Shown in pieces: positions 1 to 64,000 of a DNA stretch of 64,000 nt; position 1 is the first letter of the stretch; each line of letters starts with the position of its first letter. Location: the NCBI RefSeq assembly GCF_014192415.1, contig NZ_JACHXY010000002.1, positions 372,001 through 436,000 on the forward strand, written 5' to 3'. The translations under genes were made by a program, and so were the position numbers. The stretch comes from Microbacterium proteolyticum. GTDB taxonomy: Bacteria; Actinomycetota; Actinomycetes; Actinomycetales; Microbacteriaceae. Below the pieces are notes generated by a model that was given only the letters and a program-made list of their open reading frames with translations, was not told the DNA's origin and did not search any database.

Positions 1-533
1 TCACCCTCGCTGAGCGAGCGGTGCAGGAGGACTCGCCAGCGTTCGACGAGGGCCTCGTGCAGACCGTTCCACTGATCCGTGTCGGACGGGACGGCGCCCG
101 TCTTCAGCCGGTCCTGCAACCAGAACCACTGCGTCACCGACGCCTCGATGAGCCCCGTGGGCGTATCGGCGTTGTACTCGAGCATCTTCGCGGGAGTACC
201 GTCGCCGGAATACGCCAGATCGAAGCGCGCGTAGACATCAGGCTCGTCCTGCTCGAGCGACCACTGCGCCAGTTCGAACGCCTGCGGGCTGAGACCCAGG
301 TGACCGAGCGCTCCGGATGCCAGGTAGCGCGCGGCCTCGCGGCTCATGCGGTGCAGTTCTTCGGTCTGCTTCTCGAGGTCCTCGACCTCGGGAAGAGTGA
401 AGACGTAGGCGGCACCGTCGCTCCAGTAGTCGACCGCCGAGCCGTCATCACGCACGGAGTGCGAGTAGATCAGGCCCGACTGTTTGATCGTGCGCTCCCA
501 GTCGGGGCGCGGGGCGAGCTCGATACGGCGCAT
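1..533 (-). CDS. Glutathionylspermidine synthase family protein (YgiC-like), N-terminal part
   Basis: About 177 residues are visible; the gene runs off the left edge of the window, so it has no stop here. The translation starts MRRIELAPRPDWE and contains the family-typical stretches DYWSDGAAYVF and LEYNADTPTGLIEA, the latter being the start of the preATP-grasp/ATP-grasp ligase fold. By family knowledge these are ATP-dependent carbon-nitrogen ligases related to the synthetase half of GspSA; the YgiC/YjfC branch has no firmly established substrate. Its ATG shares one base with the TGA of the upstream lipoprotein gene (TGATG), so the two are translationally coupled. The E. coli counterparts ygiB and ygiC are also adjacent in this order. 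The ATP-binding residues lie outside the window and cannot be checked. Confidence 0.85.
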   Translation of the reverse strand, partial: MRRIELAPRPDWERTIKQSGLIYSHSVRDDGSAVDYWSDGAAYVFTLPEVEDLEKQTEELHRMSREAARYLASGALGHLGLSPQAFELAQWSLEQDEPDVYARFDLAYSGDGTPAKMLEYNADTPTGLIEASVTQWFWLQDRLKTGAVPSDTDQWNGLHEALVERWRVLLHRSLSEG

Positions 534-904
534 CAGCTACCGGCCCCGCCGGAGCCGGAGCCGCCGAACCCACCGCGCGCGACGCTGTCACCGTCGCGGG
601 AGATCCCGCTGGCGGCGGTCTTGCCCGAGGGGAGCACGTCGGTGCCGCCCACGACGGGCTGACCGACCGCGGGAACGGTGCGGCTGCTGATTCCGAGTGG
701 TAGGAAGTACCAGCCCGCTCCCCCGCCGTGGTTGTTGCAGTCGTCGTCGGGGAGGCGTTTCTCCGTCGCGTTGTCGCGACAGATCTGCGCGTAGTCCTCC
801 GACACGTTCGTCCCCTGTCCGCAGCCGGTGAGGGTGGCAGCCAGGGCGGCGACGACGCCGACGGTGACGGTGCGCGAGGCGCGGCGGCGCACGGCGGAAT
901 CCAT
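533..904 (-). CDS. Small YgiB-like (DUF1190-like) lipoprotein
   Basis: A 123-residue protein with a basic N-terminus, a hydrophobic segment and a lipobox LTGC ending at Cys28, so it should be a lipid-anchored surface protein. The mature part has a cysteine pair (QICRDN and DDDC), then WYFLPLG, and ends in a Ser/Gly-rich tail beginning ARGGFGGSG. The order Cys-containing segment, aromatic 'W(Y)F-P' motif, then RGGFG-S resembles the E. coli YgiB/DUF1190 lipoprotein. Position directly before a YgiC-like ligase supports this. The similarity is by eye and the protein is shorter than YgiB. A weak -10-like hexamer (GAGCAT) sits 6 nt before the ATG. Confidence 0.7.
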   Translation of the reverse strand: MDSAVRRRASRTVTVGVVAALAATLTGCGQGTNVSEDYAQICRDNATEKRLPDDDCNNHGGGAGWYFLPLGISSRTVPAVGQPVVGGTDVLPSGKTAASGISRDGDSVARGGFGGSGSGGAGS

Positions 905-1003
905 GCGCCGATGCTCTCACACCGTGGTGACGACGGGCTCAGACGCGGGATTCGTGGCGGCGCGGGATGACGTGCGGCGGTGCGGCGGACGGTGGCCGGC
1001 GGG

Positions 1004-1930
1004 TCAGCCCGCGGCGAAACTGTGGAGGTGCAGGTCGTCGCTGAGCGCCTCGCTCGCGAGGCGACCGCGTACGCTCGTCCCCTGTGCGTCGAGCGGCGGA
1101 CTCACGACGGCGGCACCCATCCGTCCCGGGGCGGCGAGGACGATGGCCCCCGACACGCTGGATTTCGCCGGAACGCCGACGGCCCGCATCCACCGGCCCG
1201 ATCCGTCGTAGACACCGCAGGTCGCCATGACCGACACCACGTCTCGCGCCACGCGTGCGGGGATGACGCGCACGCCGGTTCGGGGGTTCACGCCACCGCA
1301 CGCGAGGGTGGCGCCCATGACGGCCAGGGTCTCGACATCCACAAGGGTCGCGCAGGCCCGCGCGTAGACCGCCACCGCGTCATCCGCGCTGACCTGCATG
1401 GTGCCCTCGGCTCGCATGAGGTGGGCGAGGGCGTGGTTGCGGTCGCCGAGCAGGTGCTCGTTGTGCGCGACGTCCTCGTCGACCGCGAGGTCGTGCCCCG
1501 CGAAAGCGGCGAGGCCCTCAGCGATGCGGGCGTCGCGCGCGGCCGTATCGGAACCCCGCACGAGGGAAGCCGTGAGCAAGGCGCCCGCGTTGACCATCGG
1601 GTTGGGCGGACGGCCCGTGCCGCTCTCGAGCTTGATCGCGTCGAACGACTCCCCCGTCGGCTCGATCCCGACACGATCGAGCGCCTCGCCCTCGGTGTCG
1701 AGCAGTGCCAGGGCGAACAGGAACGGCTTCGCCGCCGATTGGATGCTGAACGCGACGTCGGCGTCCGCACTCAGGCGGGCGGTGCCGTCCGGCGTGACGA
1801 GCGCGATGGCACAGAGTCCGGGATCGGCGCCGGCGAGCGTCGGGATGCTGTCGTCCACCTTCCCGCCGCGTTCGTCGAGCAGGCGGGCACGGAGGGCATC
1901 GAGGTCGTACCGGTGCGGGTCGGGGGTCAC
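1004..1930 (-). CDS. glsA: Glutaminase A
   Basis: A 308-residue serine-dependent beta-lactamase-like glutaminase that hydrolyses glutamine to glutamate and ammonia in the cytosol. The signature FSIQSAAKPF at residues 61-70 holds the catalytic Ser65-x-x-Lys68 pair, and PNPMVNAGAL (109-118) is the second conserved block. Length matches the single-domain bacterial enzymes, with no STAS or ankyrin extension. The start is GTG, chosen because GGTGGGGAG lies immediately upstream and no in-frame ATG fits. The gene stands alone between the YgiB-like lipoprotein gene and tRNA-Asn. The Ser-Lys interval reads AA where SI is more usual, a conservative change. Confidence 0.95.
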   Translation of the reverse strand: MTPDPHRYDLDALRARLLDERGGKVDDSIPTLAGADPGLCAIALVTPDGTARLSADADVAFSIQSAAKPFLFALALLDTEGEALDRVGIEPTGESFDAIKLESGTGRPPNPMVNAGALLTASLVRGSDTAARDARIAEGLAAFAGHDLAVDEDVAHNEHLLGDRNHALAHLMRAEGTMQVSADDAVAVYARACATLVDVETLAVMGATLACGGVNPRTGVRVIPARVARDVVSVMATCGVYDGSGRWMRAVGVPAKSSVSGAIVLAAPGRMGAAVVSPPLDAQGTSVRGRLASEALSDDLHLHSFAAG

Positions 1931-2180
1931 CTCCCCACCTTCGCAGTCCTCGACCGTCTCGCCGACCGGGTTGCGAACGACCCGAGCGAGGGAGGGGATC
2001 GTTGCGCGCGCCGGCGCGGGCAGCGACGCGCCGGCTAGCCATCACGATCTTCGAACCGTTCGACCACGATCTGTCGCTCAGCGGGTCGCGCGACGTCGTC
2101 TCTCGTGCGGAGCGGTCGACAGGCGCCGGCGCGTGCGAAACGTTGCCCGCGTTGTGATGCCGATTCCACTCTGACCAGTG

Positions 2181-2220
2181 AAGAACGACGAAGGCCCGCC
2201 TCTGATGAGGCGGGCCTTTT
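2181..2220 (-). terminator. Intrinsic terminator after tRNA-Asn
   Basis: An 11-bp perfect stem (arms 2191-2201 and 2208-2218, AAGGCCCGCCT/AGGCGGGCCTT) with a 6-nt loop lies four bases past the 3' end of tRNA-Asn. Read on the minus strand it is followed by CGTCGTTCTT, a weak T-rich tail. Confidence 0.7.
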
Positions 2221-2223
2221 CGT

Positions 2224-2299
2224 TGGCTCCCCGGCTTGGACTCGAACCAAGAACCTATCGGTTAACAGCCGATTGCTCTGCCAATTGAGCTACCGAGGA
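2224..2299 (-). tRNA. tRNA-Asn (GTT)
   Basis: A full cloverleaf can be folded. The acceptor stem is TCCTCGG with CCGGGGA (one G-T pair), the discriminator is G, and the 3' CCA is encoded. The D-arm contains GCTCAATTGGCAGAGC, the anticodon loop in GGCTGTTAACC gives anticodon GTT, and the T-arm contains GGTTCGAGTCC. Total length is 76 nt. It is a monocistronic unit with its own promoter candidate and terminator. Confidence 0.97.
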
Positions 2300-2330
2300 T
2301 CATGCCCGCCTTGCGGTGGGCAACCCCACG

Positions 2331-2359
2331 ATACTAACAGCACGCGGGGGCGGCGGGAA
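2331..2359 (-). promoter_or_regulatory. Candidate promoter for tRNA-Asn
   Basis: On the minus strand a -10-like TAGTAT (2331-2336) lies about 32 nt upstream of the tRNA 5' end, with a weak -35-like TTCCCG 17 nt further upstream (2354-2359). The region is outside any gene. Confidence 0.4.
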
Positions 2360-2361
2360 AA

Positions 2362-3135
2362 TCAGGGGGACGAAGGACGTCGCTCGGGCGTGCCGTCGGG
2401 AGTCCATTGAACGGCGTCCCCACCGTGGCCCAGACCGACGGCGTGACCGGCGTGCAGGACGAGCACGTCGGCATCCAGTTCCTTTGGCGCGTCGGCGTCG
2501 TTCGTCACGATGAGGGACGCCATGTCGCGCTCGTCGCGGCGGCGGGTGATCGCCAGGCGGGCGGCCTCGCGCACCTCGAGATCGAGGTTCGCATACAGGT
2601 CGTCCGCGACGAACAGGCGCGGCTCGAGCACGAGCGCGCGGGCGAGGGCGACGCGCTGCCGCATGCCCGCGCTGAGTTCGTAGGGGTACTTCGGGGCGGT
2701 GCCGAGGGGCAGCTCCATCTCGTCCAGCAGCGTCGCCACGCGCACCGCGAGCGCTCGGGTGTTGACCCGGCGGTCGCGGCTCGTGATCGGCTCGGAGATG
2801 ACGTCGTGCACGGTGAGGCGCGACGGCAGCGCCGCTCCCGCCCCCTGCGGCAGGTAACCGGTGTGGAACACCCACTCGCGGCGGGCCCGGCCGGGGTGCC
2901 GCGCCGAGATGCCGTGCACGCGCGCGTCACCGCCGACGACGCCGAGCCCGTCGTCGGGATGACCGGCCAAGAGCGCGACGAGCGACGACTTACCCGACCC
3001 CGTGGCTCCGCGGACGACCATCGTCCGTCCCGGCAGCAGCGTGAACGTGATGCCGTCGATCACACGCACGCCCCCGCGCGCGAGCGAGAGGTCGTCGGTG
3101 CGGAGGACGACGTCGGTGTCGAGGATCCGGGGCAT
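2362..3135 (-). CDS. Orphan ABC transporter-type ATPase with altered catalytic residues
   Basis: A 257-residue single nucleotide-binding domain: Walker A GATGSGKS (43-50), Q-loop YLPQG (94-98), signature LSAGMRQR (154-161), Walker B LFVADDLY (174-181) and D-loop ANLD. The residue after the Walker B aspartate, normally catalytic Glu, is Asp, and the switch His is replaced in TND (211-213). No permease or binding protein is adjacent, so the substrate is unknown. The ATG at 3135 is preferred over an upstream TTG because GGCGAGG precedes it at suitable spacing and the domain starts immediately after. It may serve a remote permease or have reduced ATPase activity; both are inference. Confidence 0.85.
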   Translation of the reverse strand: MPRILDTDVVLRTDDLSLARGGVRVIDGITFTLLPGRTMVVRGATGSGKSSLVALLAGHPDDGLGVVGGDARVHGISARHPGRARREWVFHTGYLPQGAGAALPSRLTVHDVISEPITSRDRRVNTRALAVRVATLLDEMELPLGTAPKYPYELSAGMRQRVALARALVLEPRLFVADDLYANLDLEVREAARLAITRRRDERDMASLIVTNDADAPKELDADVLVLHAGHAVGLGHGGDAVQWTPDGTPERRPSSP

Positions 3136-3210
3136 CCCCCAATCCTCGCCCACCAGGGTGAGGGATGCCAACGGCGCGCCCGAGGATCGCGCGCCAGATG
3201 GCGTGTGTCT

Positions 3211-3292
3211 ACCGAGACCGTGGGCGTACGCCGAGACTGCGTCCCGTGGATGCCGATGACCCGCGGTCTCGACGATGCCCTGCGGTTTCGGT
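3211..3292. repeat. Cluster of CGAGAC-type inverted motifs between the ABC gene and dnaG
   Basis: The 193-bp spacer between dnaG and the ABC gene holds four related words: ACCGAGACCG (3211-3220), CCGAGACTGC (3231-3240), CGGTCTCG (3264-3271) and TGCGGTTTCG (3281-3290). The first and third are perfect 8-bp complements. No coding capacity is evident. Confidence 0.45.
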
Positions 3293-3328
3293 GCATCACC
3301 CCGCCGCGGCTCGCGCGGGCGCAGCGAG

Positions 3329-5170
3329 CTACGAGACGATCAGGCGCTGCCTGTCGGCATCCAGCTCGCGGAGCCGAAGGCGCAGGCGGCGCCCCTCTTC
3401 CGAGTCGGCCGGCACGCGCTGGATGCCGCGGAGCAGGTCGTCTTTCTCGCGCTGCAGCTGACGCACCAGGAGACCCCGGGCGAGATCGTTCGCCGAGGCC
3501 ACCGCACCCTCTTCGGTGCGCGCGGGGAACTCCGCGGTCAGCAGCTCGGCGGCGAGCGAACGGAACGGCTCGCGGACCGCCTCGACGGCCGCGACCGCCC
3601 ACCCGGGCTGCGACAAATCGGTGGATGCCAGCGAGGTGCGCACGGCTTCGAGGGCGGGGTGGCCGAACGGCAGCTGCAGGGCGCGGAGGAACACGTCGGG
3701 CTCGATACGGTGCCCGTACTGCAGGAACGCCATCATCGCTCCCCGCTCGAGGGCGACGTCGCGCGTGTTCGGCAGCGACGCCATCGTGACCGACACCGCG
3801 ACGGGTGCGGGTTCGGCGACGCGGGCGTTCTCGCGCTGCTCGGCACGGTCGGCCCCGCGGGCGGCACGCTCCACGGCGGCCTGCACGTCGGGCATGTCGA
3901 GGCCGAGGCGACGGGCGAGGACCCGGACGTACCCGGGACGAAGGGAGGGGTCGCGGATGTCGGCGACGATGGGCGCCGCCGCGCGGAGCGCACCGGCGCG
4001 GCCCTCGACGCTGGCCAGGTCGAAGTCCTTCAGGCGTTGATCGATGACGAACTCGAACATCGGGTTCTTGTTCTCCATGAGTGCGCGCACGGCACCGTCG
4101 CCCCGCTGCAGGCGCAGATCGCAGGGATCGAGCCCCTCGGGCGCCACCGCCACGTAGGTCTGCGCCGCGAAACGCTTCTCGTCGGCGAAGGCGCGCAGCG
4201 CCGCCTTCTGGCCCGCGGCATCGGGGTCGAAGGTGAAGACGACCTCGCCCGACGAGCTGTCGTCGCCCATGACGCGGCGGAGCACCGTGATGTGATCGGT
4301 GCCGAAAGCCGTGCCGCACGAGGCGATCGCCGTGGTGACCCCCGCGAGGTGGCACGCCATGACATCGGTGTACCCCTCGACCACGACCACCCGGTGCGAT
4401 CGTGAGATGTCGCGCTTGGCAAGATCGAGGCCGTACAGCACCTGCGACTTCTTGTAGATGATCGTTTCGGGGGTGTTGAGGTACTTCGGGCCCTGGTCGT
4501 CGTCGTGCAGCTTTCGGGCACCGAAGCCGATGACCTGGCCCGTCACGTCGCGGATCGGCCAGATCAGTCGCCCGCGGAAGCGGTCGTAGACTCCCCCGCG
4601 TTGATTGGTCGACACCAGCCCCGCCTTCTCGAGCTCGTCTCGGGAGAACTTCTGCGCCGTCAGATGGTCGAACAGATTCGACCACCCTTTCGGGGCGTAG
4701 CCCACGCCGAAGTGGGCCGCCGCTCCCGCGTCGAAGCCGCGGTCGCCGAGGAAGCGCCGACCGATCTCGGCCTCGGGAGTCATCAACTGGGAGCGGAAGT
4801 ACTCGGTCGCGGCCGCATTCGCCGCGTACAACCGCGAACGTCCCGTGGTCTCGGGGGCCGCTCCCCCGTCTTCGTAGTGCAGGGTGAAGCCGACGCGCGC
4901 GGCCATGCGCTCGACCGCCTCGGTGAACGACACGTGGTCCAACGCGCGCAGGAACGAGTAGACGTCACCCGACTCGCCGCAGCCGAAGCAGTGGTAATAC
5001 CCGACCTGCGGGCGCACGTTGAAGCTGGGCGACCGCTCATCGTGGAAGGGGCAGAGGCCCTTCATCGACCCGACGCCGGCGGGCTTCAGCGCCACGCGTT
5101 CGCCGATCACATCGGCGATGTTGACCCGCGCCTTCACCTCGTCGACGTCGGCCTGGCGGATGCGGGCCAT
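3329..5170 (-). CDS. dnaG: DNA primase
   Basis: A 613-residue replicative primase that makes RNA primers at the fork. The CHC2 zinc-binding domain is at the N-terminus with Cys40, His43, Cys61 and Cys64 (CPFH...CFGC). The catalytic core carries the TOPRIM motifs VEGYTDV (264-270) and FDPD (314-317). A helicase-interacting C-terminal domain follows, ending LDADRQRLIVS. The start ATG (MARIRQADVDEV) overlaps by one base the TGA of dgt upstream, giving a coupled dus-dgt-dnaG unit. This dgt-dnaG pairing is common in Actinobacteria. Confidence 0.97.
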   Translation of the reverse strand: MARIRQADVDEVKARVNIADVIGERVALKPAGVGSMKGLCPFHDERSPSFNVRPQVGYYHCFGCGESGDVYSFLRALDHVSFTEAVERMAARVGFTLHYEDGGAAPETTGRSRLYAANAAATEYFRSQLMTPEAEIGRRFLGDRGFDAGAAAHFGVGYAPKGWSNLFDHLTAQKFSRDELEKAGLVSTNQRGGVYDRFRGRLIWPIRDVTGQVIGFGARKLHDDDQGPKYLNTPETIIYKKSQVLYGLDLAKRDISRSHRVVVVEGYTDVMACHLAGVTTAIASCGTAFGTDHITVLRRVMGDDSSSGEVVFTFDPDAAGQKAALRAFADEKRFAAQTYVAVAPEGLDPCDLRLQRGDGAVRALMENKNPMFEFVIDQRLKDFDLASVEGRAGALRAAAPIVADIRDPSLRPGYVRVLARRLGLDMPDVQAAVERAARGADRAEQRENARVAEPAPVAVSVTMASLPNTRDVALERGAMMAFLQYGHRIEPDVFLRALQLPFGHPALEAVRTSLASTDLSQPGWAVAAVEAVREPFRSLAAELLTAEFPARTEEGAVASANDLARGLLVRQLQREKDDLLRGIQRVPADSEEGRRLRLRLRELDADRQRLIVS

Positions 5171-6486
5171 CAGGCATCCGCTCCCCGTGCGGCGCGCGCG
5201 CCGGGTGCCCACACGCCGAGTTCGGCAGCATCCACGTCGCCGACGAGTCGGCCGTGCCAGGCGATCGCGAGTTGATCGGTGAGGCTCGCCACCTGGTCGA
5301 CGACGACGCGGCGACGTGCGGTGTCGTCTGCGGCCGCGGCGAAATCGGGCGCGTGCAGCGCGTCGAGGGTACCGGGGTTCTCCCACATCGCGGATGCCAG
5401 ACGCTTCAGCACGTTGCGCTGCTCGCGGTAGAGCACCTTGCGGCCGTCGATCGAGACGACGGTGGCGCCGATGATGCCCTTGAGCACCGCCATCTCGACC
5501 TCGACCTCGGCCGGAACGACGACGTGCGCCCGGTAGCGCGTGAGCTGGTCGGCGGGGTACGCCTCGCGGGTGGCCGCGGTGGCGGCGCGCGCGAAGCGAC
5601 CGATGAGGTCGGAGGTGAGGTTCTTCAAGCGTGCGAGGGCGGGACGGGTCCCGTCGAAGGACGGGATCCACTCCGGCATCGCCATGAGTCGCTCGAGTCC
5701 GGCATCGAGGTCGTCGCGCACGAAGTCGTACCCGACCCAGCGTTGGATCGCGTCGAGCAGACCCTCGCGGCCGACCCGGGATGCCAGGCGCGCGGGGTCG
5801 ACGTACCGGTTGACCATCGCGTCTTCGAAGTCGTGCACCGAATAGGCGATGTCGTCGGAGAGGTCCATGACCTCGGCCTCGATGCACCGCTGACGGGCGG
5901 GCGCGCCGCCGCGCATCCACTGGAAGACCGGCTCGTCGTCGGGGTAGACACCGAACTTCAGGCGCCCGCCGGGGTCGGGCACGGGCTCGTCGGCTGTCCA
6001 CGGGTACTTGCAGGTGGCGTCGAGGCTCGACCGGGTGAGGTTCAGTCCGAACGGCTCGCCGTCGGCACCGAAGACCTTGGGCTCGAGGCGGGTGAGGATG
6101 CGCAGCGTCTGCGCGTTGCCCTCGAACCCCCCGATGTCCTCCGCCCATTCGTTGAGCGCGCGTTCGCCGTTGTGGCCGAACGGCGGGTGCCCGAGGTCGT
6201 GGCTCAAGCACGCCGTGTCGACGACGTCGGGCGAGAGCTGCAAGGCGGTCGCGAGCTCGCGGCCGACCTGGGCCACCTCGAGCGAGTGCGTGAGCCGGTT
6301 GCGGGCGAAGTCGGCGGGACTCGCGGGGCTCAGCACCTGGGTCTTCGCGGCGAGCCGGCGAAGGGCCGCGGAATGCAGCACGCGGGCACGGTCTCGCGCG
6401 AAGTCGTCACGCCGCGAGCGGTGCTCCTCGACGTGGAAGCGGGCAGCGTCCGCATCGTCGTACCCGAGCGGGCGGGCGGCCGTCAC
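5170..6486 (-). CDS. dgt: Deoxyguanosinetriphosphate triphosphohydrolase (HD-domain dNTPase)
   Basis: A 438-residue dNTP triphosphohydrolase with the HD metal site: His67 in LTHSLEVAQVG, then SHDLGHPPFGHNGE (residues 95-108) supplying His96-Asp97 and further histidines. It should hydrolyse dGTP or dNTPs to the nucleoside and triphosphate, limiting the pool near the primase gene it is coupled to. Start choice is uncertain: GTG at 6486 (VTAARPLGYDD) or GTG at 6501, which overlaps the dus stop by 8 nt; GAGGTC precedes the first. The end overlaps dnaG by one base. Confidence 0.93.
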   Translation of the reverse strand: MTAARPLGYDDADAARFHVEEHRSRRDDFARDRARVLHSAALRRLAAKTQVLSPASPADFARNRLTHSLEVAQVGRELATALQLSPDVVDTACLSHDLGHPPFGHNGERALNEWAEDIGGFEGNAQTLRILTRLEPKVFGADGEPFGLNLTRSSLDATCKYPWTADEPVPDPGGRLKFGVYPDDEPVFQWMRGGAPARQRCIEAEVMDLSDDIAYSVHDFEDAMVNRYVDPARLASRVGREGLLDAIQRWVGYDFVRDDLDAGLERLMAMPEWIPSFDGTRPALARLKNLTSDLIGRFARAATAATREAYPADQLTRYRAHVVVPAEVEVEMAVLKGIIGATVVSIDGRKVLYREQRNVLKRLASAMWENPGTLDALHAPDFAAAADDTARRRVVVDQVASLTDQLAIAWHGRLVGDVDAAELGVWAPGARAARGADA

Positions 6487-6493
6487 CGCGACC

Positions 6494-7660
6494 TCAGCCA
6501 CCGCTGTGGTCCAGCTCGGCGTCGGCCAGGGCGCGCCCGGCGTCGTCGCCGATCTCGCGCGAGGCGAGCCAACCGTCGGGGAGCGCCGGGCGCTTGGGGG
6601 TGCCGGCACGGCCGCGCTGCCCCTCGGCGGCGGCGCCCGGGTACGGGGCGTCGAGTTCCATCGTGGCGAGCAGGTCGTCGAACTCGTCGAGGGTCGATGC
6701 GGTCGCGAGGCTCGCCCGCAGCTCACCGCCGACGGGATACCCCTTGAAGTACCAGGCGACGTGCTTGCGGATGTCACGGCATCCGCGGCCCTCGTCGTCG
6801 AAGAACTCGACCAGCAACTCCGCATGGCGGCGGAAAGCCCGGGCGACGAACCCGAGGGTGGCGTCGACCGGTTCGCCGTGCGCGGCATCGGGGCCGCCGA
6901 GCGCGCGGGCCAGATCGCCGAAGAGCCACGGGCGGCCGAGGCAACCGCGACCGACGACGACGCCGTCGCAGCCCGTCTCGGCCATCATGCGCACGGCATC
7001 GTCGGCCGACCAGATGTCGCCGTTGCCGAGCACCGGCACGCTCGTGACGGTCTCTTTGAGTGTGGTGATGGCCGACCAGTCGGCGTGGCCGGAGTAGAAC
7101 TCCGACGCCGTGCGGGCGTGCAGGGCGATGGATGCCACCCCGGCGCCCTCGGCGATGCGTCCGGCCTCGAGATACGTGAGGTGATCGGCGTCGATCCCCT
7201 TGCGCATCTTGATCGTCAGCGGCGTGCTGCCGGCGGCGCGAACGGCCCGCTCGACGATCTCGCGGAACAGCGAAGTCTTCCACGGCAGCGCGGCGCCGCC
7301 GCCCCGGCGGGTGACCTTCGGTACGGGGCAGCCGAAGTTCAAGTCGATGTGGTCGGCGTGGTCTTCATCGACGATCAAGCGCACGGCCGCTTCGACGGTG
7401 GCCGGGTCGACGCCGTAGAGCTGGATGGAGCGCGGCGTCTCGGACTCGTGATGTCGGATGAGTCGCATCGTGGTGTCGTTGCGTTCCACGAGAGCCCGAG
7501 TCGTGATCATCTCGCTCACGTAGAGGCCGGCGCCGTACTCGCGGCAGAGGCGGCGGAACGCGGTGTTCGTGATGCCGGCCATGGGCGCGAGGACGACCGG
7601 AGCGTCGAGCTCGATGTTTCCGATGCGGAGCGTCCGCGCCGGGGCCGTTGCCGTGGTCAT
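6494..7660 (-). CDS. dus: tRNA-dihydrouridine synthase
   Basis: A 388-residue FMN enzyme that reduces uridines in tRNA D-loops. The TIM-barrel N-terminus reads PMAGITNTAFR (26-36). The active-site cysteine is Cys111 in LNFGCPVPKV, and the FMN phosphate loop is in VLGNGDIW and GVVVGRGCLGRPW. The ATG at 7660 is supported by GGGAGAATG upstream. The gene heads the dus-dgt-dnaG unit and is separated by 80 bp from the DsbA-type gene. The DusA/B/C subtype cannot be fixed by eye, though the NifR3/DusB type is usual in Actinobacteria. Confidence 0.95.
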   Translation of the reverse strand: MTTATAPARTLRIGNIELDAPVVLAPMAGITNTAFRRLCREYGAGLYVSEMITTRALVERNDTTMRLIRHHESETPRSIQLYGVDPATVEAAVRLIVDEDHADHIDLNFGCPVPKVTRRGGGAALPWKTSLFREIVERAVRAAGSTPLTIKMRKGIDADHLTYLEAGRIAEGAGVASIALHARTASEFYSGHADWSAITTLKETVTSVPVLGNGDIWSADDAVRMMAETGCDGVVVGRGCLGRPWLFGDLARALGGPDAAHGEPVDATLGFVARAFRRHAELLVEFFDDEGRGCRDIRKHVAWYFKGYPVGGELRASLATASTLDEFDDLLATMELDAPYPGAAAEGQRGRAGTPKRPALPDGWLASREIGDDAGRALADAELDHSGG

Positions 7661-7740
7661 CGTTTCATTCTCCCAGACGTCGTGCGACAGCGGTGCCCGC
7701 GCCGATCGAGCCGACGGCGGACACCGCTGTGGAGGATGGA

Positions 7741-8424
7741 TCAGGCGTCGGCGGTCGCGGATGCCTCGCGACGCTCGCCCCACACCTGGCGGGCGATCTG
7801 CGTGAACGCCTCGACCGGCTGTGCACCGCTCACGCCGTACTTGCCGTCGATGACGAAGAACGGAACGCCCGTGATGCCGAACTGCTGCGCCTGTGCCTGG
7901 TCGGCGCGCACCGCGGCGCGGTAGCGCTGCGACGCGAGCGCATCGCGCGCGGCATCCTCGTCCAGTCCCGCCTCGACGGCGAGCTGCACGAGATCTTCAT
8001 CGCGCCCGACGTGCTTGCCCTCGAGGAAGTACGCCGACATGAGGATCTCGGCGAGTTCGAGCTGACGCCCGTTCTCTTTCGCGAAGTGCAGCAGCTCATG
8101 TGCCTTGACGGTGTTGGTGTGCTTGAGGAGATCGAAACGGTAGGTGAGCCCCGCGTCGGCGGCGACGCCGGTGACCCGATCGAGCATCTCCCGCGCCGAC
8201 TCGGGCGAGATGCCCTTGTGCTGCGAGAGGTAGTCGACCTCTCCCCCGTCGAAGTCCTCGGGGGTGTCGGGTGAGAGCTCGAACGAGTGGTACTCGATCT
8301 CGACGACCGGGGCGTCGTCGTCGCCGGCCGTGGCGGCCAGGCCGTTCTCGAGGTTCCGCTTGCCGATGTAGCACCAGGGGCAGGCGATGTCGCTCCACAC
8401 GTCGATCTTGATGGCATCCGTCAT
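7741..8424 (-). CDS. DsbA family oxidoreductase, FrnE-type
   Basis: A 227-residue thioredoxin-fold protein with the active site CPWC at residues 15-18 (IACPWCYIGKRNLE) and an inserted helical domain, then the cis-Pro block GITGVPFFVIDG near residue 180. No signal peptide is present, so it is cytosolic, as for the FrnE/2-hydroxychromene isomerase-like branch of the DsbA superfamily. Disulfide isomerase activity is known for a FrnE homologue in Deinococcus; the substrate here is unknown. The ATG at 8424 (MTDAIKIDVWSD) follows CCGGAAGG. Confidence 0.9.
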   Translation of the reverse strand: MTDAIKIDVWSDIACPWCYIGKRNLENGLAATAGDDDAPVVEIEYHSFELSPDTPEDFDGGEVDYLSQHKGISPESAREMLDRVTGVAADAGLTYRFDLLKHTNTVKAHELLHFAKENGRQLELAEILMSAYFLEGKHVGRDEDLVQLAVEAGLDEDAARDALASQRYRAAVRADQAQAQQFGITGVPFFVIDGKYGVSGAQPVEAFTQIARQVWGERREASATADA

Positions 8425-8488
8425 ATCGCGTGCAACCTTCCGGGTCGTGGGTCTATTCCGCTGTCGGCATCCGTCAGGATGCGTCTCC

Positions 8489-9292
8489 TCACGCGGTCGG
8501 GGTATCGACCGCGCCACCGAAGCGGCGGTCGCGTGACAGGTACAGCCCGATCGCGTCCCACAGGTGCGTACGACGGAAATCGGGCCACAGTGTGTCGAGG
8601 AACACCATCTCGGCGTAGGCCGACTCCCACAGCAGGAAGTTCGAGGTGCGCTGCTCGCCGCTGGAACGGACGAACAGGTCGACGTCGGGCATGTCGGGCT
8701 GGTAGAGGTTCTTGCGGATCAGCTTCTCGGTCACCGCCGAGGGCTTGAGGCGTCCGGCGGCGATGTCGTCGCCGATGCGGCGCATGGCATCCACGATCTC
8801 GATGCGTCCGCCGTAGTTGACGCACATCGTGAGGGTCAGGGTGGAATTGCCCTCGGTCAGGCGCTCGGCGTGCTGCAGTTCCTTGATGACCGATCCCCAC
8901 AGGCGGGGCTTACGGCCCGACCAGCGGATGCGCACGCCCCACTCGTTCAGCTGGTCGCGGCGGCGGTGCAGAACCTCGCGGTTGAAGCCCATGAGGAAGC
9001 GCACCTCGTCGGGTGAGCGCGACCAGTTCTCGGTCGAGAAGGCGTAGACCGACAGATGCTTCACGCCGGCTTGGATGGCGCCGGCGACGACGTCGAGCAG
9101 CGCCGCCTCTCCCGCCCTGTGGCCCTCGACGCGTGTGAGACCCTGACGGTTCGCCCATCGGCCGTTGCCGTCCATGACGATGGCGACGTGCTCGGGCACC
9201 GCGCCCCGCGGGTAGGACGGCGGGTACTCCCCGGTCCAGTCGAGCGGGCGGTAGGGAACCGCGTCGCGGTGCGTGAACGGCTTCGGTGTCAT
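8489..9292 (-). CDS. uppS: Isoprenyl (undecaprenyl) diphosphate synthase
   Basis: A 267-residue cis-prenyltransferase that builds the polyprenyl diphosphate carrier for cell-wall synthesis. The diphosphate-binding motif [13 protein letters not shown] (35-47) has catalytic Asp41, and further conserved blocks are YAFSTENW and [13 protein letters not shown]. The length fits family members with a short N-terminal extension. Its ATG overlaps the recO stop by 4 nt (ATGA), so recO-uppS are co-translated, as in many actinobacteria. Chain length (C50 or C55) cannot be told from sequence by eye. Confidence 0.96.
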
Positions 9293-10017
9293 CGATACGA
9301 CTCCAGGTGCGGGAGGGAACGGATGCCGCGCTCCAGGTGGAACTGCGCGTAGGCGGCGACGAGGCCCGAGGCCGCCGCCGTCGTGCGACCGGGGGCGGCG
9401 TCGATGGTCTCCCACTCCCCCGCCATCAGCGCGCGCAGCATGTCGACCGTGTCGCGCGCGACGCGCGGCGAGCCCGCCGGGGCGCAGGTCGAGCAGATCA
9501 CGCCGCCGAGCTGCGGCAGGAAGTAATCGTGATCGCCGACCGTGCCGCAGCGGGCGCACTCGGTCAACCCCGGCGCCCAACCCGAGAGGGCCATCGCGCG
9601 CAGCAGGTACGAGTCGAGCACGCTGCGCTCGGGGTGCTCGCCCCGGGCGAGGGATCGGAGCCCACCGACCAGCAGCAGATACTGCTGCGGGGTCGCCTCG
9701 GCCTCGTTGAGACGATCGGCGGTCTCGACCATGGCGCTGGCGGTGGTGTAGACGTCGTAGTTCGCCACGATGTCGGCGCCGTAGGAGCCGAGCGACTCCG
9801 CCTGCTGCACGATGTCGAGGTTGCGTCCCTTGGCGAGTTGCACGTCGGCGACCATGAACGGTTCGAGCCGTGACCCGAACTTCGAGGAGGTGCGGCGCAC
9901 ACCCTTGGCGACCGCACGGATCTTGCCGTTTCGGCGGCTGAGCAGGGTGAGGATGCGGTCCGCCTCCCCGAGCTTGTGGGTACGCAGGACCACGACCTCG
10001 TCGCGGTAGGTGGGCAC
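9289..10017 (-). CDS. recO: DNA repair protein RecO
   Basis: A 242-residue recombination mediator: N-terminal OB fold ([21 protein letters not shown]), a helical middle, and a zinc site with Cys154, Cys157, Cys175 and Cys178 (CARC...CSTC). It helps RecA load onto SSB-coated DNA together with RecR. The start is GTG at 10017; an overlapping ATG in another frame is not used. A -10-like GATAAT sits 5 nt upstream of the GTG, so transcription may be leaderless, although GAGGAC is also present. First gene of the recO-uppS pair. Confidence 0.96.
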
Positions 10018-10203
10018 AGTCCATTATCGTCCTCGACCGCTGCGTGCGGCCTGCGCGGCACGCGGCGCGGATCGGCCGCGGGGAATGGTCCGTCCGTCTG
10101 AGCGACGAGGATTGCGGCGGCGCACACGGCCCCTCAGGCGCCGCCAGCCCCATCGGTCCGACAGGTGGTCCGCGCCACCGGGTGCGAGACCGGCCGGGGG
10201 AGA

Positions 10204-10911
10204 ATGGATGCCGTGGACACGCCGACCTTCGTCATCCCCCTGTGGGCCGACCTCACCGCCGTCGCCCTCGGCGGCGTGCAGGGCGCGTTGTTCGCCTCGG
10301 GCTTCCAGGGCCAACGTCGCCTCGACCTGTTGGGGGTGGCGATCATCGGCATCCTGCTGGGGATGGGCGGCGGACTCATCCGCGACCTGCTGCTCGGGTT
10401 GACACCGGCCACCCTGCAGAGCAACTGGTACCTCATCACCGCCACCCTCGCCTCGATCGTTGGGATGCTGCTGTCGGGCATCTTCCAGCGCCTCAACCGT
10501 GCGATCGTCCTGCTCGACGCCGTCGTCATCGGCCTGTTCGGCGCGTTCGGCACCTCCAAGGCTCTCGCGCTCGGGATGCCCGAGGTCCCGGCGGTCTTCG
10601 TGGGTGTGCTCGCGGCGGCCGGTGGCAGCGTGCTGCGCGACGTGCTGATGGGCCTTCCCGTGGCGATCATGCACGTCGGCTCGCTCTACGCCGTCGCCGC
10701 CGGGGGCGGCTGCGCCGTGCTCGCGACGACGGCGGCTCTCGGTGTACCCCTGCCGATCGCGGCCGTCATCGGCGTCGCGGTCACCACCGTCATCCGCGTG
10801 CTGGCCGTCCTGTTCGACCTGTCGCTCCCCGAGCAGCGGAAGCTCTACCGGCGCAAGGTCGCGGTCGAGACCACCGGCATCCCGATCATCCGCACCGACG
10901 ACCCGGAGTGA
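10204..10911 (+). CDS. TRIC cation channel family / UPF0126 membrane protein
   Basis: A 235-residue integral membrane protein with about six to seven hydrophobic helices arranged as two repeated halves. The glycine-rich motif [13 protein letters not shown] is in the first half and [13 protein letters not shown] in the second, which is diagnostic of UPF0126. Structural work shows that the prokaryotic members are trimeric TRIC-like cation channels. The ATG at 10204 was chosen because GGGGGAG precedes it; upstream codons are GC-random. It is a single gene, convergent with the MOSC gene, with no clue to its physiological ion. Confidence 0.9.
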
Positions 10912-11030
10912 CCGCGGGGGCGACTCACGCGAGGTTACGCACGGGGCGCGCGCGGCCGCGTCGCGTGGGGAGTCGACTTCCGGCGCCTACGACGGCTCCA
11001 GGCGTCACTTTCTGACCCTTCACGCGCGAG

Positions 11031-11813
11031 TCAGGCCAGGGGCGTGACCTCGTCGCCGGTGCGGATCGTGCCGCCGCGGTCGGCGGGCAGCAGCAGGATG
11101 CCGAGAGTCGGCTCGTCCTGACCGAATTCGGTCGTGAGCACGCGCAGCAGCCGCGCGTCACGGACGCCCGTGTCGGGGTTGGCCGTGATCGCCGCACAGC
11201 GCTCGATGGGCTTCTGCACCTCGAACACCACATCGCCGATGCGCACCCGGTCGCGCCACTCGAGCTCCGCCCACGCGGCGGTGCCGCCCACGACGATGTT
11301 GGAGCGGAACCGACGATCGTCGACGGGCGCCGGCACCGCGGTGCCCAGCTCTGCAACGGAGGCCGCGCCGTGCAGCGAGACGAATCCCCGCGGGCGGTCG
11401 TGGAAGCGGGCGGTGACGCCGTCGCCAATGAGCCCCAGGGGCAGGATGCCGTCGGCGTCGAGCAGCTTCGCGTCACTCGTCGTGCGGAGATAGGCCGTGA
11501 CCGCCTCGCTGAGACGCGCGCGGCCCTCGTCGCTCAGGTCGGCGGTGACGTCGATGTCGTCGACGCGGAGCCGGAGCGTCTTCGCCTCGTCATCGAAGGC
11601 GAGGTCGACTCGGGCCAGGGTGGGGAACGTCATCAGAGCGAGCCCGCGGCTCTTGGGGAAGGTGGCGTCCGACGGCTCCAGTGCGTCGGCGAAGCGGAAC
11701 ACGAGAGCACGATCGCCCTGCACGCGACCGTCCTCCTGGATGACGAGGCTGTCGCGCATTTCGGGCGTGAAGCCCTTCACGGGATAACGGTAGAGGGCGT
11801 CGACGCGGATCAC
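11031..11813 (-). CDS. MOSC domain-containing protein
   Basis: A 260-residue protein with an N-terminal MOSC_N beta-barrel segment (IRVDALYRYPVKGF) and a C-terminal MOSC domain. The latter includes RRFRSNIVVGG, RIGDVVFEV and the Cys-containing block PIERCAAITANPDTG that carries the conserved cysteine. Relatives handle molybdenum-cofactor sulfur or reduce N-hydroxylated bases (YiiM/YcbX, mARC); the substrate is not predictable here. The GTG start is followed directly by the domain. The gene is convergent with the UPF0126 gene and is not in an evident Moco operon. Confidence 0.88.
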   Translation of the reverse strand: MIRVDALYRYPVKGFTPEMRDSLVIQEDGRVQGDRALVFRFADALEPSDATFPKSRGLALMTFPTLARVDLAFDDEAKTLRLRVDDIDVTADLSDEGRARLSEAVTAYLRTTSDAKLLDADGILPLGLIGDGVTARFHDRPRGFVSLHGAASVAELGTAVPAPVDDRRFRSNIVVGGTAAWAELEWRDRVRIGDVVFEVQKPIERCAAITANPDTGVRDARLLRVLTTEFGQDEPTLGILLLPADRGGTIRTGDEVTPLA

Positions 11814-11855
11814 GGCTTCATCCTCGCATCCTCTCCCCCACCGCCGTCCCCCGTC

Positions 11856-12644
11856 TCAGGCACGGGCGAGCACCTCGCCGTGGGGCAGCAGGATCCATCC
11901 GTCGGGGTGCGCGGCCCACTCGCGCCACGCGTCGGAGATGCGCTGCAACTGCGCGTCGTCGGCGAGACCGAGCCTCTTGGCGTGCCCCGCGAACGCCGAG
12001 GCGAGCGCACGATCGGCCCACATGCCGCCCCACCACGCGCGTTTGACGGGCGTGTCGAACACCCACACGCTCGCACTCGCGTCGATTCGGGTGAACTCGG
12101 CCTCGCGCGCCCACGCCTTGAGGCGCCGCCCCGCGTCGGGTTCGCCCGATGAACCGCGGTGCACGCCGTGGTAGATCTCGAGCCACTCGTCGAGGGCAGG
12201 GATGAGCGGATGCCAGATCACGCCGCCGTAGTCGACGTCGCGCACCGCGACGAGGCCGTCGGGACCGGCGACACGGCGGAACTCCCGCAGGGCGTCGACG
12301 GGACGCTCGAGGTGCTGCAGCACTTGGTGGGCGTGCACGATGTCGAACGAGGCGTCATGCACGTCGAGGGCATAGGCGTCGCCGGTGCGGAAGGCCACGT
12401 TCGTGCGCTCCCCGGCGGCGGCGCGTGCCACCTCCACGACGTCGGCGGCGGCATCCACCCCCACGACCTCTCCGGGGAAGACCCGGTCGGCGAGATCGAC
12501 AGTGATGGAGCCGGGGCCGGCACCCACATCGAGGATGCGGGTGCCGGCGGACAGCGAAGACACCAGGTAGGCCGCCGAGTCGGCGACGGTGCGTACAGCG
12601 TGGGAACGCAGCACGCTCTCGTGGTGTCCGTGGGCGTAGGCCAC
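11856..12644 (-). CDS. Class I SAM-dependent methyltransferase
   Basis: A 262-residue Rossmann methyltransferase. Motif I is ILDVGAGPGSITVDLA (38-53), the acidic residue of motif II lies in VVGVDAA, and the post-I and motif IV regions are FRTGDAYAL and FDIVHAHQVLQHL. It resembles the UbiE/ArsM-like small-molecule methyltransferases common in actinobacteria; the acceptor is unknown. The start GTG at 12644 lies 23 bp beyond the leuA stop. It could be co-transcribed with leuA, although there is no metabolic link that I recognise. Confidence 0.85.
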   Translation of the reverse strand: MAYAHGHHESVLRSHAVRTVADSAAYLVSSLSAGTRILDVGAGPGSITVDLADRVFPGEVVGVDAAADVVEVARAAAGERTNVAFRTGDAYALDVHDASFDIVHAHQVLQHLERPVDALREFRRVAGPDGLVAVRDVDYGGVIWHPLIPALDEWLEIYHGVHRGSSGEPDAGRRLKAWAREAEFTRIDASASVWVFDTPVKRAWWGGMWADRALASAFAGHAKRLGLADDAQLQRISDAWREWAAHPDGWILLPHGEVLARA

Positions 12645-12667
12645 GGTCGTCTTCTCTGCTGCGCGGG

Positions 12668-14578
<1,911 letters not shown>

Positions 14579-14782
14579 TCACGACGTCGACGACCATTCC
14601 CGCGCGAGAAGAGCGAACCGCAGCTCGTCGCTCCAGCGCCCCGTGAACCATCCGTTCTCGACGACGTGCGCCTCTCGGCGCATGCCGATCCGCTCGGCCA
14701 GAGCCACCGAGCGGAGGTTCTCGGGATCGATCCGAGCCCTCAGACGGGGCGCCGGAGGCAGCGCGAACAGCGACGCGCTCAC
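14579..14782 (-). pseudogene. Remnant of a GNAT acetyltransferase (C-terminal third only)
   Basis: About 67 codons read ...ARIDPENLRSVALAERIGM..., which is the acetyl-CoA-proximal beta5-alpha4 region of ribosomal-protein-type GNAT N-acetyltransferases (DPEN-x-S-x-x-LAERIGM), followed by the normal family C-terminus. A complete GNAT is 160-190 residues. The N-terminal two thirds, including the pyrophosphate loop, are missing and replaced by the oxidoreductase gene. A GTG overlapping the oxidoreductase stop (GTGA) could still allow translation of the stub. It is most likely a decayed gene cut off by rearrangement. Confidence 0.65.
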
Positions 14783-15726
14783 GGCAGCAGCGCCACCTTG
14801 CCGCCCGGGTGGCCGTTCATGACGAAGCCCACGGCCTCGATGGCCTCGGCGAGCGGGTAGGTGCGGGCGACGGGCACCTCGAGCGCACCGGATGCCGCCA
14901 GCTCCAGCACGCGGGCCCGCGCGATGTCGCGGAAGCGCGCGCTCTCGGGCCGCGACCCCGCGATCCACAGGAACCCGTCGGTCTTCGCCCGATCGGGGCT
15001 CACGATGGTCACGATACGGTCGCGCTCGGCGACCAGGTCGAGCGAGACGTCGATGGCCTCATCGGTGCCCACGGCATCCCAGGCGGCCGCGATCGGCGCA
15101 CCCGCGGCCGCCTCCTCGACGCGCTCGCGGAGCCCATCGCCATAGGCGACGGGGATGCCGCCGTAGCGTCGTACTCGCTCGGCCGACTCCTCGGCATCCG
15201 GACCCACCGTCCCGATGACCCGCACCCCGAGCTCGCGGGCCTGCTGAAGAAGGCTCACTCCGACTGCCCCGGATGCCGCGTGCAGCAGCACGATCTCGCC
15301 GTCGACGACGCGGGTGACCTGGATCATCTCGGCGGCCGTCGTTCCGGCCAGCAGCAGGTTCGCAGCCTCGGCGTGCGAGAGGGGCGCCGGCTTGGCGAAC
15401 ACGTCGCGGGCGGGCACGGTGAGCTCGGTGGCGTAGGCGCCCTGCACGCGGAACGCGACGACCTCGTCGCCCACCGCGAGGGGGCCCGATCCGCCGATGG
15501 CGTCGGGGCCCACGGCGGTGACCTCGCCCGACAACTCGTAGCCGATGGGCACGGGGAACGCGGCCCCCGGACGGGCGGTGGCGACGTGCTTGGCATCCGC
15601 GGGGTTGATGCCCGCCGCACGGACGCGCACCGTGACCTCACCGGGACCGGGGGCGGGGATGTCGACCTCGTCGAAGCTCCACGTCTCGACCGGGCCCGGA
15701 GCGGGGGCCGTCCACCTCATCGCCAT
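14779..15726 (-). CDS. NADP-dependent quinone oxidoreductase-like MDR protein
   Basis: A 315-residue zinc-free medium-chain dehydrogenase/reductase of the quinone oxidoreductase type. GroES-like N-terminal domain: VRVRAAGINPADAKH, the family signature. Rossmann domain: LLHAASGAVGVSLLQQAR (148-165) binds NADPH. No zinc ligands are seen. The C-terminus reads GHPGGKVALLP, as in many family members. Substrate unknown (quinones, enones). The ATG at 15726 was chosen over a second ATG two codons later because of upstream AAAGGCG. The GNAT stub overlaps its stop. Confidence 0.88.
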   Translation of the reverse strand: MAMRWTAPAPGPVETWSFDEVDIPAPGPGEVTVRVRAAGINPADAKHVATARPGAAFPVPIGYELSGEVTAVGPDAIGGSGPLAVGDEVVAFRVQGAYATELTVPARDVFAKPAPLSHAEAANLLLAGTTAAEMIQVTRVVDGEIVLLHAASGAVGVSLLQQARELGVRVIGTVGPDAEESAERVRRYGGIPVAYGDGLRERVEEAAAGAPIAAAWDAVGTDEAIDVSLDLVAERDRIVTIVSPDRAKTDGFLWIAGSRPESARFRDIARARVLELAASGALEVPVARTYPLAEAIEAVGFVMNGHPGGKVALLP

Positions 15727-15772
15727 GGTCACGCCTTTCGTTGTGCTCGCCCGTCGGGGTCCGCGGTCGGGG

Positions 15773-16666
15773 TCAGAATCCGAGGCGCCCGAGCTGCTTC
15801 GGATCGCGCTGCCACTCCTTGGCCACGCGGACGTGCAGCGAGAGGTAGACCCGTCCGCCGACGAGGGGTTCGATGCCGGCGCGCGCGCGGGCGCCGACAT
15901 CGGCGAGGCGCGAGCCCTTGCGTCCGATGATGATCGCCTTCTGGCTGTCGCGCTCGACGACGATGTTCGCCCACACGTCGGTCAGGTCGCTGTCCTCGCG
16001 CGGGGCGACGTCGTCGATGGTCACCGCGATCGAGTGCGGGAGTTCGTCGCGCACGCCGTGGAGTGCCGCCTCGCGGATGATCTCGGCGATGCGATCCTCG
16101 AGCGTCTCGTCGGTGACGACGCCGTCGGCGTACAGCGCGGGCCCCACGGGCATGAGCGCCAACAGCTCGTCGCACAGCACGTCGAGCTGATCGTTCGTGA
16201 CGGCCGACAGCGGGATGACGGCATCCCAGTCCTCGCGCAGCGCGTCGACCTCGAGGAGTCGCTCGGTGATCTGATCACGCGAGGCGGCGTCGGTCTTGGT
16301 CACCAGCGCGACCTTCTTCGCCCGGGGATAGCCCGAGAGCGACTCCGCGATCCGGCGGTCGCCGGGCCCGACCTTCTCGGTCGCGGGCGCGCAGAACGCG
16401 ATCACGTCGACATCGCCCAACACCTGTTCCACGAGGTCGTTGAGGCGCTGGCCGAGCAGGGTGCGCGGACGATGGATGCCGGGGGTGTCGACGACGACGA
16501 GCTGACCACCGGGGCGGTTCACGATCCCGCGGATAGCGCGTCGAGTGGTCTGCGGCTTCTCGCTCGTGATGGCGACCTTCTCGCCGACGAGGGCGTTGGT
16601 CAACGTGGATTTGCCGACGTTCGGCCGCCCCACGAAGGTCACGAAACCGGATCGTGTGTCGCTCAT
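15773..16666 (-). CDS. era: GTPase Era
   Basis: A 297-residue ribosome-assembly GTPase. G1 GRPNVGKS (13-20), G3 DTPG (60-63), G4 TKTD (123-126), and a C-terminal KH domain with IIIGRKGSRLADVG (about 243-256) that binds the 3' end of 16S rRNA. It acts in maturation of the small subunit together with YbeY, whose gene lies two genes upstream in the same operon. Its ATG overlaps the stop of the CorC-like gene by 4 nt. Confidence 0.98.
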   Translation of the reverse strand: MSDTRSGFVTFVGRPNVGKSTLTNALVGEKVAITSEKPQTTRRAIRGIVNRPGGQLVVVDTPGIHRPRTLLGQRLNDLVEQVLGDVDVIAFCAPATEKVGPGDRRIAESLSGYPRAKKVALVTKTDAASRDQITERLLEVDALREDWDAVIPLSAVTNDQLDVLCDELLALMPVGPALYADGVVTDETLEDRIAEIIREAALHGVRDELPHSIAVTIDDVAPREDSDLTDVWANIVVERDSQKAIIIGRKGSRLADVGARARAGIEPLVGGRVYLSLHVRVAKEWQRDPKQLGRLGF

Positions 16667-17973
16667 CTGTCGTTCCTCTCGCGCGCAGAGGCGTCGGCCT
16701 CGGCGTCTTCGTCTGTGGGGGTCTCGGCACGCTCCACGATGACCGTGGCGATTCCCCGATTGCGGCCGCGGGACGCGCCGCCGGTGAGGACGAGACCGGA
16801 GTGTTCGGCGGTGGCGCCCGGCTGCGGGATGCGGCCGAGGGCCTTGCCCAAGAGCCCACCGACCGAATCGACGTCGTCGTCGTCGAGCTCCAGACCGAAG
16901 AGGTCGCCGACCTCGTCGAGCCCGAGTCGGGCGTTGACGCGGTAGCGCCCGTCGCCCAGCTCGACGACCTCGGTGGAGGGGGCGTCGTACTCGTCGGCGA
17001 TCTCACCGACGAGCTCCTCGATGAGGTCTTCCATCGTGACCAGGCCCGCGACGCCGCCGTACTCGTCGACGACGAGGCACACGTGGACGGCGTCCTTCTT
17101 CATCTGCTGGAGCAGGGTCTCGGCCTTCATCGACTCGGGGACGAAGACCGCGGGCCGGGCGATGCGGCGGATGGGGGCGTCACGCCACCCTGCCTCGTCG
17201 CGGAAGCCGTACTGCACGAGGTCTTTCAGGTAGAGCATGCCGACGATGTCGTCGGCCTCGTCGTCGGCCAACGGCACGCGCGAGACACCCTTTTCGAGGA
17301 ACAGCGACAGCGCTTCGCGGGAGGTGGCCGCGGCATCCACGCTGACCATGTCGGTACGCGGGACCATCACCTCCCGCACGTAGCGGTCGGTGAAGTCGAA
17401 GACGGAGTGGATGAGCTCCCGGTCGTCTTCCTCGATGAGTTCGTTCTCGGCCGCCTCGTCGATGATGCTCAGCAGCTGCTCCTCGGACGCGAACGACGTC
17501 GACTGCGAGATGCCGGGCGTGACGCGGTTTCCGACCGCCACCAGTCCGTGCGCGAGCGGGCCCAGCAGGATGCGCATGCCCCGTACGACGGGAGCACCGC
17601 CGGTCAGCAGCCCCCGCGCGTGCTGACGGCCCACCGATCGGGGACTCGCGCCGACGGCCACGAACGAGATGCCGGTCATCAGCACGGCGGCGGCGATCAC
17701 GGCGAGCAGGATGTCGTCGAACATCAGCATGAACGCGGCGGCCACGAGCACCGCGGCGGTCGTCTCGGCGAGGACGCGGATGAACGAGACCGCCGTGATG
17801 TGCGCGCTGGCGTCGTCGGCGATGCGCCGCAGTGCCCGGGCGTTGCGCCCGGAGACACCCAGCTCGAGCAGATCGGTGCGGGAGGTCACGCCCAGTGCCG
17901 CTTCGAACGCCGCCATCAAGCCGCCGAAGGCGACGAGCAGGAAGGCGGCGACGAGGAGCAGCGCCTCGGTCAT
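16663..17973 (-). CDS. Hemolysin C / CorC family membrane protein with CBS pair
   Basis: A 436-residue protein of the CNNM/CorC family: an N-terminal membrane domain with about three to four helices (residues 1-140), two CBS domains (roughly 195-320, including REVMVPRTDMVSVD and ETLLQQMKKDAVHVCLVVDEYGGVAGLVTMEDL split over two repeats), and a CorC_HlyC C-terminal domain. Family members export or regulate magnesium or cobalt. Its ATG overlaps the ybeY stop (ATGA) and its stop overlaps era. This ybeY-corC-era order is standard in actinobacteria. Calling it hemolysin is a historical label. Confidence 0.92.
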   Translation of the reverse strand: MTEALLLVAAFLLVAFGGLMAAFEAALGVTSRTDLLELGVSGRNARALRRIADDASAHITAVSFIRVLAETTAAVLVAAAFMLMFDDILLAVIAAAVLMTGISFVAVGASPRSVGRQHARGLLTGGAPVVRGMRILLGPLAHGLVAVGNRVTPGISQSTSFASEEQLLSIIDEAAENELIEEDDRELIHSVFDFTDRYVREVMVPRTDMVSVDAAATSREALSLFLEKGVSRVPLADDEADDIVGMLYLKDLVQYGFRDEAGWRDAPIRRIARPAVFVPESMKAETLLQQMKKDAVHVCLVVDEYGGVAGLVTMEDLIEELVGEIADEYDAPSTEVVELGDGRYRVNARLGLDEVGDLFGLELDDDDVDSVGGLLGKALGRIPQPGATAEHSGLVLTGGASRGRNRGIATVIVERAETPTDEDAEADASARERNDR

Positions 17974-18437
17974 GCGCGGCGGTGGCGCTCGACGGCCTGG
18001 AAACCGGTGATGAGCTCGCGCTGCAGTCCGAACATCTCGCGCTCCTCGTCGGGTTCGGCGTGGTCGAAGCCGAGGAGGTGCAGAAGGCCGTGCGTGGTGA
18101 GAAGGATCAGCTCGTCTTGCGTGGAGTGCTTCGCCGCGACCGCCTGGGTCTCCGCGACCGCGGGGCACAGGACGATGTCGCCGAGGAGCCCTGCGGGAGT
18201 CGGCGCGTCTTCTGATCCCGGGCGCAGTTCGTCCATGGGGAAGCTCAACACGTCGGTGGGGCCGGGCTCGTCCATCCACTGCACGTGGAGGGACTCCATA
18301 GCCCCCTCGTCGACGAGGACGATCGCCACGTCGGCGTCGGCGCTGACGTGCAGCTCGGCGAGGTTGTACTCCATCAGGCGCAGCAGCACCTGCTCGTCGA
18401 CCTGGTGGTCGGACTCGTTGTTGATCTCGATCGTCAT
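17970..18437 (-). CDS. ybeY: Endoribonuclease YbeY (rRNA maturation factor)
   Basis: A 155-residue zinc-dependent endoribonuclease. The metal site is HGLLHLLGFDH with His116, His120 and His126, followed by acidic residues as usual. It processes the 3' end of 16S rRNA and takes part in ribosome quality control. The gene lies between phoH and corC with 4-nt overlaps on both sides, so the five-gene HIT-phoH-ybeY-corC-era unit is tightly coupled. Confidence 0.97.
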   Translation of the reverse strand: MTIEINNESDHQVDEQVLLRLMEYNLAELHVSADADVAIVLVDEGAMESLHVQWMDEPGPTDVLSFPMDELRPGSEDAPTPAGLLGDIVLCPAVAETQAVAAKHSTQDELILLTTHGLLHLLGFDHAEPDEEREMFGLQRELITGFQAVERHRRA

Positions 18438-19516
18438 GAGCGGTTTCGTCTCGGAAGGTGATCGCGCGGACCGGCGGCGCTCGGGCCGCGTCGCTCCGCA
18501 CGGGTGGCGAACTCGGTGGCCTCGTCGCGCTCGCGACGCGCCGCCAGGCGTTTCTCGTCGTACTCGCTGTAGGCGTCGACGATGCGGCCGACCAGGTTGT
18601 GGCGCACGACGTCGGCGCTGGTGAGGCGCGAGAAGTGGATGTCGTCGATGTCGTCGAGGACACGGGTGACCAGACGGAGTCCCGAGGCGCCCTGGGGCAG
18701 GTCGACCTGGGTGATGTCGCCGGTCACGACCATGCGCGTGCCGAATCCGAGACGCGTGAGGAACATCTTCATCTGCTCGGGCGTGGTGTTCTGCGCCTCG
18801 TCGAGCACGACGAACGAGTCGTTCAGCGTGCGCCCGCGCATGTAGGCGAGCGGGGCGACCTCGATGGTGCCCGTGGCCATCAGCTTCGGGACGATGTCGG
18901 GGTCCATCATCTCGTTGAGCGCGTCGTACAGCGGCCGCAGATACGGATCGATCTTGTCGGTGAGGGTGCCCGGGAGGAATCCGAGCCGCTCCCCCGCCTC
19001 GACGGCGGGACGCGTGAGGATGATGCGGTTGACCTCTTTGCGCTGCAGCGCCTGCACGGCCTTCGCCATCGCAAGATAGGTCTTGCCGGTACCGGCGGGA
19101 CCGATGCCGAAGACGATCGTGTTCTCGTCGATCGCGTCGACGTACTCTTTCTGGCCGGCCGTCTTGGGGCGGATGACCTTGCCGCGAGACGACAGGATGG
19201 CTTCGCCCATGACCTCGGACGGGCGAGGACCGCCGTCGGAACGCAGCATGCGGTTCGAACTCGACACGTCGGACGGATCGAGGCCCTGACCGGAACGGGT
19301 CATCGAGAGCAACTCGTCGACGAGCCCGCGCGCGGCACGCACCGCGTCGGGTGCGCCCGAAAGGGTGATCTCATTGCCCCGCACGTGCACGTCGACGTCG
19401 GGGTGTTCTTTCTCGACGACCCGCAGCAGGCGATCCTGCGGGCCGAGAAGCTGCACCATGGCCACGCCGTCGACCTCGATGCGGTCGGAGACGCTCTCTT
19501 CGGGGGAATCAGCCAC
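18434..19516 (-). CDS. PhoH family ATPase
   Basis: A 360-residue PhoH-type P-loop protein: an N-terminal KH-like segment, Walker A GPAGTGKT (139-146), LTRPAVEAGE (168-177) and Walker B FVVLDEAQN (235-243). PhoH-like ATPases are putative RNA helicases; despite the name, a role in phosphate starvation is not general, and co-location with ybeY and era argues for RNA processing. Start GTG overlaps the HIT stop by 8 nt. The C-terminal 30 residues are basic and low in complexity. Confidence 0.93.
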   Translation of the reverse strand: MADSPEESVSDRIEVDGVAMVQLLGPQDRLLRVVEKEHPDVDVHVRGNEITLSGAPDAVRAARGLVDELLSMTRSGQGLDPSDVSSSNRMLRSDGGPRPSEVMGEAILSSRGKVIRPKTAGQKEYVDAIDENTIVFGIGPAGTGKTYLAMAKAVQALQRKEVNRIILTRPAVEAGERLGFLPGTLTDKIDPYLRPLYDALNEMMDPDIVPKLMATGTIEVAPLAYMRGRTLNDSFVVLDEAQNTTPEQMKMFLTRLGFGTRMVVTGDITQVDLPQGASGLRLVTRVLDDIDDIHFSRLTSADVVRHNLVGRIVDAYSEYDEKRLAARRERDEATEFATRAERRGPSAAGPRDHLPRRNRS

Positions 19517-19856
19517 CCATGCTCTTTTCGTTCAGGCCGCCCGCGAGGACGTGGGCGTGCACGTGGAAGACAGTCTGACCGGCGCCCTCGCCGGTGTTGA
19601 AGATGAGACGGAAGTCGCCGTCGGAGTGCTCCGCGGCGACGGAGTTGGCGAGACCGACGACCTCGGTGAGCAGATCGGGGTCGCCCGCGGCGAGTTCGAC
19701 GACGTTGCGGTACTGCGCCGTCTTGGGGATGACGAGCAGGTGCACCGGTGCCTGCGGTGCGATGTCGCGGATCGCGAAGGCGTTCTCGGTCTCAGCCACG
19801 ATCTCGGCGGGGATCTCGCCCTGCAGGATGCGCGTGAAGATCGACGGTTCGCTCAT
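19509..19856 (-). CDS. HIT family protein (HinT-like)
   Basis: A 115-residue histidine triad hydrolase with the HVHAH catalytic triad (98-102, catalytic His100) and nucleotide-binding IFNTGEGAGQTVFH. HinT-type enzymes remove AMP from phosphoramidates and adenylates. First gene of the operon leading to era. The ATG is 7 nt downstream of TAGACT, so the transcript is probably leaderless. Length is normal. Confidence 0.95.
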   Translation of the reverse strand: MSEPSIFTRILQGEIPAEIVAETENAFAIRDIAPQAPVHLLVIPKTAQYRNVVELAAGDPDLLTEVVGLANSVAAEHSDGDFRLIFNTGEGAGQTVFHVHAHVLAGGLNEKSMGG

Positions 19857-19863
19857 GGCATCC

Positions 19864-19869
19864 AGTCTA
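19864..19869 (-). promoter_or_regulatory. -10 element for HIT-phoH-ybeY-corC-era operon
   Basis: TAGACT on the minus strand lies 7 nt before the HIT ATG, which fits a leaderless transcript. No -35 element was recognised. Confidence 0.55.
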
Positions 19870-19923
19870 GTGACGGCCTCCGACACCCAGGCCTGGTGGG
19901 GTACAGCGGGCGGAGACTTCCGA

Positions 19924-19990
19924 GTTCGGGGCGGATCAGGCACCTGGGGGCGGACATCTCGCGCCCCGAACGGCCGAACGCGCCCCGAAC
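19924..19990. repeat. Three copies of GTTCGGGGCG/CGCCCCGAAC between HIT and rsmE
   Basis: One forward copy (19924-19933) and two reverse copies (19962-19971 and 19981-19990) of the same 10-mer occur within 67 bp of the 229-bp spacer. The forward and first reverse copies could form a 10-bp stem. This separates two minus-strand operons and may act in termination of the rsmE transcript. Confidence 0.5.
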
Positions 19991-20085
19991 CGGCGATCGA
20001 GCTGCTGAACGTGCTGCGTCCGACAGGCGTCAGGCCCACCTCGCCGAATCGACAGGGGTGGGGCGCGGACCGGCGGTGCCGGACG

Positions 20086-20820
20086 TCACCAGCGCCCGTG
20101 CGCCGCCGAGAGCACCGAGATGGCCGCCGCCCCCGCGGTCGACGTGCGCAGCACCGTGTCGCCGAGGCGCACGAGCCGCGCGCCGGCGTCGGTGAGCGCC
20201 GAGAGCTCCTCCGGCGCGATCCCGCCCTCGGGGCCGACCACGAGAACTACGTCGCGCCCGTCCACCGCTTCACTCGCGACGACGGTGAGGCGATCGGATG
20301 CCGAGGGCTCGAGCACGAGGACGAGCGCGGTGCCCGCCATAGTGACCAGATCGGTGGTGCGGGCGACACCCTCGACCTCCGGGATCCACGCGCGATGCGC
20401 CTGCTTGGCCGCCTCGCGGACGATCGTGCGCCAGCGGGCGATCCCCTTGTCAGCCTTGGCATCCCATCGGGAGACGCTGCGCGCGGCCTGCCACGGCACG
20501 ATCGCATCGACGCCGAGTTCGGTCGCCGCCTGCACGGCGAGCTCGTCGCGGTCGCCCTTGGCGAGCGCCTGGACGAGCACGAAGCGCGGCGCAGCCGCGG
20601 GGAGGTCCGTGCGCGCAGTCACCCGCACGTCGACCTGCTTCGGCGTCGCCGCGGTCACGATGCCCTCGAGCCATGCCCCACGTCCGTCGCCCAGCGTCAC
20701 CGTCTCGTCGACGCGGACACGGCGGACGGCCGCGGCGTGGTGCGCCTCGGATCCCGTGAGTGAGACGGCGTCGCCCGGATGAGCGGATGCCGCGTCGTCG
20801 GTGACGAAGTGCAAGGCCAC
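20086..20820 (-). CDS. rsmE: 16S rRNA (uracil-1498-N3)-methyltransferase
   Basis: A 244-residue SPOUT methyltransferase: N-terminal PUA-like domain (FVTDDAASAHPGD...LTGSEAHHAAAVRRVR), knot domain with VVGPEGGIAPEE (194-205) and LRTSTAGAAA near the C-terminus, which together form the SAM site. It methylates U1498 in helix 44 of 16S rRNA. GTG start, 2 bp beyond the dnaJ stop, in the hrcA-dnaJ-rsmE operon, so it is probably induced by heat along with the chaperone. Confidence 0.95.
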   Translation of the reverse strand: MALHFVTDDAASAHPGDAVSLTGSEAHHAAAVRRVRVDETVTLGDGRGAWLEGIVTAATPKQVDVRVTARTDLPAAAPRFVLVQALAKGDRDELAVQAATELGVDAIVPWQAARSVSRWDAKADKGIARWRTIVREAAKQAHRAWIPEVEGVARTTDLVTMAGTALVLVLEPSASDRLTVVASEAVDGRDVVLVVGPEGGIAPEELSALTDAGARLVRLGDTVLRTSTAGAAAISVLSAAHGRW

Positions 20821-20822
20821 GG

Positions 20823-21944
20823 TCAGTGCCGGAAGCGGTCGCGGAACTTGCTGAACATGCCCTGTTGGTGCTCGGCGAGCCGGGGCTTCGGGGCCTTGGT
20901 GCGCTTGGCGAACTCCTCGATGAGGGCGCGCTCACGGTGGTCGAGGCGCGTGGGGGTCACCACGTGCACGCCGACCTTGAGGTCACCGCGCTGGCTTCCG
21001 CGCAGCGGCGTGATGCCGCGGCCCTTGATGGTGAGCACGTCGCCCGACTGCACGCCCGCACGCACCTCGAGGTCGACGTCGCCGTCGAGCGACTGGATCG
21101 TCGTGGTTGCGCCGAGAATGGCATCCGGCATCGAGACCTCGAGGGTGGCGACGAGGTCGTCGCCGTCGCGGCTGAAGGCGTCGTGCGCCTCGACCGTGAT
21201 CTCGAGGTAGAGGTCACCGTTGGGGCCGCCCGCGGGACCCACCTCGCCGGAGCCGGGCAGCTGCAGGCGCAGGCCCGACTCGACGCCGGCGGGGATGTCG
21301 ACCGACACGGTGCGACGGGCCCGCACACGACCCTGGCCCTGGCAGGTGCCGCACGGGTAGGGGATGGTCGTGCCGTGCCCCTGGCACACGGTGCAGGGGG
21401 CGCTGGTGACGACGTTGCCGAGGAGGCTGCGGACGGTGCGCTGCACGTGGCCGGAGCCGTGGCAGATGTCGCAGGTGACCTCGCTGGTGCCCGGCTGGGT
21501 GCACGCGCCCTGGCACGTCTCGCAGAGCACGGCCGTGTCGACCTCGAGGTCGCGGTGGGCGCCGAACACGACGTCGCCGAGCTCGAGGGTGACGCGCACG
21601 AGGGCGTCCTGGCCGCGTTCCCGACGCGAGCGCGGACGGGGACCGCGACCCCCGCCGCCCTGGCCGCCGCCGAAGAATGTCTCGAAGATGTCGCTGAAGC
21701 CGCCGAAGCCCGCCGCTCCCCCGCCGCCGAACGGGCTCTGGTCGCCGCCCATGTCGTAGCGACGGCGCTGCTCGGGGTCGCTGAGCACGTCGTAGGCGTG
21801 GGTCACGAGCTTGAAGCGCTCCGACGCGTCGTCGCCGGGGTTCACATCGGGGTGAAGCTGGCGCGCGAGACGTCGGTACGCCTTCTTGATGTCTTCCGGG
21901 CTGGCGTCGCGTTCAACGCCCAGGACCTCGTAGTGGTCAGCCAC
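20823..21944 (-). CDS. dnaJ: Chaperone protein DnaJ (type I, second copy type)
   Basis: A 373-residue Hsp40 with a complete architecture: J domain with HPD at 31-33, Gly/Phe-rich linker (about 70-110), a zinc domain with four CxxCxGxG-like modules ([32 protein letters not shown]) and the C-terminal substrate-binding domain. It stimulates DnaK. Location after hrcA is typical of the actinobacterial DnaJ2; the dnaK-linked copy would be elsewhere. GTG start, 48 bp after hrcA. The first zinc module ends in C instead of G. Confidence 0.96.
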
Positions 21945-21992
21945 AGTCGCCTTCCTGCCCGCTCTCGCGGGGTCGTTCGGGTGTGATGCTCG

Positions 21993-23033
21993 TCAGCGCG
22001 CGCTGTCGTCGTCTTCGAGCATGCGGGTCAGATAGTGGGCGACGGCACGGACCGCCGCCAGGTTCGAGGAGTAGTCCATGCGCATCGGGCCGAGGAGGCC
22101 GACCCGTGCACCGCCGGTGGAGCCGTCGTAGCGGCTCGCCAGCACGGAGGCCTCGACGAGACCGAACGGCTCGTTCTCGCGACCGATGCTCGCCGACAAC
22201 CCCTTCTCGTCGGCCACCATCTCGGTCATGAGCCGCAGCAGGGTGACCTGCTCTTCGATGGCCTCGAGCAGCGGATAGATGCTGCCACGGAAGTCCTGCT
22301 CGCGCTTGGCGAGAGTCGCGGCACCGGCCATGACGAGGCGGTCCTGGCGGAACTCCTCGAGCTCTTCGCCGACCACCCGCAGCACGGCGTCGGCGATGGC
22401 CTCGATCACGACACCCGGTCGCGGCGCGTCGGCCGTCGCGTCACCGACGCGCTGCGAGCACTCGGCGACGCTGTGGCCGACGAGCACGGCTCCCACGCGG
22501 GCGCGGAGCTGGACGATGTCGGCCTCGGTCGGCTCGGCCGGTACCAGCGCGATGCGCTGAGAGACCCGGCCGGTGTCGGTGACGAGGATGACGAGCACCC
22601 GGGGACCGCCCAGCGCGACGAGCTCGACGTGCGAGACGTTGGCCCGCGCGAACGACGGGTACTGCACGATCGCGACCTGACCCGTCAACTGCGTGAGGGC
22701 GCGCACGGTGCGCGCGAGGAGGTCGTCGAGGTCGCCCGCCTGATCGAGGAACGACGTGATGGCGCTGCGCTGCGCGCTCGAGAGCGGACGGAGTTCGGCG
22801 AGGTGGTCGACGAACACGCGATAGCCCTTGTCGGTGGGCACGCGCCCCGACGACGTGTGGGGCGCGATGATGAGTTCTTCGTCTTCGAGCAGGGCCATGT
22901 CGTTGCGGATGGTTGCCGCCGACACCCCGAATGCATGGCGATCAACGATCGCTTTGCTCCCGACGGGCTCGCGGGTGTCGACGTAGTCCTGCACGATCGC
23001 GCGGAGCACCTGAAGGCCGCGTTCCGACACCAT
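21993..23033 (-). CDS. hrcA: Heat-inducible transcription repressor HrcA
   Basis: A 346-residue repressor: winged helix-turn-helix at the N-terminus (VSAATIRNDMALLEDEELI, about 38-56), then the GAF-like domain and a C-terminal region with EAIEEQVTLLRLM. It binds CIRCE and is inactivated when GroE is titrated by misfolded protein. The ATG at 23033 follows GGGAGGAGC. A perfect CIRCE lies 17 bp upstream, so hrcA, dnaJ and rsmE are autoregulated. Confidence 0.97.
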   Translation of the reverse strand: MVSERGLQVLRAIVQDYVDTREPVGSKAIVDRHAFGVSAATIRNDMALLEDEELIIAPHTSSGRVPTDKGYRVFVDHLAELRPLSSAQRSAITSFLDQAGDLDDLLARTVRALTQLTGQVAIVQYPSFARANVSHVELVALGGPRVLVILVTDTGRVSQRIALVPAEPTEADIVQLRARVGAVLVGHSVAECSQRVGDATADAPRPGVVIEAIADAVLRVVGEELEEFRQDRLVMAGAATLAKREQDFRGSIYPLLEAIEEQVTLLRLMTEMVADEKGLSASIGRENEPFGLVEASVLASRYDGSTGGARVGLLGPMRMDYSSNLAAVRAVAHYLTRMLEDDDSAR

Positions 23034-23049
23034 GCGCTGCTCCTCCCGT

Positions 23050-23081
23050 TTGGCACTCGGCTCGATTGAGTGCCAATTCTA
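23050..23081 (-). promoter_or_regulatory. CIRCE operator with abutting -10 (hrcA promoter)
   Basis: TTGGCACTC (23050-23058), a 9-bp spacer and GAGTGCCAA (23068-23076) form a perfect CIRCE. On the minus strand a -10-like TAGAAT (23081-23076) overlaps its outer edge by one base, so transcription would start inside the operator and bound HrcA would block it. Confidence 0.92.
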
Positions 23082-23138
23082 CGGGATCGCTACGACACCG
23101 CGTCGGGGGCACGCGGCCGACACATCTCGCCTCTCCGC

Positions 23139-23292
23139 GAGAAACGCTCCAACGTGCAAGAAACGGCGCGACGGGGCGTTTCCTCCTGCCGATCGCGTGT
23201 CTCGGCGTGCGCGTTCTTCGTCAGCGAGAAACGCTCTGCCGTGTGAGAAACGGCGCGACGGGGCGTTTCTTCCTCGCGATCGCGTTTCTCGG
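23139..23292. repeat. Two 67-bp direct copies with internal inverted GAAACG motifs
   Basis: Copy 1 is 23139-23205 and copy 2 is 23226-23292 (period 87). Both begin GAGAAACGCT, contain GAAACGGCGCGACGGGGCG followed by TTTC, and end with CTCGG. Each copy is itself an inverted structure (GAGAAACG... with ...CGTTTCTC, most complete in copy 2). It lies in the non-coding gap between CIRCE and hemW. Confidence 0.7.
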
Positions 23293-23333
23293 GACCAGCC
23301 GGCGACCGCGGCTGACGAGGGCCCGAACCGCGT

Positions 23334-23390
23334 CCCGCGGACGGACCCGCCAGAACGTCCTGCCCGCGGACCGACCCGCCCGAACGTCCT
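23334..23390. repeat. 28-bp tandem duplication at the hemW 3' end
   Basis: Two copies (23334-23361, 23363-23390; period 29, two mismatches) begin CCCGCGGAC and end CGAACGTCCT or AGAACGTCCT. The second copy covers the hemW stop codon. Confidence 0.65.
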
Positions 23391-24606
23391 ATGCGGTGAG
23401 CGCCCGCACCACGGCATCCGCCAGCAGACGACCGCGGCGGGTGAGCACGATGCGTCCGCGGACGGCATCCGCCCCCTCGACGAGACCGTCGGCGATGAGG
23501 GATGCCACGGCCTTGCGCCCCTCGCCGAGCAGCTCGGACACCGCCAGGCCCTCGCGGATGCGACTGCGCAACAGCACCGACTCGAGCCGGCGGGCTGTCT
23601 CGTCGGGCCGCTCGCGCGCCGCGGCCGGAGATTCGTGCGCGGCCAGACGCTGGGCGTAGGCGGCGGGGTGCTTCACGTTCCACCAGCGGAGGCCCGCGAC
23701 GTGGCTATGGGCTCCGGGACCGAAACCCCACCAGTCGGTGCCCCTCCAGTACGCGAGGTTGTGTCGCGATCGGTGCGCCACGCCCCGCGACCAGTTCGAC
23801 ACCTCGTACCAGTCGTACCCGCCGGCCGCGAGCAGCTCGTCGGCCAGCTCGTACATGTCGGCCTGGAGATCGTCGGAGGGCGCCTCGACGACGCCCGAGC
23901 GGATCTGCCGGGCGAGCTTGGTGCCGTCTTCGACGATGAGCGCGTACGCCGAGATGTGGTCGGGCTCGAGGGCGGTGGCGGCATCGAGCGAGGCACGCCA
24001 GTCGTCGAGCGACTCCCCCGGCGCGCCGTAGATGAGGTCGACCGAGACGTCGAGTCCGGCTCGTCGCGCTGCAGCGACCGCGGTGGCGACGTTGGCCGGG
24101 TCGTGCGTGCGGTCGAGCGAGGCCAGCACGTGCGGCCGGGCGGACTGCATGCCGATGGACACGCGGGTGATCCCCGCCGACGCGAGCGTCTGCATCACGG
24201 CGTCGTCGACGGTGTCGGGATTGGCCTCGACGGTCACCTCGGCGCCGTCGGCGATCCCGAACTCGGTGCGCACGGCATCCAGCATCGTCGCGAGGTCCCC
24301 GGGCGGGAGGAGCGTGGGCGTGCCGCCACCGAAGAACACGGTGGATGCCGCGCGGCGACCGCCCGCGGCATCCATCACCGCACCTGCCAAGCGCACCTCG
24401 GCGGCGAGGGTGTCGGCGAAGTCGTCCTGGCGCGCACCGCGCAACTCGCTCGCCGTGTAGGTGTTGAAGTCGCAGTACCCGCAGCGCACCCGGCAGAACG
24501 GCACGTGCAGATACACACCGAAGTCGGTGGCGGGGTCGATGGTGAGGTCGCCGGGGAGGCGGCCGTCGGTGGGAGCGGGATCTCCGAGGGGAAGGGGCCC
24601 GCCCAT
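23389..24606 (-). CDS. hemW: Radical SAM heme chaperone HemW / coproporphyrinogen III oxidase-like
   Basis: A 405-residue radical SAM protein with the cluster motif CxxxCxxC at Cys38, Cys42 and Cys45 (HVPFCRVRCGYCDF), GGGTPTLL, and the HemN_C domain at the C-terminus. The fourth Cys typical of true HemN, placed just after the motif, is not seen, which favours HemW, a heme-binding chaperone. ATG at 24606 overlaps the DUF1990 stop by one base. Follows lepA-DUF1990, the usual actinobacterial order. Confidence 0.92.
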   Translation of the reverse strand: MGGPLPLGDPAPTDGRLPGDLTIDPATDFGVYLHVPFCRVRCGYCDFNTYTASELRGARQDDFADTLAAEVRLAGAVMDAAGGRRAASTVFFGGGTPTLLPPGDLATMLDAVRTEFGIADGAEVTVEANPDTVDDAVMQTLASAGITRVSIGMQSARPHVLASLDRTHDPANVATAVAAARRAGLDVSVDLIYGAPGESLDDWRASLDAATALEPDHISAYALIVEDGTKLARQIRSGVVEAPSDDLQADMYELADELLAAGGYDWYEVSNWSRGVAHRSRHNLAYWRGTDWWGFGPGAHSHVAGLRWWNVKHPAAYAQRLAAHESPAAARERPDETARRLESVLLRSRIREGLAVSELLGEGRKAVASLIADGLVEGADAVRGRIVLTRRGRLLADAVVRALTA

Positions 24607-25250
24607 CAGGACGTGTACAGCGGCGAGATCGCGCGCAGGTACCGCGCGAACAGCGCCTTGCGGCGGCGGCGTACGCGGCTGGTGAACAGCCGGTAGGTGG
24701 GCGCGGTCGGGCGATCGAACGCGCGCACGACGAACCAGACCTCGTCGTTGTCGCGCCATTCGAGCGAGAACAACTCCTCGCCGCTGACGATCGAGTGGCC
24801 CACCGTGCCGAGGATGAACCCGACCCGACGGGGCTCCTCGAACACCGAGATGACCCGCAGCTCGGCGTCGGCACGGTGACCGTCGACCTTGCCGTGCAGA
24901 TGCACGCCCGTGCCGGGGCTGACGAACGGCGTGCCGTCGGCGGCGAAGCGCTGCTCGGCCTCGAGGCGACTCGGGGCGACCGGCGCACCCTCGGCGTCGA
25001 ACCCGACGCCGGCGTAGCCTTCTCCGGATGCCGGGCGCACGTCGGTGATGCTGAGCTCCTCACCGCGGAGCGGCGCCCACGACAGCAACAGCTCGCCCGC
25101 GGCGACGAAACGCTCCTCGCCGCTGCCGATGCGCCATGCGTCTTCGGCGGGCACGGAGTGCTCCGGCGGATACTGCATCAGATCGGGCGCCTGGGTGGCC
25201 CCCACCGCCGCGTAATCGACCGTGTCATCGGTGAAATTCTGCCGTCGCAT
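24606..25250 (-). CDS. DUF1990 family protein
   Basis: A 214-residue protein matching the DUF1990/UPF0548 pattern, with GFILGTVGHSIVSGEELFSLEWRD-type core (about residues 150-175), VWFVVRAFDRPT and a C-terminal helix. Function is not established for the family. ATG at 25250 was chosen because the domain starts at MRRQNFTDDTVDYAAVG. It sits 25 bp after lepA and overlaps hemW, so it is in the lepA operon. Confidence 0.85.
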   Translation of the reverse strand: MRRQNFTDDTVDYAAVGATQAPDLMQYPPEHSVPAEDAWRIGSGEERFVAAGELLLSWAPLRGEELSITDVRPASGEGYAGVGFDAEGAPVAPSRLEAEQRFAADGTPFVSPGTGVHLHGKVDGHRADAELRVISVFEEPRRVGFILGTVGHSIVSGEELFSLEWRDNDEVWFVVRAFDRPTAPTYRLFTSRVRRRRKALFARYLRAISPLYTS

Positions 25251-25275
25251 GATCCACCCCTCTCGGTTGGGTGCG

Positions 25276-27120
25276 TTACTTCTTGGCCTCGACATCGCCC
25301 GACAGTGCGGCGATGAACGCCTCCTGCGGCACCTCGACACGACCCACCATCTTCATGCGCTTCTTGCCCTCTTTCTGCTTCTCGAGGAGCTTGCGCTTGC
25401 GGGTGATGTCACCGCCGTAGCACTTGGCGAGGACGTCTTTGCGGATGGCCCGGATGGTCTCACGCGCGATGATGCGGGCACCGATCGCGGCCTGGATCGG
25501 CACCTCGAACTGCTGACGCGGGATGAGCTTGCGCAGTCGCTCGGCCATGAGCGTGCCGTAGGCGTAGGCCTTCTCGCGGTGCACGATCGAGCTGAAGGCG
25601 TCGACCTTCTCGCCCTGCAGCAGGATGTCGACCTTGACCAGATCGGCGGTCTGCTGTCCGGCCGGTTCGTAGTCGAGGCTCGCGTACCCCTGCGTGCGCG
25701 ACTTGAGGTGGTCGAAGAAGTCGAACACGATCTCGCCGAGGGGCATGTGATACCGCAGCTCGACGCGGTCTTCGCTGAGGTACTCCATGCCGAGCAGGGT
25801 GCCGCGGCGCGTCTGGCACAGTTCCATGACCGTGCCGACGTAGTCCTTCGGCAGCAGGATGCCGACCTTCACGATCGGCTCCGATACCGAGGCGACGCGC
25901 CCGTCGGGGTACTCGCTGGGGTTGGTGACCGAGACGGTCTCGCCGGTGTCGGTGGTGACCTCGTACGTCACCGACGGTGCCGTGGTGATGAGGTCGAGCC
26001 CGAACTCCCGCGAGAGGCGCTCGGTGATGATCTCGAGGTGCAGCAGACCGAGGAAGCCCGCGCGGAAGCCGAAACCGAGGGCGACCGAGGTCTCGGGCTC
26101 GTACTGCAGCGACGCGTCGGACAGCTTGAGCTTGTCGAGCGCTTCGCGCAGTTCGGCGTAGTCGCTGCCGTCGATCGGGTAGATGCCCGAGAAGACCATG
26201 GGCTTCGGATCGGTGTATCCGGGCAACGCCTGGGTGGCGGGCTTGCGGTGGGTGGTGATCGTGTCGCCGACCTTCGACTGGCGCACGTCTTTCACACCGG
26301 TGATCAGGTAGCCCACCTCGCCGACGCCGAGTCCCCGGGTGGGCACCGGCTCGGGGCTGGAGACGCCGATCTCGAGCAGCTCGTGCGTCGCGGTGGTCGA
26401 CATCATCTGGATGCGCTCGCGCGGCTGCAGCGACCCGTCGATCATGCGCACGTAGGTGACCACGCCGCGGTAGGCGTCGTACACCGAGTCGAAGATCATC
26501 GCGCGCGCCGGGGCGTCGGGCTTGCCGACGGGGGCGGGGATCTTCTCGACGATGAGGTCGAGCAGTTCTTCGACGCCCATGCCGGTCTTGCCGCTCACGC
26601 GCAGCACGTCTTCGGGGTTTCCGCCGATGAGGCCCGCGAGCTCGGCCGCGTACTTCTCGGGGTCGGCGGCCGGCAGGTCGATCTTGTTCAGCACCGGGAT
26701 GATCTGCAGGTCGTTCTCGAGGGCGAGGTAGAGGTTGGCCAGCGTCTGGGCCTCGATGCCCTGAGCGGCGTCGACGAGCAGGATCGCGCCCTCGCATGCG
26801 GCGAGTGAGCGGCTGACCTCGTAGGTGAAGTCGACGTGGCCGGGCGTGTCGATCATGTTGAGGGCGAACGTGCCGTCGGCGGTGGACCACGGCATCCGGA
26901 CCGCCTGCGACTTGATGGTGATGCCGCGCTCGCGCTCGATGTCCATGCGGTCGAGGTACTGCGCACGCATGTCGCGGTCGCTGACGACGCCGGTGATCTG
27001 CAGCATGCGGTCGGCCAGCGTCGACTTGCCGTGGTCGATGTGGGCGATGATGCAGAAGTTGCGGATCTGCTCCGGCGGGGTGGCAGACGGCTCGAGGGGC
27101 TTCAGGGCGCGCGGTGACAT
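25276..27120 (-). CDS. lepA: Elongation factor 4
   Basis: A 614-residue translational GTPase. G1 AHIDHGKS (26-33), G3 DTPGHVDF, G4 NKID, then domains II, III, V and the LepA-specific C-terminal domain ending in [13 protein letters not shown]. It assists translation or ribosome biogenesis under stress. The -10-like TAGAAT (minus strand 27135-27130) is 9 nt from the ATG, so the 5' leader is at most a few bases. First gene of lepA-DUF1990-hemW. Confidence 0.98.
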
Positions 27121-27329
27121 GTTCCGTCGATTCTACGGTGGTGCGCCGACATCGCCGTCCGCGAACGCTCAGGGTCCCGCCATCCGGGTCCTCCCGAACG
27201 ACGGCGGCGGGCCCGAGATCGCACGGTCGGCGCGGGGGCACGAGCTCGTGTCGGGCGCGTGAGTGCCCTGCCATCGCGATCGTGTGACCTCCGCGCCCCG
27301 CTCACAGCTCGCGCCGCGGCACACCCTCA

Positions 27330-27335
27330 TAAAGT
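27330..27335 (+). promoter_or_regulatory. -10 element, alpha/beta hydrolase gene
   Basis: TAAAGT ends 7 nt before the ATG at 27343, consistent with leaderless transcription. Confidence 0.5.
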
Positions 27336-27342
27336 GGATGCC

Positions 27343-28065
27343 ATGACGGTCCAGGTCGTGTTCGTGCACGGCATCCGGACGTCGTCCACCATGTGGCGGG
27401 CGCAAGCGCTGCACCTGCGACAGCGCGGCAACGGCGTGATCGCCGTCGACCTTCCGGGTCACGGCACCCGCCGCGGCGAGCCCTTCACTCTCGAGGAGGC
27501 GTTCGCCACGATCGACCGGGCGGTGCGGGATGCCGCGGCCCGCGGCCCCGTGGTCCTCGTCGGGCACTCCATGGGCGGCCTGCTGTCGATGGAGTACGTC
27601 GGTCGCGACGCCCCGCCGCCGGTCGCCGCCCTCGTGGCAGCATCCTGCACCTCGCTCCCCCGGGGCCCGGGCCTCGCGACCTACCGCTTCCTCATCCGGC
27701 GCGCCGACGGTCTGCCCGACCGCGGTCTCGGGTTCACGAACCGCGTGCTCGACCTCACGCTGCCGCCCGAGACGCGCCCCGATTTCGGTGCGGGCGGGTA
27801 TGCCTTCGAGGCGCAGGACTCCGCCCTCGCGTCGCTCACGAACCTCGACCTGATGGCGTCCCTGCGCCGTATCGACGTGCCGCTGTGGTTCGTCAACGGG
27901 CAGTGGGACCAGCTCCGGCTGAACGAGAAACTGTTCACCGCCCTGGCTCCGCACGCCGAACTCATCGTGGTGCCGCGGACCACGCACATCGTCACGGCGA
28001 TGCGTCCTCGCGTGTTCAACGCCGTGCTGGACGTGGCGCTCACCACGGTCGAAGCGTCAAGCTGA
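27343..28065 (+). CDS. Alpha/beta hydrolase
   Basis: A 240-residue alpha/beta hydrolase. Oxyanion block VFVHGIRTS, nucleophile elbow GHSMGG (Ser76), acid Asp189 in NGQWDQLR and His215 in PRTTHIV form the triad. No signal peptide, so cytosolic. Substrate unknown; small ester or lactone hydrolysis is the family norm. The ATG at 27343 is 7 nt after TAAAGT, whereas an upstream in-frame GTG would precede that promoter. The rpsT promoter begins at its stop codon. Confidence 0.88.
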
Positions 28066-28081
28066 TAGACTTGGCCCTTGG
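28066..28081 (+). promoter_or_regulatory. rpsT promoter: -10 and conserved initiation region
   Basis: TAGACTTGGCCCTTGG starts with a -10-like TAGACT just past the hydrolase stop codon, giving a 5' UTR of roughly 105 nt. It matches 14 of 16 positions of the rplU promoter at 53315-53300. Confidence 0.6.
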
Positions 28082-28183
28082 CTTGCGTGTGGGGTTCTTC
28101 CCGACCTCCACGACCGCCGGTGCGGCGTCCCTCTACCGCTCGCCCGGCACTTCCAACACTCACTCAAACGAAAGACCGTCGAC

Positions 28184-28444
28184 GTGGCGAATATCAAGTC
28201 GCAGATCAAGCGCAACAAGACCAACGAAAAGGCGCGCGAGCGCAACAAGGCCGTCAAGAGCGAGCTGAAGACGCACGTGCGTCGCACCAAAGAGGCCGTG
28301 CTGGCCGGTGACAAGGAAGCCGCTCAGAAGGCCCTCGTCGTCGCGACCAAGAAGCTCGACAAGGCCGTGAGCAAGGGTGTCATCCACTCGAACCAGGCCG
28401 CGAACCGCAAGTCGGCCATCGCGAAGTCGGTCGCCGCTCTCTGA
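28184..28444 (+). CDS. rpsT: 30S ribosomal protein S20
   Basis: An 86-residue, Lys/Arg/Ala-rich helical protein ([17 protein letters not shown]...[13 protein letters not shown]) that is a clear S20. It binds 16S rRNA early in 30S assembly. GTG start, as is common for S20. It is transcribed alone with a 5' leader of about 105 nt and a strong terminator. Confidence 0.98.
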
Positions 28445-28464
28445 GCCGCAGCACTTCTTCGACA

Positions 28465-28500
28465 GCCCGTCCCGCATCTGCGGGGCGGGCTTCGTCGTTT
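28465..28500 (+). terminator. rpsT terminator
   Basis: GCCCGTCCCGC (28465-28475), loop ATCT, GCGGGGCGGGC (28480-28490), then TTCGTCGTTT: an 11-bp stem (one G-T pair) with a T-rich tail, 20 bp after the rpsT stop. Confidence 0.9.
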
Positions 28501-28860
28501 CCGGGGTGGGTCGTGCGTCGCTGCGGCGCGGGGTCTGCAGGTGGGCGCCTGATCGACGGTGGCCCGCGGGGGCTGCGAGGTCGCGTGCGGAGCGGGCCCC
28601 ACTCGTGCGGCCGTCGCGTCCGTGCGGAGCGGAGGAGGTCGGACGAGAGGAGGACAGATGACGGCGTTCTCGTCCTCCCCTCCCCGCATCTCCTCCCCTC
28701 GTCGCCGAACGGAACGGTGCCGTTCAGCGGTCCGGACGCGAGCGGACCGCGACAGTCGGGCCGACGGGCGGAATCGACGGGTGAGACCGACGGGCGGAAC
28801 CGACGGTTCATCGCGCGGCGTACGAACTCATTCCATCGGAGGATGCGGGCCGCGGACGCC
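28501..28860. other. Non-coding stretch between rpsT and the 81-aa gene
   Basis: No protein with recognisable features on either strand. It contains a 20-bp duplicate (28761-28780 and 28787-28806, CCGACGGGCGGAA-x-CGACGG, one mismatch) and a GAACGG...CCGTTC inverted pair around 28710-28730. A -10-like TAGCGT at 28867-28872 could serve the next gene. Confidence 0.5.
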
Positions 28861-28891
28861 CCTCCGTAGCGTGGATGCCAGGAGGTACGAC

Positions 28892-29137
28892 ATGCAGAGT
28901 GAGCGCGCGGCGAGATTCTTCGGTGACCGGGAGGACCCGCGAGAGCGACTGGTAGAGCTGTTCGGCGGGGATGTTCCCGCGGGCGGGCAGCCTCCGGAGC
29001 CGGCACTGCAGTGGGCTGCCGTCGTCGCATCGCCCGATCACGGTGAGGTCGCTGTCGTCCGCGACCTCCGCCGGGCGGAGCCCCGACTCACGTTGGTGGC
29101 GGCGACGTTCCTCGCGAGACACCTGATGCGACGCTGA
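28892..29137 (+). CDS. Small protein of unknown function (81 aa)
   Basis: MQSERAARFFGDREDPRERL... is preceded by AGGAGG at 7 nt, the best Shine-Dalgarno in its neighbourhood, and by a -10-like TAGCGT, which makes translation likely. The sequence is charged at the N-terminus and moderately hydrophobic at the C-terminus (LTLVAATFLARHLMRR), without a signal peptide or clear membrane segment. I do not recognise the family. It is convergent with holA. Confidence 0.65.
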   Translation: MQSERAARFFGDREDPRERLVELFGGDVPAGGQPPEPALQWAAVVASPDHGEVAVVRDLRRAEPRLTLVAATFLARHLMRR

Positions 29138-29165
29138 CCGGATGCCACTGCGCGCGGCGGGGGAC

Positions 29166-30203
29166 TCAGTCGCCGTAGGGCGCGCGTGTGGCGATGATCG
29201 TGATCATGCGCTCGAGGGCGAAGACCGGGTCGCGCGATGCGCCCTTGACCTCGGCATCGGCCCGGGCGGTGGCGTGGATCGCCATGCCGAGCGTGTTGCC
29301 CGTCCAGCCGACGAGGTCGCGGCGGGCGCGGTCGACCTGCCAGTCCTTCATGCCGAGTCGTTGCGCGAGCATCGACGACGATTCGCGGGTGCCGGCGACG
29401 CGGGCCATCGTCCGCAGCTTCATGGCGACGGCAGCGACGAGGGGGACGGGATCGGCCCCGGATGCCAGCGCGTGACGGAGCGCGAGAAGCGCCGGGCCGT
29501 ACTGGCCGGCGATGGCGGTGTCGGCGACCGTGAAAGCCGAGGTCTCGACGCGTCCGCCGTAGTAACGCTCGACGATGCGCTCGTCGATGTCGCCGCGGAC
29601 GTCGGCGATCAGCTGCTGGCACGCTGCGGCGAGCTCGGTGAGATCGTCGGCGAACGCCGAGACGAGGGAGCGCAGGGCGACCGGCGCGATGCGCTTGTGC
29701 GCCGCCTTGAACTCGCCGACGGCGAAATCGAAGCGGTCGGAGTCGCGCTTGACAGCAGGACAGGCGATCTCGATACCGCCACCCTGACCCGACCGGATGC
29801 CGTCGAGCAGCTTCTTGCCGCGCACGCTCGCGCCGGTGTGCCGGAGCACGACAGTGGCTCCTTCTTGCGGATACGCGAGGTAGGACACCGCCTCGGTGAG
29901 GAACGTGTCGCTGCACTTCTCGACGCCGCTCACACGCACGAGACGGGGCTCGCCGAACAGGGACGGCGAGGTCACGCCGAGCAGTGTGCCGGCAGCGTAG
30001 TCGTCGGCGCGGATGTCGGTGACCTCGAGGCTCGGGTCTTCGCTCTTGAGCATGGCGCGGATGCCGGCGGTCGCGCGCTCGGCGCAGACTTCTTCGGGCC
30101 CCGAGATGAGGACGATCGGCGCCGGCTGCGGGGCACGCCACGACACCTGGGGGATGGCCGACTTCGCCTTCGCGGGGGCGGAGCGTCGAGGTGCCGGGGT
30201 CAC
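29166..30203 (-). CDS. holA: DNA polymerase III subunit delta
   Basis: A 345-residue clamp-loader subunit: N-terminal AAA-like fold (PAPIVLISGPEEVCAERA), middle region with SLFGEPRLVRV, and C-terminal helical domain including ALRHALASGADPVPLVAAVAMKLR. The delta subunit opens the beta clamp. The first 25 residues are Pro/Ala/Arg-rich. GTG start is 6 nt downstream of TAGGCT, so it is probably leaderless and separate from comEC although it follows comEA-comEC as in many bacteria. Confidence 0.93.
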   Translation of the reverse strand: MTPAPRRSAPAKAKSAIPQVSWRAPQPAPIVLISGPEEVCAERATAGIRAMLKSEDPSLEVTDIRADDYAAGTLLGVTSPSLFGEPRLVRVSGVEKCSDTFLTEAVSYLAYPQEGATVVLRHTGASVRGKKLLDGIRSGQGGGIEIACPAVKRDSDRFDFAVGEFKAAHKRIAPVALRSLVSAFADDLTELAAACQQLIADVRGDIDERIVERYYGGRVETSAFTVADTAIAGQYGPALLALRHALASGADPVPLVAAVAMKLRTMARVAGTRESSSMLAQRLGMKDWQVDRARRDLVGWTGNTLGMAIHATARADAEVKGASRDPVFALERMITIIATRAPYGD

Positions 30204-30209
30204 CCTTCC

Positions 30210-30215
30210 AGCCTA
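30210..30215 (-). promoter_or_regulatory. -10 element for holA (leaderless)
   Basis: TAGGCT on the minus strand is followed by 6 nt and the GTG start codon of holA. Confidence 0.55.
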
Positions 30216-30348
30216 CCGATCGGCTCCGACACAGCGTCCACGGTGGCCCGGCTCATCGCCCGTGCTCGTCGAGCCCCGACGTCGTCCGGAGCGGGGGGCG
30301 GGCGGACCGTACCCCGCCACCCGCCGGCGTCCTCCCGCCCCTCGCTGT

Positions 30349-32874
30349 TCACTCGGATCCACCACGCGCCCCGTTGCCCGCCAACGTCCTCCGCTCACCT
30401 CGGTCTTCTGGGACCCCACCCGGCGGTGGCGCGGCACGCCGCTCCGCCGCCCTCCGCGGACGTAGCGGATCGCTCGGAGCCACGGCGCGCGGCACGTTCC
30501 GTCCCGAGCCCGCCACAGCCCTTCCTGTCTCACGCGGTGCCGGGCTCGGGTTCTCCGGCACCCCCGGCTCCCCCGCATGCTCCCGCCAGAGCGTCAACCT
30601 GCTGTCGGCATCGAGCCAGACGGCCAGCGCTCCGTCTTCATCGGTGCGCCCGATCGCGGTTCCGAGGGCTCTCAGCATCGATAGAAGCGACGCAGTGGGG
30701 TGCCCGTAGTGGTTGTCGGCCCCCACGCCGATCAATCCGACCGCCGGATGCAGCTCCCCGTAGAGGTCGGCATCCTGATCTGCGCTCCCGTGGTGCGACA
30801 CTTTCACGATCTGCACCCGCTGCACGTCCACGCGCCGCCGCAGGGCCGCCTGAGACTCCTCGCCCAGATCGCCGAGCAGCACCGTTCGAGGGAAGTCGAC
30901 GCCCGCGACGTCGATCGCGACGCTCGCGTCATTGCCGGGTTCGACGCGCGGAGACGGGCCGAGCGCCTGCCACCGCGTTGCACCCAGCGCCCCCGTGGTC
31001 CCCGTCGTCGCCTGCTGGAGCCGAGCGCCCGCCGCCGCGAAACGGTCGAGGAGACGCTGGTCGGCGTTTCCGTCGACCGGGCCGTGCACGACGAGAGTGG
31101 CCCGACCGATCACGGCCGGTGACCCTCCGACGTGGTCGAGATCGAAGTGGGTGAGGACGAGGAGGTCGATGCGGTCGATGCCGAACTGCGTCAGGCAGCG
31201 GGAGAGAGCCGCGGGTTCAGGACCGGTGTCGACCAGCGCCGTCGCACCCCCGGACCGCCACAGCGTCGCGTCCCCTTGACCGACGTCGCACATCGCCACC
31301 TGCCACGCCGAGGGCACGGTGAGCGGCCCCGCGACCGTGCGCACGGCGGTGCTCCCCAGGACGAGACCGAGCACCACCGCCATGGCCGCCGACGCCAGGC
31401 CGGTGATGCGGGGCAGGTCTCGAGGACGCACGATCGCCAGATGAAGGGCACCTCCGACGAGAGCGAGGAGAATCGCCCCGACCGGCCCGTCGGGCCAGGG
31501 GAGGTTCTGAGCCTCGACCGAGGAGCTCGTGTGCGCGACGGCGGCGATCCACGCTGCCGGAACCCAGGCCAGGGCTGTGAGTCCGTCGCGCAACCACGGA
31601 AACGGCGCAATGCATGCAAGGGCACCGGCGATGGTCGCGGGAGCTGCCGCCGGGTCGGCGACGAGGTTGGCAGCGACGCCGAGCAGGGGGACGTGCGGGT
31701 CGATGAGCACGATGAGCGGGCCGCAGACGATCTGGGCCGACGTCGGCACGGCGATAGCGAGGGCCAGGGCTCTGGGCATCCATCGCCCGAGTCCCTCGGC
31801 GAGCGGACGCGCGAGCACGAGCAGGGCGCCGGTCGCCGCAGCGGACAGCGCGAAACCCAGGGAGCGCGCCAGCCAGGGGTCGATGATGAGGAGGACGGTC
31901 ACGGCGAGCGAGAGCACCGCGATGCCGATCGCCGGGCGACCCAGGGCCACCGCGATCATGGCCACCGAGGCCATCGCCGCCGCCCGGACGACGCTCGGCT
32001 CCGGAGTGACGAGGGCGACGAAGGCGGCCAGGACGACGAACGCCCCACCGACGCGAACGCCCCGGGGTGCTCCGCACAGGGCGAGGAGGGCGAAGGCCGC
32101 GCCCACCACGATCGCGCAGTTCGCGCCGGAGACAGCGGTCAGGTGCGAGAGCGACGCCGCGTTCATGGCGGCCTCTGTGGCCGGATCGAGGCTGGAGGTG
32201 TCGCCGACGGCGAGCCCTGGGACGAGACCGGCCCCCGGTTGCGGCAGACCGCGCGTCGAGGCGACGAGTCCGTCGCGCAGACCTTCGAACCATGCCCATA
32301 CGCCGGTCGGCTCGGTCGCCGAGATGACGTCGCCTGCCCGGATGACGAGCGCCGCGCGCTCCCCCGCCTCGGCCGGGATCGCGCGCCCCGACAGCGACAC
32401 CGTGCTGCCCATACTCGCCCGCGCCAGCGCTGCTCTTCCACCCGGATCGACGAGCACGCGGGCGGGAATCGCGCCGACCACCGTCGCCTCGCCCGCACGC
32501 ACCGTCGAGGCGGACGCATCGAACCAAGCGCCCCCGTCGGCCGACCCGTCGATGCGCCCGGTGACCGTCGCATCGAGCTCCAGGTAGCGACCGCCCCCTG
32601 CTTCCAAGGCGGCGATCTGCGATCGCATGGGAGCGAGCGACGCCACGGTCCCCGCGGTCGCCGCGGCGCATGCGAGCGCGACCGCGGCGACGGCCACCAC
32701 GGGGTGCCGACGCCACACCAGGACCGCCGTGGCGATGCAGGACAGGATGCCGAGCCCGGCGGCGGGGAGGAGGGCATCCGGGATCGCGGTCGTCAGCCCC
32801 GCGGACACCCAGGTCGCCGCCGCGACCGACACCGGGCGGAGCGCTCGGCGTCGGAGCGCGTGCCGCGCGCTCAC
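30349..32874 (-). CDS. comEC: ComEC/Rec2 family DNA uptake channel
   Basis: An 841-residue polytopic protein: short DUF4131-like N-terminal region (residues 1-200), competence membrane domain with SLDPATEAAMNAASLSHLTAVSGANCAIV and many helices (about 210-500), and a metallo-beta-lactamase domain with HFDLDHVGG in the last third. By family knowledge it moves single-stranded DNA across the membrane during transformation. After the beta-lactamase domain ends (DADSRLTLWREHA), a 75-residue Pro/Arg-rich tail follows that is not typical. Its GTG overlaps the comEA stop (GTGA). Confidence 0.93.
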   Translation of the reverse strand: MSARHALRRRALRPVSVAAATWVSAGLTTAIPDALLPAAGLGILSCIATAVLVWRRHPVVAVAAVALACAAATAGTVASLAPMRSQIAALEAGGGRYLELDATVTGRIDGSADGGAWFDASASTVRAGEATVVGAIPARVLVDPGGRAALARASMGSTVSLSGRAIPAEAGERAALVIRAGDVISATEPTGVWAWFEGLRDGLVASTRGLPQPGAGLVPGLAVGDTSSLDPATEAAMNAASLSHLTAVSGANCAIVVGAAFALLALCGAPRGVRVGGAFVVLAAFVALVTPEPSVVRAAAMASVAMIAVALGRPAIGIAVLSLAVTVLLIIDPWLARSLGFALSAAATGALLVLARPLAEGLGRWMPRALALAIAVPTSAQIVCGPLIVLIDPHVPLLGVAANLVADPAAAPATIAGALACIAPFPWLRDGLTALAWVPAAWIAAVAHTSSSVEAQNLPWPDGPVGAILLALVGGALHLAIVRPRDLPRITGLASAAMAVVLGLVLGSTAVRTVAGPLTVPSAWQVAMCDVGQGDATLWRSGGATALVDTGPEPAALSRCLTQFGIDRIDLLVLTHFDLDHVGGSPAVIGRATLVVHGPVDGNADQRLLDRFAAAGARLQQATTGTTGALGATRWQALGPSPRVEPGNDASVAIDVAGVDFPRTVLLGDLGEESQAALRRRVDVQRVQIVKVSHHGSADQDADLYGELHPAVGLIGVGADNHYGHPTASLLSMLRALGTAIGRTDEDGALAVWLDADSRLTLWREHAGEPGVPENPSPAPRETGRAVAGSGRNVPRAVAPSDPLRPRRAAERRAAPPPGGVPEDRGERRTLAGNGARGGSE

Positions 32875-33485
32875 ACCCGCACCAGGTCGCGGAGGGCGGC
32901 GAGCATCTTGTCGCCGATGCCCGGCACCGACTGCAGATCGTCGACGCTGGTGAACCGGCCGTTCGTCTCACGCCACTCGATGATGCGGTCGGCCATCGCG
33001 GGGCCTACGCGCGGAAGGGTGTCGAGCTGCTCGGGGGTGGCGGTATTGAGATCGATCAGTGCGTCCGACGCGGAGCCACCGGAGGGGGCCCCCGCGACTT
33101 CGGCCCCGATCACCGGCACGACGATCTGCTCTCCGTCGGCGACCTGACGCGCGAGGTTGACCCCGTCGCGTGCCGCGTCATCGGCGAACCCACCCGCCCG
33201 CGCGATGGCGTCGGCCACTCGGTCTCCGGCGTCGAGTCGGTACAGACCGGTCTCGCGCACGGCCCCGGCGACGTGGACGTAGAGTCCGGCCTCGGCGGGT
33301 ACCCGCGGCGAGGATGCGGCGGTCGACACCGGCTCCACGACCTCCGCGCCGGTCGCACCGCGCAGCATGCCGATCCCGATCGTGACCGCGAACGCCAGCA
33401 GCACGAGCACGACGACGGCGCCGACGCCCAGGCGTGTGCGCGGCGCCAGCTTCTCGCGCGGTGCGGGGTCGGAAGTCGAGGTCAC
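32871..33485 (-). CDS. comEA: ComEA family DNA-binding receptor
   Basis: A 204-residue membrane-anchored protein: one transmembrane helix (about 19-42), SLBB domain (LYVHVAGAVRETGLYRLDAGDRV, about 68-125), and a C-terminal double helix-hairpin-helix starting DLNTAT (145-150), as in ComEA. It would bind incoming DNA outside the membrane and hand it to ComEC. The start is GTG. Coupled to comEC by a 4-nt overlap. Confidence 0.94.
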   Translation of the reverse strand: MTSTSDPAPREKLAPRTRLGVGAVVVLVLLAFAVTIGIGMLRGATGAEVVEPVSTAASSPRVPAEAGLYVHVAGAVRETGLYRLDAGDRVADAIARAGGFADDAARDGVNLARQVADGEQIVVPVIGAEVAGAPSGGSASDALIDLNTATPEQLDTLPRVGPAMADRIIEWRETNGRFTSVDDLQSVPGIGDKMLAALRDLVRV

Positions 33486-33581
33486 ACCAGGACGCTACGA
33501 AGGGGCGTGCCGTCTGTGTGGCGACCGGGAATCGATCCGTGCACGAGCGTGGTGACTCGTGGGCCGGGGAGGAGCCGCCCC

Positions 33582-33587
33582 TAGCCT
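33582..33587 (+). promoter_or_regulatory. -10 element for DUF2087 gene (leaderless)
   Basis: TAGCCT ends 6 nt before the ATG. The GGAGGA that abuts the ATG is too close to act as a normal ribosome binding site, which supports leaderless translation. Confidence 0.55.
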
Positions 33588-33593
33588 GGAGGA

Positions 33594-34115
33594 ATGTCCG
33601 CGAACTCCTGGCGGCCGCTTGTCGCCGCTCTCTCCGATGACCGTGCGCGTGAGGTCTACGCACTCGTCGTACTCGGGCAACCCATCGACGCGCACCTGTC
33701 GTCGCTCTCCCCCGGGAAACGCCGTCGGGTCATCGACAGCCTGCGGGCGGCCGGACTCATCTTCCCCGTCGACGGCGGCTGGCGGGCGGAGTCCGAGATC
33801 TTCCGCGTCGCCCTCGCCGCGGCATCCACGCCCGCTCGCCCCGACGGCGTCGCGCGGTTCTTCACCCAGGGACGCCTGTCGAGCTACCCTTCGCGCGCGG
33901 CCGACCGCCGGGAGGTTCTCGTCCACATCGCTGCTCGCCTCCTGGGGCCGGACGAAACCATCGCCGAGGCCGAGGTCACCGAGAGGCTCGCGGAGATCAC
34001 CGACGATCCGGTGTCGATCCGGCGCTACCTGATCGACGCGGGCCTCCTCTCCCGCGCCCGCGACGGAAGCGCCTACTCCCTCGCCCCCGAGCGGACCCGC
34101 GAGGGAGAACGGTGA
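33594..34115 (+). CDS. DUF2087 domain-containing protein
   Basis: A 173-residue protein with an N-terminal winged-helix-like part (RRVIDSLRAAGLIF, residues 43-56) and a C-terminal DUF2087 domain containing ADRREVLVHIAARLLGPDETIAEAEVTERL and DPVSIRRYLIDAGLLSR, split across residues 101-155. DUF2087 occurs in transcription-factor-like proteins, so DNA binding is plausible but unproven. Single gene divergent from comEA. Confidence 0.85.
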   Translation: MSANSWRPLVAALSDDRAREVYALVVLGQPIDAHLSSLSPGKRRRVIDSLRAAGLIFPVDGGWRAESEIFRVALAAASTPARPDGVARFFTQGRLSSYPSRAADRREVLVHIAARLLGPDETIAEAEVTERLAEITDDPVSIRRYLIDAGLLSRARDGSAYSLAPERTREGER

Positions 34116-34116
34116 T

Positions 34117-34176
34117 CTCCCGGCGTCGTCGGGTGGGAGAGCCACGCGTGCGGGGGCGAAGGAGGCTCCGCCTCCG
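34117..34176. terminator. Convergent terminators between DUF2087 gene and leuS
   Basis: Two hairpins fill the gap: CTCCCGGC...GGGTGGGAG (34117-34139) after the plus-strand gene, and GGAGGC-TCC-GCCTCC (34161-34175) just after leuS on the minus strand, the latter followed by TTCGCC. Both are short, without long T-runs. Confidence 0.55.
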
Positions 34177-34178
34177 CA

Positions 34179-36752
34179 TCACTTGGTGGAGAAGCTGACC
34201 ACCTTCGGCGGACGCACGACCGCGCGCACGATCTCGCGGTCGCCCAGGGCACGGCGTACGCGCTCGTCGCCGCGGGCGAGGGCCTCGAGCTGGTCGCCGC
34301 CGATCTTGGCCGACACCTCGAGGGTCGCGCGCACCTTGCCGTCGATCTGCACGACGGCGACGACGTTGTCTTCCACCAGCAGGGTGGGATCGGCCTGACG
34401 CCAGGTCGCAAGTCCCACGAAGCCGGTGTAGCCGAGCGTCTGCCACATCTCTTCGGACGTGTGCGGGGCGAACAAGTCGAGGGTCATCGCGATGACCTCG
34501 GCGGCCTCGCGCACGGCGGGGTCGCTCGCACCGGCGCTGCCGTCGATGGCCTTGCGGGTGGCGTTGACCAGCTCCATCAGACGGGCGACGACGACGTTGA
34601 ACTTCGTCTGCTCGATGAGGTTGGGGGCCTCGGCCAGGAGGCGGTGCGTCACGCGCCGGAGCGACTTGTCGCCCTCGGCCCAGACCACGTCGGTCTCGCT
34701 GTCGACGTCGTGCGCGATGCGCAGGGCACGAGCGAGGAACTTCGCCGCCCCTGTGGTCGAGACGTCGTTCCAGTCCTTGTCGTCTTCCACCGGGCCGGCG
34801 AAGGCGAGCGCGACGCGCAGGGCGTCGGCGCCGTGGGCGTCGAGCTCCTCTTGGAACAGCACCAGGTTGCCCTTGCTCTTCGACATCTTTGCGCCGTCGA
34901 GGATGACCATGCCCTGATTGATGAGGCTCGAGAAGGGCTCGGTGAACTCCACCAGGCCCATGTCGAACAGCGCCTTGGTGATGAAACGCGCGTACAGCAG
35001 GTGCAGGATCGCGTGCTCGACACCGCCGATGTAGAAGTCGACGGGGCCCCACTTCGACGCCTCGCGGCCCGAGAACGCCTCGGTCGAGCTGTTCGGCGAG
35101 AGGAAACGCAGGTAATACCAGGAGCTGTCGACGAACGTGTCCATCGTGTCGGGGTCGCGCAGCAGCGTCTGGCCCGTCTCGGGGTCGGTGACCTGCACCC
35201 ACTCCGTCGCCGCGCCCAGGGGCGACGTGCCCTTCGGCTTCAGGTCGAGGCCCTCGACCGACGGCAGCACGACCGGCAGTTGGTCGGCGGGCACGGGCGT
35301 GATCGAGCCGTCTTCGCCGTGGAGCATCGGGATGGGCGTGCCCCAGTAGCGCTGACGCGAGATGAGCCAGTCGCGCAGGCGATAGGTCTTCGCGGCGCGA
35401 CCGACGCCCTTCGCCTCGAGCTCCTCGATCATGCGGGCGATCGCGTGGCGCTTGGACAGGCCGTTCAGCGAGCCCGAGTTCATCATGCGGCCGTCACCGG
35501 TCAGAGCGACGCCGGTTTTCGCCGGGTCGAGGTCGTCGAGATCGCCGAGCGGGTCGATCGGCACGCCGTCGTCGTCGAGCTCGATCACCGGGATGGCGCC
35601 CGTGACGGGGGCATTCGTGTCGACGACCACCTTCACCGGGAGGTCGAACGCCCGCGCGAAGTCGAGGTCGCGCTGGTCGTGGGCGGGCACGGCCATGACC
35701 GCGCCGTGACCGTAGTCGGCCAGCACGTAGTCGGCGGCCCAGATCGGCAGTTTCTCGCCGTTGATCGGGTTGATCGCGTAGTGGCCGAGGAACACGCCGG
35801 TCTTGGGTCGGTCGGTCGCCTGGCGCTCGATGTCGGTCGCGCGCTGCACCTGGGCGAGGTACGCCTCGAACGTCTCTGTGACACCCTGATCCGCGGATGC
35901 CGCCAGCTCGGCCGCCAGATCGGACTCCGGTGCCACGACGAAGAACGTCGCCCCGTGCAGGGTGTCGGGACGGGTGGAGAAGACCGTGATCTTCTCGGCG
36001 CGGCCCTCGATCTCGAACGTGATGTCGGCGCCGACGGAGCGGCCGATCCAGTTGCGCTGCATCTGGATGACCTTCGACGGCCAGAAGCCCTCGAGCTGGT
36101 TCAGGTCGTCGAGCAGACGGTCCGCGTAGTCGGTGATGCGCAGGAACCACTGGGTCAGCTTCTTCTTGACCACCACCGCGCCGCTGCGCTCCGACGTGCC
36201 GTCGGGCAGCACCTGCTCGTTGGCGAGCACCGTCTGATCGACCGGATCCCAGTTGACCAGGGCGTCCTTGCGGTACGCCAACCCCTTGTCGTACAGCTTC
36301 TGGAACAGCCACTGGTTCCAGCGGTAGTACTCGGGGTCACTGGTGTGCAGCACCCGGCTCCAGTCGAACGAGACGCCGTAGTCCTTCAGGCTCGCCTTCT
36401 GCTGGGCGATGTTCGCGTAGGTCCACTCGACGGGGTCGGCGCCGCGCTTGATGGCGGCGTTCTCGGCGGGCAGACCGAACGAATCCCATCCGATGGGGTT
36501 CAACACGTTGTACCCGCGGTGGCGCCAGAACCGCGCGACGATGTCGGAGTAGAGGTAGTTCTCGGCGTGCCCCATGTGCAGGTCGCCCGAGGGGTAGGGG
36601 AACATCGCGAGCACGTACTTGCGGGGACGTGTGTCGGTGTCTCCGCCGGCGCGGAACGGATCCTTCTCGGCCCACGCCTTCTGCCACTTCGCCTGGATGG
36701 CGTGGGTGTCGAAGCCACCGTCGCGGGCGTCGGGTGCGGAGTTCTGAGACAC
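34179..36752 (-). CDS. leuS: Leucyl-tRNA synthetase
   Basis: An 857-residue class I synthetase. HIGH-type motif HMGH (59-62), connective peptide 1 editing domain with the Thr-rich FFVVAPESD and [15 protein letters not shown] blocks, and KMSKS at about residue 620, then the anticodon-binding and C-terminal domains. It charges tRNA-Leu. GTG start ([12 protein letters not shown]) was chosen; no upstream in-frame ATG is credible. Transcribed alone, convergent with the DUF2087 gene; no T-box was seen upstream. Confidence 0.98.
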
Positions 36753-36816
36753 GGGAAAGCCAATCGTGTGAGTCGGGGAGGCCCGGAGGCCAGCGTCCAG
36801 GTTATCGGACCCGGGG

Positions 36817-38055
36817 TCACCAGCCCGGCGGCACCTCGGCTCCGAGAGCGGCGAGAGGGGCGCGCGCCTTGATGCCCACCTCGGCGACCTCGGATGCCGC
36901 GACGGAACGCCACGTGATCCCTCCACCTGCGCCGACGTACGCGGCTTCCGGATGCACGACGACGCTGCGGATCACCATGGCGAGGTCGGCTGCGCCGTCG
37001 TCGCCGATCCATCCGAAGGTGCCCGCGTAGAGGCCGCGCGGAGCGCGCTCGAGTCCCGCGAGGATCTGCATCGCGGACTCCTTCGGCGCGCCGGTCATGC
37101 TGCCCGCCGGGAACGTCGCGGCGAGCAGGGCACCGATGGTGGTGCCGGGCAGGAGCCGGCCGGATACCTCGCTGACGAGCTGGTGCACGTGAGGGTAGGT
37201 CTCGACCTCGAGCAATCGGTCGACGCCGACCGTCGACGGCTCGCAGACCCGCGACAGGTCGTTGCGCATGAGGTCGACGATCATGACGTTCTCGGCGCGC
37301 TCCTTGGCATCCGTCCGCAGGTCGTCGGCGAGTGCCGCATCGCGCATCGGGTCGGCCGATCGAGATCGGGTGCCCTTGATGGGATGCGTGTGCACGGCAC
37401 CGTCGCGCACCTCGAGGAAGCGTTCGGGCGACGCACTGACCAACGTGACCTCGCCGATGCGGACGAAGCCGGAGTGGTGCGCGGGCGAGGCGTGGCGCAG
37501 CCGTCGGAACACGGCGAGGGCGTCGACGGCGCCCGGCACCGTGAAACGGGTCGTGAGGCACAACTGGTACGCGTCGCCCTCGCGGATACGGTCGCGGCAT
37601 GCCCCGATGAGTTCCGCGTAGCGGTCGGGGGTGACGCGGGCGGATGCCGTGCCCCGACCTTCCGCCGGGGCGACGCCATCGGGCGCGGGTGCGTCCGCGA
37701 CGCGGGCGGCGAGGGACGGGTCGCCCACGGCGTACATCCGACGGGACAGGTGATCGAACGCGAGCAGAGCGTCGACGCGGAGCCAGGCCGACTCCCCCTC
37801 GTAGGTGCGCCATCCCACCCATCCGCCACGGAACGGCCCCGGCTCGTCGCGCGCGGGACCGGATGCCGCGGCATCCTGTTCCATCGGCCGGGGCGACGGG
37901 TCGACACGCCCCGCGCCCATCCAGCTCCACCCGGTCGACGCGCCCGTTCCGGCATCGAGCCAGAACGCGTCGGGAGCATCGGCGAACAGGTGCAGGAAGG
38001 CCGCCTCGGGGTCGACCCACGCGAGCGGGGTGAACGAGGGGGCGGAGTGCGGCAC
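36817..38055 (-). CDS. pabB: Aminodeoxychorismate synthase component I
   Basis: A 412-residue chorismate-utilising enzyme. The PIKGT motif (about residue 225) with lysine instead of alanine marks aminodeoxychorismate synthase as opposed to anthranilate synthase (PIAGT); other blocks are [11 protein letters not shown] and [16 protein letters not shown]. It makes aminodeoxychorismate for p-aminobenzoate and so feeds folate, where folC in this window acts last. No glutamine amidotransferase (pabA) is adjacent. GTG start is 6 nt after TAGCCT (leaderless). Confidence 0.9.
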
Positions 38056-38061
38056 GCTCCC

Positions 38062-38067
38062 AGGCTA
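38062..38067 (-). promoter_or_regulatory. -10 element for pabB (leaderless)
   Basis: TAGCCT on the minus strand, 6 nt before the GTG start of pabB and 17 bp from the divergent dedA -10 element. Confidence 0.55.
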
Positions 38068-38084
38068 GGCGGGAGCTGCGGCCC

Positions 38085-38090
38085 TAGGCT
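38085..38090 (+). promoter_or_regulatory. -10 element for DedA gene (leaderless)
   Basis: TAGGCT ends 7 nt before a GTG at 38098 and only 1 nt before an ATG at 38092. The spacing seen at other genes in this window favours the GTG as the real start. Confidence 0.5.
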
Positions 38091-38097
38091 GATGGAG

Positions 38098-38778
38098 GTG
38101 AACGAGATCCTCACGTGGCTGCTCGACGTCGTCCAGAACGTCGACCCCGTGCTGCGTACGGTCATCGCAGGACTCGCGGTCATGCTCGAGACGAGCGTGC
38201 TGGTCGGCCTCATCGTCCCGGGCGACACGATGGTCATCGTCGCGGGCACCGCGGTCGGCTCGCCTGTCGAGGGTGTCGTGCTGGCCGCAGCGGTCGTGGT
38301 CGGTGCCCTGCTGGGCGAGAGCATCGGCTTCTGGCTCGGTCGTTACTTCGGCCCGCGTATCCGCGCGTCGCGTCTCGGACAGAAACTCGGTGAGCGCAAC
38401 TGGGAGCGTGCCGACCGCTACCTCCGCCGCCGCGGCGGGCTCGCGATCTTCCTGTCGCGTTTCCTCCCCGTCCTGCACTCGCTCGTTCCGCTGACCGTCG
38501 GGATGAGCGGCTACAGCTATCGGCGTTTCCTCGCGTGGACGGCGCCCGCCTGCATCATCTGGGCCGGGCTCTACATCTCGGTCGCGGCCACCGCGGCGGG
38601 AACGTACCGCGAGCTCGCGGATCAGCTCCACTACGCCGGATACATCTTCGTCGGCATCCTCGTCGTCTTCCTCGCGCTGGTGTTCGTCGGCAAGAAGCTC
38701 ATCGAACGCGCCGAACGACGTCATCTGGCCGACGACGTCCCCACCCTCGGCCACGCGGACGGTGACGTGAAAGACTGA
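38098..38778 (+). CDS. DedA family membrane protein
   Basis: About 226 residues with four to five hydrophobic segments and the SNARE-associated/DedA core: ETSVLVGLIVPGDTMVI (E and PGD motif), GYWLGR-like GFWLGRYFGPRI, and SRFLPVLHSLVPLTVGMSGYSYRRF, read in blocks along residues 30-155. DedA proteins include undecaprenyl-phosphate and phosphatidylethanolamine flippases. An ATG two codons upstream (38092) is possible but would lie before the expected transcript start. App1 follows after 5 bp. Confidence 0.92.
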   Translation: MNEILTWLLDVVQNVDPVLRTVIAGLAVMLETSVLVGLIVPGDTMVIVAGTAVGSPVEGVVLAAAVVVGALLGESIGFWLGRYFGPRIRASRLGQKLGERNWERADRYLRRRGGLAIFLSRFLPVLHSLVPLTVGMSGYSYRRFLAWTAPACIIWAGLYISVAATAAGTYRELADQLHYAGYIFVGILVVFLALVFVGKKLIERAERRHLADDVPTLGHADGDVKD

Positions 38779-38783
38779 GGCCG

Positions 38784-39824
38784 ATGCCTCGTTCTCCTCG
38801 CTCCACTCGCGCCAACGTGCTCTGGTTCGCCCGACTCGAGCGCCGCTTCCACCGGTGGCGCGAGCGGCGGGCCCGCTCCCGCGACCTCCGGCCCGCCGTC
38901 ACGGGTTTTCCGGGCTACGGAACCGAGGAGTGGGTGCGCGTGCTCGGACGCGTGCTGATCGCCCCGCCGCTCAAGCGCACCTCCACCGGGGAGTTCGCGA
39001 GCCTGCGCGGATGGCGGAGCTTTGCAGCCGTGCCGGTCGGTATGGCGAAGGTCGACGTCGTGATCGACGGCGTCACGCACCGCGTGTCGGCCGATCGTGG
39101 CGGCGTGATCGACGCGAAGCTCCCCGCGACGATGGCGCCGGGGTGGCAGTCGATCACGATGTCGGTCGAGGGCAGCGAGCCGGCCGAGACCCGCGTGTTC
39201 ATCGTGGGCTCCGACGTGCGCTTCGGCGTCGTGAGCGACATCGACGACACCGTGATGGTGACGCTCCTCCCCCGTCCCCTGCTGGCCGCGTGGAACTCCT
39301 TCGTCGTCGACGAGCACGCGCGCCAACCCGTGCCGGGTATGGCGGTGATGCTCGAGCGGCTGACGCGCGAGCACCCCGGTACCCCCGTCATCTACCTCTC
39401 CACCGGCGCCTGGAACGTCGCCCCGACGCTGACCCGGTTCATGCGCCGGCACCTGTTCCCCGCCGGGTCGTTCTTGCTGACCGACTGGGGACCGACGCAC
39501 GACCGGTGGTTCCGCAGCGGCCGCGATCATAAAGAGCTCAACCTCCGTCGCGTCGCGAGCGAGTTCCCGCAGGTGAAATGGCTGCTCGTCGGCGACGACG
39601 GTCAACACGACGATGCGATCTACACCGGTTTCGCGATCGAGCACCCCGAGAGCGTCGCCGCCGTCGCGATCCGCCGCCTGCTGCCGGCCGAGGCCGTGCT
39701 CGCCGGTGGTCGAACGGTCGTCGACGATCACTCCGCGGCCGAGGTGCCGTGGGTGACCGGATCGGACGGCGCCGCTCTGCTCGCCCGGTTGGAAGACGTC
39801 GGGGTCATCTCGCGCGACGGCTGA
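38784..39824 (+). CDS. App1 family (phosphatidate phosphatase APP1-like) protein
   Basis: A 346-residue protein with the App1 catalytic domain of the HAD superfamily: DIDDT (152-156), STGAWN (motif II Thr/Ser), HKELNL (motif III Lys) and GDDGQHD (motif IV). Yeast App1 is a phosphatidate phosphatase; the bacterial substrate is unknown. No signal peptide. It begins 5 bp after dedA, so both form one operon, hinting at a lipid phosphate. Confidence 0.88.
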   Translation: MPRSPRSTRANVLWFARLERRFHRWRERRARSRDLRPAVTGFPGYGTEEWVRVLGRVLIAPPLKRTSTGEFASLRGWRSFAAVPVGMAKVDVVIDGVTHRVSADRGGVIDAKLPATMAPGWQSITMSVEGSEPAETRVFIVGSDVRFGVVSDIDDTVMVTLLPRPLLAAWNSFVVDEHARQPVPGMAVMLERLTREHPGTPVIYLSTGAWNVAPTLTRFMRRHLFPAGSFLLTDWGPTHDRWFRSGRDHKELNLRRVASEFPQVKWLLVGDDGQHDDAIYTGFAIEHPESVAAVAIRRLLPAEAVLAGGRTVVDDHSAAEVPWVTGSDGAALLARLEDVGVISRDG

Positions 39825-39896
39825 TCCGCCCCGTCTGTCGGATGGATGCCGGGCGCTCCTCGACCCGGACGCCGAGCCGATGTCGGAGGGGGCGCG

Positions 39897-39902
39897 TACG
39901 GT
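39897..39902 (+). promoter_or_regulatory. -10 element for SRAP gene (leaderless)
   Basis: TACGGT ends 6 nt before the ATG at 39909, and no earlier in-frame ATG fits since Cys2 must be at the N-terminus. Confidence 0.5.
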
Positions 39903-39908
39903 GGAGGC

Positions 39909-40619
39909 ATGTGCGGTCGATTCGTCGTGGCCAATGTGGCATCCGAGCTCGTCGGAGTGCTCCGCGTCGACGTCGAGGCCGATGAGCTGCCCCAGCCGTC
40001 GTACAACATCGCGCCGACCTCGCAGGTGGGCATCGTGCTCGACTCGATCAAGAGCGAACCGCCCGTGCGTCGTCTCGAGGTCGCACGATGGGGTTTGATC
40101 CCGGGGTGGGCGAAGGACGTCAAGATCGGCGCGCGGGCGTTCAACGCGCGCAGCGAAGAGGTCGAAGACAAGCCCATGTTCCGCAACGCCCTCATCAAGC
40201 GTCGCGCCGTGATCCCGGCATCCGGGTACTACGAGTGGAAGACCACCGAAGCGGGCAAGACCCCGCACTACATCCACCCCGCCGACGGCTCGCCGCTGTT
40301 CTTCGCCGGTCTCTACGAGTGGTGGAAAGACCCCGCTCGAGCCGACGACGACCCCGCCCGGTGGGTGCTGAGCTGCACGATCCTCACGCGTGACGCGATC
40401 GGACGCCTGGGCTCGATCCACGATCGCATGCCGCTGTTCATGGACCCCGACTTCGCCGACGCCTGGTTGGATCCGACCACCGAGAACGTCGGCGACGTGC
40501 TGGATGCCGCGATCGACGCCGCCCCCGACGTGGCCGAGACTCTCGACGACCACGTCGTGTCGGCAGCCGTGGGCAATGTGCGCAACGATTCCCCCGATCT
40601 CATCGACGCCGTCGAGTGA
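39909..40619 (+). CDS. SRAP domain protein (YedK/HMCES type abasic-site sensor)
   Basis: A 236-residue SOS response-associated peptidase-fold protein. Cys2 (MCGRFV) becomes the N-terminal residue after Met removal and forms a thiazolidine crosslink with abasic sites in single-stranded DNA. Other active-site residues are in YNIAPT (32-37), NARSE (79-83), Glu109 (GYYEW) and His171 (IHDRMP). The start is fixed by this chemistry. It is coupled by a GTGA overlap to an uncharacterised gene. Confidence 0.95.
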   Translation: MCGRFVVANVASELVGVLRVDVEADELPQPSYNIAPTSQVGIVLDSIKSEPPVRRLEVARWGLIPGWAKDVKIGARAFNARSEEVEDKPMFRNALIKRRAVIPASGYYEWKTTEAGKTPHYIHPADGSPLFFAGLYEWWKDPARADDDPARWVLSCTILTRDAIGRLGSIHDRMPLFMDPDFADAWLDPTTENVGDVLDAAIDAAPDVAETLDDHVVSAAVGNVRNDSPDLIDAVE

Positions 40620-41524
40620 CCACGCTCCTCCAGACACCGGCGCTGACGCGCATCGAGTGGACCGCCCTCGCGGACGCTCACGCCGAACGCGCCGACGCCC
40701 TCACCGCCGCGCACCGTGCGCGCGCGAGCCGAGCCGAGAAGCATCCGGTCGAAGACTTCCTCTTCACCTACTACTCGTACAAACCCGCGATCCTGCGCCG
40801 CTGGCATCCCGGCCCCGACATCGTCCTCGACGACGCCGAAGAACGCGCCGGATGGCGCTGGTACCGCACCGAGGGTGGGGGCGTTCGCGTGGATGTCGAG
40901 CGCTTCCGCGACGAGCGCGGATCCCTGTACCGCGGAACCGTGACCCTGCTGCGCGCGACGGCGGATCGACCGGCGCAGTTCGGCTGCTTCGGGCTGCACG
41001 AATGGGCCATGGCGTACCGTGCCGACGACGTACGGCACGCGGTTCCTCTGCGCCTCGGTCGTGACGATACCGACGCCGTCGTCGACGCGCACGACCTGAA
41101 GTGCACGCACTTCGACGCGTTCCGGTTCTTCACACCCGACGCCGTGCCGCGCAACCGCACGCCGCTGACACGCGACGACCAGGTCGAGCGTGAGCAGCCC
41201 GGATGCCTTCATGCCGGCATGGACCTCTACAAGTGGGCCGTGAAGCTCGGCCCGCTCGTGCCGGGGCCGCTGCTGCTCGACGCGTTCGAACTCGCGCGCG
41301 ATATCCGCACCCTCGACATGGAGGCCTCGCCCTACGATCTGAGCGGCTGGGGCTACCCGGCGGTGGCGGTCGAGACGGCCGAGGGCAAGGCCGAGTACGT
41401 CACCCGCCAACGGGCGTTGAGCGAGCGAGGGCAGGCGCTTCGCCGTGCCGTGATCGCGGCGGTCACGAGCCGAGACGACACGCCCGGTCGCGCCGATTTC
41501 CTGCCGTCGCGAACTGTGTTGTAA
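40616..41524 (+). CDS. Conserved uncharacterised protein coupled to SRAP
   Basis: A 302-residue protein with a highly patterned N-terminal block HPVEDFLFTYYSYKPAILRRWHPG (43-66, in two parts), then FGCFGLHEWAMAY and a C-terminal LFLD-like LLLDAFELARDIRTLDMEASPYDLS region. Homologues in Actinobacteria are often labelled 3-methyladenine DNA glycosylase, but I see no helix-hairpin-helix or known glycosylase active site, so I leave the function open. Its GTG overlaps the SRAP stop by 4 nt, so a joint role in DNA damage is possible. Lack of signal peptide points to the cytosol. Confidence 0.8.
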   Translation: MTTLLQTPALTRIEWTALADAHAERADALTAAHRARASRAEKHPVEDFLFTYYSYKPAILRRWHPGPDIVLDDAEERAGWRWYRTEGGGVRVDVERFRDERGSLYRGTVTLLRATADRPAQFGCFGLHEWAMAYRADDVRHAVPLRLGRDDTDAVVDAHDLKCTHFDAFRFFTPDAVPRNRTPLTRDDQVEREQPGCLHAGMDLYKWAVKLGPLVPGPLLLDAFELARDIRTLDMEASPYDLSGWGYPAVAVETAEGKAEYVTRQRALSERGQALRRAVIAAVTSRDDTPGRADFLPSRTVL

Positions 41525-41564
41525 GCTCATGGAGTTGCCTCAAACGGGGCAGACAACAAAATAC

Positions 41565-41637
41565 GGGCCTGTGGCGCAGCTGGTAGCGCACCTGCATGGC
41601 ATGCAGGGGGTCAGGGGTTCGAGTCCCCTCAGGTCCA
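41565..41637 (+). tRNA. tRNA-Ala (GGC)
   Basis: Acceptor GGGCCTG pairs with CAGGTCC (one G-T), D-arm GCGCAGCTGGTAGCGC, anticodon stem CCTGC/GCAGG with loop ATGGCAT giving anticodon GGC, variable loop, and T-arm GGGTTCGAGTCCC... The 3' CCA is not encoded (discriminator A followed by CAC). A -10-like TAAGCT at 41522-41527 overlaps the preceding stop codon. Confidence 0.96.
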
Positions 41638-41646
41638 CACACAGAG

Positions 41647-41680
41647 AAAGCCTCCGCTTCGGCGGGGGCTTTCGTCGTTT
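41647..41680 (+). terminator. Terminator after tRNA-Ala
   Basis: AAAGCCTCCGC (41647-41657), tetraloop TTCG, GCGGGGGCTTT (41662-41672), then CGTCGTTT: 11-bp stem (one G-T pair) and T-rich tail, 10 nt after the tRNA. Confidence 0.9.
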
Positions 41681-41806
41681 CGCCGTGTCGACATCGATGG
41701 GGGTGATCGTCGCCGGGTGCGGTCGCTTCGACGGGTCCGGGGCCACGCCCACGCGGGAGGCTGAGCTCGTTCCCTCCGCCCGGCGAGGCGTCATCCGCCC
41801 CACGAC

Positions 41807-41836
41807 GGACGCCCCCACCCTGCGGTGGGGGCGTCC
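41807..41836 (-). terminator. Terminator after the MHS permease gene
   Basis: A 13-bp perfect stem, GGACGCCCCCACC (41807-41819) and GGTGGGGGCGTCC (41824-41836), lies 12 bp past the permease stop in the convergent gap with tRNA-Ala. It probably stops transcription in both directions. Confidence 0.75.
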
Positions 41837-41848
41837 GAGGGAAGGGGA

Positions 41849-43231
41849 TCAGCGCGACGAGACCGGCACGCGCGTCCGCGAGGTCTGCGCCTCGCGCATG
41901 ACGAGCTCGTCGTCGAGCCAGTTCGGCGCCTTGTTGCGCAGGGCGAAGATGTAGACAGCGAGGGATGCGGCGATGATGATCGTCACGTAGACGATGAACA
42001 GCGGCACCTGCTCGGTGCTCTGGGCTCCGGCGTACAACAGGGGCGCGGTGCCACCGAACAGGGAGTTGGCGAGGGCGTATCCGAGACCGACACCCAAAGC
42101 ACGCACGTGCGTGGGGAAGAGCTGCGCCTTCACGAGCGCGTTGATCGAGGTGTAGCCGGTGAGGATGACGAAACCGCCGAACAGGATCGCGAAGGCCGCG
42201 AACTCGTTCGTCTGCTGCGGGAGCATCGTGATGAGGAACCACGTGTACAGCACGCCGCCGACGCCGAAGAAGACCAGGAGCGACTTGCGGCCGACCTTGT
42301 CGCTCAGCCAGCCGCCGAGGGGCTGCATGAGCATCAGAGCGGTCAGGGCGATGAGGTTGATCACGGTGCCGGTGATCACGTCACCACCCGAGAAGGCGGT
42401 CTTGACGATGTTGGGACCGGTGACCGAGTAGGTGTAGAACGCGACCGTTCCGCCCGCGGTGACGGCGAAGCAGAGCAAGAGCGGACGCCAGTTGTTCACG
42501 AGGAGGTCGCGCATCGAGCCCGAGTCCTTCGACCGGCCCGACTTGGTGTCGTCGATGACGCTCTTCTCCAGCGATTCGTCCATCGTGCGCCGCATCCAGA
42601 AGACCGCGACCGCCGCGACACCGCCGATGGCGAACGCGACGCGCCAGCCCCACGACGTGATCGCTTCCTCGTCGAGAGTGAGCACCATGACGAGCAGGGT
42701 CGTCTGAGCCAGCACGTGACCGCCGACGAGGGTGACGTAGTGGAACGAAGAGAGGAAGCCGCGTCGGCCGGGCATGGCGGCCTCCGACATGTAGGTCGCG
42801 CTCGTACCGTATTCGCCACCGGTCGCGAAGCCCTGCACGAGACGGGCGAACACCAGGATGACGACGGCGCCGACGCCGATCATCTCGGCGGTGGGGGCGA
42901 AGGCGATGATCAGAGAGCAGAACGCCATCAGCGAGACCGACACCGTCAGGGACAGCCGTCGACCGTGTCGGTCGGCGAAGCGGCCGAAGAACCATGAGCC
43001 GATGGGGCGCATGAGGAAGGTGACGGCGAAGATCGCCCACACGTAGATGGTCGAATTCTTGTCATCGGAACTGAAGAACTGCGACTCGAAGTAGACCGCG
43101 AACACCGAATAGACGTAGACGTCGTACCATTCGACGAGGTTGCCCGCCGAGCCTTTTAGGGTGTTCGAGATGGAGCGTCGAAGGCTCGTGGGGATCGTGG
43201 TCGTGGTGGCCGGTGTTGTCGTCGTTGACAT
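41849..43231 (-). CDS. MHS family MFS transporter (KgtP-like)
   Basis: A 460-residue, 12-helix major facilitator. GNLVEWYDVYVYSVFAVYF near residue 30 and the loop 2-3 motif GRFADRHGRRLSLT (about 90) are hallmarks of the metabolite:H+ symporter branch that takes up 2-oxoglutarate, citrate, shikimate or proline/betaine. FARLVQGFATGGEYGTSATY is also diagnostic. ATG at 43231 (MSTTTTPATTTT) was chosen as the start of family homology. It is divergent from a response regulator/kinase/TAXI operon that probably controls it, suggesting a di- or tricarboxylate substrate. Confidence 0.9.
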   Translation of the reverse strand: MSTTTTPATTTTIPTSLRRSISNTLKGSAGNLVEWYDVYVYSVFAVYFESQFFSSDDKNSTIYVWAIFAVTFLMRPIGSWFFGRFADRHGRRLSLTVSVSLMAFCSLIIAFAPTAEMIGVGAVVILVFARLVQGFATGGEYGTSATYMSEAAMPGRRGFLSSFHYVTLVGGHVLAQTTLLVMVLTLDEEAITSWGWRVAFAIGGVAAVAVFWMRRTMDESLEKSVIDDTKSGRSKDSGSMRDLLVNNWRPLLLCFAVTAGGTVAFYTYSVTGPNIVKTAFSGGDVITGTVINLIALTALMLMQPLGGWLSDKVGRKSLLVFFGVGGVLYTWFLITMLPQQTNEFAAFAILFGGFVILTGYTSINALVKAQLFPTHVRALGVGLGYALANSLFGGTAPLLYAGAQSTEQVPLFIVYVTIIIAASLAVYIFALRNKAPNWLDDELVMREAQTSRTRVPVSSR

Positions 43232-43350
43232 GCGAGATCCGATCGATCGATGGACGATTCTCGTCTCGTTCGCCACAGGGATGTCCCGGCGACGACGACG
43301 AGGCGTATGCCGACATCCTGTCGACGATCGGCGGCCCTCCGTGCGGATCC

Positions 43351-43367
43351 TTACATCCGCCTTACAT
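43351..43367 (+). promoter_or_regulatory. TTACAT direct repeat, 11-bp spacing: probable response-regulator site
   Basis: TTACAT at 43351-43356 and 43362-43367 (TTACATCCGCC then TTACATTCGCG), one helical turn apart, is the arrangement bound by OmpR-family dimers. It lies 42 bp upstream of the -10 element of the regulator gene and 120 bp upstream of the divergent permease start. Confidence 0.6.
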
Positions 43368-43408
43368 TCGCGCCCGGCCCGCCGCGGTTCCCTGCGCAGG
43401 GGCATGCC

Positions 43409-43414
43409 TACGAT
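43409..43414 (+). promoter_or_regulatory. -10 element for response regulator operon (leaderless)
   Basis: TACGAT ends 6 nt before the ATG at 43421. Confidence 0.5.
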
Positions 43415-43420
43415 GAAGAC

Positions 43421-44077
43421 ATGCACGTACTCGTGGCCGAGGACGACGGCTCCGTCGCCGCAGCGCTCGCCTCGGCATTGCAGCGCGCCGGCCACGCGAG
43501 CACGCGCGTCAGCCGAGGGAGCGACGTGCTGCTGCGCCACCGTGACGCGCAGGTCGTGCTGCTCGACCTGGGCCTGGAAGACATGGACGGCCTCGACGCC
43601 CTCCGCCAGCTGCGCGCGGTGAGTGACATTCCGGTCATCGTCGTCACCGCGCGCGGCGACGAGCGCTCGACGGTGCGGGCGCTGTCGCTCGGTGCCGACG
43701 ACTACCTGGTCAAGCCGGTGCGCCTGCACGAGCTACTCGCTCGCCTGCTCGCGGTCACCCGCCGCTACAGCCCTCCGGAGGAGCCCACGCGCGTGCAGGT
43801 CGGTTCGGTCGACATCGACGTCGACGCCCGACGCGTGACCGCCGACGGGCGCGAGGTGGCGCTCACTCCCAACGAGTTCGGCATCCTGGTCTCGCTCGCC
43901 CGGCGTACGGGCCAGATCGTCAGCCGTCCGCAGGTGCTCGACGACGTATGGGGCGACGCGTACGCGACGTCGTCGCGCTCGTTCGACGTGCACCTGGGTC
44001 AGGTGCGCCAGAAGCTCCCCGAACTGACCATCACCACGATTCGCGGCGTCGGCTACCGCCTCGAGGATGCCGGATGA
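43421..44077 (+). CDS. OmpR/TctD-type response regulator
   Basis: A 218-residue two-domain regulator: receiver with acidic pocket Asp8/Asp9, phospho-acceptor Asp49 (VVLLDLGL), Thr76 (VVTARGD) and Lys98 (LVKPV); C-terminal winged helix with LTPNEFGILVSLARRTGQIVS and SSRSFDVHLGQVRQKL in blocks along residues 145-195. It should bind the TTACAT repeat upstream and control itself and the divergent permease. Overlaps the kinase gene by 4 nt. Confidence 0.93.
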   Translation: MHVLVAEDDGSVAAALASALQRAGHASTRVSRGSDVLLRHRDAQVVLLDLGLEDMDGLDALRQLRAVSDIPVIVVTARGDERSTVRALSLGADDYLVKPVRLHELLARLLAVTRRYSPPEEPTRVQVGSVDIDVDARRVTADGREVALTPNEFGILVSLARRTGQIVSRPQVLDDVWGDAYATSSRSFDVHLGQVRQKLPELTITTIRGVGYRLEDAG

Positions 44078-45462
44078 AGGTGCGCGTCCTGCTGCCGCTG
44101 CTCGTCTTCGGGCTGATCGCGGTGGTTGCCGTGCTCATCCCCGTCGCCCAGTCGATCGCCGACTCCCGCACGCAGCAGCTCGCCCTGCAGCGAACCGCCG
44201 CCCTCGACCAGGTGGTGCAGCGTGCCCGTACCGCGCTCGTGCAGGGCGACGCCGAGGGTCTCCAGACCTACTTGCAGCGCTTCCACGCGGTCTACGCCGA
44301 ATCGGTGCTCGTGCTCGATGAGAGCGGGGATGCCGTCGCCTCCGCCGGCGACGTGTCGCGCGACGAGCGTGTCGACGCGCTCGTGACCGCGGCATCCCGA
44401 GCTCTCCCCCAGCTCGTGCTCCCCCGTGTCACACCCTGGGGCGCGGACACGGCCGTCGTAGCCGTGCCGGTGATCGCCGCCGGCGACCTGTCGACCGGCG
44501 TCGTCGTGCTGGCCGTCGACCTCCGCGACGCGCAGACGGACGTGTCGCGCGCCTGGGCCGTGATCGTCGTGGTCGGCGTGCTGCTGCTCAGTGCTCTGAT
44601 GGGCGCGTCGTTGCTGTGGACACGGTGGATCCTGCGTCCGGTGCGCGCCCTCGACGCCGCCGTCGCCGACGTCACCGCCCACCGCGACCCCACGCCCCTG
44701 CGCCCCTCCGGCCCGCCCGAACTGCGACGACTGAGCCGCGCGTTCGGGGAGATGACCGCCGAGGTGGAGAGCAGCCTGGAGCAGCAGCGCGGATTCGTCG
44801 CCGACGCCTCGCATCAGTTGCGCACACCGCTCGCCGCCATCCGGCTCCGGGTCGACGGCCTCCCCCGCGGCGATGAGGCGGAGGCCGAGCTGTCAGCCGT
44901 CGACGCGGATCTCGACCGCCTCGAGCACACCGTGGAGCGCATGCTCACCCTCGCCAATGCGGAGCACCGCGCCTCGGCGCAGTCGCAGGGGCGCGACCCG
45001 GCTCGCGATGAGGGCGCCGTGCGGGAGTGTACGGTCACGGCCGATGAGATCACGGACCGTCACCGCGACCGACTGGAGGTCGCAGGGCTTCTGCTCACGA
45101 CCGCGCCGGGCCCGGCGGTGACCGTCCCGTGCGGGCGCGCCGACCTCGACGAGATGCTCGACGTGCTGTTGGACAACGCAGCCAAGTACGCCGGCCCCGC
45201 GGCCGAGGTGCACGTGGGTCTCGCACAGGATGCCGACGGCATCCGGCTCGTGGTCGAGGATTCCGGGACGCGACTCGCCGACGACGACCTCGCCCGCATG
45301 GGCACGCGGTTCTGGCGTGCCGGCCGTGACGCGACGCAGACCGGAACGGGTCTCGGACTCGCGATCGTCGCCCAGCTGATGCGCGCCGCCGGCGGGCGGC
45401 TCGACCTCGAACGCTCCGCGCACGGGGGGCTCGCGGCTCGATTGGCGTGGGAGCGATCGTGA
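44074..45462 (+). CDS. TctE-type sensor histidine kinase
   Basis: A 462-residue membrane kinase: helices at about 5-24 and 163-183 frame an extracytoplasmic sensor of about 135 residues, then HAMP, H-box with His247 (DASHQLRTPLA), N-box LLDNAAKYA and G-box GTGLGLAI. The ATG overlaps the regulator stop; the stop overlaps the TAXI gene by 4 nt (GTGA). Linkage to a binding lipoprotein suggests the sensor reads the ligand-loaded lipoprotein, as for carboxylate-sensing systems. Confidence 0.92.
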   Translation: MKVRVLLPLLVFGLIAVVAVLIPVAQSIADSRTQQLALQRTAALDQVVQRARTALVQGDAEGLQTYLQRFHAVYAESVLVLDESGDAVASAGDVSRDERVDALVTAASRALPQLVLPRVTPWGADTAVVAVPVIAAGDLSTGVVVLAVDLRDAQTDVSRAWAVIVVVGVLLLSALMGASLLWTRWILRPVRALDAAVADVTAHRDPTPLRPSGPPELRRLSRAFGEMTAEVESSLEQQRGFVADASHQLRTPLAAIRLRVDGLPRGDEAEAELSAVDADLDRLEHTVERMLTLANAEHRASAQSQGRDPARDEGAVRECTVTADEITDRHRDRLEVAGLLLTTAPGPAVTVPCGRADLDEMLDVLLDNAAKYAGPAAEVHVGLAQDADGIRLVVEDSGTRLADDDLARMGTRFWRAGRDATQTGTGLGLAIVAQLMRAAGGRLDLERSAHGGLAARLAWERS

Positions 45463-46394
45463 CGGGGCTCACGCGACGCGGGTTCCTGTGGGCGGGCATC
45501 GCGGTCGGCGCGGTCGGCGTCGCCGGTTGCTCGCGCACCCCGTCCCGCACCCTGACCCTGGGCTGCGGCGAGCCCGGCGGCAGCTACCTGCAGTTCGGCG
45601 AGCTTCTGAGTTCGGCCGCGCGCGACACCGGCGGCGTCGAGATCACCGCGCTCGTAACGGAGGGCAGCGTCGAGAACCTCGCACTGCTCGATGCAGGGGG
45701 CGTCGACCTGGCGCTCTCGCTCTCGGATTCCGCGGCCGCAGCCACCACGGGCGACGGCTTCGTCGCCATCGGCAGGGTGTACCAGAACTACCTCCAATGC
45801 CTCGTGCGCGCGGACGACGGCTTGACCTCGCTCACCGACCTCTCCGGTCGCGTCATCTCACTGGGCGCGGCGGGATCGGGAGCGGCGGCGACCGCTCGCC
45901 GGCTTCTGGATGCCGGGGGCCTGACGTCGACCTCGACGCCTCCCCGCATGATCGAACGGCCGTTCCGCGACGCGGTCGGCGATCTCGAGCAGGGCCGCAT
46001 CGACGCGCTCTTCTGGTCGGGCGGCGTTCCGACACCCCAGATCGCCGCCCTTGCCGATCGAACACCGATCCGCGTGCTCGACACGACGCCCGTCCTGCCC
46101 GAACTGTTGCGAAGGTACCCCGACGCATACGCCGCCACGACGATCCCCGCGGGCGTCTACGGCGCCGAATCGCCTGTTCCGACGATCGGCGTCGCCAACC
46201 TGCTCCTGACCCACCGCGGCCTCGATGACGACCTCGCGCGTCGCCTGGTCGACGTGCTCATCGACGACGCCGCGCGCCTCGTGCCGCCCGGTTCCCTCGG
46301 CATCCAGTACCTGACACCGGCGAGTCTGATCGACACGCTGCCCGTGCCGTTGCATTCCGCCGCCGAGCGCAGGTATCGCGAGCGGTACGGCTGA
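45459..46394 (+). CDS. TAXI family (TRAP-type) solute-binding lipoprotein
   Basis: A 311-residue binding protein with a twin-arginine-like lipoprotein signal: Arg6-Arg7 in LTRRGFLWAG and lipobox ending at Cys24 (VAGC). The mature protein follows the TAXI pattern (GCGEPGGSYLQFGELLS, then LVTEGSVENLALLDAGGVDLALS). TAXI proteins normally feed TRAP transporters, but no TRAP permease is here. It therefore may act as the sensory subunit for the kinase encoded just upstream. The GTG at 45459 was chosen for its overlap with the kinase stop. Confidence 0.9.
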   Translation: MTGLTRRGFLWAGIAVGAVGVAGCSRTPSRTLTLGCGEPGGSYLQFGELLSSAARDTGGVEITALVTEGSVENLALLDAGGVDLALSLSDSAAAATTGDGFVAIGRVYQNYLQCLVRADDGLTSLTDLSGRVISLGAAGSGAAATARRLLDAGGLTSTSTPPRMIERPFRDAVGDLEQGRIDALFWSGGVPTPQIAALADRTPIRVLDTTPVLPELLRRYPDAYAATTIPAGVYGAESPVPTIGVANLLLTHRGLDDDLARRLVDVLIDDAARLVPPGSLGIQYLTPASLIDTLPVPLHSAAERRYRERYG

Positions 46395-46428
46395 GCGACG
46401 CCACGGCAGCGAGCCCCGGGTACGAAGA

Positions 46429-46456
46429 ACGCCCCCTGCCGTGGGGCAGAGGGCGT
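46429..46456. terminator. Convergent terminator between the TAXI gene and rsfS
   Basis: ACGCCCCCTGCC (46429-46440) pairs imperfectly with GGGCAGAGGGCGT (46444-46456) around a short loop; one internal mismatch. It lies in the 75-bp gap between converging genes. Confidence 0.65.
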
Positions 46457-46469
46457 CGTCGGGCGAGGG

Positions 46470-46850
46470 TTACTCCGCGGCGTGCGCCGGCGTGGGGATC
46501 TCGAGCGGGACCACGGGGCAGTCCTTCCACAGGCGCTCCAGGCCGTAGTACACGCGCTCCTCTTCGTGGAAGACGTGCACGACGAGGTCGCCGAAGTCGA
46601 GCAGCACCCAACGGGACTCCTGACGGCCCTCGCGGCGGAGGCGCTTGTGGCCGGCCTCGAGCAGCTTCTCCTCGATCTCGTCGGCGATCGCGGCGACGTT
46701 GCGCTCGTTACGACCGGTGACGAGGAGGAAGACGTCGACGAGGGGAAGGGGCTCGGACACGTCGAGGGCGACGAGGTCGTCGCCGCCCTTGGCGTCGGCG
46801 GCGAGAGCGGCGATCTGCGCCATCTCTTTGCCAGTGGTGGTGGCGGTCAT
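46470..46850 (-). CDS. rsfS: Ribosome silencing factor RsfS
   Basis: A 126-residue DUF143/RsfS protein with VDVFLLVTGRNERNVAAIADEI and SRWVLLDFGDLVVHVFHEEERVYYGLERLW (blocks at about 37-58 and 79-108). It binds L14 and blocks subunit joining in starvation. Last gene of the rplU-to-rsfS run; its ATG overlaps the stop of the membrane-anchored unknown gene. The usual order nadD-(unknown)-rsfS is conserved. Confidence 0.95.
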   Translation of the reverse strand: MTATTTGKEMAQIAALAADAKGGDDLVALDVSEPLPLVDVFLLVTGRNERNVAAIADEIEEKLLEAGHKRLRREGRQESRWVLLDFGDLVVHVFHEEERVYYGLERLWKDCPVVPLEIPTPAHAAE

Positions 46851-47947
46851 CGGAAGACTCCTGTCGTGAAGGCGAGGCCGAGGGTTCCGACCACCGCCAG
46901 GAAGAGAGCACCCGTCGTGATGATGAGACCCACGAGGAGCTTGCTCCCCTTCTCGGGCGCCGGGGGACGGATGATCTCCCCGGGTTGTTTGACGGTGCTG
47001 ATCGCGGCGCTGGCCGCGATCGGGGTGGGTGACGAGGCGGCCGGAAGCTCGCCGTCGAGGAGGACGGCGTCGGCGTCGCGGCCGTCGGTGGTGCCGGGAG
47101 CGTGCCCGACCGAGCCGAGGCCCTCGGGCAGGTCGAACGTGCCCGTGATCATGATCTCGCCGGTCGCGGTCACCGGGCCGACGAGCGGTGCGCCCGTCGG
47201 CGTCTGCGAGAGGATTAGCGAATTCGGGGTCGAGACGGTACCGGTGGCGCCGGTGGTGCGAGAGAGGAGCTGGTCGAACGACGACGGGAGCGACGCATCG
47301 GGCGTCGCTCCGTCGAGCAGCTCGGAGCCGAGGGCGGGGTTGACCACCGACGGCGCGGGAGCCGCCGCGGGGGCGGGGGCGGGGGCCTCAGCCGCCGCCG
47401 GGCGGAAGATGGCCGGCTGCGGTGCCTCATCGTGCGTCGGCGCGGAGGCGACGAGCGGCGCCGACGTCTCGAGGTCGGGGCTGATCACGGGCACGGATGC
47501 CGTACGGATCTTCTCCTGCGCGCGCGCCTGCCGGCGGGTGAGTCCGGAGACACCGTGGTCGGCGCCGGCCTCGGCGTAGGAGTCGAAGGCCGCCGCCGGC
47601 GTCGGATCGACCGGGCGCGCCGCGTCGATCGATGCCGTCCGTTCGTCGGGGGCCGGGACGGCCTCGATGACCGCGGGCGCCTCGGGCTCGGCGGCCGGGG
47701 TCACGGCATCCGGGGATGCGGGCTCGGTGGCCGGGAACGCTGCATCCGAACCCGGACGCTCGGCGGTCGGGGATTCGGGCTCGGCTGCCGGGTCCGCGGC
47801 ATCCGGGTCCGCGGCATCCGGGACCACGGCCTCCGGGGCGACGGTGTAGTCGTTCGGCGTGATGATCGGCGTCGCGCCGGTCTGACGCAGCTCTCGCAAC
47901 TGACGGCGGGTCAGGGCGGGCGTCTCGGGGGTGTCGGGAGTGCTCAT
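46847..47947 (-). CDS. Ala/Pro-rich single-pass membrane protein with duplicated LTRRQ motif
   Basis: A 366-residue protein of unknown function. The N-terminus has [21 protein letters not shown]; a second related unit [23 protein letters not shown] follows at about residue 125. Between and after them the sequence is disordered (Ala, Pro, Glu, Asp). A single transmembrane helix near the C-terminus ([20 protein letters not shown]) leaves only a few residues outside, so most of the protein should be cytosolic with a tail anchor. Both ends overlap neighbouring genes by 4 nt (nadD and rsfS). Confidence 0.85.
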
Positions 47948-48540
47948 GCCTTGCTCCGATAGAGATGGTGCTTCGCGATGTACTGCACGACGCCGTCGGG
48001 CACGAGGTACCACACGGGGTGTCCTCGGCGCACGCGGGCGCGGCAGTCTGTGGACGAGATCGACAGGGCGGGGATCTCCAATTGGCTCACGTTCTCGGAG
48101 GGGAGCCCCTCGGTGCTCAGGACGTGACCGGGACGCGAGACGGCGACGAAGTGCGCCAGGTCCCACAACTGCTGGTGGTTGCGCCAGCTGAGGATCTGCT
48201 GGACCGCGTCGGCGCCGGTGATGAAGAACAGCTCGGCGCCCGGACGCTGCTCGCGCAGATCGCGCAGCGTGTCGATCGTGTAGGTGGGGCCGGCCCGATC
48301 GACGTCGACGCGGCTGACGGTGAACTGCGGATTCGATGCCGTCGCGATCACCGTCATGAGATAGCGGTGCTCGCTCTCGGTGACGTCGTCCTTCTGCCAC
48401 GGGCGGCCCGTGGGCACGAAGACGACCTCATCGAGATCGAACGACTGCGCGACCTCGGACGCCGCAACGAGGTGACCGTGATGGATGGGATCGAACGTCC
48501 CACCCATGACCCCGATGCGAGGGGCGCGCGTCACCGACAT
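47944..48540 (-). CDS. nadD: Nicotinate-nucleotide adenylyltransferase
   Basis: A 198-residue enzyme converting nicotinate mononucleotide to deamido-NAD. [15 protein letters not shown] (10-24) carries the HxGH-type site and SISSTDCR the C-terminal ISSTxxR motif. Normal length. Coupled by ATGA to the unknown membrane protein gene downstream, and 10 bp downstream of a small membrane protein gene. Confidence 0.96.
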
Positions 48541-48550
48541 ACGGTGGGCC

Positions 48551-48775
48551 TCAGTGGCCGTGCGCCTCGGGGACAGGCGCGCCGTGCTTCTGCGCGTAGG
48601 CCTCGGCCTTGTGCGCGTGACGGTTCGACACGTTGCGGTACGACAGCGTGACCAGGCTCAGCAGCACGAAGACCACGAATGCCACGGCACCGACCCAGAA
48701 GGTCTCGGCCTGCACGTTGCCGCCGTGGTGTCCGCCTTCTTCGGCGGCGTGGGCGAGAAGCGTGGCGAAAGTCAT
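48551..48775 (-). CDS. Small His-rich single-pass membrane protein (74 aa)
   Basis: [19 protein letters not shown] precedes one transmembrane helix (about 25-44, [19 protein letters not shown]), then a basic and His-rich tail ending PEAHGH. Eight or so histidines flank the helix on both sides, suggesting metal binding, which is speculation. It sits between proA (50 bp upstream) and nadD (10 bp downstream) in the same direction, so it is in the operon. I do not know a named family. Confidence 0.75.
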
Positions 48776-48825
48776 CAGTACTCCGTTCGAGTGGTCTGCG
48801 CGGCGCGCAAAGCCATTTTAGGCGG

Positions 48826-50085
48826 TCAGGCGCGGACCTGGCCGCCGCCGCGCCCGAGCCACTTGGTGCTCGTCAGCTCGGCGAGTCCCATGGGTCCGCG
48901 GGCGTGCAGTTTCTGGGTCGAGATGCCGACTTCGGCGCCGAAGCCGAACTCGCCCCCGTCGGTGAAGCGCGTGGAGGCGTTCACCAACACGACGGCCGAG
49001 TCGACCTCGGCGAGGAAGCGGTCGGCGGCGGCCCGATCGTCGGTGATGATCGACTCGGTGTGGTGGGTCGAGTAGCGACGGATGTGGGCGAGGGCGTCGT
49101 CGAGGTCGTCGACGACACGCACGGCCAGATCGAGCGTGCCGTACTCGCGTGCCCAGTCGTCTTCGGTCGCCGCGACCACGCGCCCGTCGTGCGCACGGGT
49201 CTCGTCGTCTCCGTGCACGGTGACTCCGGCGTCGGACAGGGAGGCCAGCAGTTCCGGCAGCAGTCGGTCGGCCGCGCCGCGGTGCACGAGCACGGTCTCG
49301 ACGGCGTTGCAGACGCTGGGGCGCTGGGTCTTGGCATTGAGGACGATGTCGCGCGCCCAGTCGTCGCGGGCGGTGGCGTCGAGGTAGACGTGCACCACTC
49401 CGGCCCCGGTCTCGATCACCGGCACGGTGGACTCGGTGACGACGGTCTCGATGAGACCGGCGCTCCCCCGCGGCACGAGCACGTCGACCAGGCCGCGGGC
49501 GTTCATGAGGGCGCGAGCACCCGCTCGACCGAAATCGTCGACGCTCTGCACGGCCTCGGGCGACACGCCCTGGGACTGCAGCGCGTCGCGCATGACCGAC
49601 ACGAGGACGGCGTTCGTGCTCTCGGCCGCAGACCCGCCGCGCAGCACGACGGCGTTGCCGGAGCGCAGGGCGAGCGAGGCGATGTCGACCGTGACGTTGG
49701 GGCGTGCCTCGTAGATGGACCCGACGACACCGAACGGCACCGCGACCTTCTGCAGCTGGATGCCGTTGGGGAGTGTGCGCTCATCGAGCACGCGTCCGAC
49801 CGGGTCGGGCAGATCGGCGACGTCGCGGACGGCGGCGGCCAGGGCGGCCACCCGCGCGGTGTCGAGGCGGAGACGGTCCAGGAGCGCGTCGCCGATGGAA
49901 TCCGCCCGCCCCCGGGCGAGGTCGTCGGCGTTGGCGGCGACGATCTCGTCGGACGCGGTCACGAGGGCGTCGGCCACGGCGTTCAGCAGGGCGCTCTTCC
50001 GAGCAGAGTCGAGGAGCGCGATCTCGCGCGCCGCGTCTTTCGCGAGACGCAGGCGCTCGTCGACGGAGGCGGCGATGACGGTCAT
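48826..50085 (-). CDS. proA: Glutamate-5-semialdehyde dehydrogenase
   Basis: A 419-residue aldehyde-dehydrogenase-fold enzyme reducing glutamyl phosphate to the semialdehyde in proline synthesis. Conserved PFGVVGSIYEARPNV (Rossmann entry) and the catalytic cysteine in QRPSVCNAVETVL (about residue 256) are intact. ATG start is 4 bp beyond the proB stop. A TACACT hexamer 6 nt before the ATG lies on the last proB codons and may be chance. Confidence 0.97.
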   Translation of the reverse strand: MTVIAASVDERLRLAKDAAREIALLDSARKSALLNAVADALVTASDEIVAANADDLARGRADSIGDALLDRLRLDTARVAALAAAVRDVADLPDPVGRVLDERTLPNGIQLQKVAVPFGVVGSIYEARPNVTVDIASLALRSGNAVVLRGGSAAESTNAVLVSVMRDALQSQGVSPEAVQSVDDFGRAGARALMNARGLVDVLVPRGSAGLIETVVTESTVPVIETGAGVVHVYLDATARDDWARDIVLNAKTQRPSVCNAVETVLVHRGAADRLLPELLASLSDAGVTVHGDDETRAHDGRVVAATEDDWAREYGTLDLAVRVVDDLDDALAHIRRYSTHHTESIITDDRAAADRFLAEVDSAVVLVNASTRFTDGGEFGFGAEVGISTQKLHARGPMGLAELTSTKWLGRGGGQVRA

Positions 50086-50089
50086 GCGC

Positions 50090-52575
<2,486 letters not shown>

Positions 52576-52836
52576 TTACTCCGCTGCGGCGGTGACGATG
52601 TTGACGACCTTGCGGCCGCCCTTGGCGCCGAACTGCACCGCACCGGGAGCCAGAGCGAACAGCGTGTCGTCGCCACCACGGCCGACGTTGGCGCCGGGGT
52701 GGAAGTGCGTGCCACGCTGGCGGACGATGATCTCGCCGGCGAGGACGACCTGACCACCGAAGCGCTTCACGCCGAGGCGCTGTGCGTTGGAGTCACGACC
52801 GTTACGGGTGGAGCTTGCGCCCTTTTTGTGTGCCAT
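52576..52836 (-). CDS. rpmA: 50S ribosomal protein L27
   Basis: An 86-residue L27: [28 protein letters not shown] at the N-terminus (in the family the tail reaches the peptidyl transferase centre), then [15 protein letters not shown]. No N-terminal cleavage extension like that of Firmicutes. 18 bp after rplU. Confidence 0.98.
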
Positions 52837-52854
52837 CTCTGCGTCTCCTGGCTC

Positions 52855-53163
52855 TTACTTGATGCCGGTGATCTTGACGCGCGTGAGGTCCTGGCGGTGG
52901 CCCTGGCGCTTCTTGTAGCCGGTCTTGTTCTTGAACTTCTGGATCACGATCTTCGGACCGCGCTCCTCGCCGAGCACCTCGGCCGTGACCGAGACCTTCG
53001 CGAGCTTGTCGGCGTCGGTCGTGACCGCGTCGCCGTCGACGAACAGGACGGCGGGCAGCTGGATGCTCTCGCCGATCTTCGCCTTCTGGCGGTCGAGCAC
53101 GACGACCGTGCCGACCTGGACCTTCTCCTGGCGGCCGCCGGCGCGCACAACTGCGTAAACCAC
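52855..53163 (-). CDS. rplU: 50S ribosomal protein L21
   Basis: A 102-residue L21 ([21 protein letters not shown]...[18 protein letters not shown]). GTG start is selected by homology and by AGGTGTGAA upstream. First gene of the rplU-rpmA-(obgE-proB-proA...) unit. A 5' leader of about 140 nt contains a long-range inverted repeat and a duplicated 10-mer. Confidence 0.97.
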
Positions 53164-53173
53164 TTCACACCTG

Positions 53174-53315
53174 TTTCGTTCGGGAGCGCGGGGCTCCGGT
53201 TGTCTGATGACGTTGGGAGGGTCTGATGACCCAAGTCTCGGTGCGATCCGGCCGACGAAAGTCAGCGGGGTCACGCTCCCGTAGGGCGGACGCGACGCAC
53301 CAAGGGTCAAGTTTA
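53174..53315 (-). promoter_or_regulatory. rplU leader RNA region with inverted and duplicated motifs
   Basis: On the transcript, CGGGAGCG (53281-53274) can pair with CGCTCCCG (53188-53181), enclosing two copies of GTCATCAGAC (53230-53221 and 53211-53202, period 19). The region lies between the promoter and the rplU ribosome binding site. Confidence 0.45.
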
Positions 53316-53338
53316 GCTCACCGGGCGGCATCCGGCAA
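53300..53338 (-). promoter_or_regulatory. rplU promoter
   Basis: On the minus strand, TTGCCG (53338-53333), 17 bp, TAAACT (53315-53310) and then TGACCCTTGG form a good sigma-70-type promoter. The stretch TAAACTTGACCCTTGG matches rpsT in 14 of 16 positions. Confidence 0.7.
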
Positions 53339-53363
53339 AAGCATACGACCCGCGTGTCGACCA

Positions 53364-53369
53364 TAGGAT
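53364..53369 (+). promoter_or_regulatory. -10 element for DUF4031 gene (leaderless)
   Basis: TAGGAT ends 6 nt before the ATG at 53376. Confidence 0.5.
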
Positions 53370-53375
53370 CACGGA

Positions 53376-53645
53376 ATGGCGATCCTCATCGACGACCCGC
53401 AGTGGCCCGCGCACGGACGCCTGTGGGCGCACCTCGTGAGCGACAGCGACCTCGACGAGTTGCACGCCTTCGCCGCCGCCGCCGGCATCCCCCGCCGCGC
53501 CTTCGACCTCGACCACTACGACGTGCCCGACGAGCGCCACGCCGACCTGGTCGCCGCCGGCGCCGAGCACGTCGGCGGCAAGGAGCTCGTGCGACGCCTG
53601 CGGTCCTCGGGCCTGCGCGTCACCGCCCGCGACCGACGCTCCTGA
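53376..53645 (+). CDS. DUF4031 domain-containing protein
   Basis: An 89-residue protein starting [19 protein letters not shown], with [16 protein letters not shown] in the middle, which matches the DUF4031 pattern. The function of the family is unknown. Cytosolic. Expressed from a leaderless promoter divergent from rplU. Confidence 0.88.
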
Positions 53646-53669
53646 CACGCCCCTCCCCGACATCGGGCG

Positions 53670-53719
53670 CGGTGCCCGCGGGGACGCATCCGGTGCGGTC
53701 CCGACGGGAACGCATTCGG
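53670..53719. repeat. Imperfect 24-bp pair in the DUF4031-rne gap
   Basis: 53670-53693 (CGGTGCCCGCGGGGACGCAT...) and 53696-53719 (CGGTCCCGACGGGAACGCAT...) share about 20 of 24 positions with period 26. The 208-bp gap between converging genes otherwise shows no coding potential. Confidence 0.4.
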
Positions 53720-53853
53720 ACGCCCGGCCCGGCGCAGACGCACCCAGGGATCGCTCCGAGACGGCGCGCGAACCCGGACCGGCGGAGAGGTCGCTCCCGG
53801 TCGCGCGAGCTCGCTCGGCGACGAGGAGCAACCCCTCACGTACGACGTCGGGC

Positions 53854-56574
53854 TCAGGACTCCGTGGGGGGCTGCGCGTTGACCGGGGTGCCGGTGAGCG
53901 CCGCCGTGGTCACGCGGCGGCGTGAGCGGCCCTGCCCCGGGGCCTTCGGCTCCGGCAGAGCCTCGAGCACCGACTCCAGCAGGGCGTCCTTCTCGGTGCG
54001 CGGCGCCTTGGGCTCGCGCTTCTTGCGCGGGCGCTTCTCACGCGCCGGCGCCGGTGCCTCGGTTTCGACCTTCGCCTCGAGGACGGCTTCGACGGATGCC
54101 ACGACCGCCGCCTCGACGATGGCGGGATCATCGACCGTCGGCTTGACGGTGGATGCCGCGATCTGAGCGAGCGCGGACTTCACGCCCTCGGTGATGACGT
54201 GCGTGCCGCCGTTCGCGGCTGCTGCCGCACCGTTGCCGGCGCTGTGACCGGTGTTGCCTGCGGAGGAGGACGCGTTGTTCGACGAACCGGCGTTGCCGCC
54301 GCGCCCACGACGGTTCGAGGACCCGCCGTTCGCGTTGCCGTTGCCGTTGCCGTTCGCGGTTCCCGACGGACGGTGCTTGACCACCGGGTCGTGGTGCACG
54401 ACGACGCCGCGACCGGCGCACACCTCGCACGCCTCGCTGAAGGTCTCGAGCAGGCCGAGGCCCAGCTTCTTGCGCGTCATCTGCACGAGCCCGAGCGAGG
54501 TGACCTCGGCGACCTGGTGCTTCGTGCGGTCCCGGCTGAGGCATTCGATGAGTCGGCGCAGCACGAGGTCGCGGTTGGACTCGAGCACCATGTCGATGAA
54601 GTCGACGACGATGATGCCGCCGATGTCACGCAGACGCAGCTGGCGCACGATCTCTTCGGCCGCCTCGAGGTTGTTCTTCGTGACGGTCTCTTCGAGGTTG
54701 CCGCCCGAGCCGACGAACTTGCCGGTGTTGACGTCGACGACGGTCATGGCCTCGGTGCGGTCGATGACGAGCGAACCGCCGGAGGGCAGCCACACCTTGC
54801 GGTCGAGGGCCTTCTCGATCTGCTCGGTGACACGGAACGCGTCGAACGGGTCCTGCTCGCCCTCGTACTTCTCGACGCGCTCGAGCAGGTCGGGGGCGAC
54901 GCCCTGGAGGTAGCTCGAGATCGTCTGCAGCGCTTCCTCGCCCTGGATGAGCATGCGCGTGAAGTCCTCGTTGAAGACGTCGCGCACGATCTTGACCAGC
55001 AGGTCGGGCTCGGAGTGCAGCAGGGCGGGGGCCTGAATGGTCTTGAGCTGGCTCGAGACGTGCTCCCACTGCGAGGTGAGGCGCTGCACGTCGAGGGTCA
55101 GCTGCTCCTCGGTGGCGCCCTCTGCGGCCGTGCGCACGATCACGCCGGACGACTCGGGGAGCACCTCCTTGAGGATCTTCTTCAGGCGGGCCCGCTCGGT
55201 GTCGGGGAGCTTGCGCGAGATGCCGTTCATCGTGCCGTTCGGCACGTACACGAGGTAGCGACCCGGAAGCGAGATCTGGCTGGTCAGGCGCGCGCCCTTG
55301 TGGCCCACGGGATCTTTGGTCACCTGCACGAGCACACGGTCGCCCGACTTGAGGGCGAGCTCGATGCGGCGGGGCTGATTGTTGGTCTCGACGCCCTCCC
55401 AGTCGACCTCGCCGGAGTACAGCACGGCGTTGCGTCCGCGACCGATGTCGACGAACGCGGCTTCCATGCTGGGCAGCACGTTCTGCACGCGGCCGAGGTA
55501 GACGTTGCCGATGAGGGAGGCGTCCTGGTTGCGGGCGACGTAATGCTCCACGAGCACGTTGTCCTCGAGCACGGCGATCTGGATGCGACCGGCCTTGGAG
55601 CGTACGACCATGACGCGGTCGACCGCCTCGCGGCGGGCGAGGAACTCGGCCTCGGTCACGACGGGGCGACGACGCCCGGCCTCGCGACCGTCGCGTCGGC
55701 GCTGCTTCTTGGCTTCGAGACGCGTGGAGCCTTTGATGCGCTGCGGTTCGGTGATGACCTCGACGGCGCGCTGGCGGACGGGGGCGGCGGGAGGGTCGTT
55801 CTGCTCGACGGGGGCGGGTTCGGTGCCACCACGGCGTCGGTTGCGGCGACGGGCGTTGGCGGACACGCGCTCGGCCGGGCCGTCGTCATCGCTGTCGTCA
55901 CGATCGTCGAAGTCGTCGCGCAGGGCGAGCGGCGGCAGGGCGGGCGCGTAGAAGTGCAGTGCCGTCGACACGGCCGACACGAAGTTCTCGGGCAGCAGTC
56001 CGAGCGAGACCGCGGTCGGGCGGGCGGGTTTCTCGGGTGCGGTCGGCGCCTCGGGCGCGGGCGCGGGCTCGGGCTCGGGCTCGGACTCGACGGGAGCCTC
56101 GGGTGCGGCTTCCGTCTCGCCTGCGGTGGGCGTCGCCGCCTCGGCCGTGGGCTCGGTGTCGCCCGACGCCTCGGTCGCCGCGGACTCTTCCGGTGCCGTC
56201 TCGGCGGCGTCGACTGCCGCGGGCGCTGCCTCGTCGGAGGCGACCTCGACAGCGTCAGTCTCCACCGTGTCGGTCTCCACCGTGTCGGCCGCTGCGGAGT
56301 CGGTCACCGCGGTATCGGTCTGCGCGGTGTCGCTTTCGACAGACGTCGCGGACTGCGCCTGGTCGACCTCGAGCACCGCGGGGGCCCCGGTGTCGTCGGC
56401 GACGGCGTCCTCGGCATCCTGGACCGCCGCTTCGTCTTCATCGGCCGCCGAGCCATCGGTGCCGGCCTCGACCGGACTGCCGCCCTCGACGACCGGAGCG
56501 TCGGGCGCGTTCGTCGCGGACGTGTCGGCCGCACTCTCGTCGGTGGGGGTCTGATCGTCTGTCACATCGGCCAT
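53854..56574 (-). CDS. rne: Ribonuclease E/G
   Basis: A 906-residue RNase E/G. Residues 1-240 are an acidic, Ala/Thr/Glu/Asp-rich disordered region. The S1 RNA-binding segment follows (AVLEDNVLVEHYV...GNVYLGRVQNVLPSMEAAFVDIG, about 370-420), then the catalytic DNase-I-like part with VVDVNTGKFVG (about 611) and VVDFIDM (about 654) that bind magnesium, and the zinc-link CEVCAGRG (about 715). The C-terminal 190 residues are Asn/Gly- then Lys/Arg-rich and probably scaffold partners. This architecture, with an N-terminal extension, is typical of Actinobacteria. ATG follows GGGAGAACCC. Confidence 0.95.
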   Translation of the reverse strand: MADVTDDQTPTDESAADTSATNAPDAPVVEGGSPVEAGTDGSAADEDEAAVQDAEDAVADDTGAPAVLEVDQAQSATSVESDTAQTDTAVTDSAAADTVETDTVETDAVEVASDEAAPAAVDAAETAPEESAATEASGDTEPTAEAATPTAGETEAAPEAPVESEPEPEPAPAPEAPTAPEKPARPTAVSLGLLPENFVSAVSTALHFYAPALPPLALRDDFDDRDDSDDDGPAERVSANARRRNRRRGGTEPAPVEQNDPPAAPVRQRAVEVITEPQRIKGSTRLEAKKQRRRDGREAGRRRPVVTEAEFLARREAVDRVMVVRSKAGRIQIAVLEDNVLVEHYVARNQDASLIGNVYLGRVQNVLPSMEAAFVDIGRGRNAVLYSGEVDWEGVETNNQPRRIELALKSGDRVLVQVTKDPVGHKGARLTSQISLPGRYLVYVPNGTMNGISRKLPDTERARLKKILKEVLPESSGVIVRTAAEGATEEQLTLDVQRLTSQWEHVSSQLKTIQAPALLHSEPDLLVKIVRDVFNEDFTRMLIQGEEALQTISSYLQGVAPDLLERVEKYEGEQDPFDAFRVTEQIEKALDRKVWLPSGGSLVIDRTEAMTVVDVNTGKFVGSGGNLEETVTKNNLEAAEEIVRQLRLRDIGGIIVVDFIDMVLESNRDLVLRRLIECLSRDRTKHQVAEVTSLGLVQMTRKKLGLGLLETFSEACEVCAGRGVVVHHDPVVKHRPSGTANGNGNGNANGGSSNRRGRGGNAGSSNNASSSAGNTGHSAGNGAAAAANGGTHVITEGVKSALAQIAASTVKPTVDDPAIVEAAVVASVEAVLEAKVETEAPAPAREKRPRKKREPKAPRTEKDALLESVLEALPEPKAPGQGRSRRRVTTAALTGTPVNAQPPTES

Positions 56575-56906
56575 GTCGGGGGTTCTCCCTGGCGGGCGAC
56601 ACCGCGCGTCGCCCGACGAAATCTCATGCAGCGCCGCACCCGGCGGGGCCGCGAACTCATTCGGTCTGCAGCAGGCCTGCGGCTCGTGCTGCGAAGGGCG
56701 GTCGTCGCCCGAAGTCTTCTGGGTGATGTTCCTGCGGCGCGGCCGCGGTCTCATCGACCTTCATTATCGCACGGACCGGCGCCAGGGCCAGCGGACACGT
56801 CGGTTCGCCCTCCGCGGAATGCCGACCGCCTGCCGGGCGGGCGCGCGCGGACACGTGGATGCCACGTCCTCAGCGCGCGGAGAAGTCGCGGTGGCAGGAT
56901 TGCGAC
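56575..56906. other. rne 5' leader and promoter; gap to VKOR
   Basis: On the minus strand a -10-like GATAAT (56768-56763) would give a 5' UTR of about 185 nt for rne. It contains a 7-bp hairpin GGGCGAC...GTCGCCC (56594-56614) just before the ribosome binding site. The rest up to 56890 shows nothing recognisable apart from a weak -10-like CAGGAT at 56895-56900, 6 nt before the VKOR ATG. Confidence 0.5.
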
Positions 56907-57503
56907 ATGAGCGAAACCGTCACCCCCCGACGCCCGGTCGTCGTCGCGATCTGGCTGATCTTCGCCGGCATCGTCGGCTGGTGGGCGGCGTTCTCGCTGA
57001 CGATGGAGCGCTTCCACCAGCTGCAGAACCCGGGGGCTGCGGCATCCTGCGACTTCAGCGTGCTCGTGCAGTGCTCGGCCAACCTGCAGTCCTCCCAGGG
57101 CGCGGTCTTCGGCTTCCCGAACCCGATCATCGGTCTGGCGGCCTGGATCGCCCCGATCGTCGTCGGCGTCGCGCTGCTGGCCGGCGCGCGGTTCGCCCGG
57201 TGGTTCTGGGCGCTGTTCTGGCTCGGCTTCGCCCTCGCGCTGACCTTCGTCTTCTGGCTCATCGCGCAGAGCCTGTTCGTGCTCGCGACGCTGTGTCCGT
57301 GGTGCATGGTGACGTGGTCGGTCGTGATCCCGTCGTTCTTCGTGGTCACGCTGCACGTGCTGCGCGAGGGCGTGATTCCGGGCGCCCGGGTGCGCGAGGT
57401 CGCGGACCGGTTGATGGTGTGGGTGCCGCTGATGACGATCGCCGCCTTCGTCGTCGTCGCGGTGCTCGCGCAGGTGCGCCTGAACGTGCTCGCGCAGTTC
57501 TGA
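56907..57503 (+). CDS. Vitamin K epoxide reductase (VKOR) family protein
   Basis: A 198-residue membrane protein with about five helices. Cys48 and Cys56 (SCDFSVLVQC) form the loop pair and CPWC at 130-133 is the active site. By family knowledge bacterial VKOR reoxidises periplasmic DsbA-type proteins using menaquinone, replacing DsbB. No fused thioredoxin domain here, so a separate exported partner is needed; the FrnE-type protein in this window is cytosolic and is not that partner. The start ATG at 56907 is likely leaderless. Confidence 0.93.
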   Translation: MSETVTPRRPVVVAIWLIFAGIVGWWAAFSLTMERFHQLQNPGAAASCDFSVLVQCSANLQSSQGAVFGFPNPIIGLAAWIAPIVVGVALLAGARFARWFWALFWLGFALALTFVFWLIAQSLFVLATLCPWCMVTWSVVIPSFFVVTLHVLREGVIPGARVREVADRLMVWVPLMTIAAFVVVAVLAQVRLNVLAQF

Positions 57504-57633
57504 CCCCGCGCACATCTTCAGCCACGCGCACAACCCGAACCCGAATGCCCCGGATGCCGCTGACTCTGCGCAGACCACGGAGGTAGCGCACCGCCGCGGT
57601 GACACGCGGCGGCAGGACCCCGCGAACGGCGAA

Positions 57634-57661
57634 GGCCGCCACCCCCGTGGGAGTGGCGGCC
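57634..57661 (-). terminator. Terminator after ndk
   Basis: GGCCGCCAC (57634-57642) and GTGGCGGCC (57653-57661) form a perfect 9-bp stem 16 bp past the ndk stop, then CTTCGCCGTT on the minus strand. Confidence 0.7.
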
Positions 57662-57677
57662 ATCGTGGCATCCGGGA

Positions 57678-58094
57678 TCAGGCGAACCAGATCGCGAGCT
57701 CGCGCTCGGCGGACTCGACACTGTCGGAGCCGTGGACGAGGTTCTGCTGCACCTTCAGGCCCCAGTCGCGGCCGAAATCACCGCGGATCGTGCCGGGGGC
57801 GGCGGTGGTGGGGTCGGTGGTGCCGGCGAGGGAGCGGAAGCCCTCGATCACGCGGTTGCCCGCGAGGCGGATCGCCACCGAGGGGCCGGAGAGCATGAAC
57901 TCCAGCAGCGGCTCGTAGAACGGCTTTCCCTCGTGCTCGGCGTAGTGCTGGGCGAGGGTTTCACGGTCGGGCTCCACGAGGCGGATGTCGACGAGCGCGT
58001 AGCCCTTCGCCTCGATGCGGGCGAGGATCACGCCGGTGAGGCCGCGAGCGACGCCATCGGGCTTGACCAGGACGAGGGTCTCTTCGGTGGCCAT
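57678..58094 (-). CDS. ndk: Nucleoside diphosphate kinase
   Basis: A 138-residue NDK with phospho-acceptor His121 in NLVHGSDS, ATP-site TLVLVKPDGV at the N-terminus and GDFGRD before the active site. It balances NTP and dNTP pools. Last gene of ileS-folC-DUF4233-ndk, 3 bp after the DUF4233 gene. Confidence 0.98.
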   Translation of the reverse strand: MATEETLVLVKPDGVARGLTGVILARIEAKGYALVDIRLVEPDRETLAQHYAEHEGKPFYEPLLEFMLSGPSVAIRLAGNRVIEGFRSLAGTTDPTTAAPGTIRGDFGRDWGLKVQQNLVHGSDSVESAERELAIWFA

Positions 58095-58097
58095 GGG

Positions 58098-58511
58098 TCA
58101 TTCTCCGTTCGAGAGGTCGGGGTCAGCGGCCCGCCGCGCATTCGCGCGATCGAGGGCCGCTCCCTTGATCGTCGCATACGCCCACATGCCGCCGAAAATG
58201 AGCGCGACCACGGCAAGGGCGGGAACGAGGAACCCGCCGAGCAGCAGAAGCACCTGCAGACCCCATCCGGCGAACAGGGCCCAGCGGTGACGGAGCATCC
58301 CCGAGACGGCGACCATGGCGATCGCCATCACGACGCCGCCGACGATGCCCCACCACGGCTCGATCCCGAACGGCAGCACCTTGAGGCCGTAGACGACCAG
58401 GCCACCGAGGAAGACGATGACCGACTCGAAGCCGAGCACGACGGCGCCGAGCGATTCCTGCGCGCCGCGGTGACGGCGGGGGCGCGGCGCGCGGGGTTCG
58501 CGGGGGCTCAT
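58098..58511 (-). CDS. DUF4233 domain-containing membrane protein
   Basis: A 137-residue protein with an Arg/Pro-rich N-terminus ([18 protein letters not shown]) and three to four hydrophobic helices (AVVLGFESVIVFLGGLVVYG, WWGIVGGVVMAIAMVAVSG, LLLLGGFLVPALAVVALIFG in separate blocks). DUF4233 is conserved next to folC in actinobacteria; function unknown. ATG overlaps the folC stop by 4 nt. Confidence 0.88.
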   Translation of the reverse strand: MSPREPRAPRPRRHRGAQESLGAVVLGFESVIVFLGGLVVYGLKVLPFGIEPWWGIVGGVVMAIAMVAVSGMLRHRWALFAGWGLQVLLLLGGFLVPALAVVALIFGGMWAYATIKGAALDRANARRAADPDLSNGE

Positions 58512-59860
58512 GCCTGCCACCCCGACTTCCAGTCCTCCAGCGCGGACAGACGCACAGCCTCGCCGGCCAGCACGACGGAGCCGGCGATGACGACGGCGCG
58601 GCGGTCCGACTCCACAGCCCACGCGCGCGCTGCGTCGGCGGCGTCTTCGAGGGTAGGGTGCACGGTCACGGGGAGGTCGGACGCCTCGGCGACGTCGGCG
58701 ATCACGTCGGGGTCGGTGGCGCGGTCGCTGTCGGGCGCGGTCGCGAAGACACGCGCCACGGCGGGTACGAGCGCCGACACGATGCCGACGGCATCTTTTC
58801 CATCGAGGATGCCGATCACGGCACCCCACTCGTCGATGTCGAACGCCTCGTCGAGGGCCGTGACCAGGGCCTGCGCCCCGTGCGGGTTGTGGGCGGCGTC
58901 GACGAGCACGGTCGGCGCGGTGCCGACGAGCTGCAGGCGGCCGGGCGAGGACGCATTACCCAGGCCGTCGGCGACCACCTCGGCGGCCAGCGGCTGCGTG
59001 CCGCCGCCGATGAGCGACTCGACCGCGGCCACCGCCAATGCGGCGTTGCGGCCCTGGTGCGCGCCGTACTGCGGCAGGTAGAGCTCGGCGTAGGTGCCCG
59101 CCACCCCGCGGATGGAGAGCTGTTGCCCGCCCACCGCGAGGGTCTGCGCCTCGAGCGCGAAACCGTCGCCCTCGACGGACACCGTCGCACCCTCTTTCTC
59201 GGCGCGAGCACGGATGACGCGGAGCGCCTCGTCGGGCTGCGCGGCCGAGACGACCGCGGCGCCGGGCTTGATGATCCCGGCCTTGACCGTGGCGATCTCG
59301 GCGATCGTCGAGCCCAGCCGGTCGACGTGGTCGATGTCGATGGGCGTGAACACGGCGACGTCGCCGTCGGCGGTGTTCGTGGAGTCCCACTCCCCTCCCA
59401 TGCCGACCTCGAGCACGAGCACGTCGATGGGCGCGTCGGCTGCGACGACGAAGGCGAGCACGGTGAGCAGCTCGAAGAACGTCAACGGGGCGTCTCCGGC
59501 CGCGGCGAGCTCGGCGTCCACCATGCCGACGAACGGCTGGATCTCGTCCCACGCGTCGGCGATCGCGGCATCCGCCACGGGTTCTCCGTCGATGAGGATG
59601 CGCTCGGTGAAGCGTTCGAGGTGGGGGCTGGTGAACAGGCCCGTCCGAAGCCCCATGGCACGCAGCAGGCTCTCGATCATGCGACTGGTCGAGGTCTTGC
59701 CGTTGGTCCCGGTGACGTGGATCACGCGATACGTGCGCTGCGGGTCGGCGAGAAGCTCGAGCACGCGGCGGGTGCGCTCGACGCGCGGCTGCACCCACTG
59801 CTCGCCCTGTCGCTCCAGCAGCGCTCCGTAGACGGCGTCCGCCCTGGTGCGGTCGCTCAT
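58508..59860 (-). CDS. folC: Dihydrofolate/folylpolyglutamate synthase
   Basis: A 450-residue Mur-ligase-fold enzyme adding glutamate to folates. P-loop [10 protein letters not shown] (50-59), magnesium and substrate loops in [14 protein letters not shown] (the E. coli-like GRLDATN is altered) and C-terminal DAAHNPHGA. Its ATG overlaps the ileS stop by 4 nt. With pabB in this window it belongs to folate synthesis. The order ileS-folC-DUF4233-ndk is conserved in Actinobacteria. Confidence 0.96.
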
Positions 59861-62800
59861 GCGGGGGCTCCGATCCGCGCGACAGCGACCGTGACGGCGC
59901 CCACGTTCGCGTAGGTCTTGGCGGCGATGACGGTCTCGAACTCGGGATCGGTGACGGTGCCACGTTCGATGAGTCGTTGCGTGCGGCTGGCGAGCAGGAC
60001 GCCTTCGGCGAGGGTCTCGGATGCCACGCCCGCGACGTCGAACGCCTGGGCGACGGCGGCGGCGTCGCCGTCGTCGTCGAACGTGAGGGTCAGCGAGATG
60101 CGGTCGCTCACGTCGAATCCGGCGGCCTTGCGGGTGTCCTGGATGCCGCGGATCATGTCGCGCGCCAAGCCCTCGGCCTCGAGCTCGGGAGTGGTGACGG
60201 TGTCCAGCAGCACGAATCCTCCGGAGGCCAGCACCGCCAGCGCCTCGCCCTCGGGGCGACCCGCGGTCTCGACGACGAGGTCGTACTCGGCGGGCTCGAG
60301 CGGGATGCCCCCGGCGACCACCTGCCCGTCGGCCTCGCTCCAGTCGCCTTCACGCGCGGCCTTGATCGCCTGCTGCACCTGCTTGCCGAGGCGCGGACCC
60401 GCCGCCCGAGCGTTGACCGACAGGCGGTGGGTGATGCCGTACGCGGCGGCGGTCCCCTCCTCCAGCGCGACCTGCTCGACGCTCTTGACGTTGAGTTCTT
60501 CGCGCAGGATGTCGTCGAATTGCGCCAGGCCGCCGGCATCCGTCGTCACCACCGTGAGCCGCGGCAGCGGCAGGCGCACGCGCTTGCCCTCGCGCTTGCG
60601 GAGGGCGTTGGCGACGCTCGAGACCTCGCGGACGGCGTCCATCGCGGCGCGGATGTCCTCGGATGCCGGGAACACCGACGCGTCGGGCCAGTCGGTCAGG
60701 TGCACGCTGCGCCCGCCCGTCAGACCCTGCCAGACGCGTTCGGTCACGAGCGGCAGAAGCGGGGCGGCGACGCGCGTGAGCGTCTCGAGCACTGTGTACA
60801 GGGTGTCGAAGGCCTCGCGGCTGGACGGGTCGTCGGTCACCCCCACCCAGAAGCGGTCGCGCGAGCGGCGGATGTACCAGTTCGTCAGCACCTCGCCGAA
60901 GTCGCGGAGGCGCTCAGCGGCGGTCGTGGAATCGAGGCCCTCGAGGTCGGCGGCGACATCACGCACGAGGTCGCCGGTGAGGGCGAGGATGTAGCGGTCG
61001 AGCACATCGGTGGAGTCGGTGCGCCACTGCGCCTCGTAGCCGTCGGGCCCCGACGCATTCGCGTACGTCGCGAAGAAGTACCACGCGTTCCACAGCGGCA
61101 GCAGGAACTCGCGCACGCCGGAGCGGATGCCCTCCTCGGTCACGACGAGGTTGCCCCCGCGCAGCACCGAGCTCGACATGAGGAACCAGCGCATGGCATC
61201 CGAGCCGTCGCGGTCGAACACCTCGCGCACGTCGGGGTAGTTGCGCAGCGACTTCGACATCTTCTGCCCGTCGTTGCCCAGCACGATGCCGTGGCACGAC
61301 ACCCCGGTGTACGCGGGGCGGTCGAACAGCGCGGTCGAGAGCACGTGCATCACGTAGAACCACCCGCGGGTCTGCCCGATGTACTCGACGATGAAGTCGG
61401 CCGGGGCGTGCTCGTCGAACCACTCGTGGTTCTCGAACGGATAGTGCACCTGCGCGAACGGCATGGATCCCGAGTCGAACCACACGTCGAGGACGTCTTC
61501 GATGCGACGCATCGTGGACCGGCCGGTCGGGTCGTCGGGGTTCGGGCGAGTGAGGTCGTCGATGTAGGGGCGGTGCAGGTCGACCTCGCCGTCGGCGTTC
61601 ACCGGCAGGCGGCCGAAGTCGGCCTCCATCTCGGCGAGCGAGCCGTACACGTCGACGCGGGGGTAGTTCGCATCGTCGCTCTTCCACACCGGGATGGGCG
61701 AACCCCAATAGCGGTTGCGGCTGATCGACCAGTCGCGAGCGCCCTCGAGCCACTTGCCGAACTGGCCCTCCTTGACGTTCTCGGGCACCCAGGTGATCTG
61801 CTGGTTGTTCGCCAGCAGGTCGTCCTTGATGTCGGTCACGCGGACGAACCAGCTCGAGACGGCCTTGTAGATGAGGGGGTTCCGGCAGCGCCAGCAGTGC
61901 GGGTACGAGTGCTCGTAGGACGCCTCGCGGAGCAGACGTCCGGCCTGCGTGAGCAGGCGGATGAGCGGGCGGTTCGCCTCGAACCAGAGCTCTCCCGCCA
62001 CATCCGTTACGGCCGAGAGGAACCGGCCGCCGTCGTCGAGCGAGATGATCGTGGGAAGGCCCGCGGCATCCGCGAGTCGCTTGTCATCCTCGCCGTAGGC
62101 CGGAGCCTGGTGCACGATGCCGGTGCCATCCGACACGGTGACGTAGTCGTCGGCGAGGATCTTCCACGCGTTGTGCGTTCCCCACGTCTCGGCGTCGGCG
62201 TAGTAGTCGAAGAGGCGGTCGTAGGAGACGCCTTCGAGCTCGGCGCCCGAGATGGTCGTTTCGACGGCCGCGCGGGCGGCATCCGGAGTCTCGTATCCGA
62301 GGTCCTTCGCGTAGTTCGCCAGCAGGTCTTCGGCGAGCAGGTATCGGTGCGCGACGGCCTCGAAAGCCTCGTCGGCCGTGCCGTCGGGTGCGCGGTGCAC
62401 GTCGGCGGCGCCGTTCGGGCCGCCCTCGATCACCGCGTACCGGATGCCGGGGCCCACCGCCAGGGCGAGGTTGGTGGGGAGGGTCCACGGGGTGGTCGTC
62501 CACGCCAATGCCCGGACGCCCGTGAGGCCCAGCGCCTCGGCCTTGGCGCCGACGAGCGGGAACGTCACGGTGACCGAGGGGTCCTGACGCATCTTGTAGA
62601 CATCGTCGTCCATGCGCAGCTCGTGCGTGGACAAGGGCGTCTCGTCGCGCCAGCAGTACGGCAGCACACGGTAGCCCTCGTAGGCGAGGCCCTTGTCGTG
62701 CAGTGTCTTGAAGGCCCAGAGCACGCTCTCCATGTAGGTCGTGTCCAGCGTCTTGTACCCGCGTTCGAAGTCGACCCAGCGCGCCTGGCGCGTGACGTAC

Positions 62801-63285
62801 TCTTCCCAGTCGCGCGTGTACTCGAGCACCGACTCGCGGGCCTTGGCGTTGAAGGTCGCCACGCCCATCGCCTCGATCTCGCCCTTCTCGGTGATCCCCA
62901 GCTGCTTCATCGCCTCGAGCTCGGCAGGAAGACCGTGGGTGTCCCACCCGAAGACGCGGTCGACCTTCTTGCCGCGCATGGTCTGGAAGCGCGGGAAGAC
63001 ATCCTTGGCGTAGCCGGTGAGCAGGTGCCCGTAGTGCGGCAGTCCGTTCGCGAACGGCGGGCCGTCGTAGAACACCCAATCCTCGGCGCCCTCGCGGTTG
63101 GCGATCGAGGCGCGGAAGGTGTCGTCGGTCTTCCAGTACGCGAGCGTGTCGTTCTCGATCGCCGGGAAGCGGGGGCTCGGGACGACGGATGCCGGGGCCC
63201 GATGCGCGGCATCCGGGGTCGGGGCGTCGCCGGTCGCGGCAGGGTCGGCAGCCGGGCCGAAGGATGAGGGGCGTGGGTAGGTCAT
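59857..63285 (-). CDS. ileS: Isoleucyl-tRNA synthetase (eukaryote-like IleS2 type)
   Basis: A 1142-residue class I synthetase. HYGH (84-87) in [17 protein letters not shown] and KMSKS at about residue 674 ([13 protein letters not shown]) are intact; the editing domain has the Thr-rich [13 protein letters not shown] block. The length, the sequence around HYGH and the absence of a C-terminal zinc ribbon place it with the IleS2 type, which is naturally mupirocin-tolerant in characterised cases. The [13 protein letters not shown] follows CGGAGTG. Controlled by a T-box directly upstream and coupled to folC. Confidence 0.96.
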
Positions 63286-63292
63286 GTCACTC

Positions 63293-63475
63293 CGCGGGTC
63301 GAGGTCTGCTCGCCGGGACGATCCATGCGGACCGCGGTACCACCCTGCATTGCGCACCCTCGCGAGTGCGCCGCTCTCACTGCGGCTGTGACGGGCCTGC
63401 CCCGCGCGGTTCTACTCAGGGTCTGGACCCGTTTCTTCCGCGAGCTCCCCGGTGATGGCCGGATCGGTGCTGATG
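63293..63475 (-). promoter_or_regulatory. T-box riboswitch (Ile, actinobacterial, translational) for ileS
   Basis: The T-box sequence AGGGTGGTACCGCGG is present at 63346-63332. A very short stem I contains CCGGCCATCACCGG with ATC, an Ile codon, as specifier at 63456-63454, followed by the conserved GGGGAG...CGGAAGAA stretch. The T-box CCGCGG (63337-63332) can pair with the CCGCGG at 63297-63292 that covers the ribosome binding site. Uncharged tRNA-Ile would free it, so control is of translation; no terminator is seen. Confidence 0.93.
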
Positions 63476-63687
63476 GGCCAAGTCTACGCGCTCACCGCGT
63501 CCGGCGCGGCGGCCCCGTGCACACGGGGCTGCTCCCCCTCGAGTGTCCACGGCACCCGGACGGTCGTGCGATGGGCCGAACATCGTCGAGTGTCCACGAC
63601 ACGCCGCTCGCGCCCGGCGGATGCGGCGCGTCGTGGACACTCAACGGCCGGCCCGGTCCCTCGACTCAGCGGGTGAGCCGCGCGGGC
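63476..63687. other. Gap between ileS leader and ABC gene
   Basis: Non-coding by inspection. Its main feature is a cluster of GAGTGTCCACG words (63541-63551 and 63588-63598 forward, with the inverted copy at 63630-63642). The rest has no recognisable gene. Confidence 0.5.
63588..63642. repeat. 20-bp inverted repeat with GAGTGTCCACGAC arms
   Basis: Arms 63588-63607 and 63623-63642 are complementary with one mismatch (13 outer bases perfect, GAGTGTCCACGAC/GTCGTGGACACTC) around a 15-nt loop. A further partial copy lies at 63541-63551. No T-run follows on the minus strand beyond the ABC gene. Confidence 0.7.
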
Positions 63688-64000
63688 TCACGCGCGGAGA
63701 CCGGCGGCGGCCAGCAGCTCCCGCGTGAAAGGATGCCGCGGAGCGGCGAACACGCGCGGCACGGGACCCGCGTCGACGACCCGTCCGTCCTTCATCACGA
63801 TCACGTCGTCGGCGACCGCCGCCACCACGTCGAGGTCGTGGGTGACGAAGACCATCGCCAGCTCCCGCTCGCGCTGCAGGTCGAGCAGCCGTTCGAGGAT
63901 CCGCGATCGCACCGTCGCGTCGAGCGCCGAGACGGGTTCGTCGAGCACGAGCAGATCGGGCGACGCCGCCAGGGCCCGGGCGATGGCGACGCGCTGGCGC
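63688..64000 (-). CDS. Oligopeptide/nickel-type ABC transporter ATP-binding protein, C-terminal part
   Basis: About 103 residues at the right edge (gene start outside the window). Visible are the end of the signature region RQRVAIARALA, Walker B LLVLDEPVSALD, the switch VTHDL and the Dpp/Opp-type tail RVFAAPRHPFTRELLAAAG, which is characteristic of peptide-transport ATPases. The catalytic Glu and switch His are intact, unlike the orphan ABC protein at 2.4-3.1 kb. Permease genes would lie beyond the window. Confidence 0.9.
   Translation of the reverse strand, partial: RQRVAIARALAASPDLLVLDEPVSALDATVRSRILERLLDLQRERELAMVFVTHDLDVVAAVADDVIVMKDGRVVDAGPVPRVFAAPRHPFTRELLAAAGLRA

Follow-up and report, generated by a model that had tools for sequence, protein, structure and literature searches.

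Binding proteins of the TAXI family normally feed an uptake pump. Solute-binding proteins (SBPs) dedicated to a kinase are also an already known general kind, and a review, as excerpted, counts 13 of 22 SBP families as known to act on receptors. In Streptomyces coelicolor, the GluR-GluK pair (SCO5778/SCO5779) consists of an OmpR regulator and a kinase encoded divergently from a transporter, gluABCD (SCO5774-77). The available excerpts report that GluR binds upstream of gluA (PMC10345050), that GluK/R regulates gluABCD (PMC9739842) and that the system is widely distributed in Actinobacteria (PMC10345050); S. coelicolor GluK binds glutamate as measured by interferometry, according to the excerpted review (PMC9739842). 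No TAXI partner of GluR-GluK is mentioned in these excerpts (PMC9739842, PMC10345050), and an open literature search found no papers on SCO5780. Among the titles and abstract openings listed by searches of the open literature, none reports a TAXI-kinase pair, a statement narrower than absence from print.

A Microbacterium proteolyticum locus described here combines a TAXI gene with a kinase of this type, and several other systems, taken from excerpts of their sources, bear comparison with it. In CuaDSR of Ruminiclostridium cellulolyticum, CuaD is an SBP additional to that of the transporter, and it binds the kinase CuaS and raises sensitivity for the transported solute (PMC10384115); that clostridial system uses a sugar SBP and an ABC transporter, whereas here the SBP is of the TAXI family, occurs class-wide and is found with six adjoining transporter families. 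BctC of Bordetella pertussis, a TctC-family carboxylate SBP, is required for signalling by the kinase BctE via the two-component system BctDE and serves both transport and signalling; the TAXI lineage described here, in contrast, stands apart from the TRAP-linked TAXIs. GlnH-GlnX-PknG of actinobacteria, in which a lipoprotein SBP is proposed as an amino acid receptor signalling across the membrane, differs in its SBP, in its membrane partner and in using a Ser/Thr kinase where the present system has a histidine kinase cascade. TAXI-GltS of B. pertussis likewise has a TAXI protein without a TRAP permease (PMC12344293), but it is proposed as a transport system, its excerpted description mentions no kinase, and GltS was not found in the present genome. 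Three SBPs of Pseudomonas aeruginosa whose genes adjoin kinase genes are reported, again in excerpt, to show no binding to the sensor domains (PMC11113362).

In the window (the whole stretch of DNA analysed, 64,000 nucleotides), gene coordinates confirm the predicted regulator-kinase-TAXI operon with 4-nt overlaps and a permease facing it. The OmpR-family response regulator (218 aa; 43421..44077, + strand) matches Response_reg (79.6 bits) and Trans_reg_C (72.3 bits) in Pfam, and its gene overlaps that of a GluK-type sensor histidine kinase (462 aa; 44074..45462, + strand) by the four nucleotides ATGA (44074-44077). The kinase gene in turn shares GTGA (45459-45462) with the gene for the TAXI-family lipoprotein (311 aa, GTG start; 45459..46394, + strand). 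Divergent from these lies the putative target of the switch, an MHS-like permease of 460 aa (41849..43231, - strand), placed in the MFS by Sugar_tr (124 bits) and MFS_1 (89.7 bits), both past the Pfam cut-offs. Its nearest NCBIfam models, PRK10406 (365.5 bits, cut-off 550) and TIGR00883 (339.5, cut-off 443.45), are of the KgtP/MHS kind, but both scores fall under the curated cut-offs, so its earlier description as KgtP-like needs qualification.

Like GluR-GluK, this locus has an OmpR regulator and a kinase of the same sensor-domain family, as judged against gluABCD-linked loci rather than the named S. coelicolor sequence: one profile (A1, built including both) detects the window kinase and the gluABCD-linked kinases of the sampled loci. 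Unlike GluR-GluK, it has an MHS permease in the place of the divergent gluABCD target, and the TAXI gene lies inside the operon instead of being convergent. Streptomyces-like loci (an inferred label; L070, L074 and others) carry gluABCD-type genes followed, in divergent orientation, by a regulator and a kinase that belongs to this sensor-domain family, and in these respects their cassette members appear to match GluR-GluK.

The whole genome (3.48 Mb in 9 contigs, 99.93% complete) contains one TAXI gene. It also contains two TctA permeases, elsewhere. Searches of the whole genome gave 0 matches to DctM (PF06808) and 0 to GltS (PF03616), the same searches being positive in 7 of 14 and 2 of 14 control genomes, respectively. 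The original prediction, which named a TRAP permease elsewhere in the genome as evidence against itself, thus holds on this point. The protein has the right family for a TAXI-TRAP transporter, but the genome gave no match to DctM or a fused DctQM and the TAXI falls outside the TRAP-linked group, both of which speak against that assignment; the absence of a GltS match speaks against a TAXI-GltS system.

The TAXI protein scores 158.6 bits with PF16868 and 183.2 bits with TIGR02122 (TRAP_TAXI; cut-off 84.35). Its N-terminus, TRRGFLW...VAGC, combines a twin-arginine motif (residues 6-7) with a lipobox (cysteine at residue 24). By a simple sequence pattern, used in place of a signal-peptide predictor, all 44 MHS-linked TAXI homologues have a lipobox and the arginine pair, and 42 are Tat-like; by the same pattern the lipobox is lacking in 11/20 Glu-ABC-linked, 5/12 TRAP-linked and 5/29 other kinase-linked TAXIs. 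A Tat-like signal therefore appears usual for MHS-linked TAXIs and not general among TAXIs, so that the signal noticed earlier is real but is not unusual among its MHS-linked relatives.

The association of TAXI with the kinase was followed across 344 genomes of the same class (class name inferred). The kinase sensor domain was found in 109 of these, in a search that scored no more than 12 of each genome's first-look candidates, of which the listed genomes had 72-404, and 108 of the 109 also have a TAXI. A TAXI gene lies near the kinase in 132 of 136 kinase places (89 + 7 + 36/40); three of the four exceptions are near contig ends, and one (L229) is inside a long contig. Conversely, L032 has a TAXI of the kinase-linked lineage without kinase or regulator. 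The two genes may be on the same strand or convergent, and 62 of 67 same-strand pairs, a few repeats included, share a 4-nt overlap. The places compared include 60 hand-picked among the matches listed (L123-L182), not a random draw; these are most of the places below about 205 bits that are not Streptomyces-like, together with a sample of those remaining. Scanning with the window TAXI gave L002-L040, many of which are near relatives, and L116, L117 and L122 duplicate L031, L030 and the window. The SBP gene is tied to the kinase gene, as in SBP-dependent sensor kinases.

Linkage is not contact, and a mirror-tree comparison of 96 cassettes leaves the point where it is: distance correlations are 0.894 for TAXI and sensor, 0.896 for TAXI and kinase and 0.919 for TAXI and regulator, and the sensor domain is not singled out as the TAXI partner in this set. 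Since all these values are near 0.9, they show co-inheritance of the unit and not which parts touch.

The kinase-linked TAXIs form a lineage of their own. One branch (SH-aLRT 99) separates the 128 kinase-cassette rows from the 24 TRAP-linked ones, on whose side the solved structures TtGluBP and VcGluP also fall, in trees that are quick searches supported by SH-aLRT only. Before the final TAXI tree, 18 near-identical rows were named for removal. L150_6914, a tandem copy next to a TRAP gene, and L159_3193 received their label as transport TAXIs after the first tree had placed them there, the kinase-linked label of L172_6929 was set by hand before that tree, and L032, L144 and L176, with no kinase in the fetched stretch, count on the cassette side; the alignments omit the split TAXI of L121.

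Six transporter families occur near the cassette: MHS, Glu-ABC, DASS, TAXI-TRAP, TTT and the SDF/DctA type. Of the 144 cassettes, 123 have at least one of them within 4 kb and 21 have none, compared with 0 of 20 control stretches, using neighbour profiles built from the loci themselves, with Pfam assignments for example loci. The best tree requires at least 10 transporter changes beside the cassette. Loci with ABC, TRAP or TTT neighbours carry binding proteins of their own; in L037 and L038 the cassette stands beside a TRAP transporter and that transporter's own second TAXI. The expected co-occurrence of TAXI with the kinase is thus borne out, but the expected absence of TRAP genes is not general, since some cassettes have them alongside a second TAXI.

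Residues of the TAXI pocket seem to follow the transporter class. The equivalents of VcGluP Y45 and S75 are kept in 46/51 and 51/51 MHS-linked rows; the position of VcGluP-125 is acidic in 26/26 Glu-ABC-linked rows and Asn in 47/51 MHS-linked rows, and position 46 is Arg in 31/32 rows linked to DASS, TTT or DctA. For these pocket and orientation counts, L168, whose DctM lies slightly beyond 4 kb, and L080, whose kinase hit scored below the level used for the transporter count, were added to the transporter lists by hand. The independent changes are too few for a test of this trend: each of two pocket-versus-class tests has 2 independent pairs on supported branches, so significance is unreachable. 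Pocket match between sensor and transport TAXIs of the same locus was not significant, at 33 against 29.2 by permutation (p 0.14, 12 loci).

Between permease and regulator lies an 11-bp phased direct repeat, CCTTACA-N4-CCTTACA (43349..43366, + strand), a putative response-regulator box that is the sole perfect match in the genome; with up to 2 mismatches it is seen once in the window, 0.14 occurrences being expected. At this tolerance 28 of the 55 regulators of MHS-labelled loci have it upstream, and none of the 95 non-MHS regions contains it. The repeat (as CTTACA-N5-CTTACA, up to 2 mismatches) is limited to Microbacteriaceae-type MHS loci, with 0 of 14 other MHS-labelled regions carrying it, and is missing even with 3 mismatches from 5 of 41 Microbacteriaceae-type regions. 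Its conservation and position fit the proposed control of the permease by the regulator, which would bind there. Because of its restriction to Microbacteriaceae-type MHS loci, the repeat is rejected as a regulator box common to all cassettes. Words resembling GTCGTC, at about the level of shuffled sequence, made up most of the output of a k-mer motif search. The Glu-ABC group has different recurring 11-bp repeated words, TAACGG being present in 13 of its 26 regions, where shuffling gave 3 at most.

Taken with the transporter exchange, the linkage and the separate lineage indicate that a GluK-type kinase probably controls the neighbouring transporter and has the TAXI protein as its dedicated receptor or co-receptor. 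The original prediction is supported in making TAXI the partner of the kinase, but its picture of local recruitment gives way to a class-wide association. From these data we infer a scheme involving TAXI-kinase contact, a ligand, a sign of regulation and regulator binding to the repeat. TAXI would bind a carboxylate outside the cell (the best guess being 2-oxoglutarate or a dicarboxylate like it) and dock on the sensor domain of the kinase, thereby changing kinase activity, perhaps alongside a weaker direct sensing by the kinase itself. The phosphorylated regulator would then bind the phased repeat between the divergent genes and so control the MHS permease and its own operon.

The main competing explanation is that the kinase senses its ligand directly through a Cache-like domain, TAXI merely concentrating or buffering the ligand or being a regulon member with another task. 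Pfam finds HAMP, HisKA and HATPase_c in the kinase and matches no sensor domain. The AlphaFold2 model of the full kinase (mean pLDDT 88.6, pTM 0.57) gave searches crowded by kinase-domain structures, and the extracytoplasmic sensor (about residues 26-158; 44149..44547, + strand) was therefore folded alone (pLDDT 94.7). Compared with solved structures (VIA-align), this model is closest to WalK (Z 14.2, rmsd 2.7 over 126), followed by CitA (11.9) and DcuS (11.5), and Foldseek matches it to KinD (E 3.2e-4); it is predicted to be a single Cache/PDC-like fold, with one invariant W and a near-invariant P among 35 homologues. The predicted likeness to CitA, DcuS and DctB, solved partly with ligand, together with the reported binding of glutamate by S. 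coelicolor GluK (PMC9739842, in excerpt), means that TAXI might not be needed, and adjoining sbp and kinase genes are, in excerpt, not always functionally linked (PMC11113362). However, such independence sits poorly with the presence of TAXI at nearly all kinase places and the frequent 4-nt overlap, and the two modes can coexist, as CuaSR responds without CuaD and better with it (PMC10384115, excerpt). Direct sensing alone is thus unlikely; the reported direct binding of glutamate by GluK suggests instead that TAXI may be a co-receptor.

Much less probable is a new binding-protein-dependent MFS transporter, in which TAXI would serve the MHS permease by analogy with TAXI-GltS. Many loci do link MHS with TAXI, and the MHS gene of L215 and of L226 even lies between kinase and TAXI. 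To our knowledge, MFS carriers do not work by an elevator mechanism. The excerpted TAXI-GltS report points to TAXI being able to work with a carrier other than TRAP, but its authors consider that SBP use may need such a mechanism (PMC12344293). Moreover, the TAXI lineage stays with the kinase beside TRAP with its own TAXI (L037, L038), beside Glu ABC with its own binding protein, and beside TTT, DASS and SDF. It is very unlikely that TAXI is just what remains of a lost TRAP system, linked by inherited gene order only: co-inheritance of the cassette members agrees with this reading, but TAXI and kinase are found in either relative orientation and amid six kinds of transporter, the Y45 and S75 equivalents are kept, and the lineage is separate from transport TAXIs.

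Beyond its role as receptor or co-receptor at this locus, we lean, with some reserve, towards a broader history in which a TAXI lineage of the actinobacterial class left transport and became a plug-in receptor of one kinase family, changes in its pocket having rewired the same kinase-regulator pair to six or more families of carboxylate and glutamate transporters, and in which GluK works with a TAXI partner. If true, this would explain a large set of TAXIs without TRAP permeases and give the studied Streptomyces kinase GluK a partner. It would also provide a natural collection of receptors of differing specificity paired with a single kinase family, so that the ligand specificity of two-component systems could be studied by swapping a soluble lipoprotein. 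Genes next to such a kinase that are annotated as TRAP transporter solute-binding subunits would then probably not be transport genes.

The OmpR-type regulator (43421-44077), histidine kinase (44074-45462) and TAXI-family lipoprotein (45459-46394) genes form, in that order, an operon whose members overlap by ATGA and GTGA. A gene for an MHS-like (metabolite:H+ symporter) permease (43231-41849, minus strand) faces this operon divergently, as the original prediction had described, and a tRNA-Ala (ggc) gene (41565-41638) lies immediately downstream of the permease gene. The genome (3.48 Mb, 99.93% complete) contains a single TAXI gene; its second-best kinase scores 62 bits against the window kinase, which itself scores 962. 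TAXI had also been said to occur here without a TRAP permease, and a DctM search of the whole genome indeed gave no match, the same search being positive in 7 of 14 control genomes. GltS likewise had no match in this genome. Two TctA-type tricarboxylate permeases are encoded elsewhere (contig C1:516350-517612 and 1409846-1411102).

The original prediction expected TAXI to co-occur with the kinase. Among 344 genomes of the same class, apparently Actinomycetes, TAXI is found in 127 (E up to 1e-20) and the kinase sensor domain, searched with a profile of 35 rows that covers nothing else of the kinase, in 109 (E up to 1e-12). All but one of the latter (108/109) also carry TAXI, and 19 TAXI genomes were found without the sensor domain (Fisher p 4e-68 over the 344 genomes, phylogeny ignored). 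At the gene level, TAXI lies near 132 of 136 sensor-domain places: within 12 kb at 89 among the matches listed, at 7 further places in fetched loci (L073, L075, L077, L079, L080, L081, L082), and at 36 of the other 40, for which about 5 kb of flanking DNA was retrieved on either side. Three of the four places without TAXI (L196, L206, L225) are close to contig ends. The fourth (L229, genome G842) is a true exception: its kinase has a divergent sensor domain and is the weakest match (66.8 bits), and the fetched stretch contains no TAXI; G842 also encodes another copy of the kinase, which is accompanied by TAXI (L211). Of 246 genomes from the wider phylum, 12 matched the profile: 11 belong to the class, among them the window's own genome, and the remaining match, a weak one (59 bits), lies outside it. 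TAXI is on the kinase strand in 55 and convergent in 44 of 134 TAXI rows, and same-strand pairs overlap by 4 nt in 62 of 67 cases. The linkage is more than inherited gene order, because it is kept despite changed orientation.

A maximum-likelihood tree of 154 rows separates 128 kinase-cassette TAXIs from 24 TRAP-linked TAXIs by one branch (SH-aLRT 99), with the solved TtGluBP and VcGluP on the TRAP-linked side. The TRAP-side group had already appeared (support 99) in an initial tree of 134 rows, most of whose labels were assigned by distance; four of its rows were unlabelled, and one tandem TRAP-side TAXI of L150 was classed there as kinase-linked. Following this initial tree, two labels were revised and near-copies removed before the larger one was built. 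Of three consecutive TAXI genes at L150 (5730-8900), one belongs to the kinase lineage, and the other two are tandem TRAP-lineage copies beside a DctM gene.

Scanning contigs of named genomes with the window TAXI protein yielded 39 loci. In 36 of these, tblastn recovered all four genes (permease, regulator, kinase, TAXI) arranged as in the window, with TAXI identities as low as about 47%; a few of the 36 have one gene fragmented or truncated at the edge of a contig. One of the others, in Microbacterium gorillae (L032), has a TAXI of the kinase-linked lineage and lacks regulator, kinase and permease. In Leucobacter luti (L037, DctM confirmed by Pfam) and L. chromiireducens (L038), regulator-kinase-TAXI lies opposite a fused TRAP permease with a second TAXI adjoining, so the transporter need not rely on the TAXI of the kinase operon for solute binding. 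In trees, that TAXI nests within MHS-linked cassettes of the same family, a placement that points to a retained sensor cassette with a swapped transporter. At L215 and L226, the MHS permease gene shares a strand with regulator, kinase and TAXI and separates the last two. Beside one kinase cassette with a glutamate-type ABC (Glu-ABC) system, the TAXI gene consists of two overlapping frames (L121:7935-8844), either a frameshift or a sequencing error; a split TAXI at L036:6001-6907 looks similar (tblastn).

One of six transporter families, checked by Pfam on examples, occurs within 4 kb at 123 of 144 cassettes, and none at 21. The neighbour is MHS at 53 cassettes (a count inflated by close relatives) and at one further locus that also has DASS, Glu-ABC at 27, DASS at 14, TAXI-TRAP at 11, tripartite tricarboxylate (TctA, TTT) at 11 and the sodium:dicarboxylate symporter (DctA type) at 6. 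In the class sample alone, such a neighbour stands at 79 of 98 cassettes (lists placed by hand; L168, with its neighbour just over 4 kb away, included). As controls, 20 stretches of 14-15 kb were taken from comparable genomes at a distance of 150 kb from a TAXI or kinase place; all of them lack the six families. On the best tree, at least 10 switches of transporter label are needed. The usual substrates of all six families are carboxylic acids or glutamate; the cassette's neighbour varies in family, not in substrate class. Since ABC, TRAP and TTT systems possess their own binding proteins, the kinase-linked TAXI should be dispensable for transport beside them. At one cassette an Nramp-family metal transporter (L118:4263-5621) is divergent in place of the carboxylate carrier of other genomes.

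OmpR-family dimers are expected to bind direct repeats in 11-bp phase. Such a repeat, CCTTACATCCGCCTTACA, lies between permease and regulator (43349-43366) and is a putative regulator box; it is the sole perfect copy in the genome, and the window has 1 site with up to two mismatches against 0.14 expected. Among 41 Microbacteriaceae-type MHS loci, 28 have the repeat with at most two mismatches, 8 more with three, and 5 lack it; these similar repeats stand 44-143 bp upstream of the regulator. The other locus groups have none with up to two mismatches. Upstream of the regulators of Glu-ABC loci (for example, L070, L074), the words TAACGG (13 of 26 regions) and CTGAGC (11) are repeated at 11 bp and are possible GluR boxes.

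VcGluP residues Y45 and S75 are important for glutamate (PMC11574862), and their equivalents are kept in 46 and 51 of 51 MHS-linked rows; thus, TAXI probably retains ligand binding. Of the 51 MHS-linked rows, 47 have Leu at position 93, which in VcGluP is a Gln that contacts the amino group and has the strongest effect there (PMC11574862). Asn stands at position 125 in 47 of the 51, against an acidic residue in all 26 Glu-ABC-linked rows, and position 46 is Arg in 31 of 32 DASS-, TTT- and DctA-linked rows. These residues suggest a receptor that tracks the transported solute and, for the MHS-linked TAXIs, a ligand with no amino group. However, the equivalent Gln of TtGluBP makes no amino-group contact (PMC11574862). 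The pocket residues show too few independent changes on the tree for a significance test against transporter class, and their comparison within loci gave no significant match. By a simple pattern, 44 of 44 MHS-linked TAXIs carry a lipobox and RR, and 11 of 20 Glu-ABC-linked ones gave no lipobox match; some kinase-linked TAXIs may therefore be held at the membrane otherwise. In the Glu-ABC-linked TAXI at L070:7992-8924, RR precedes a lengthy hydrophobic segment that may anchor the protein in the membrane.

In genomes that appear to be Streptomyces, the regulator and kinase genes diverge from Glu-ABC genes and are followed by a convergent TAXI gene. This order agrees with that of S. coelicolor GluR-GluK, which is reported to regulate the divergent gluABCD, to bind upstream of gluA and to be widely distributed in Actinobacteria (PMC9739842, PMC10345050). 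The excerpted accounts of that system do not mention a TAXI partner. By gene order alone, SCO5780 would be the S. coelicolor TAXI gene; no mention of it was found in the open literature searched.

Folded alone, the sensor domain gives a confident single-Cache/PDC-like model (pLDDT 94.7), with one W, two P and a few A and V as its best-conserved positions. The top VIA-align match is WalK (Z 14.2, rmsd 2.7, 126 aligned; three WalK/YycG entries within 1), followed by TlpQ (12.2), CitA (11.9), a kinase PAS domain (3cwf, 11.6), DcuS (11.5) and DctB (about 11); Foldseek matched KinD (E 3.2e-4). Some VIA-align entries were solved with a ligand in place, and one model pairs WalK with the accessory protein YycH (9a5d), so the predicted fold would allow either direct or TAXI-mediated sensing. 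The main rival explanation is that the kinase senses directly, with TAXI as a helper: GluK is reported to bind glutamate by interferometry (PMC9739842, PMC10345050), and three P. aeruginosa binding proteins encoded beside kinases reportedly do not bind them, a caution for the TAXI-kinase reading (PMC11113362). Precedents for a kinase receptor are CuaD-CuaS, BctC-BctE and actinobacterial GlnH-GlnX-PknG. An excerpted review puts the characterised pairs of solute-binding protein and kinase at about ten. CuaD, a second solute-binding protein, is described as binding the kinase CuaS and sharpening its sensing, with CuaSR alone still responding (PMC10384115).

The best-supported reading is that TAXI would act as a dedicated receptor or co-receptor of the GluK-type kinase, which would regulate the neighbouring transporter, in the window the MHS permease. 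The apparently new element is a distinct TAXI lineage that goes with a single kinase family across a class while the neighbouring transporters change.
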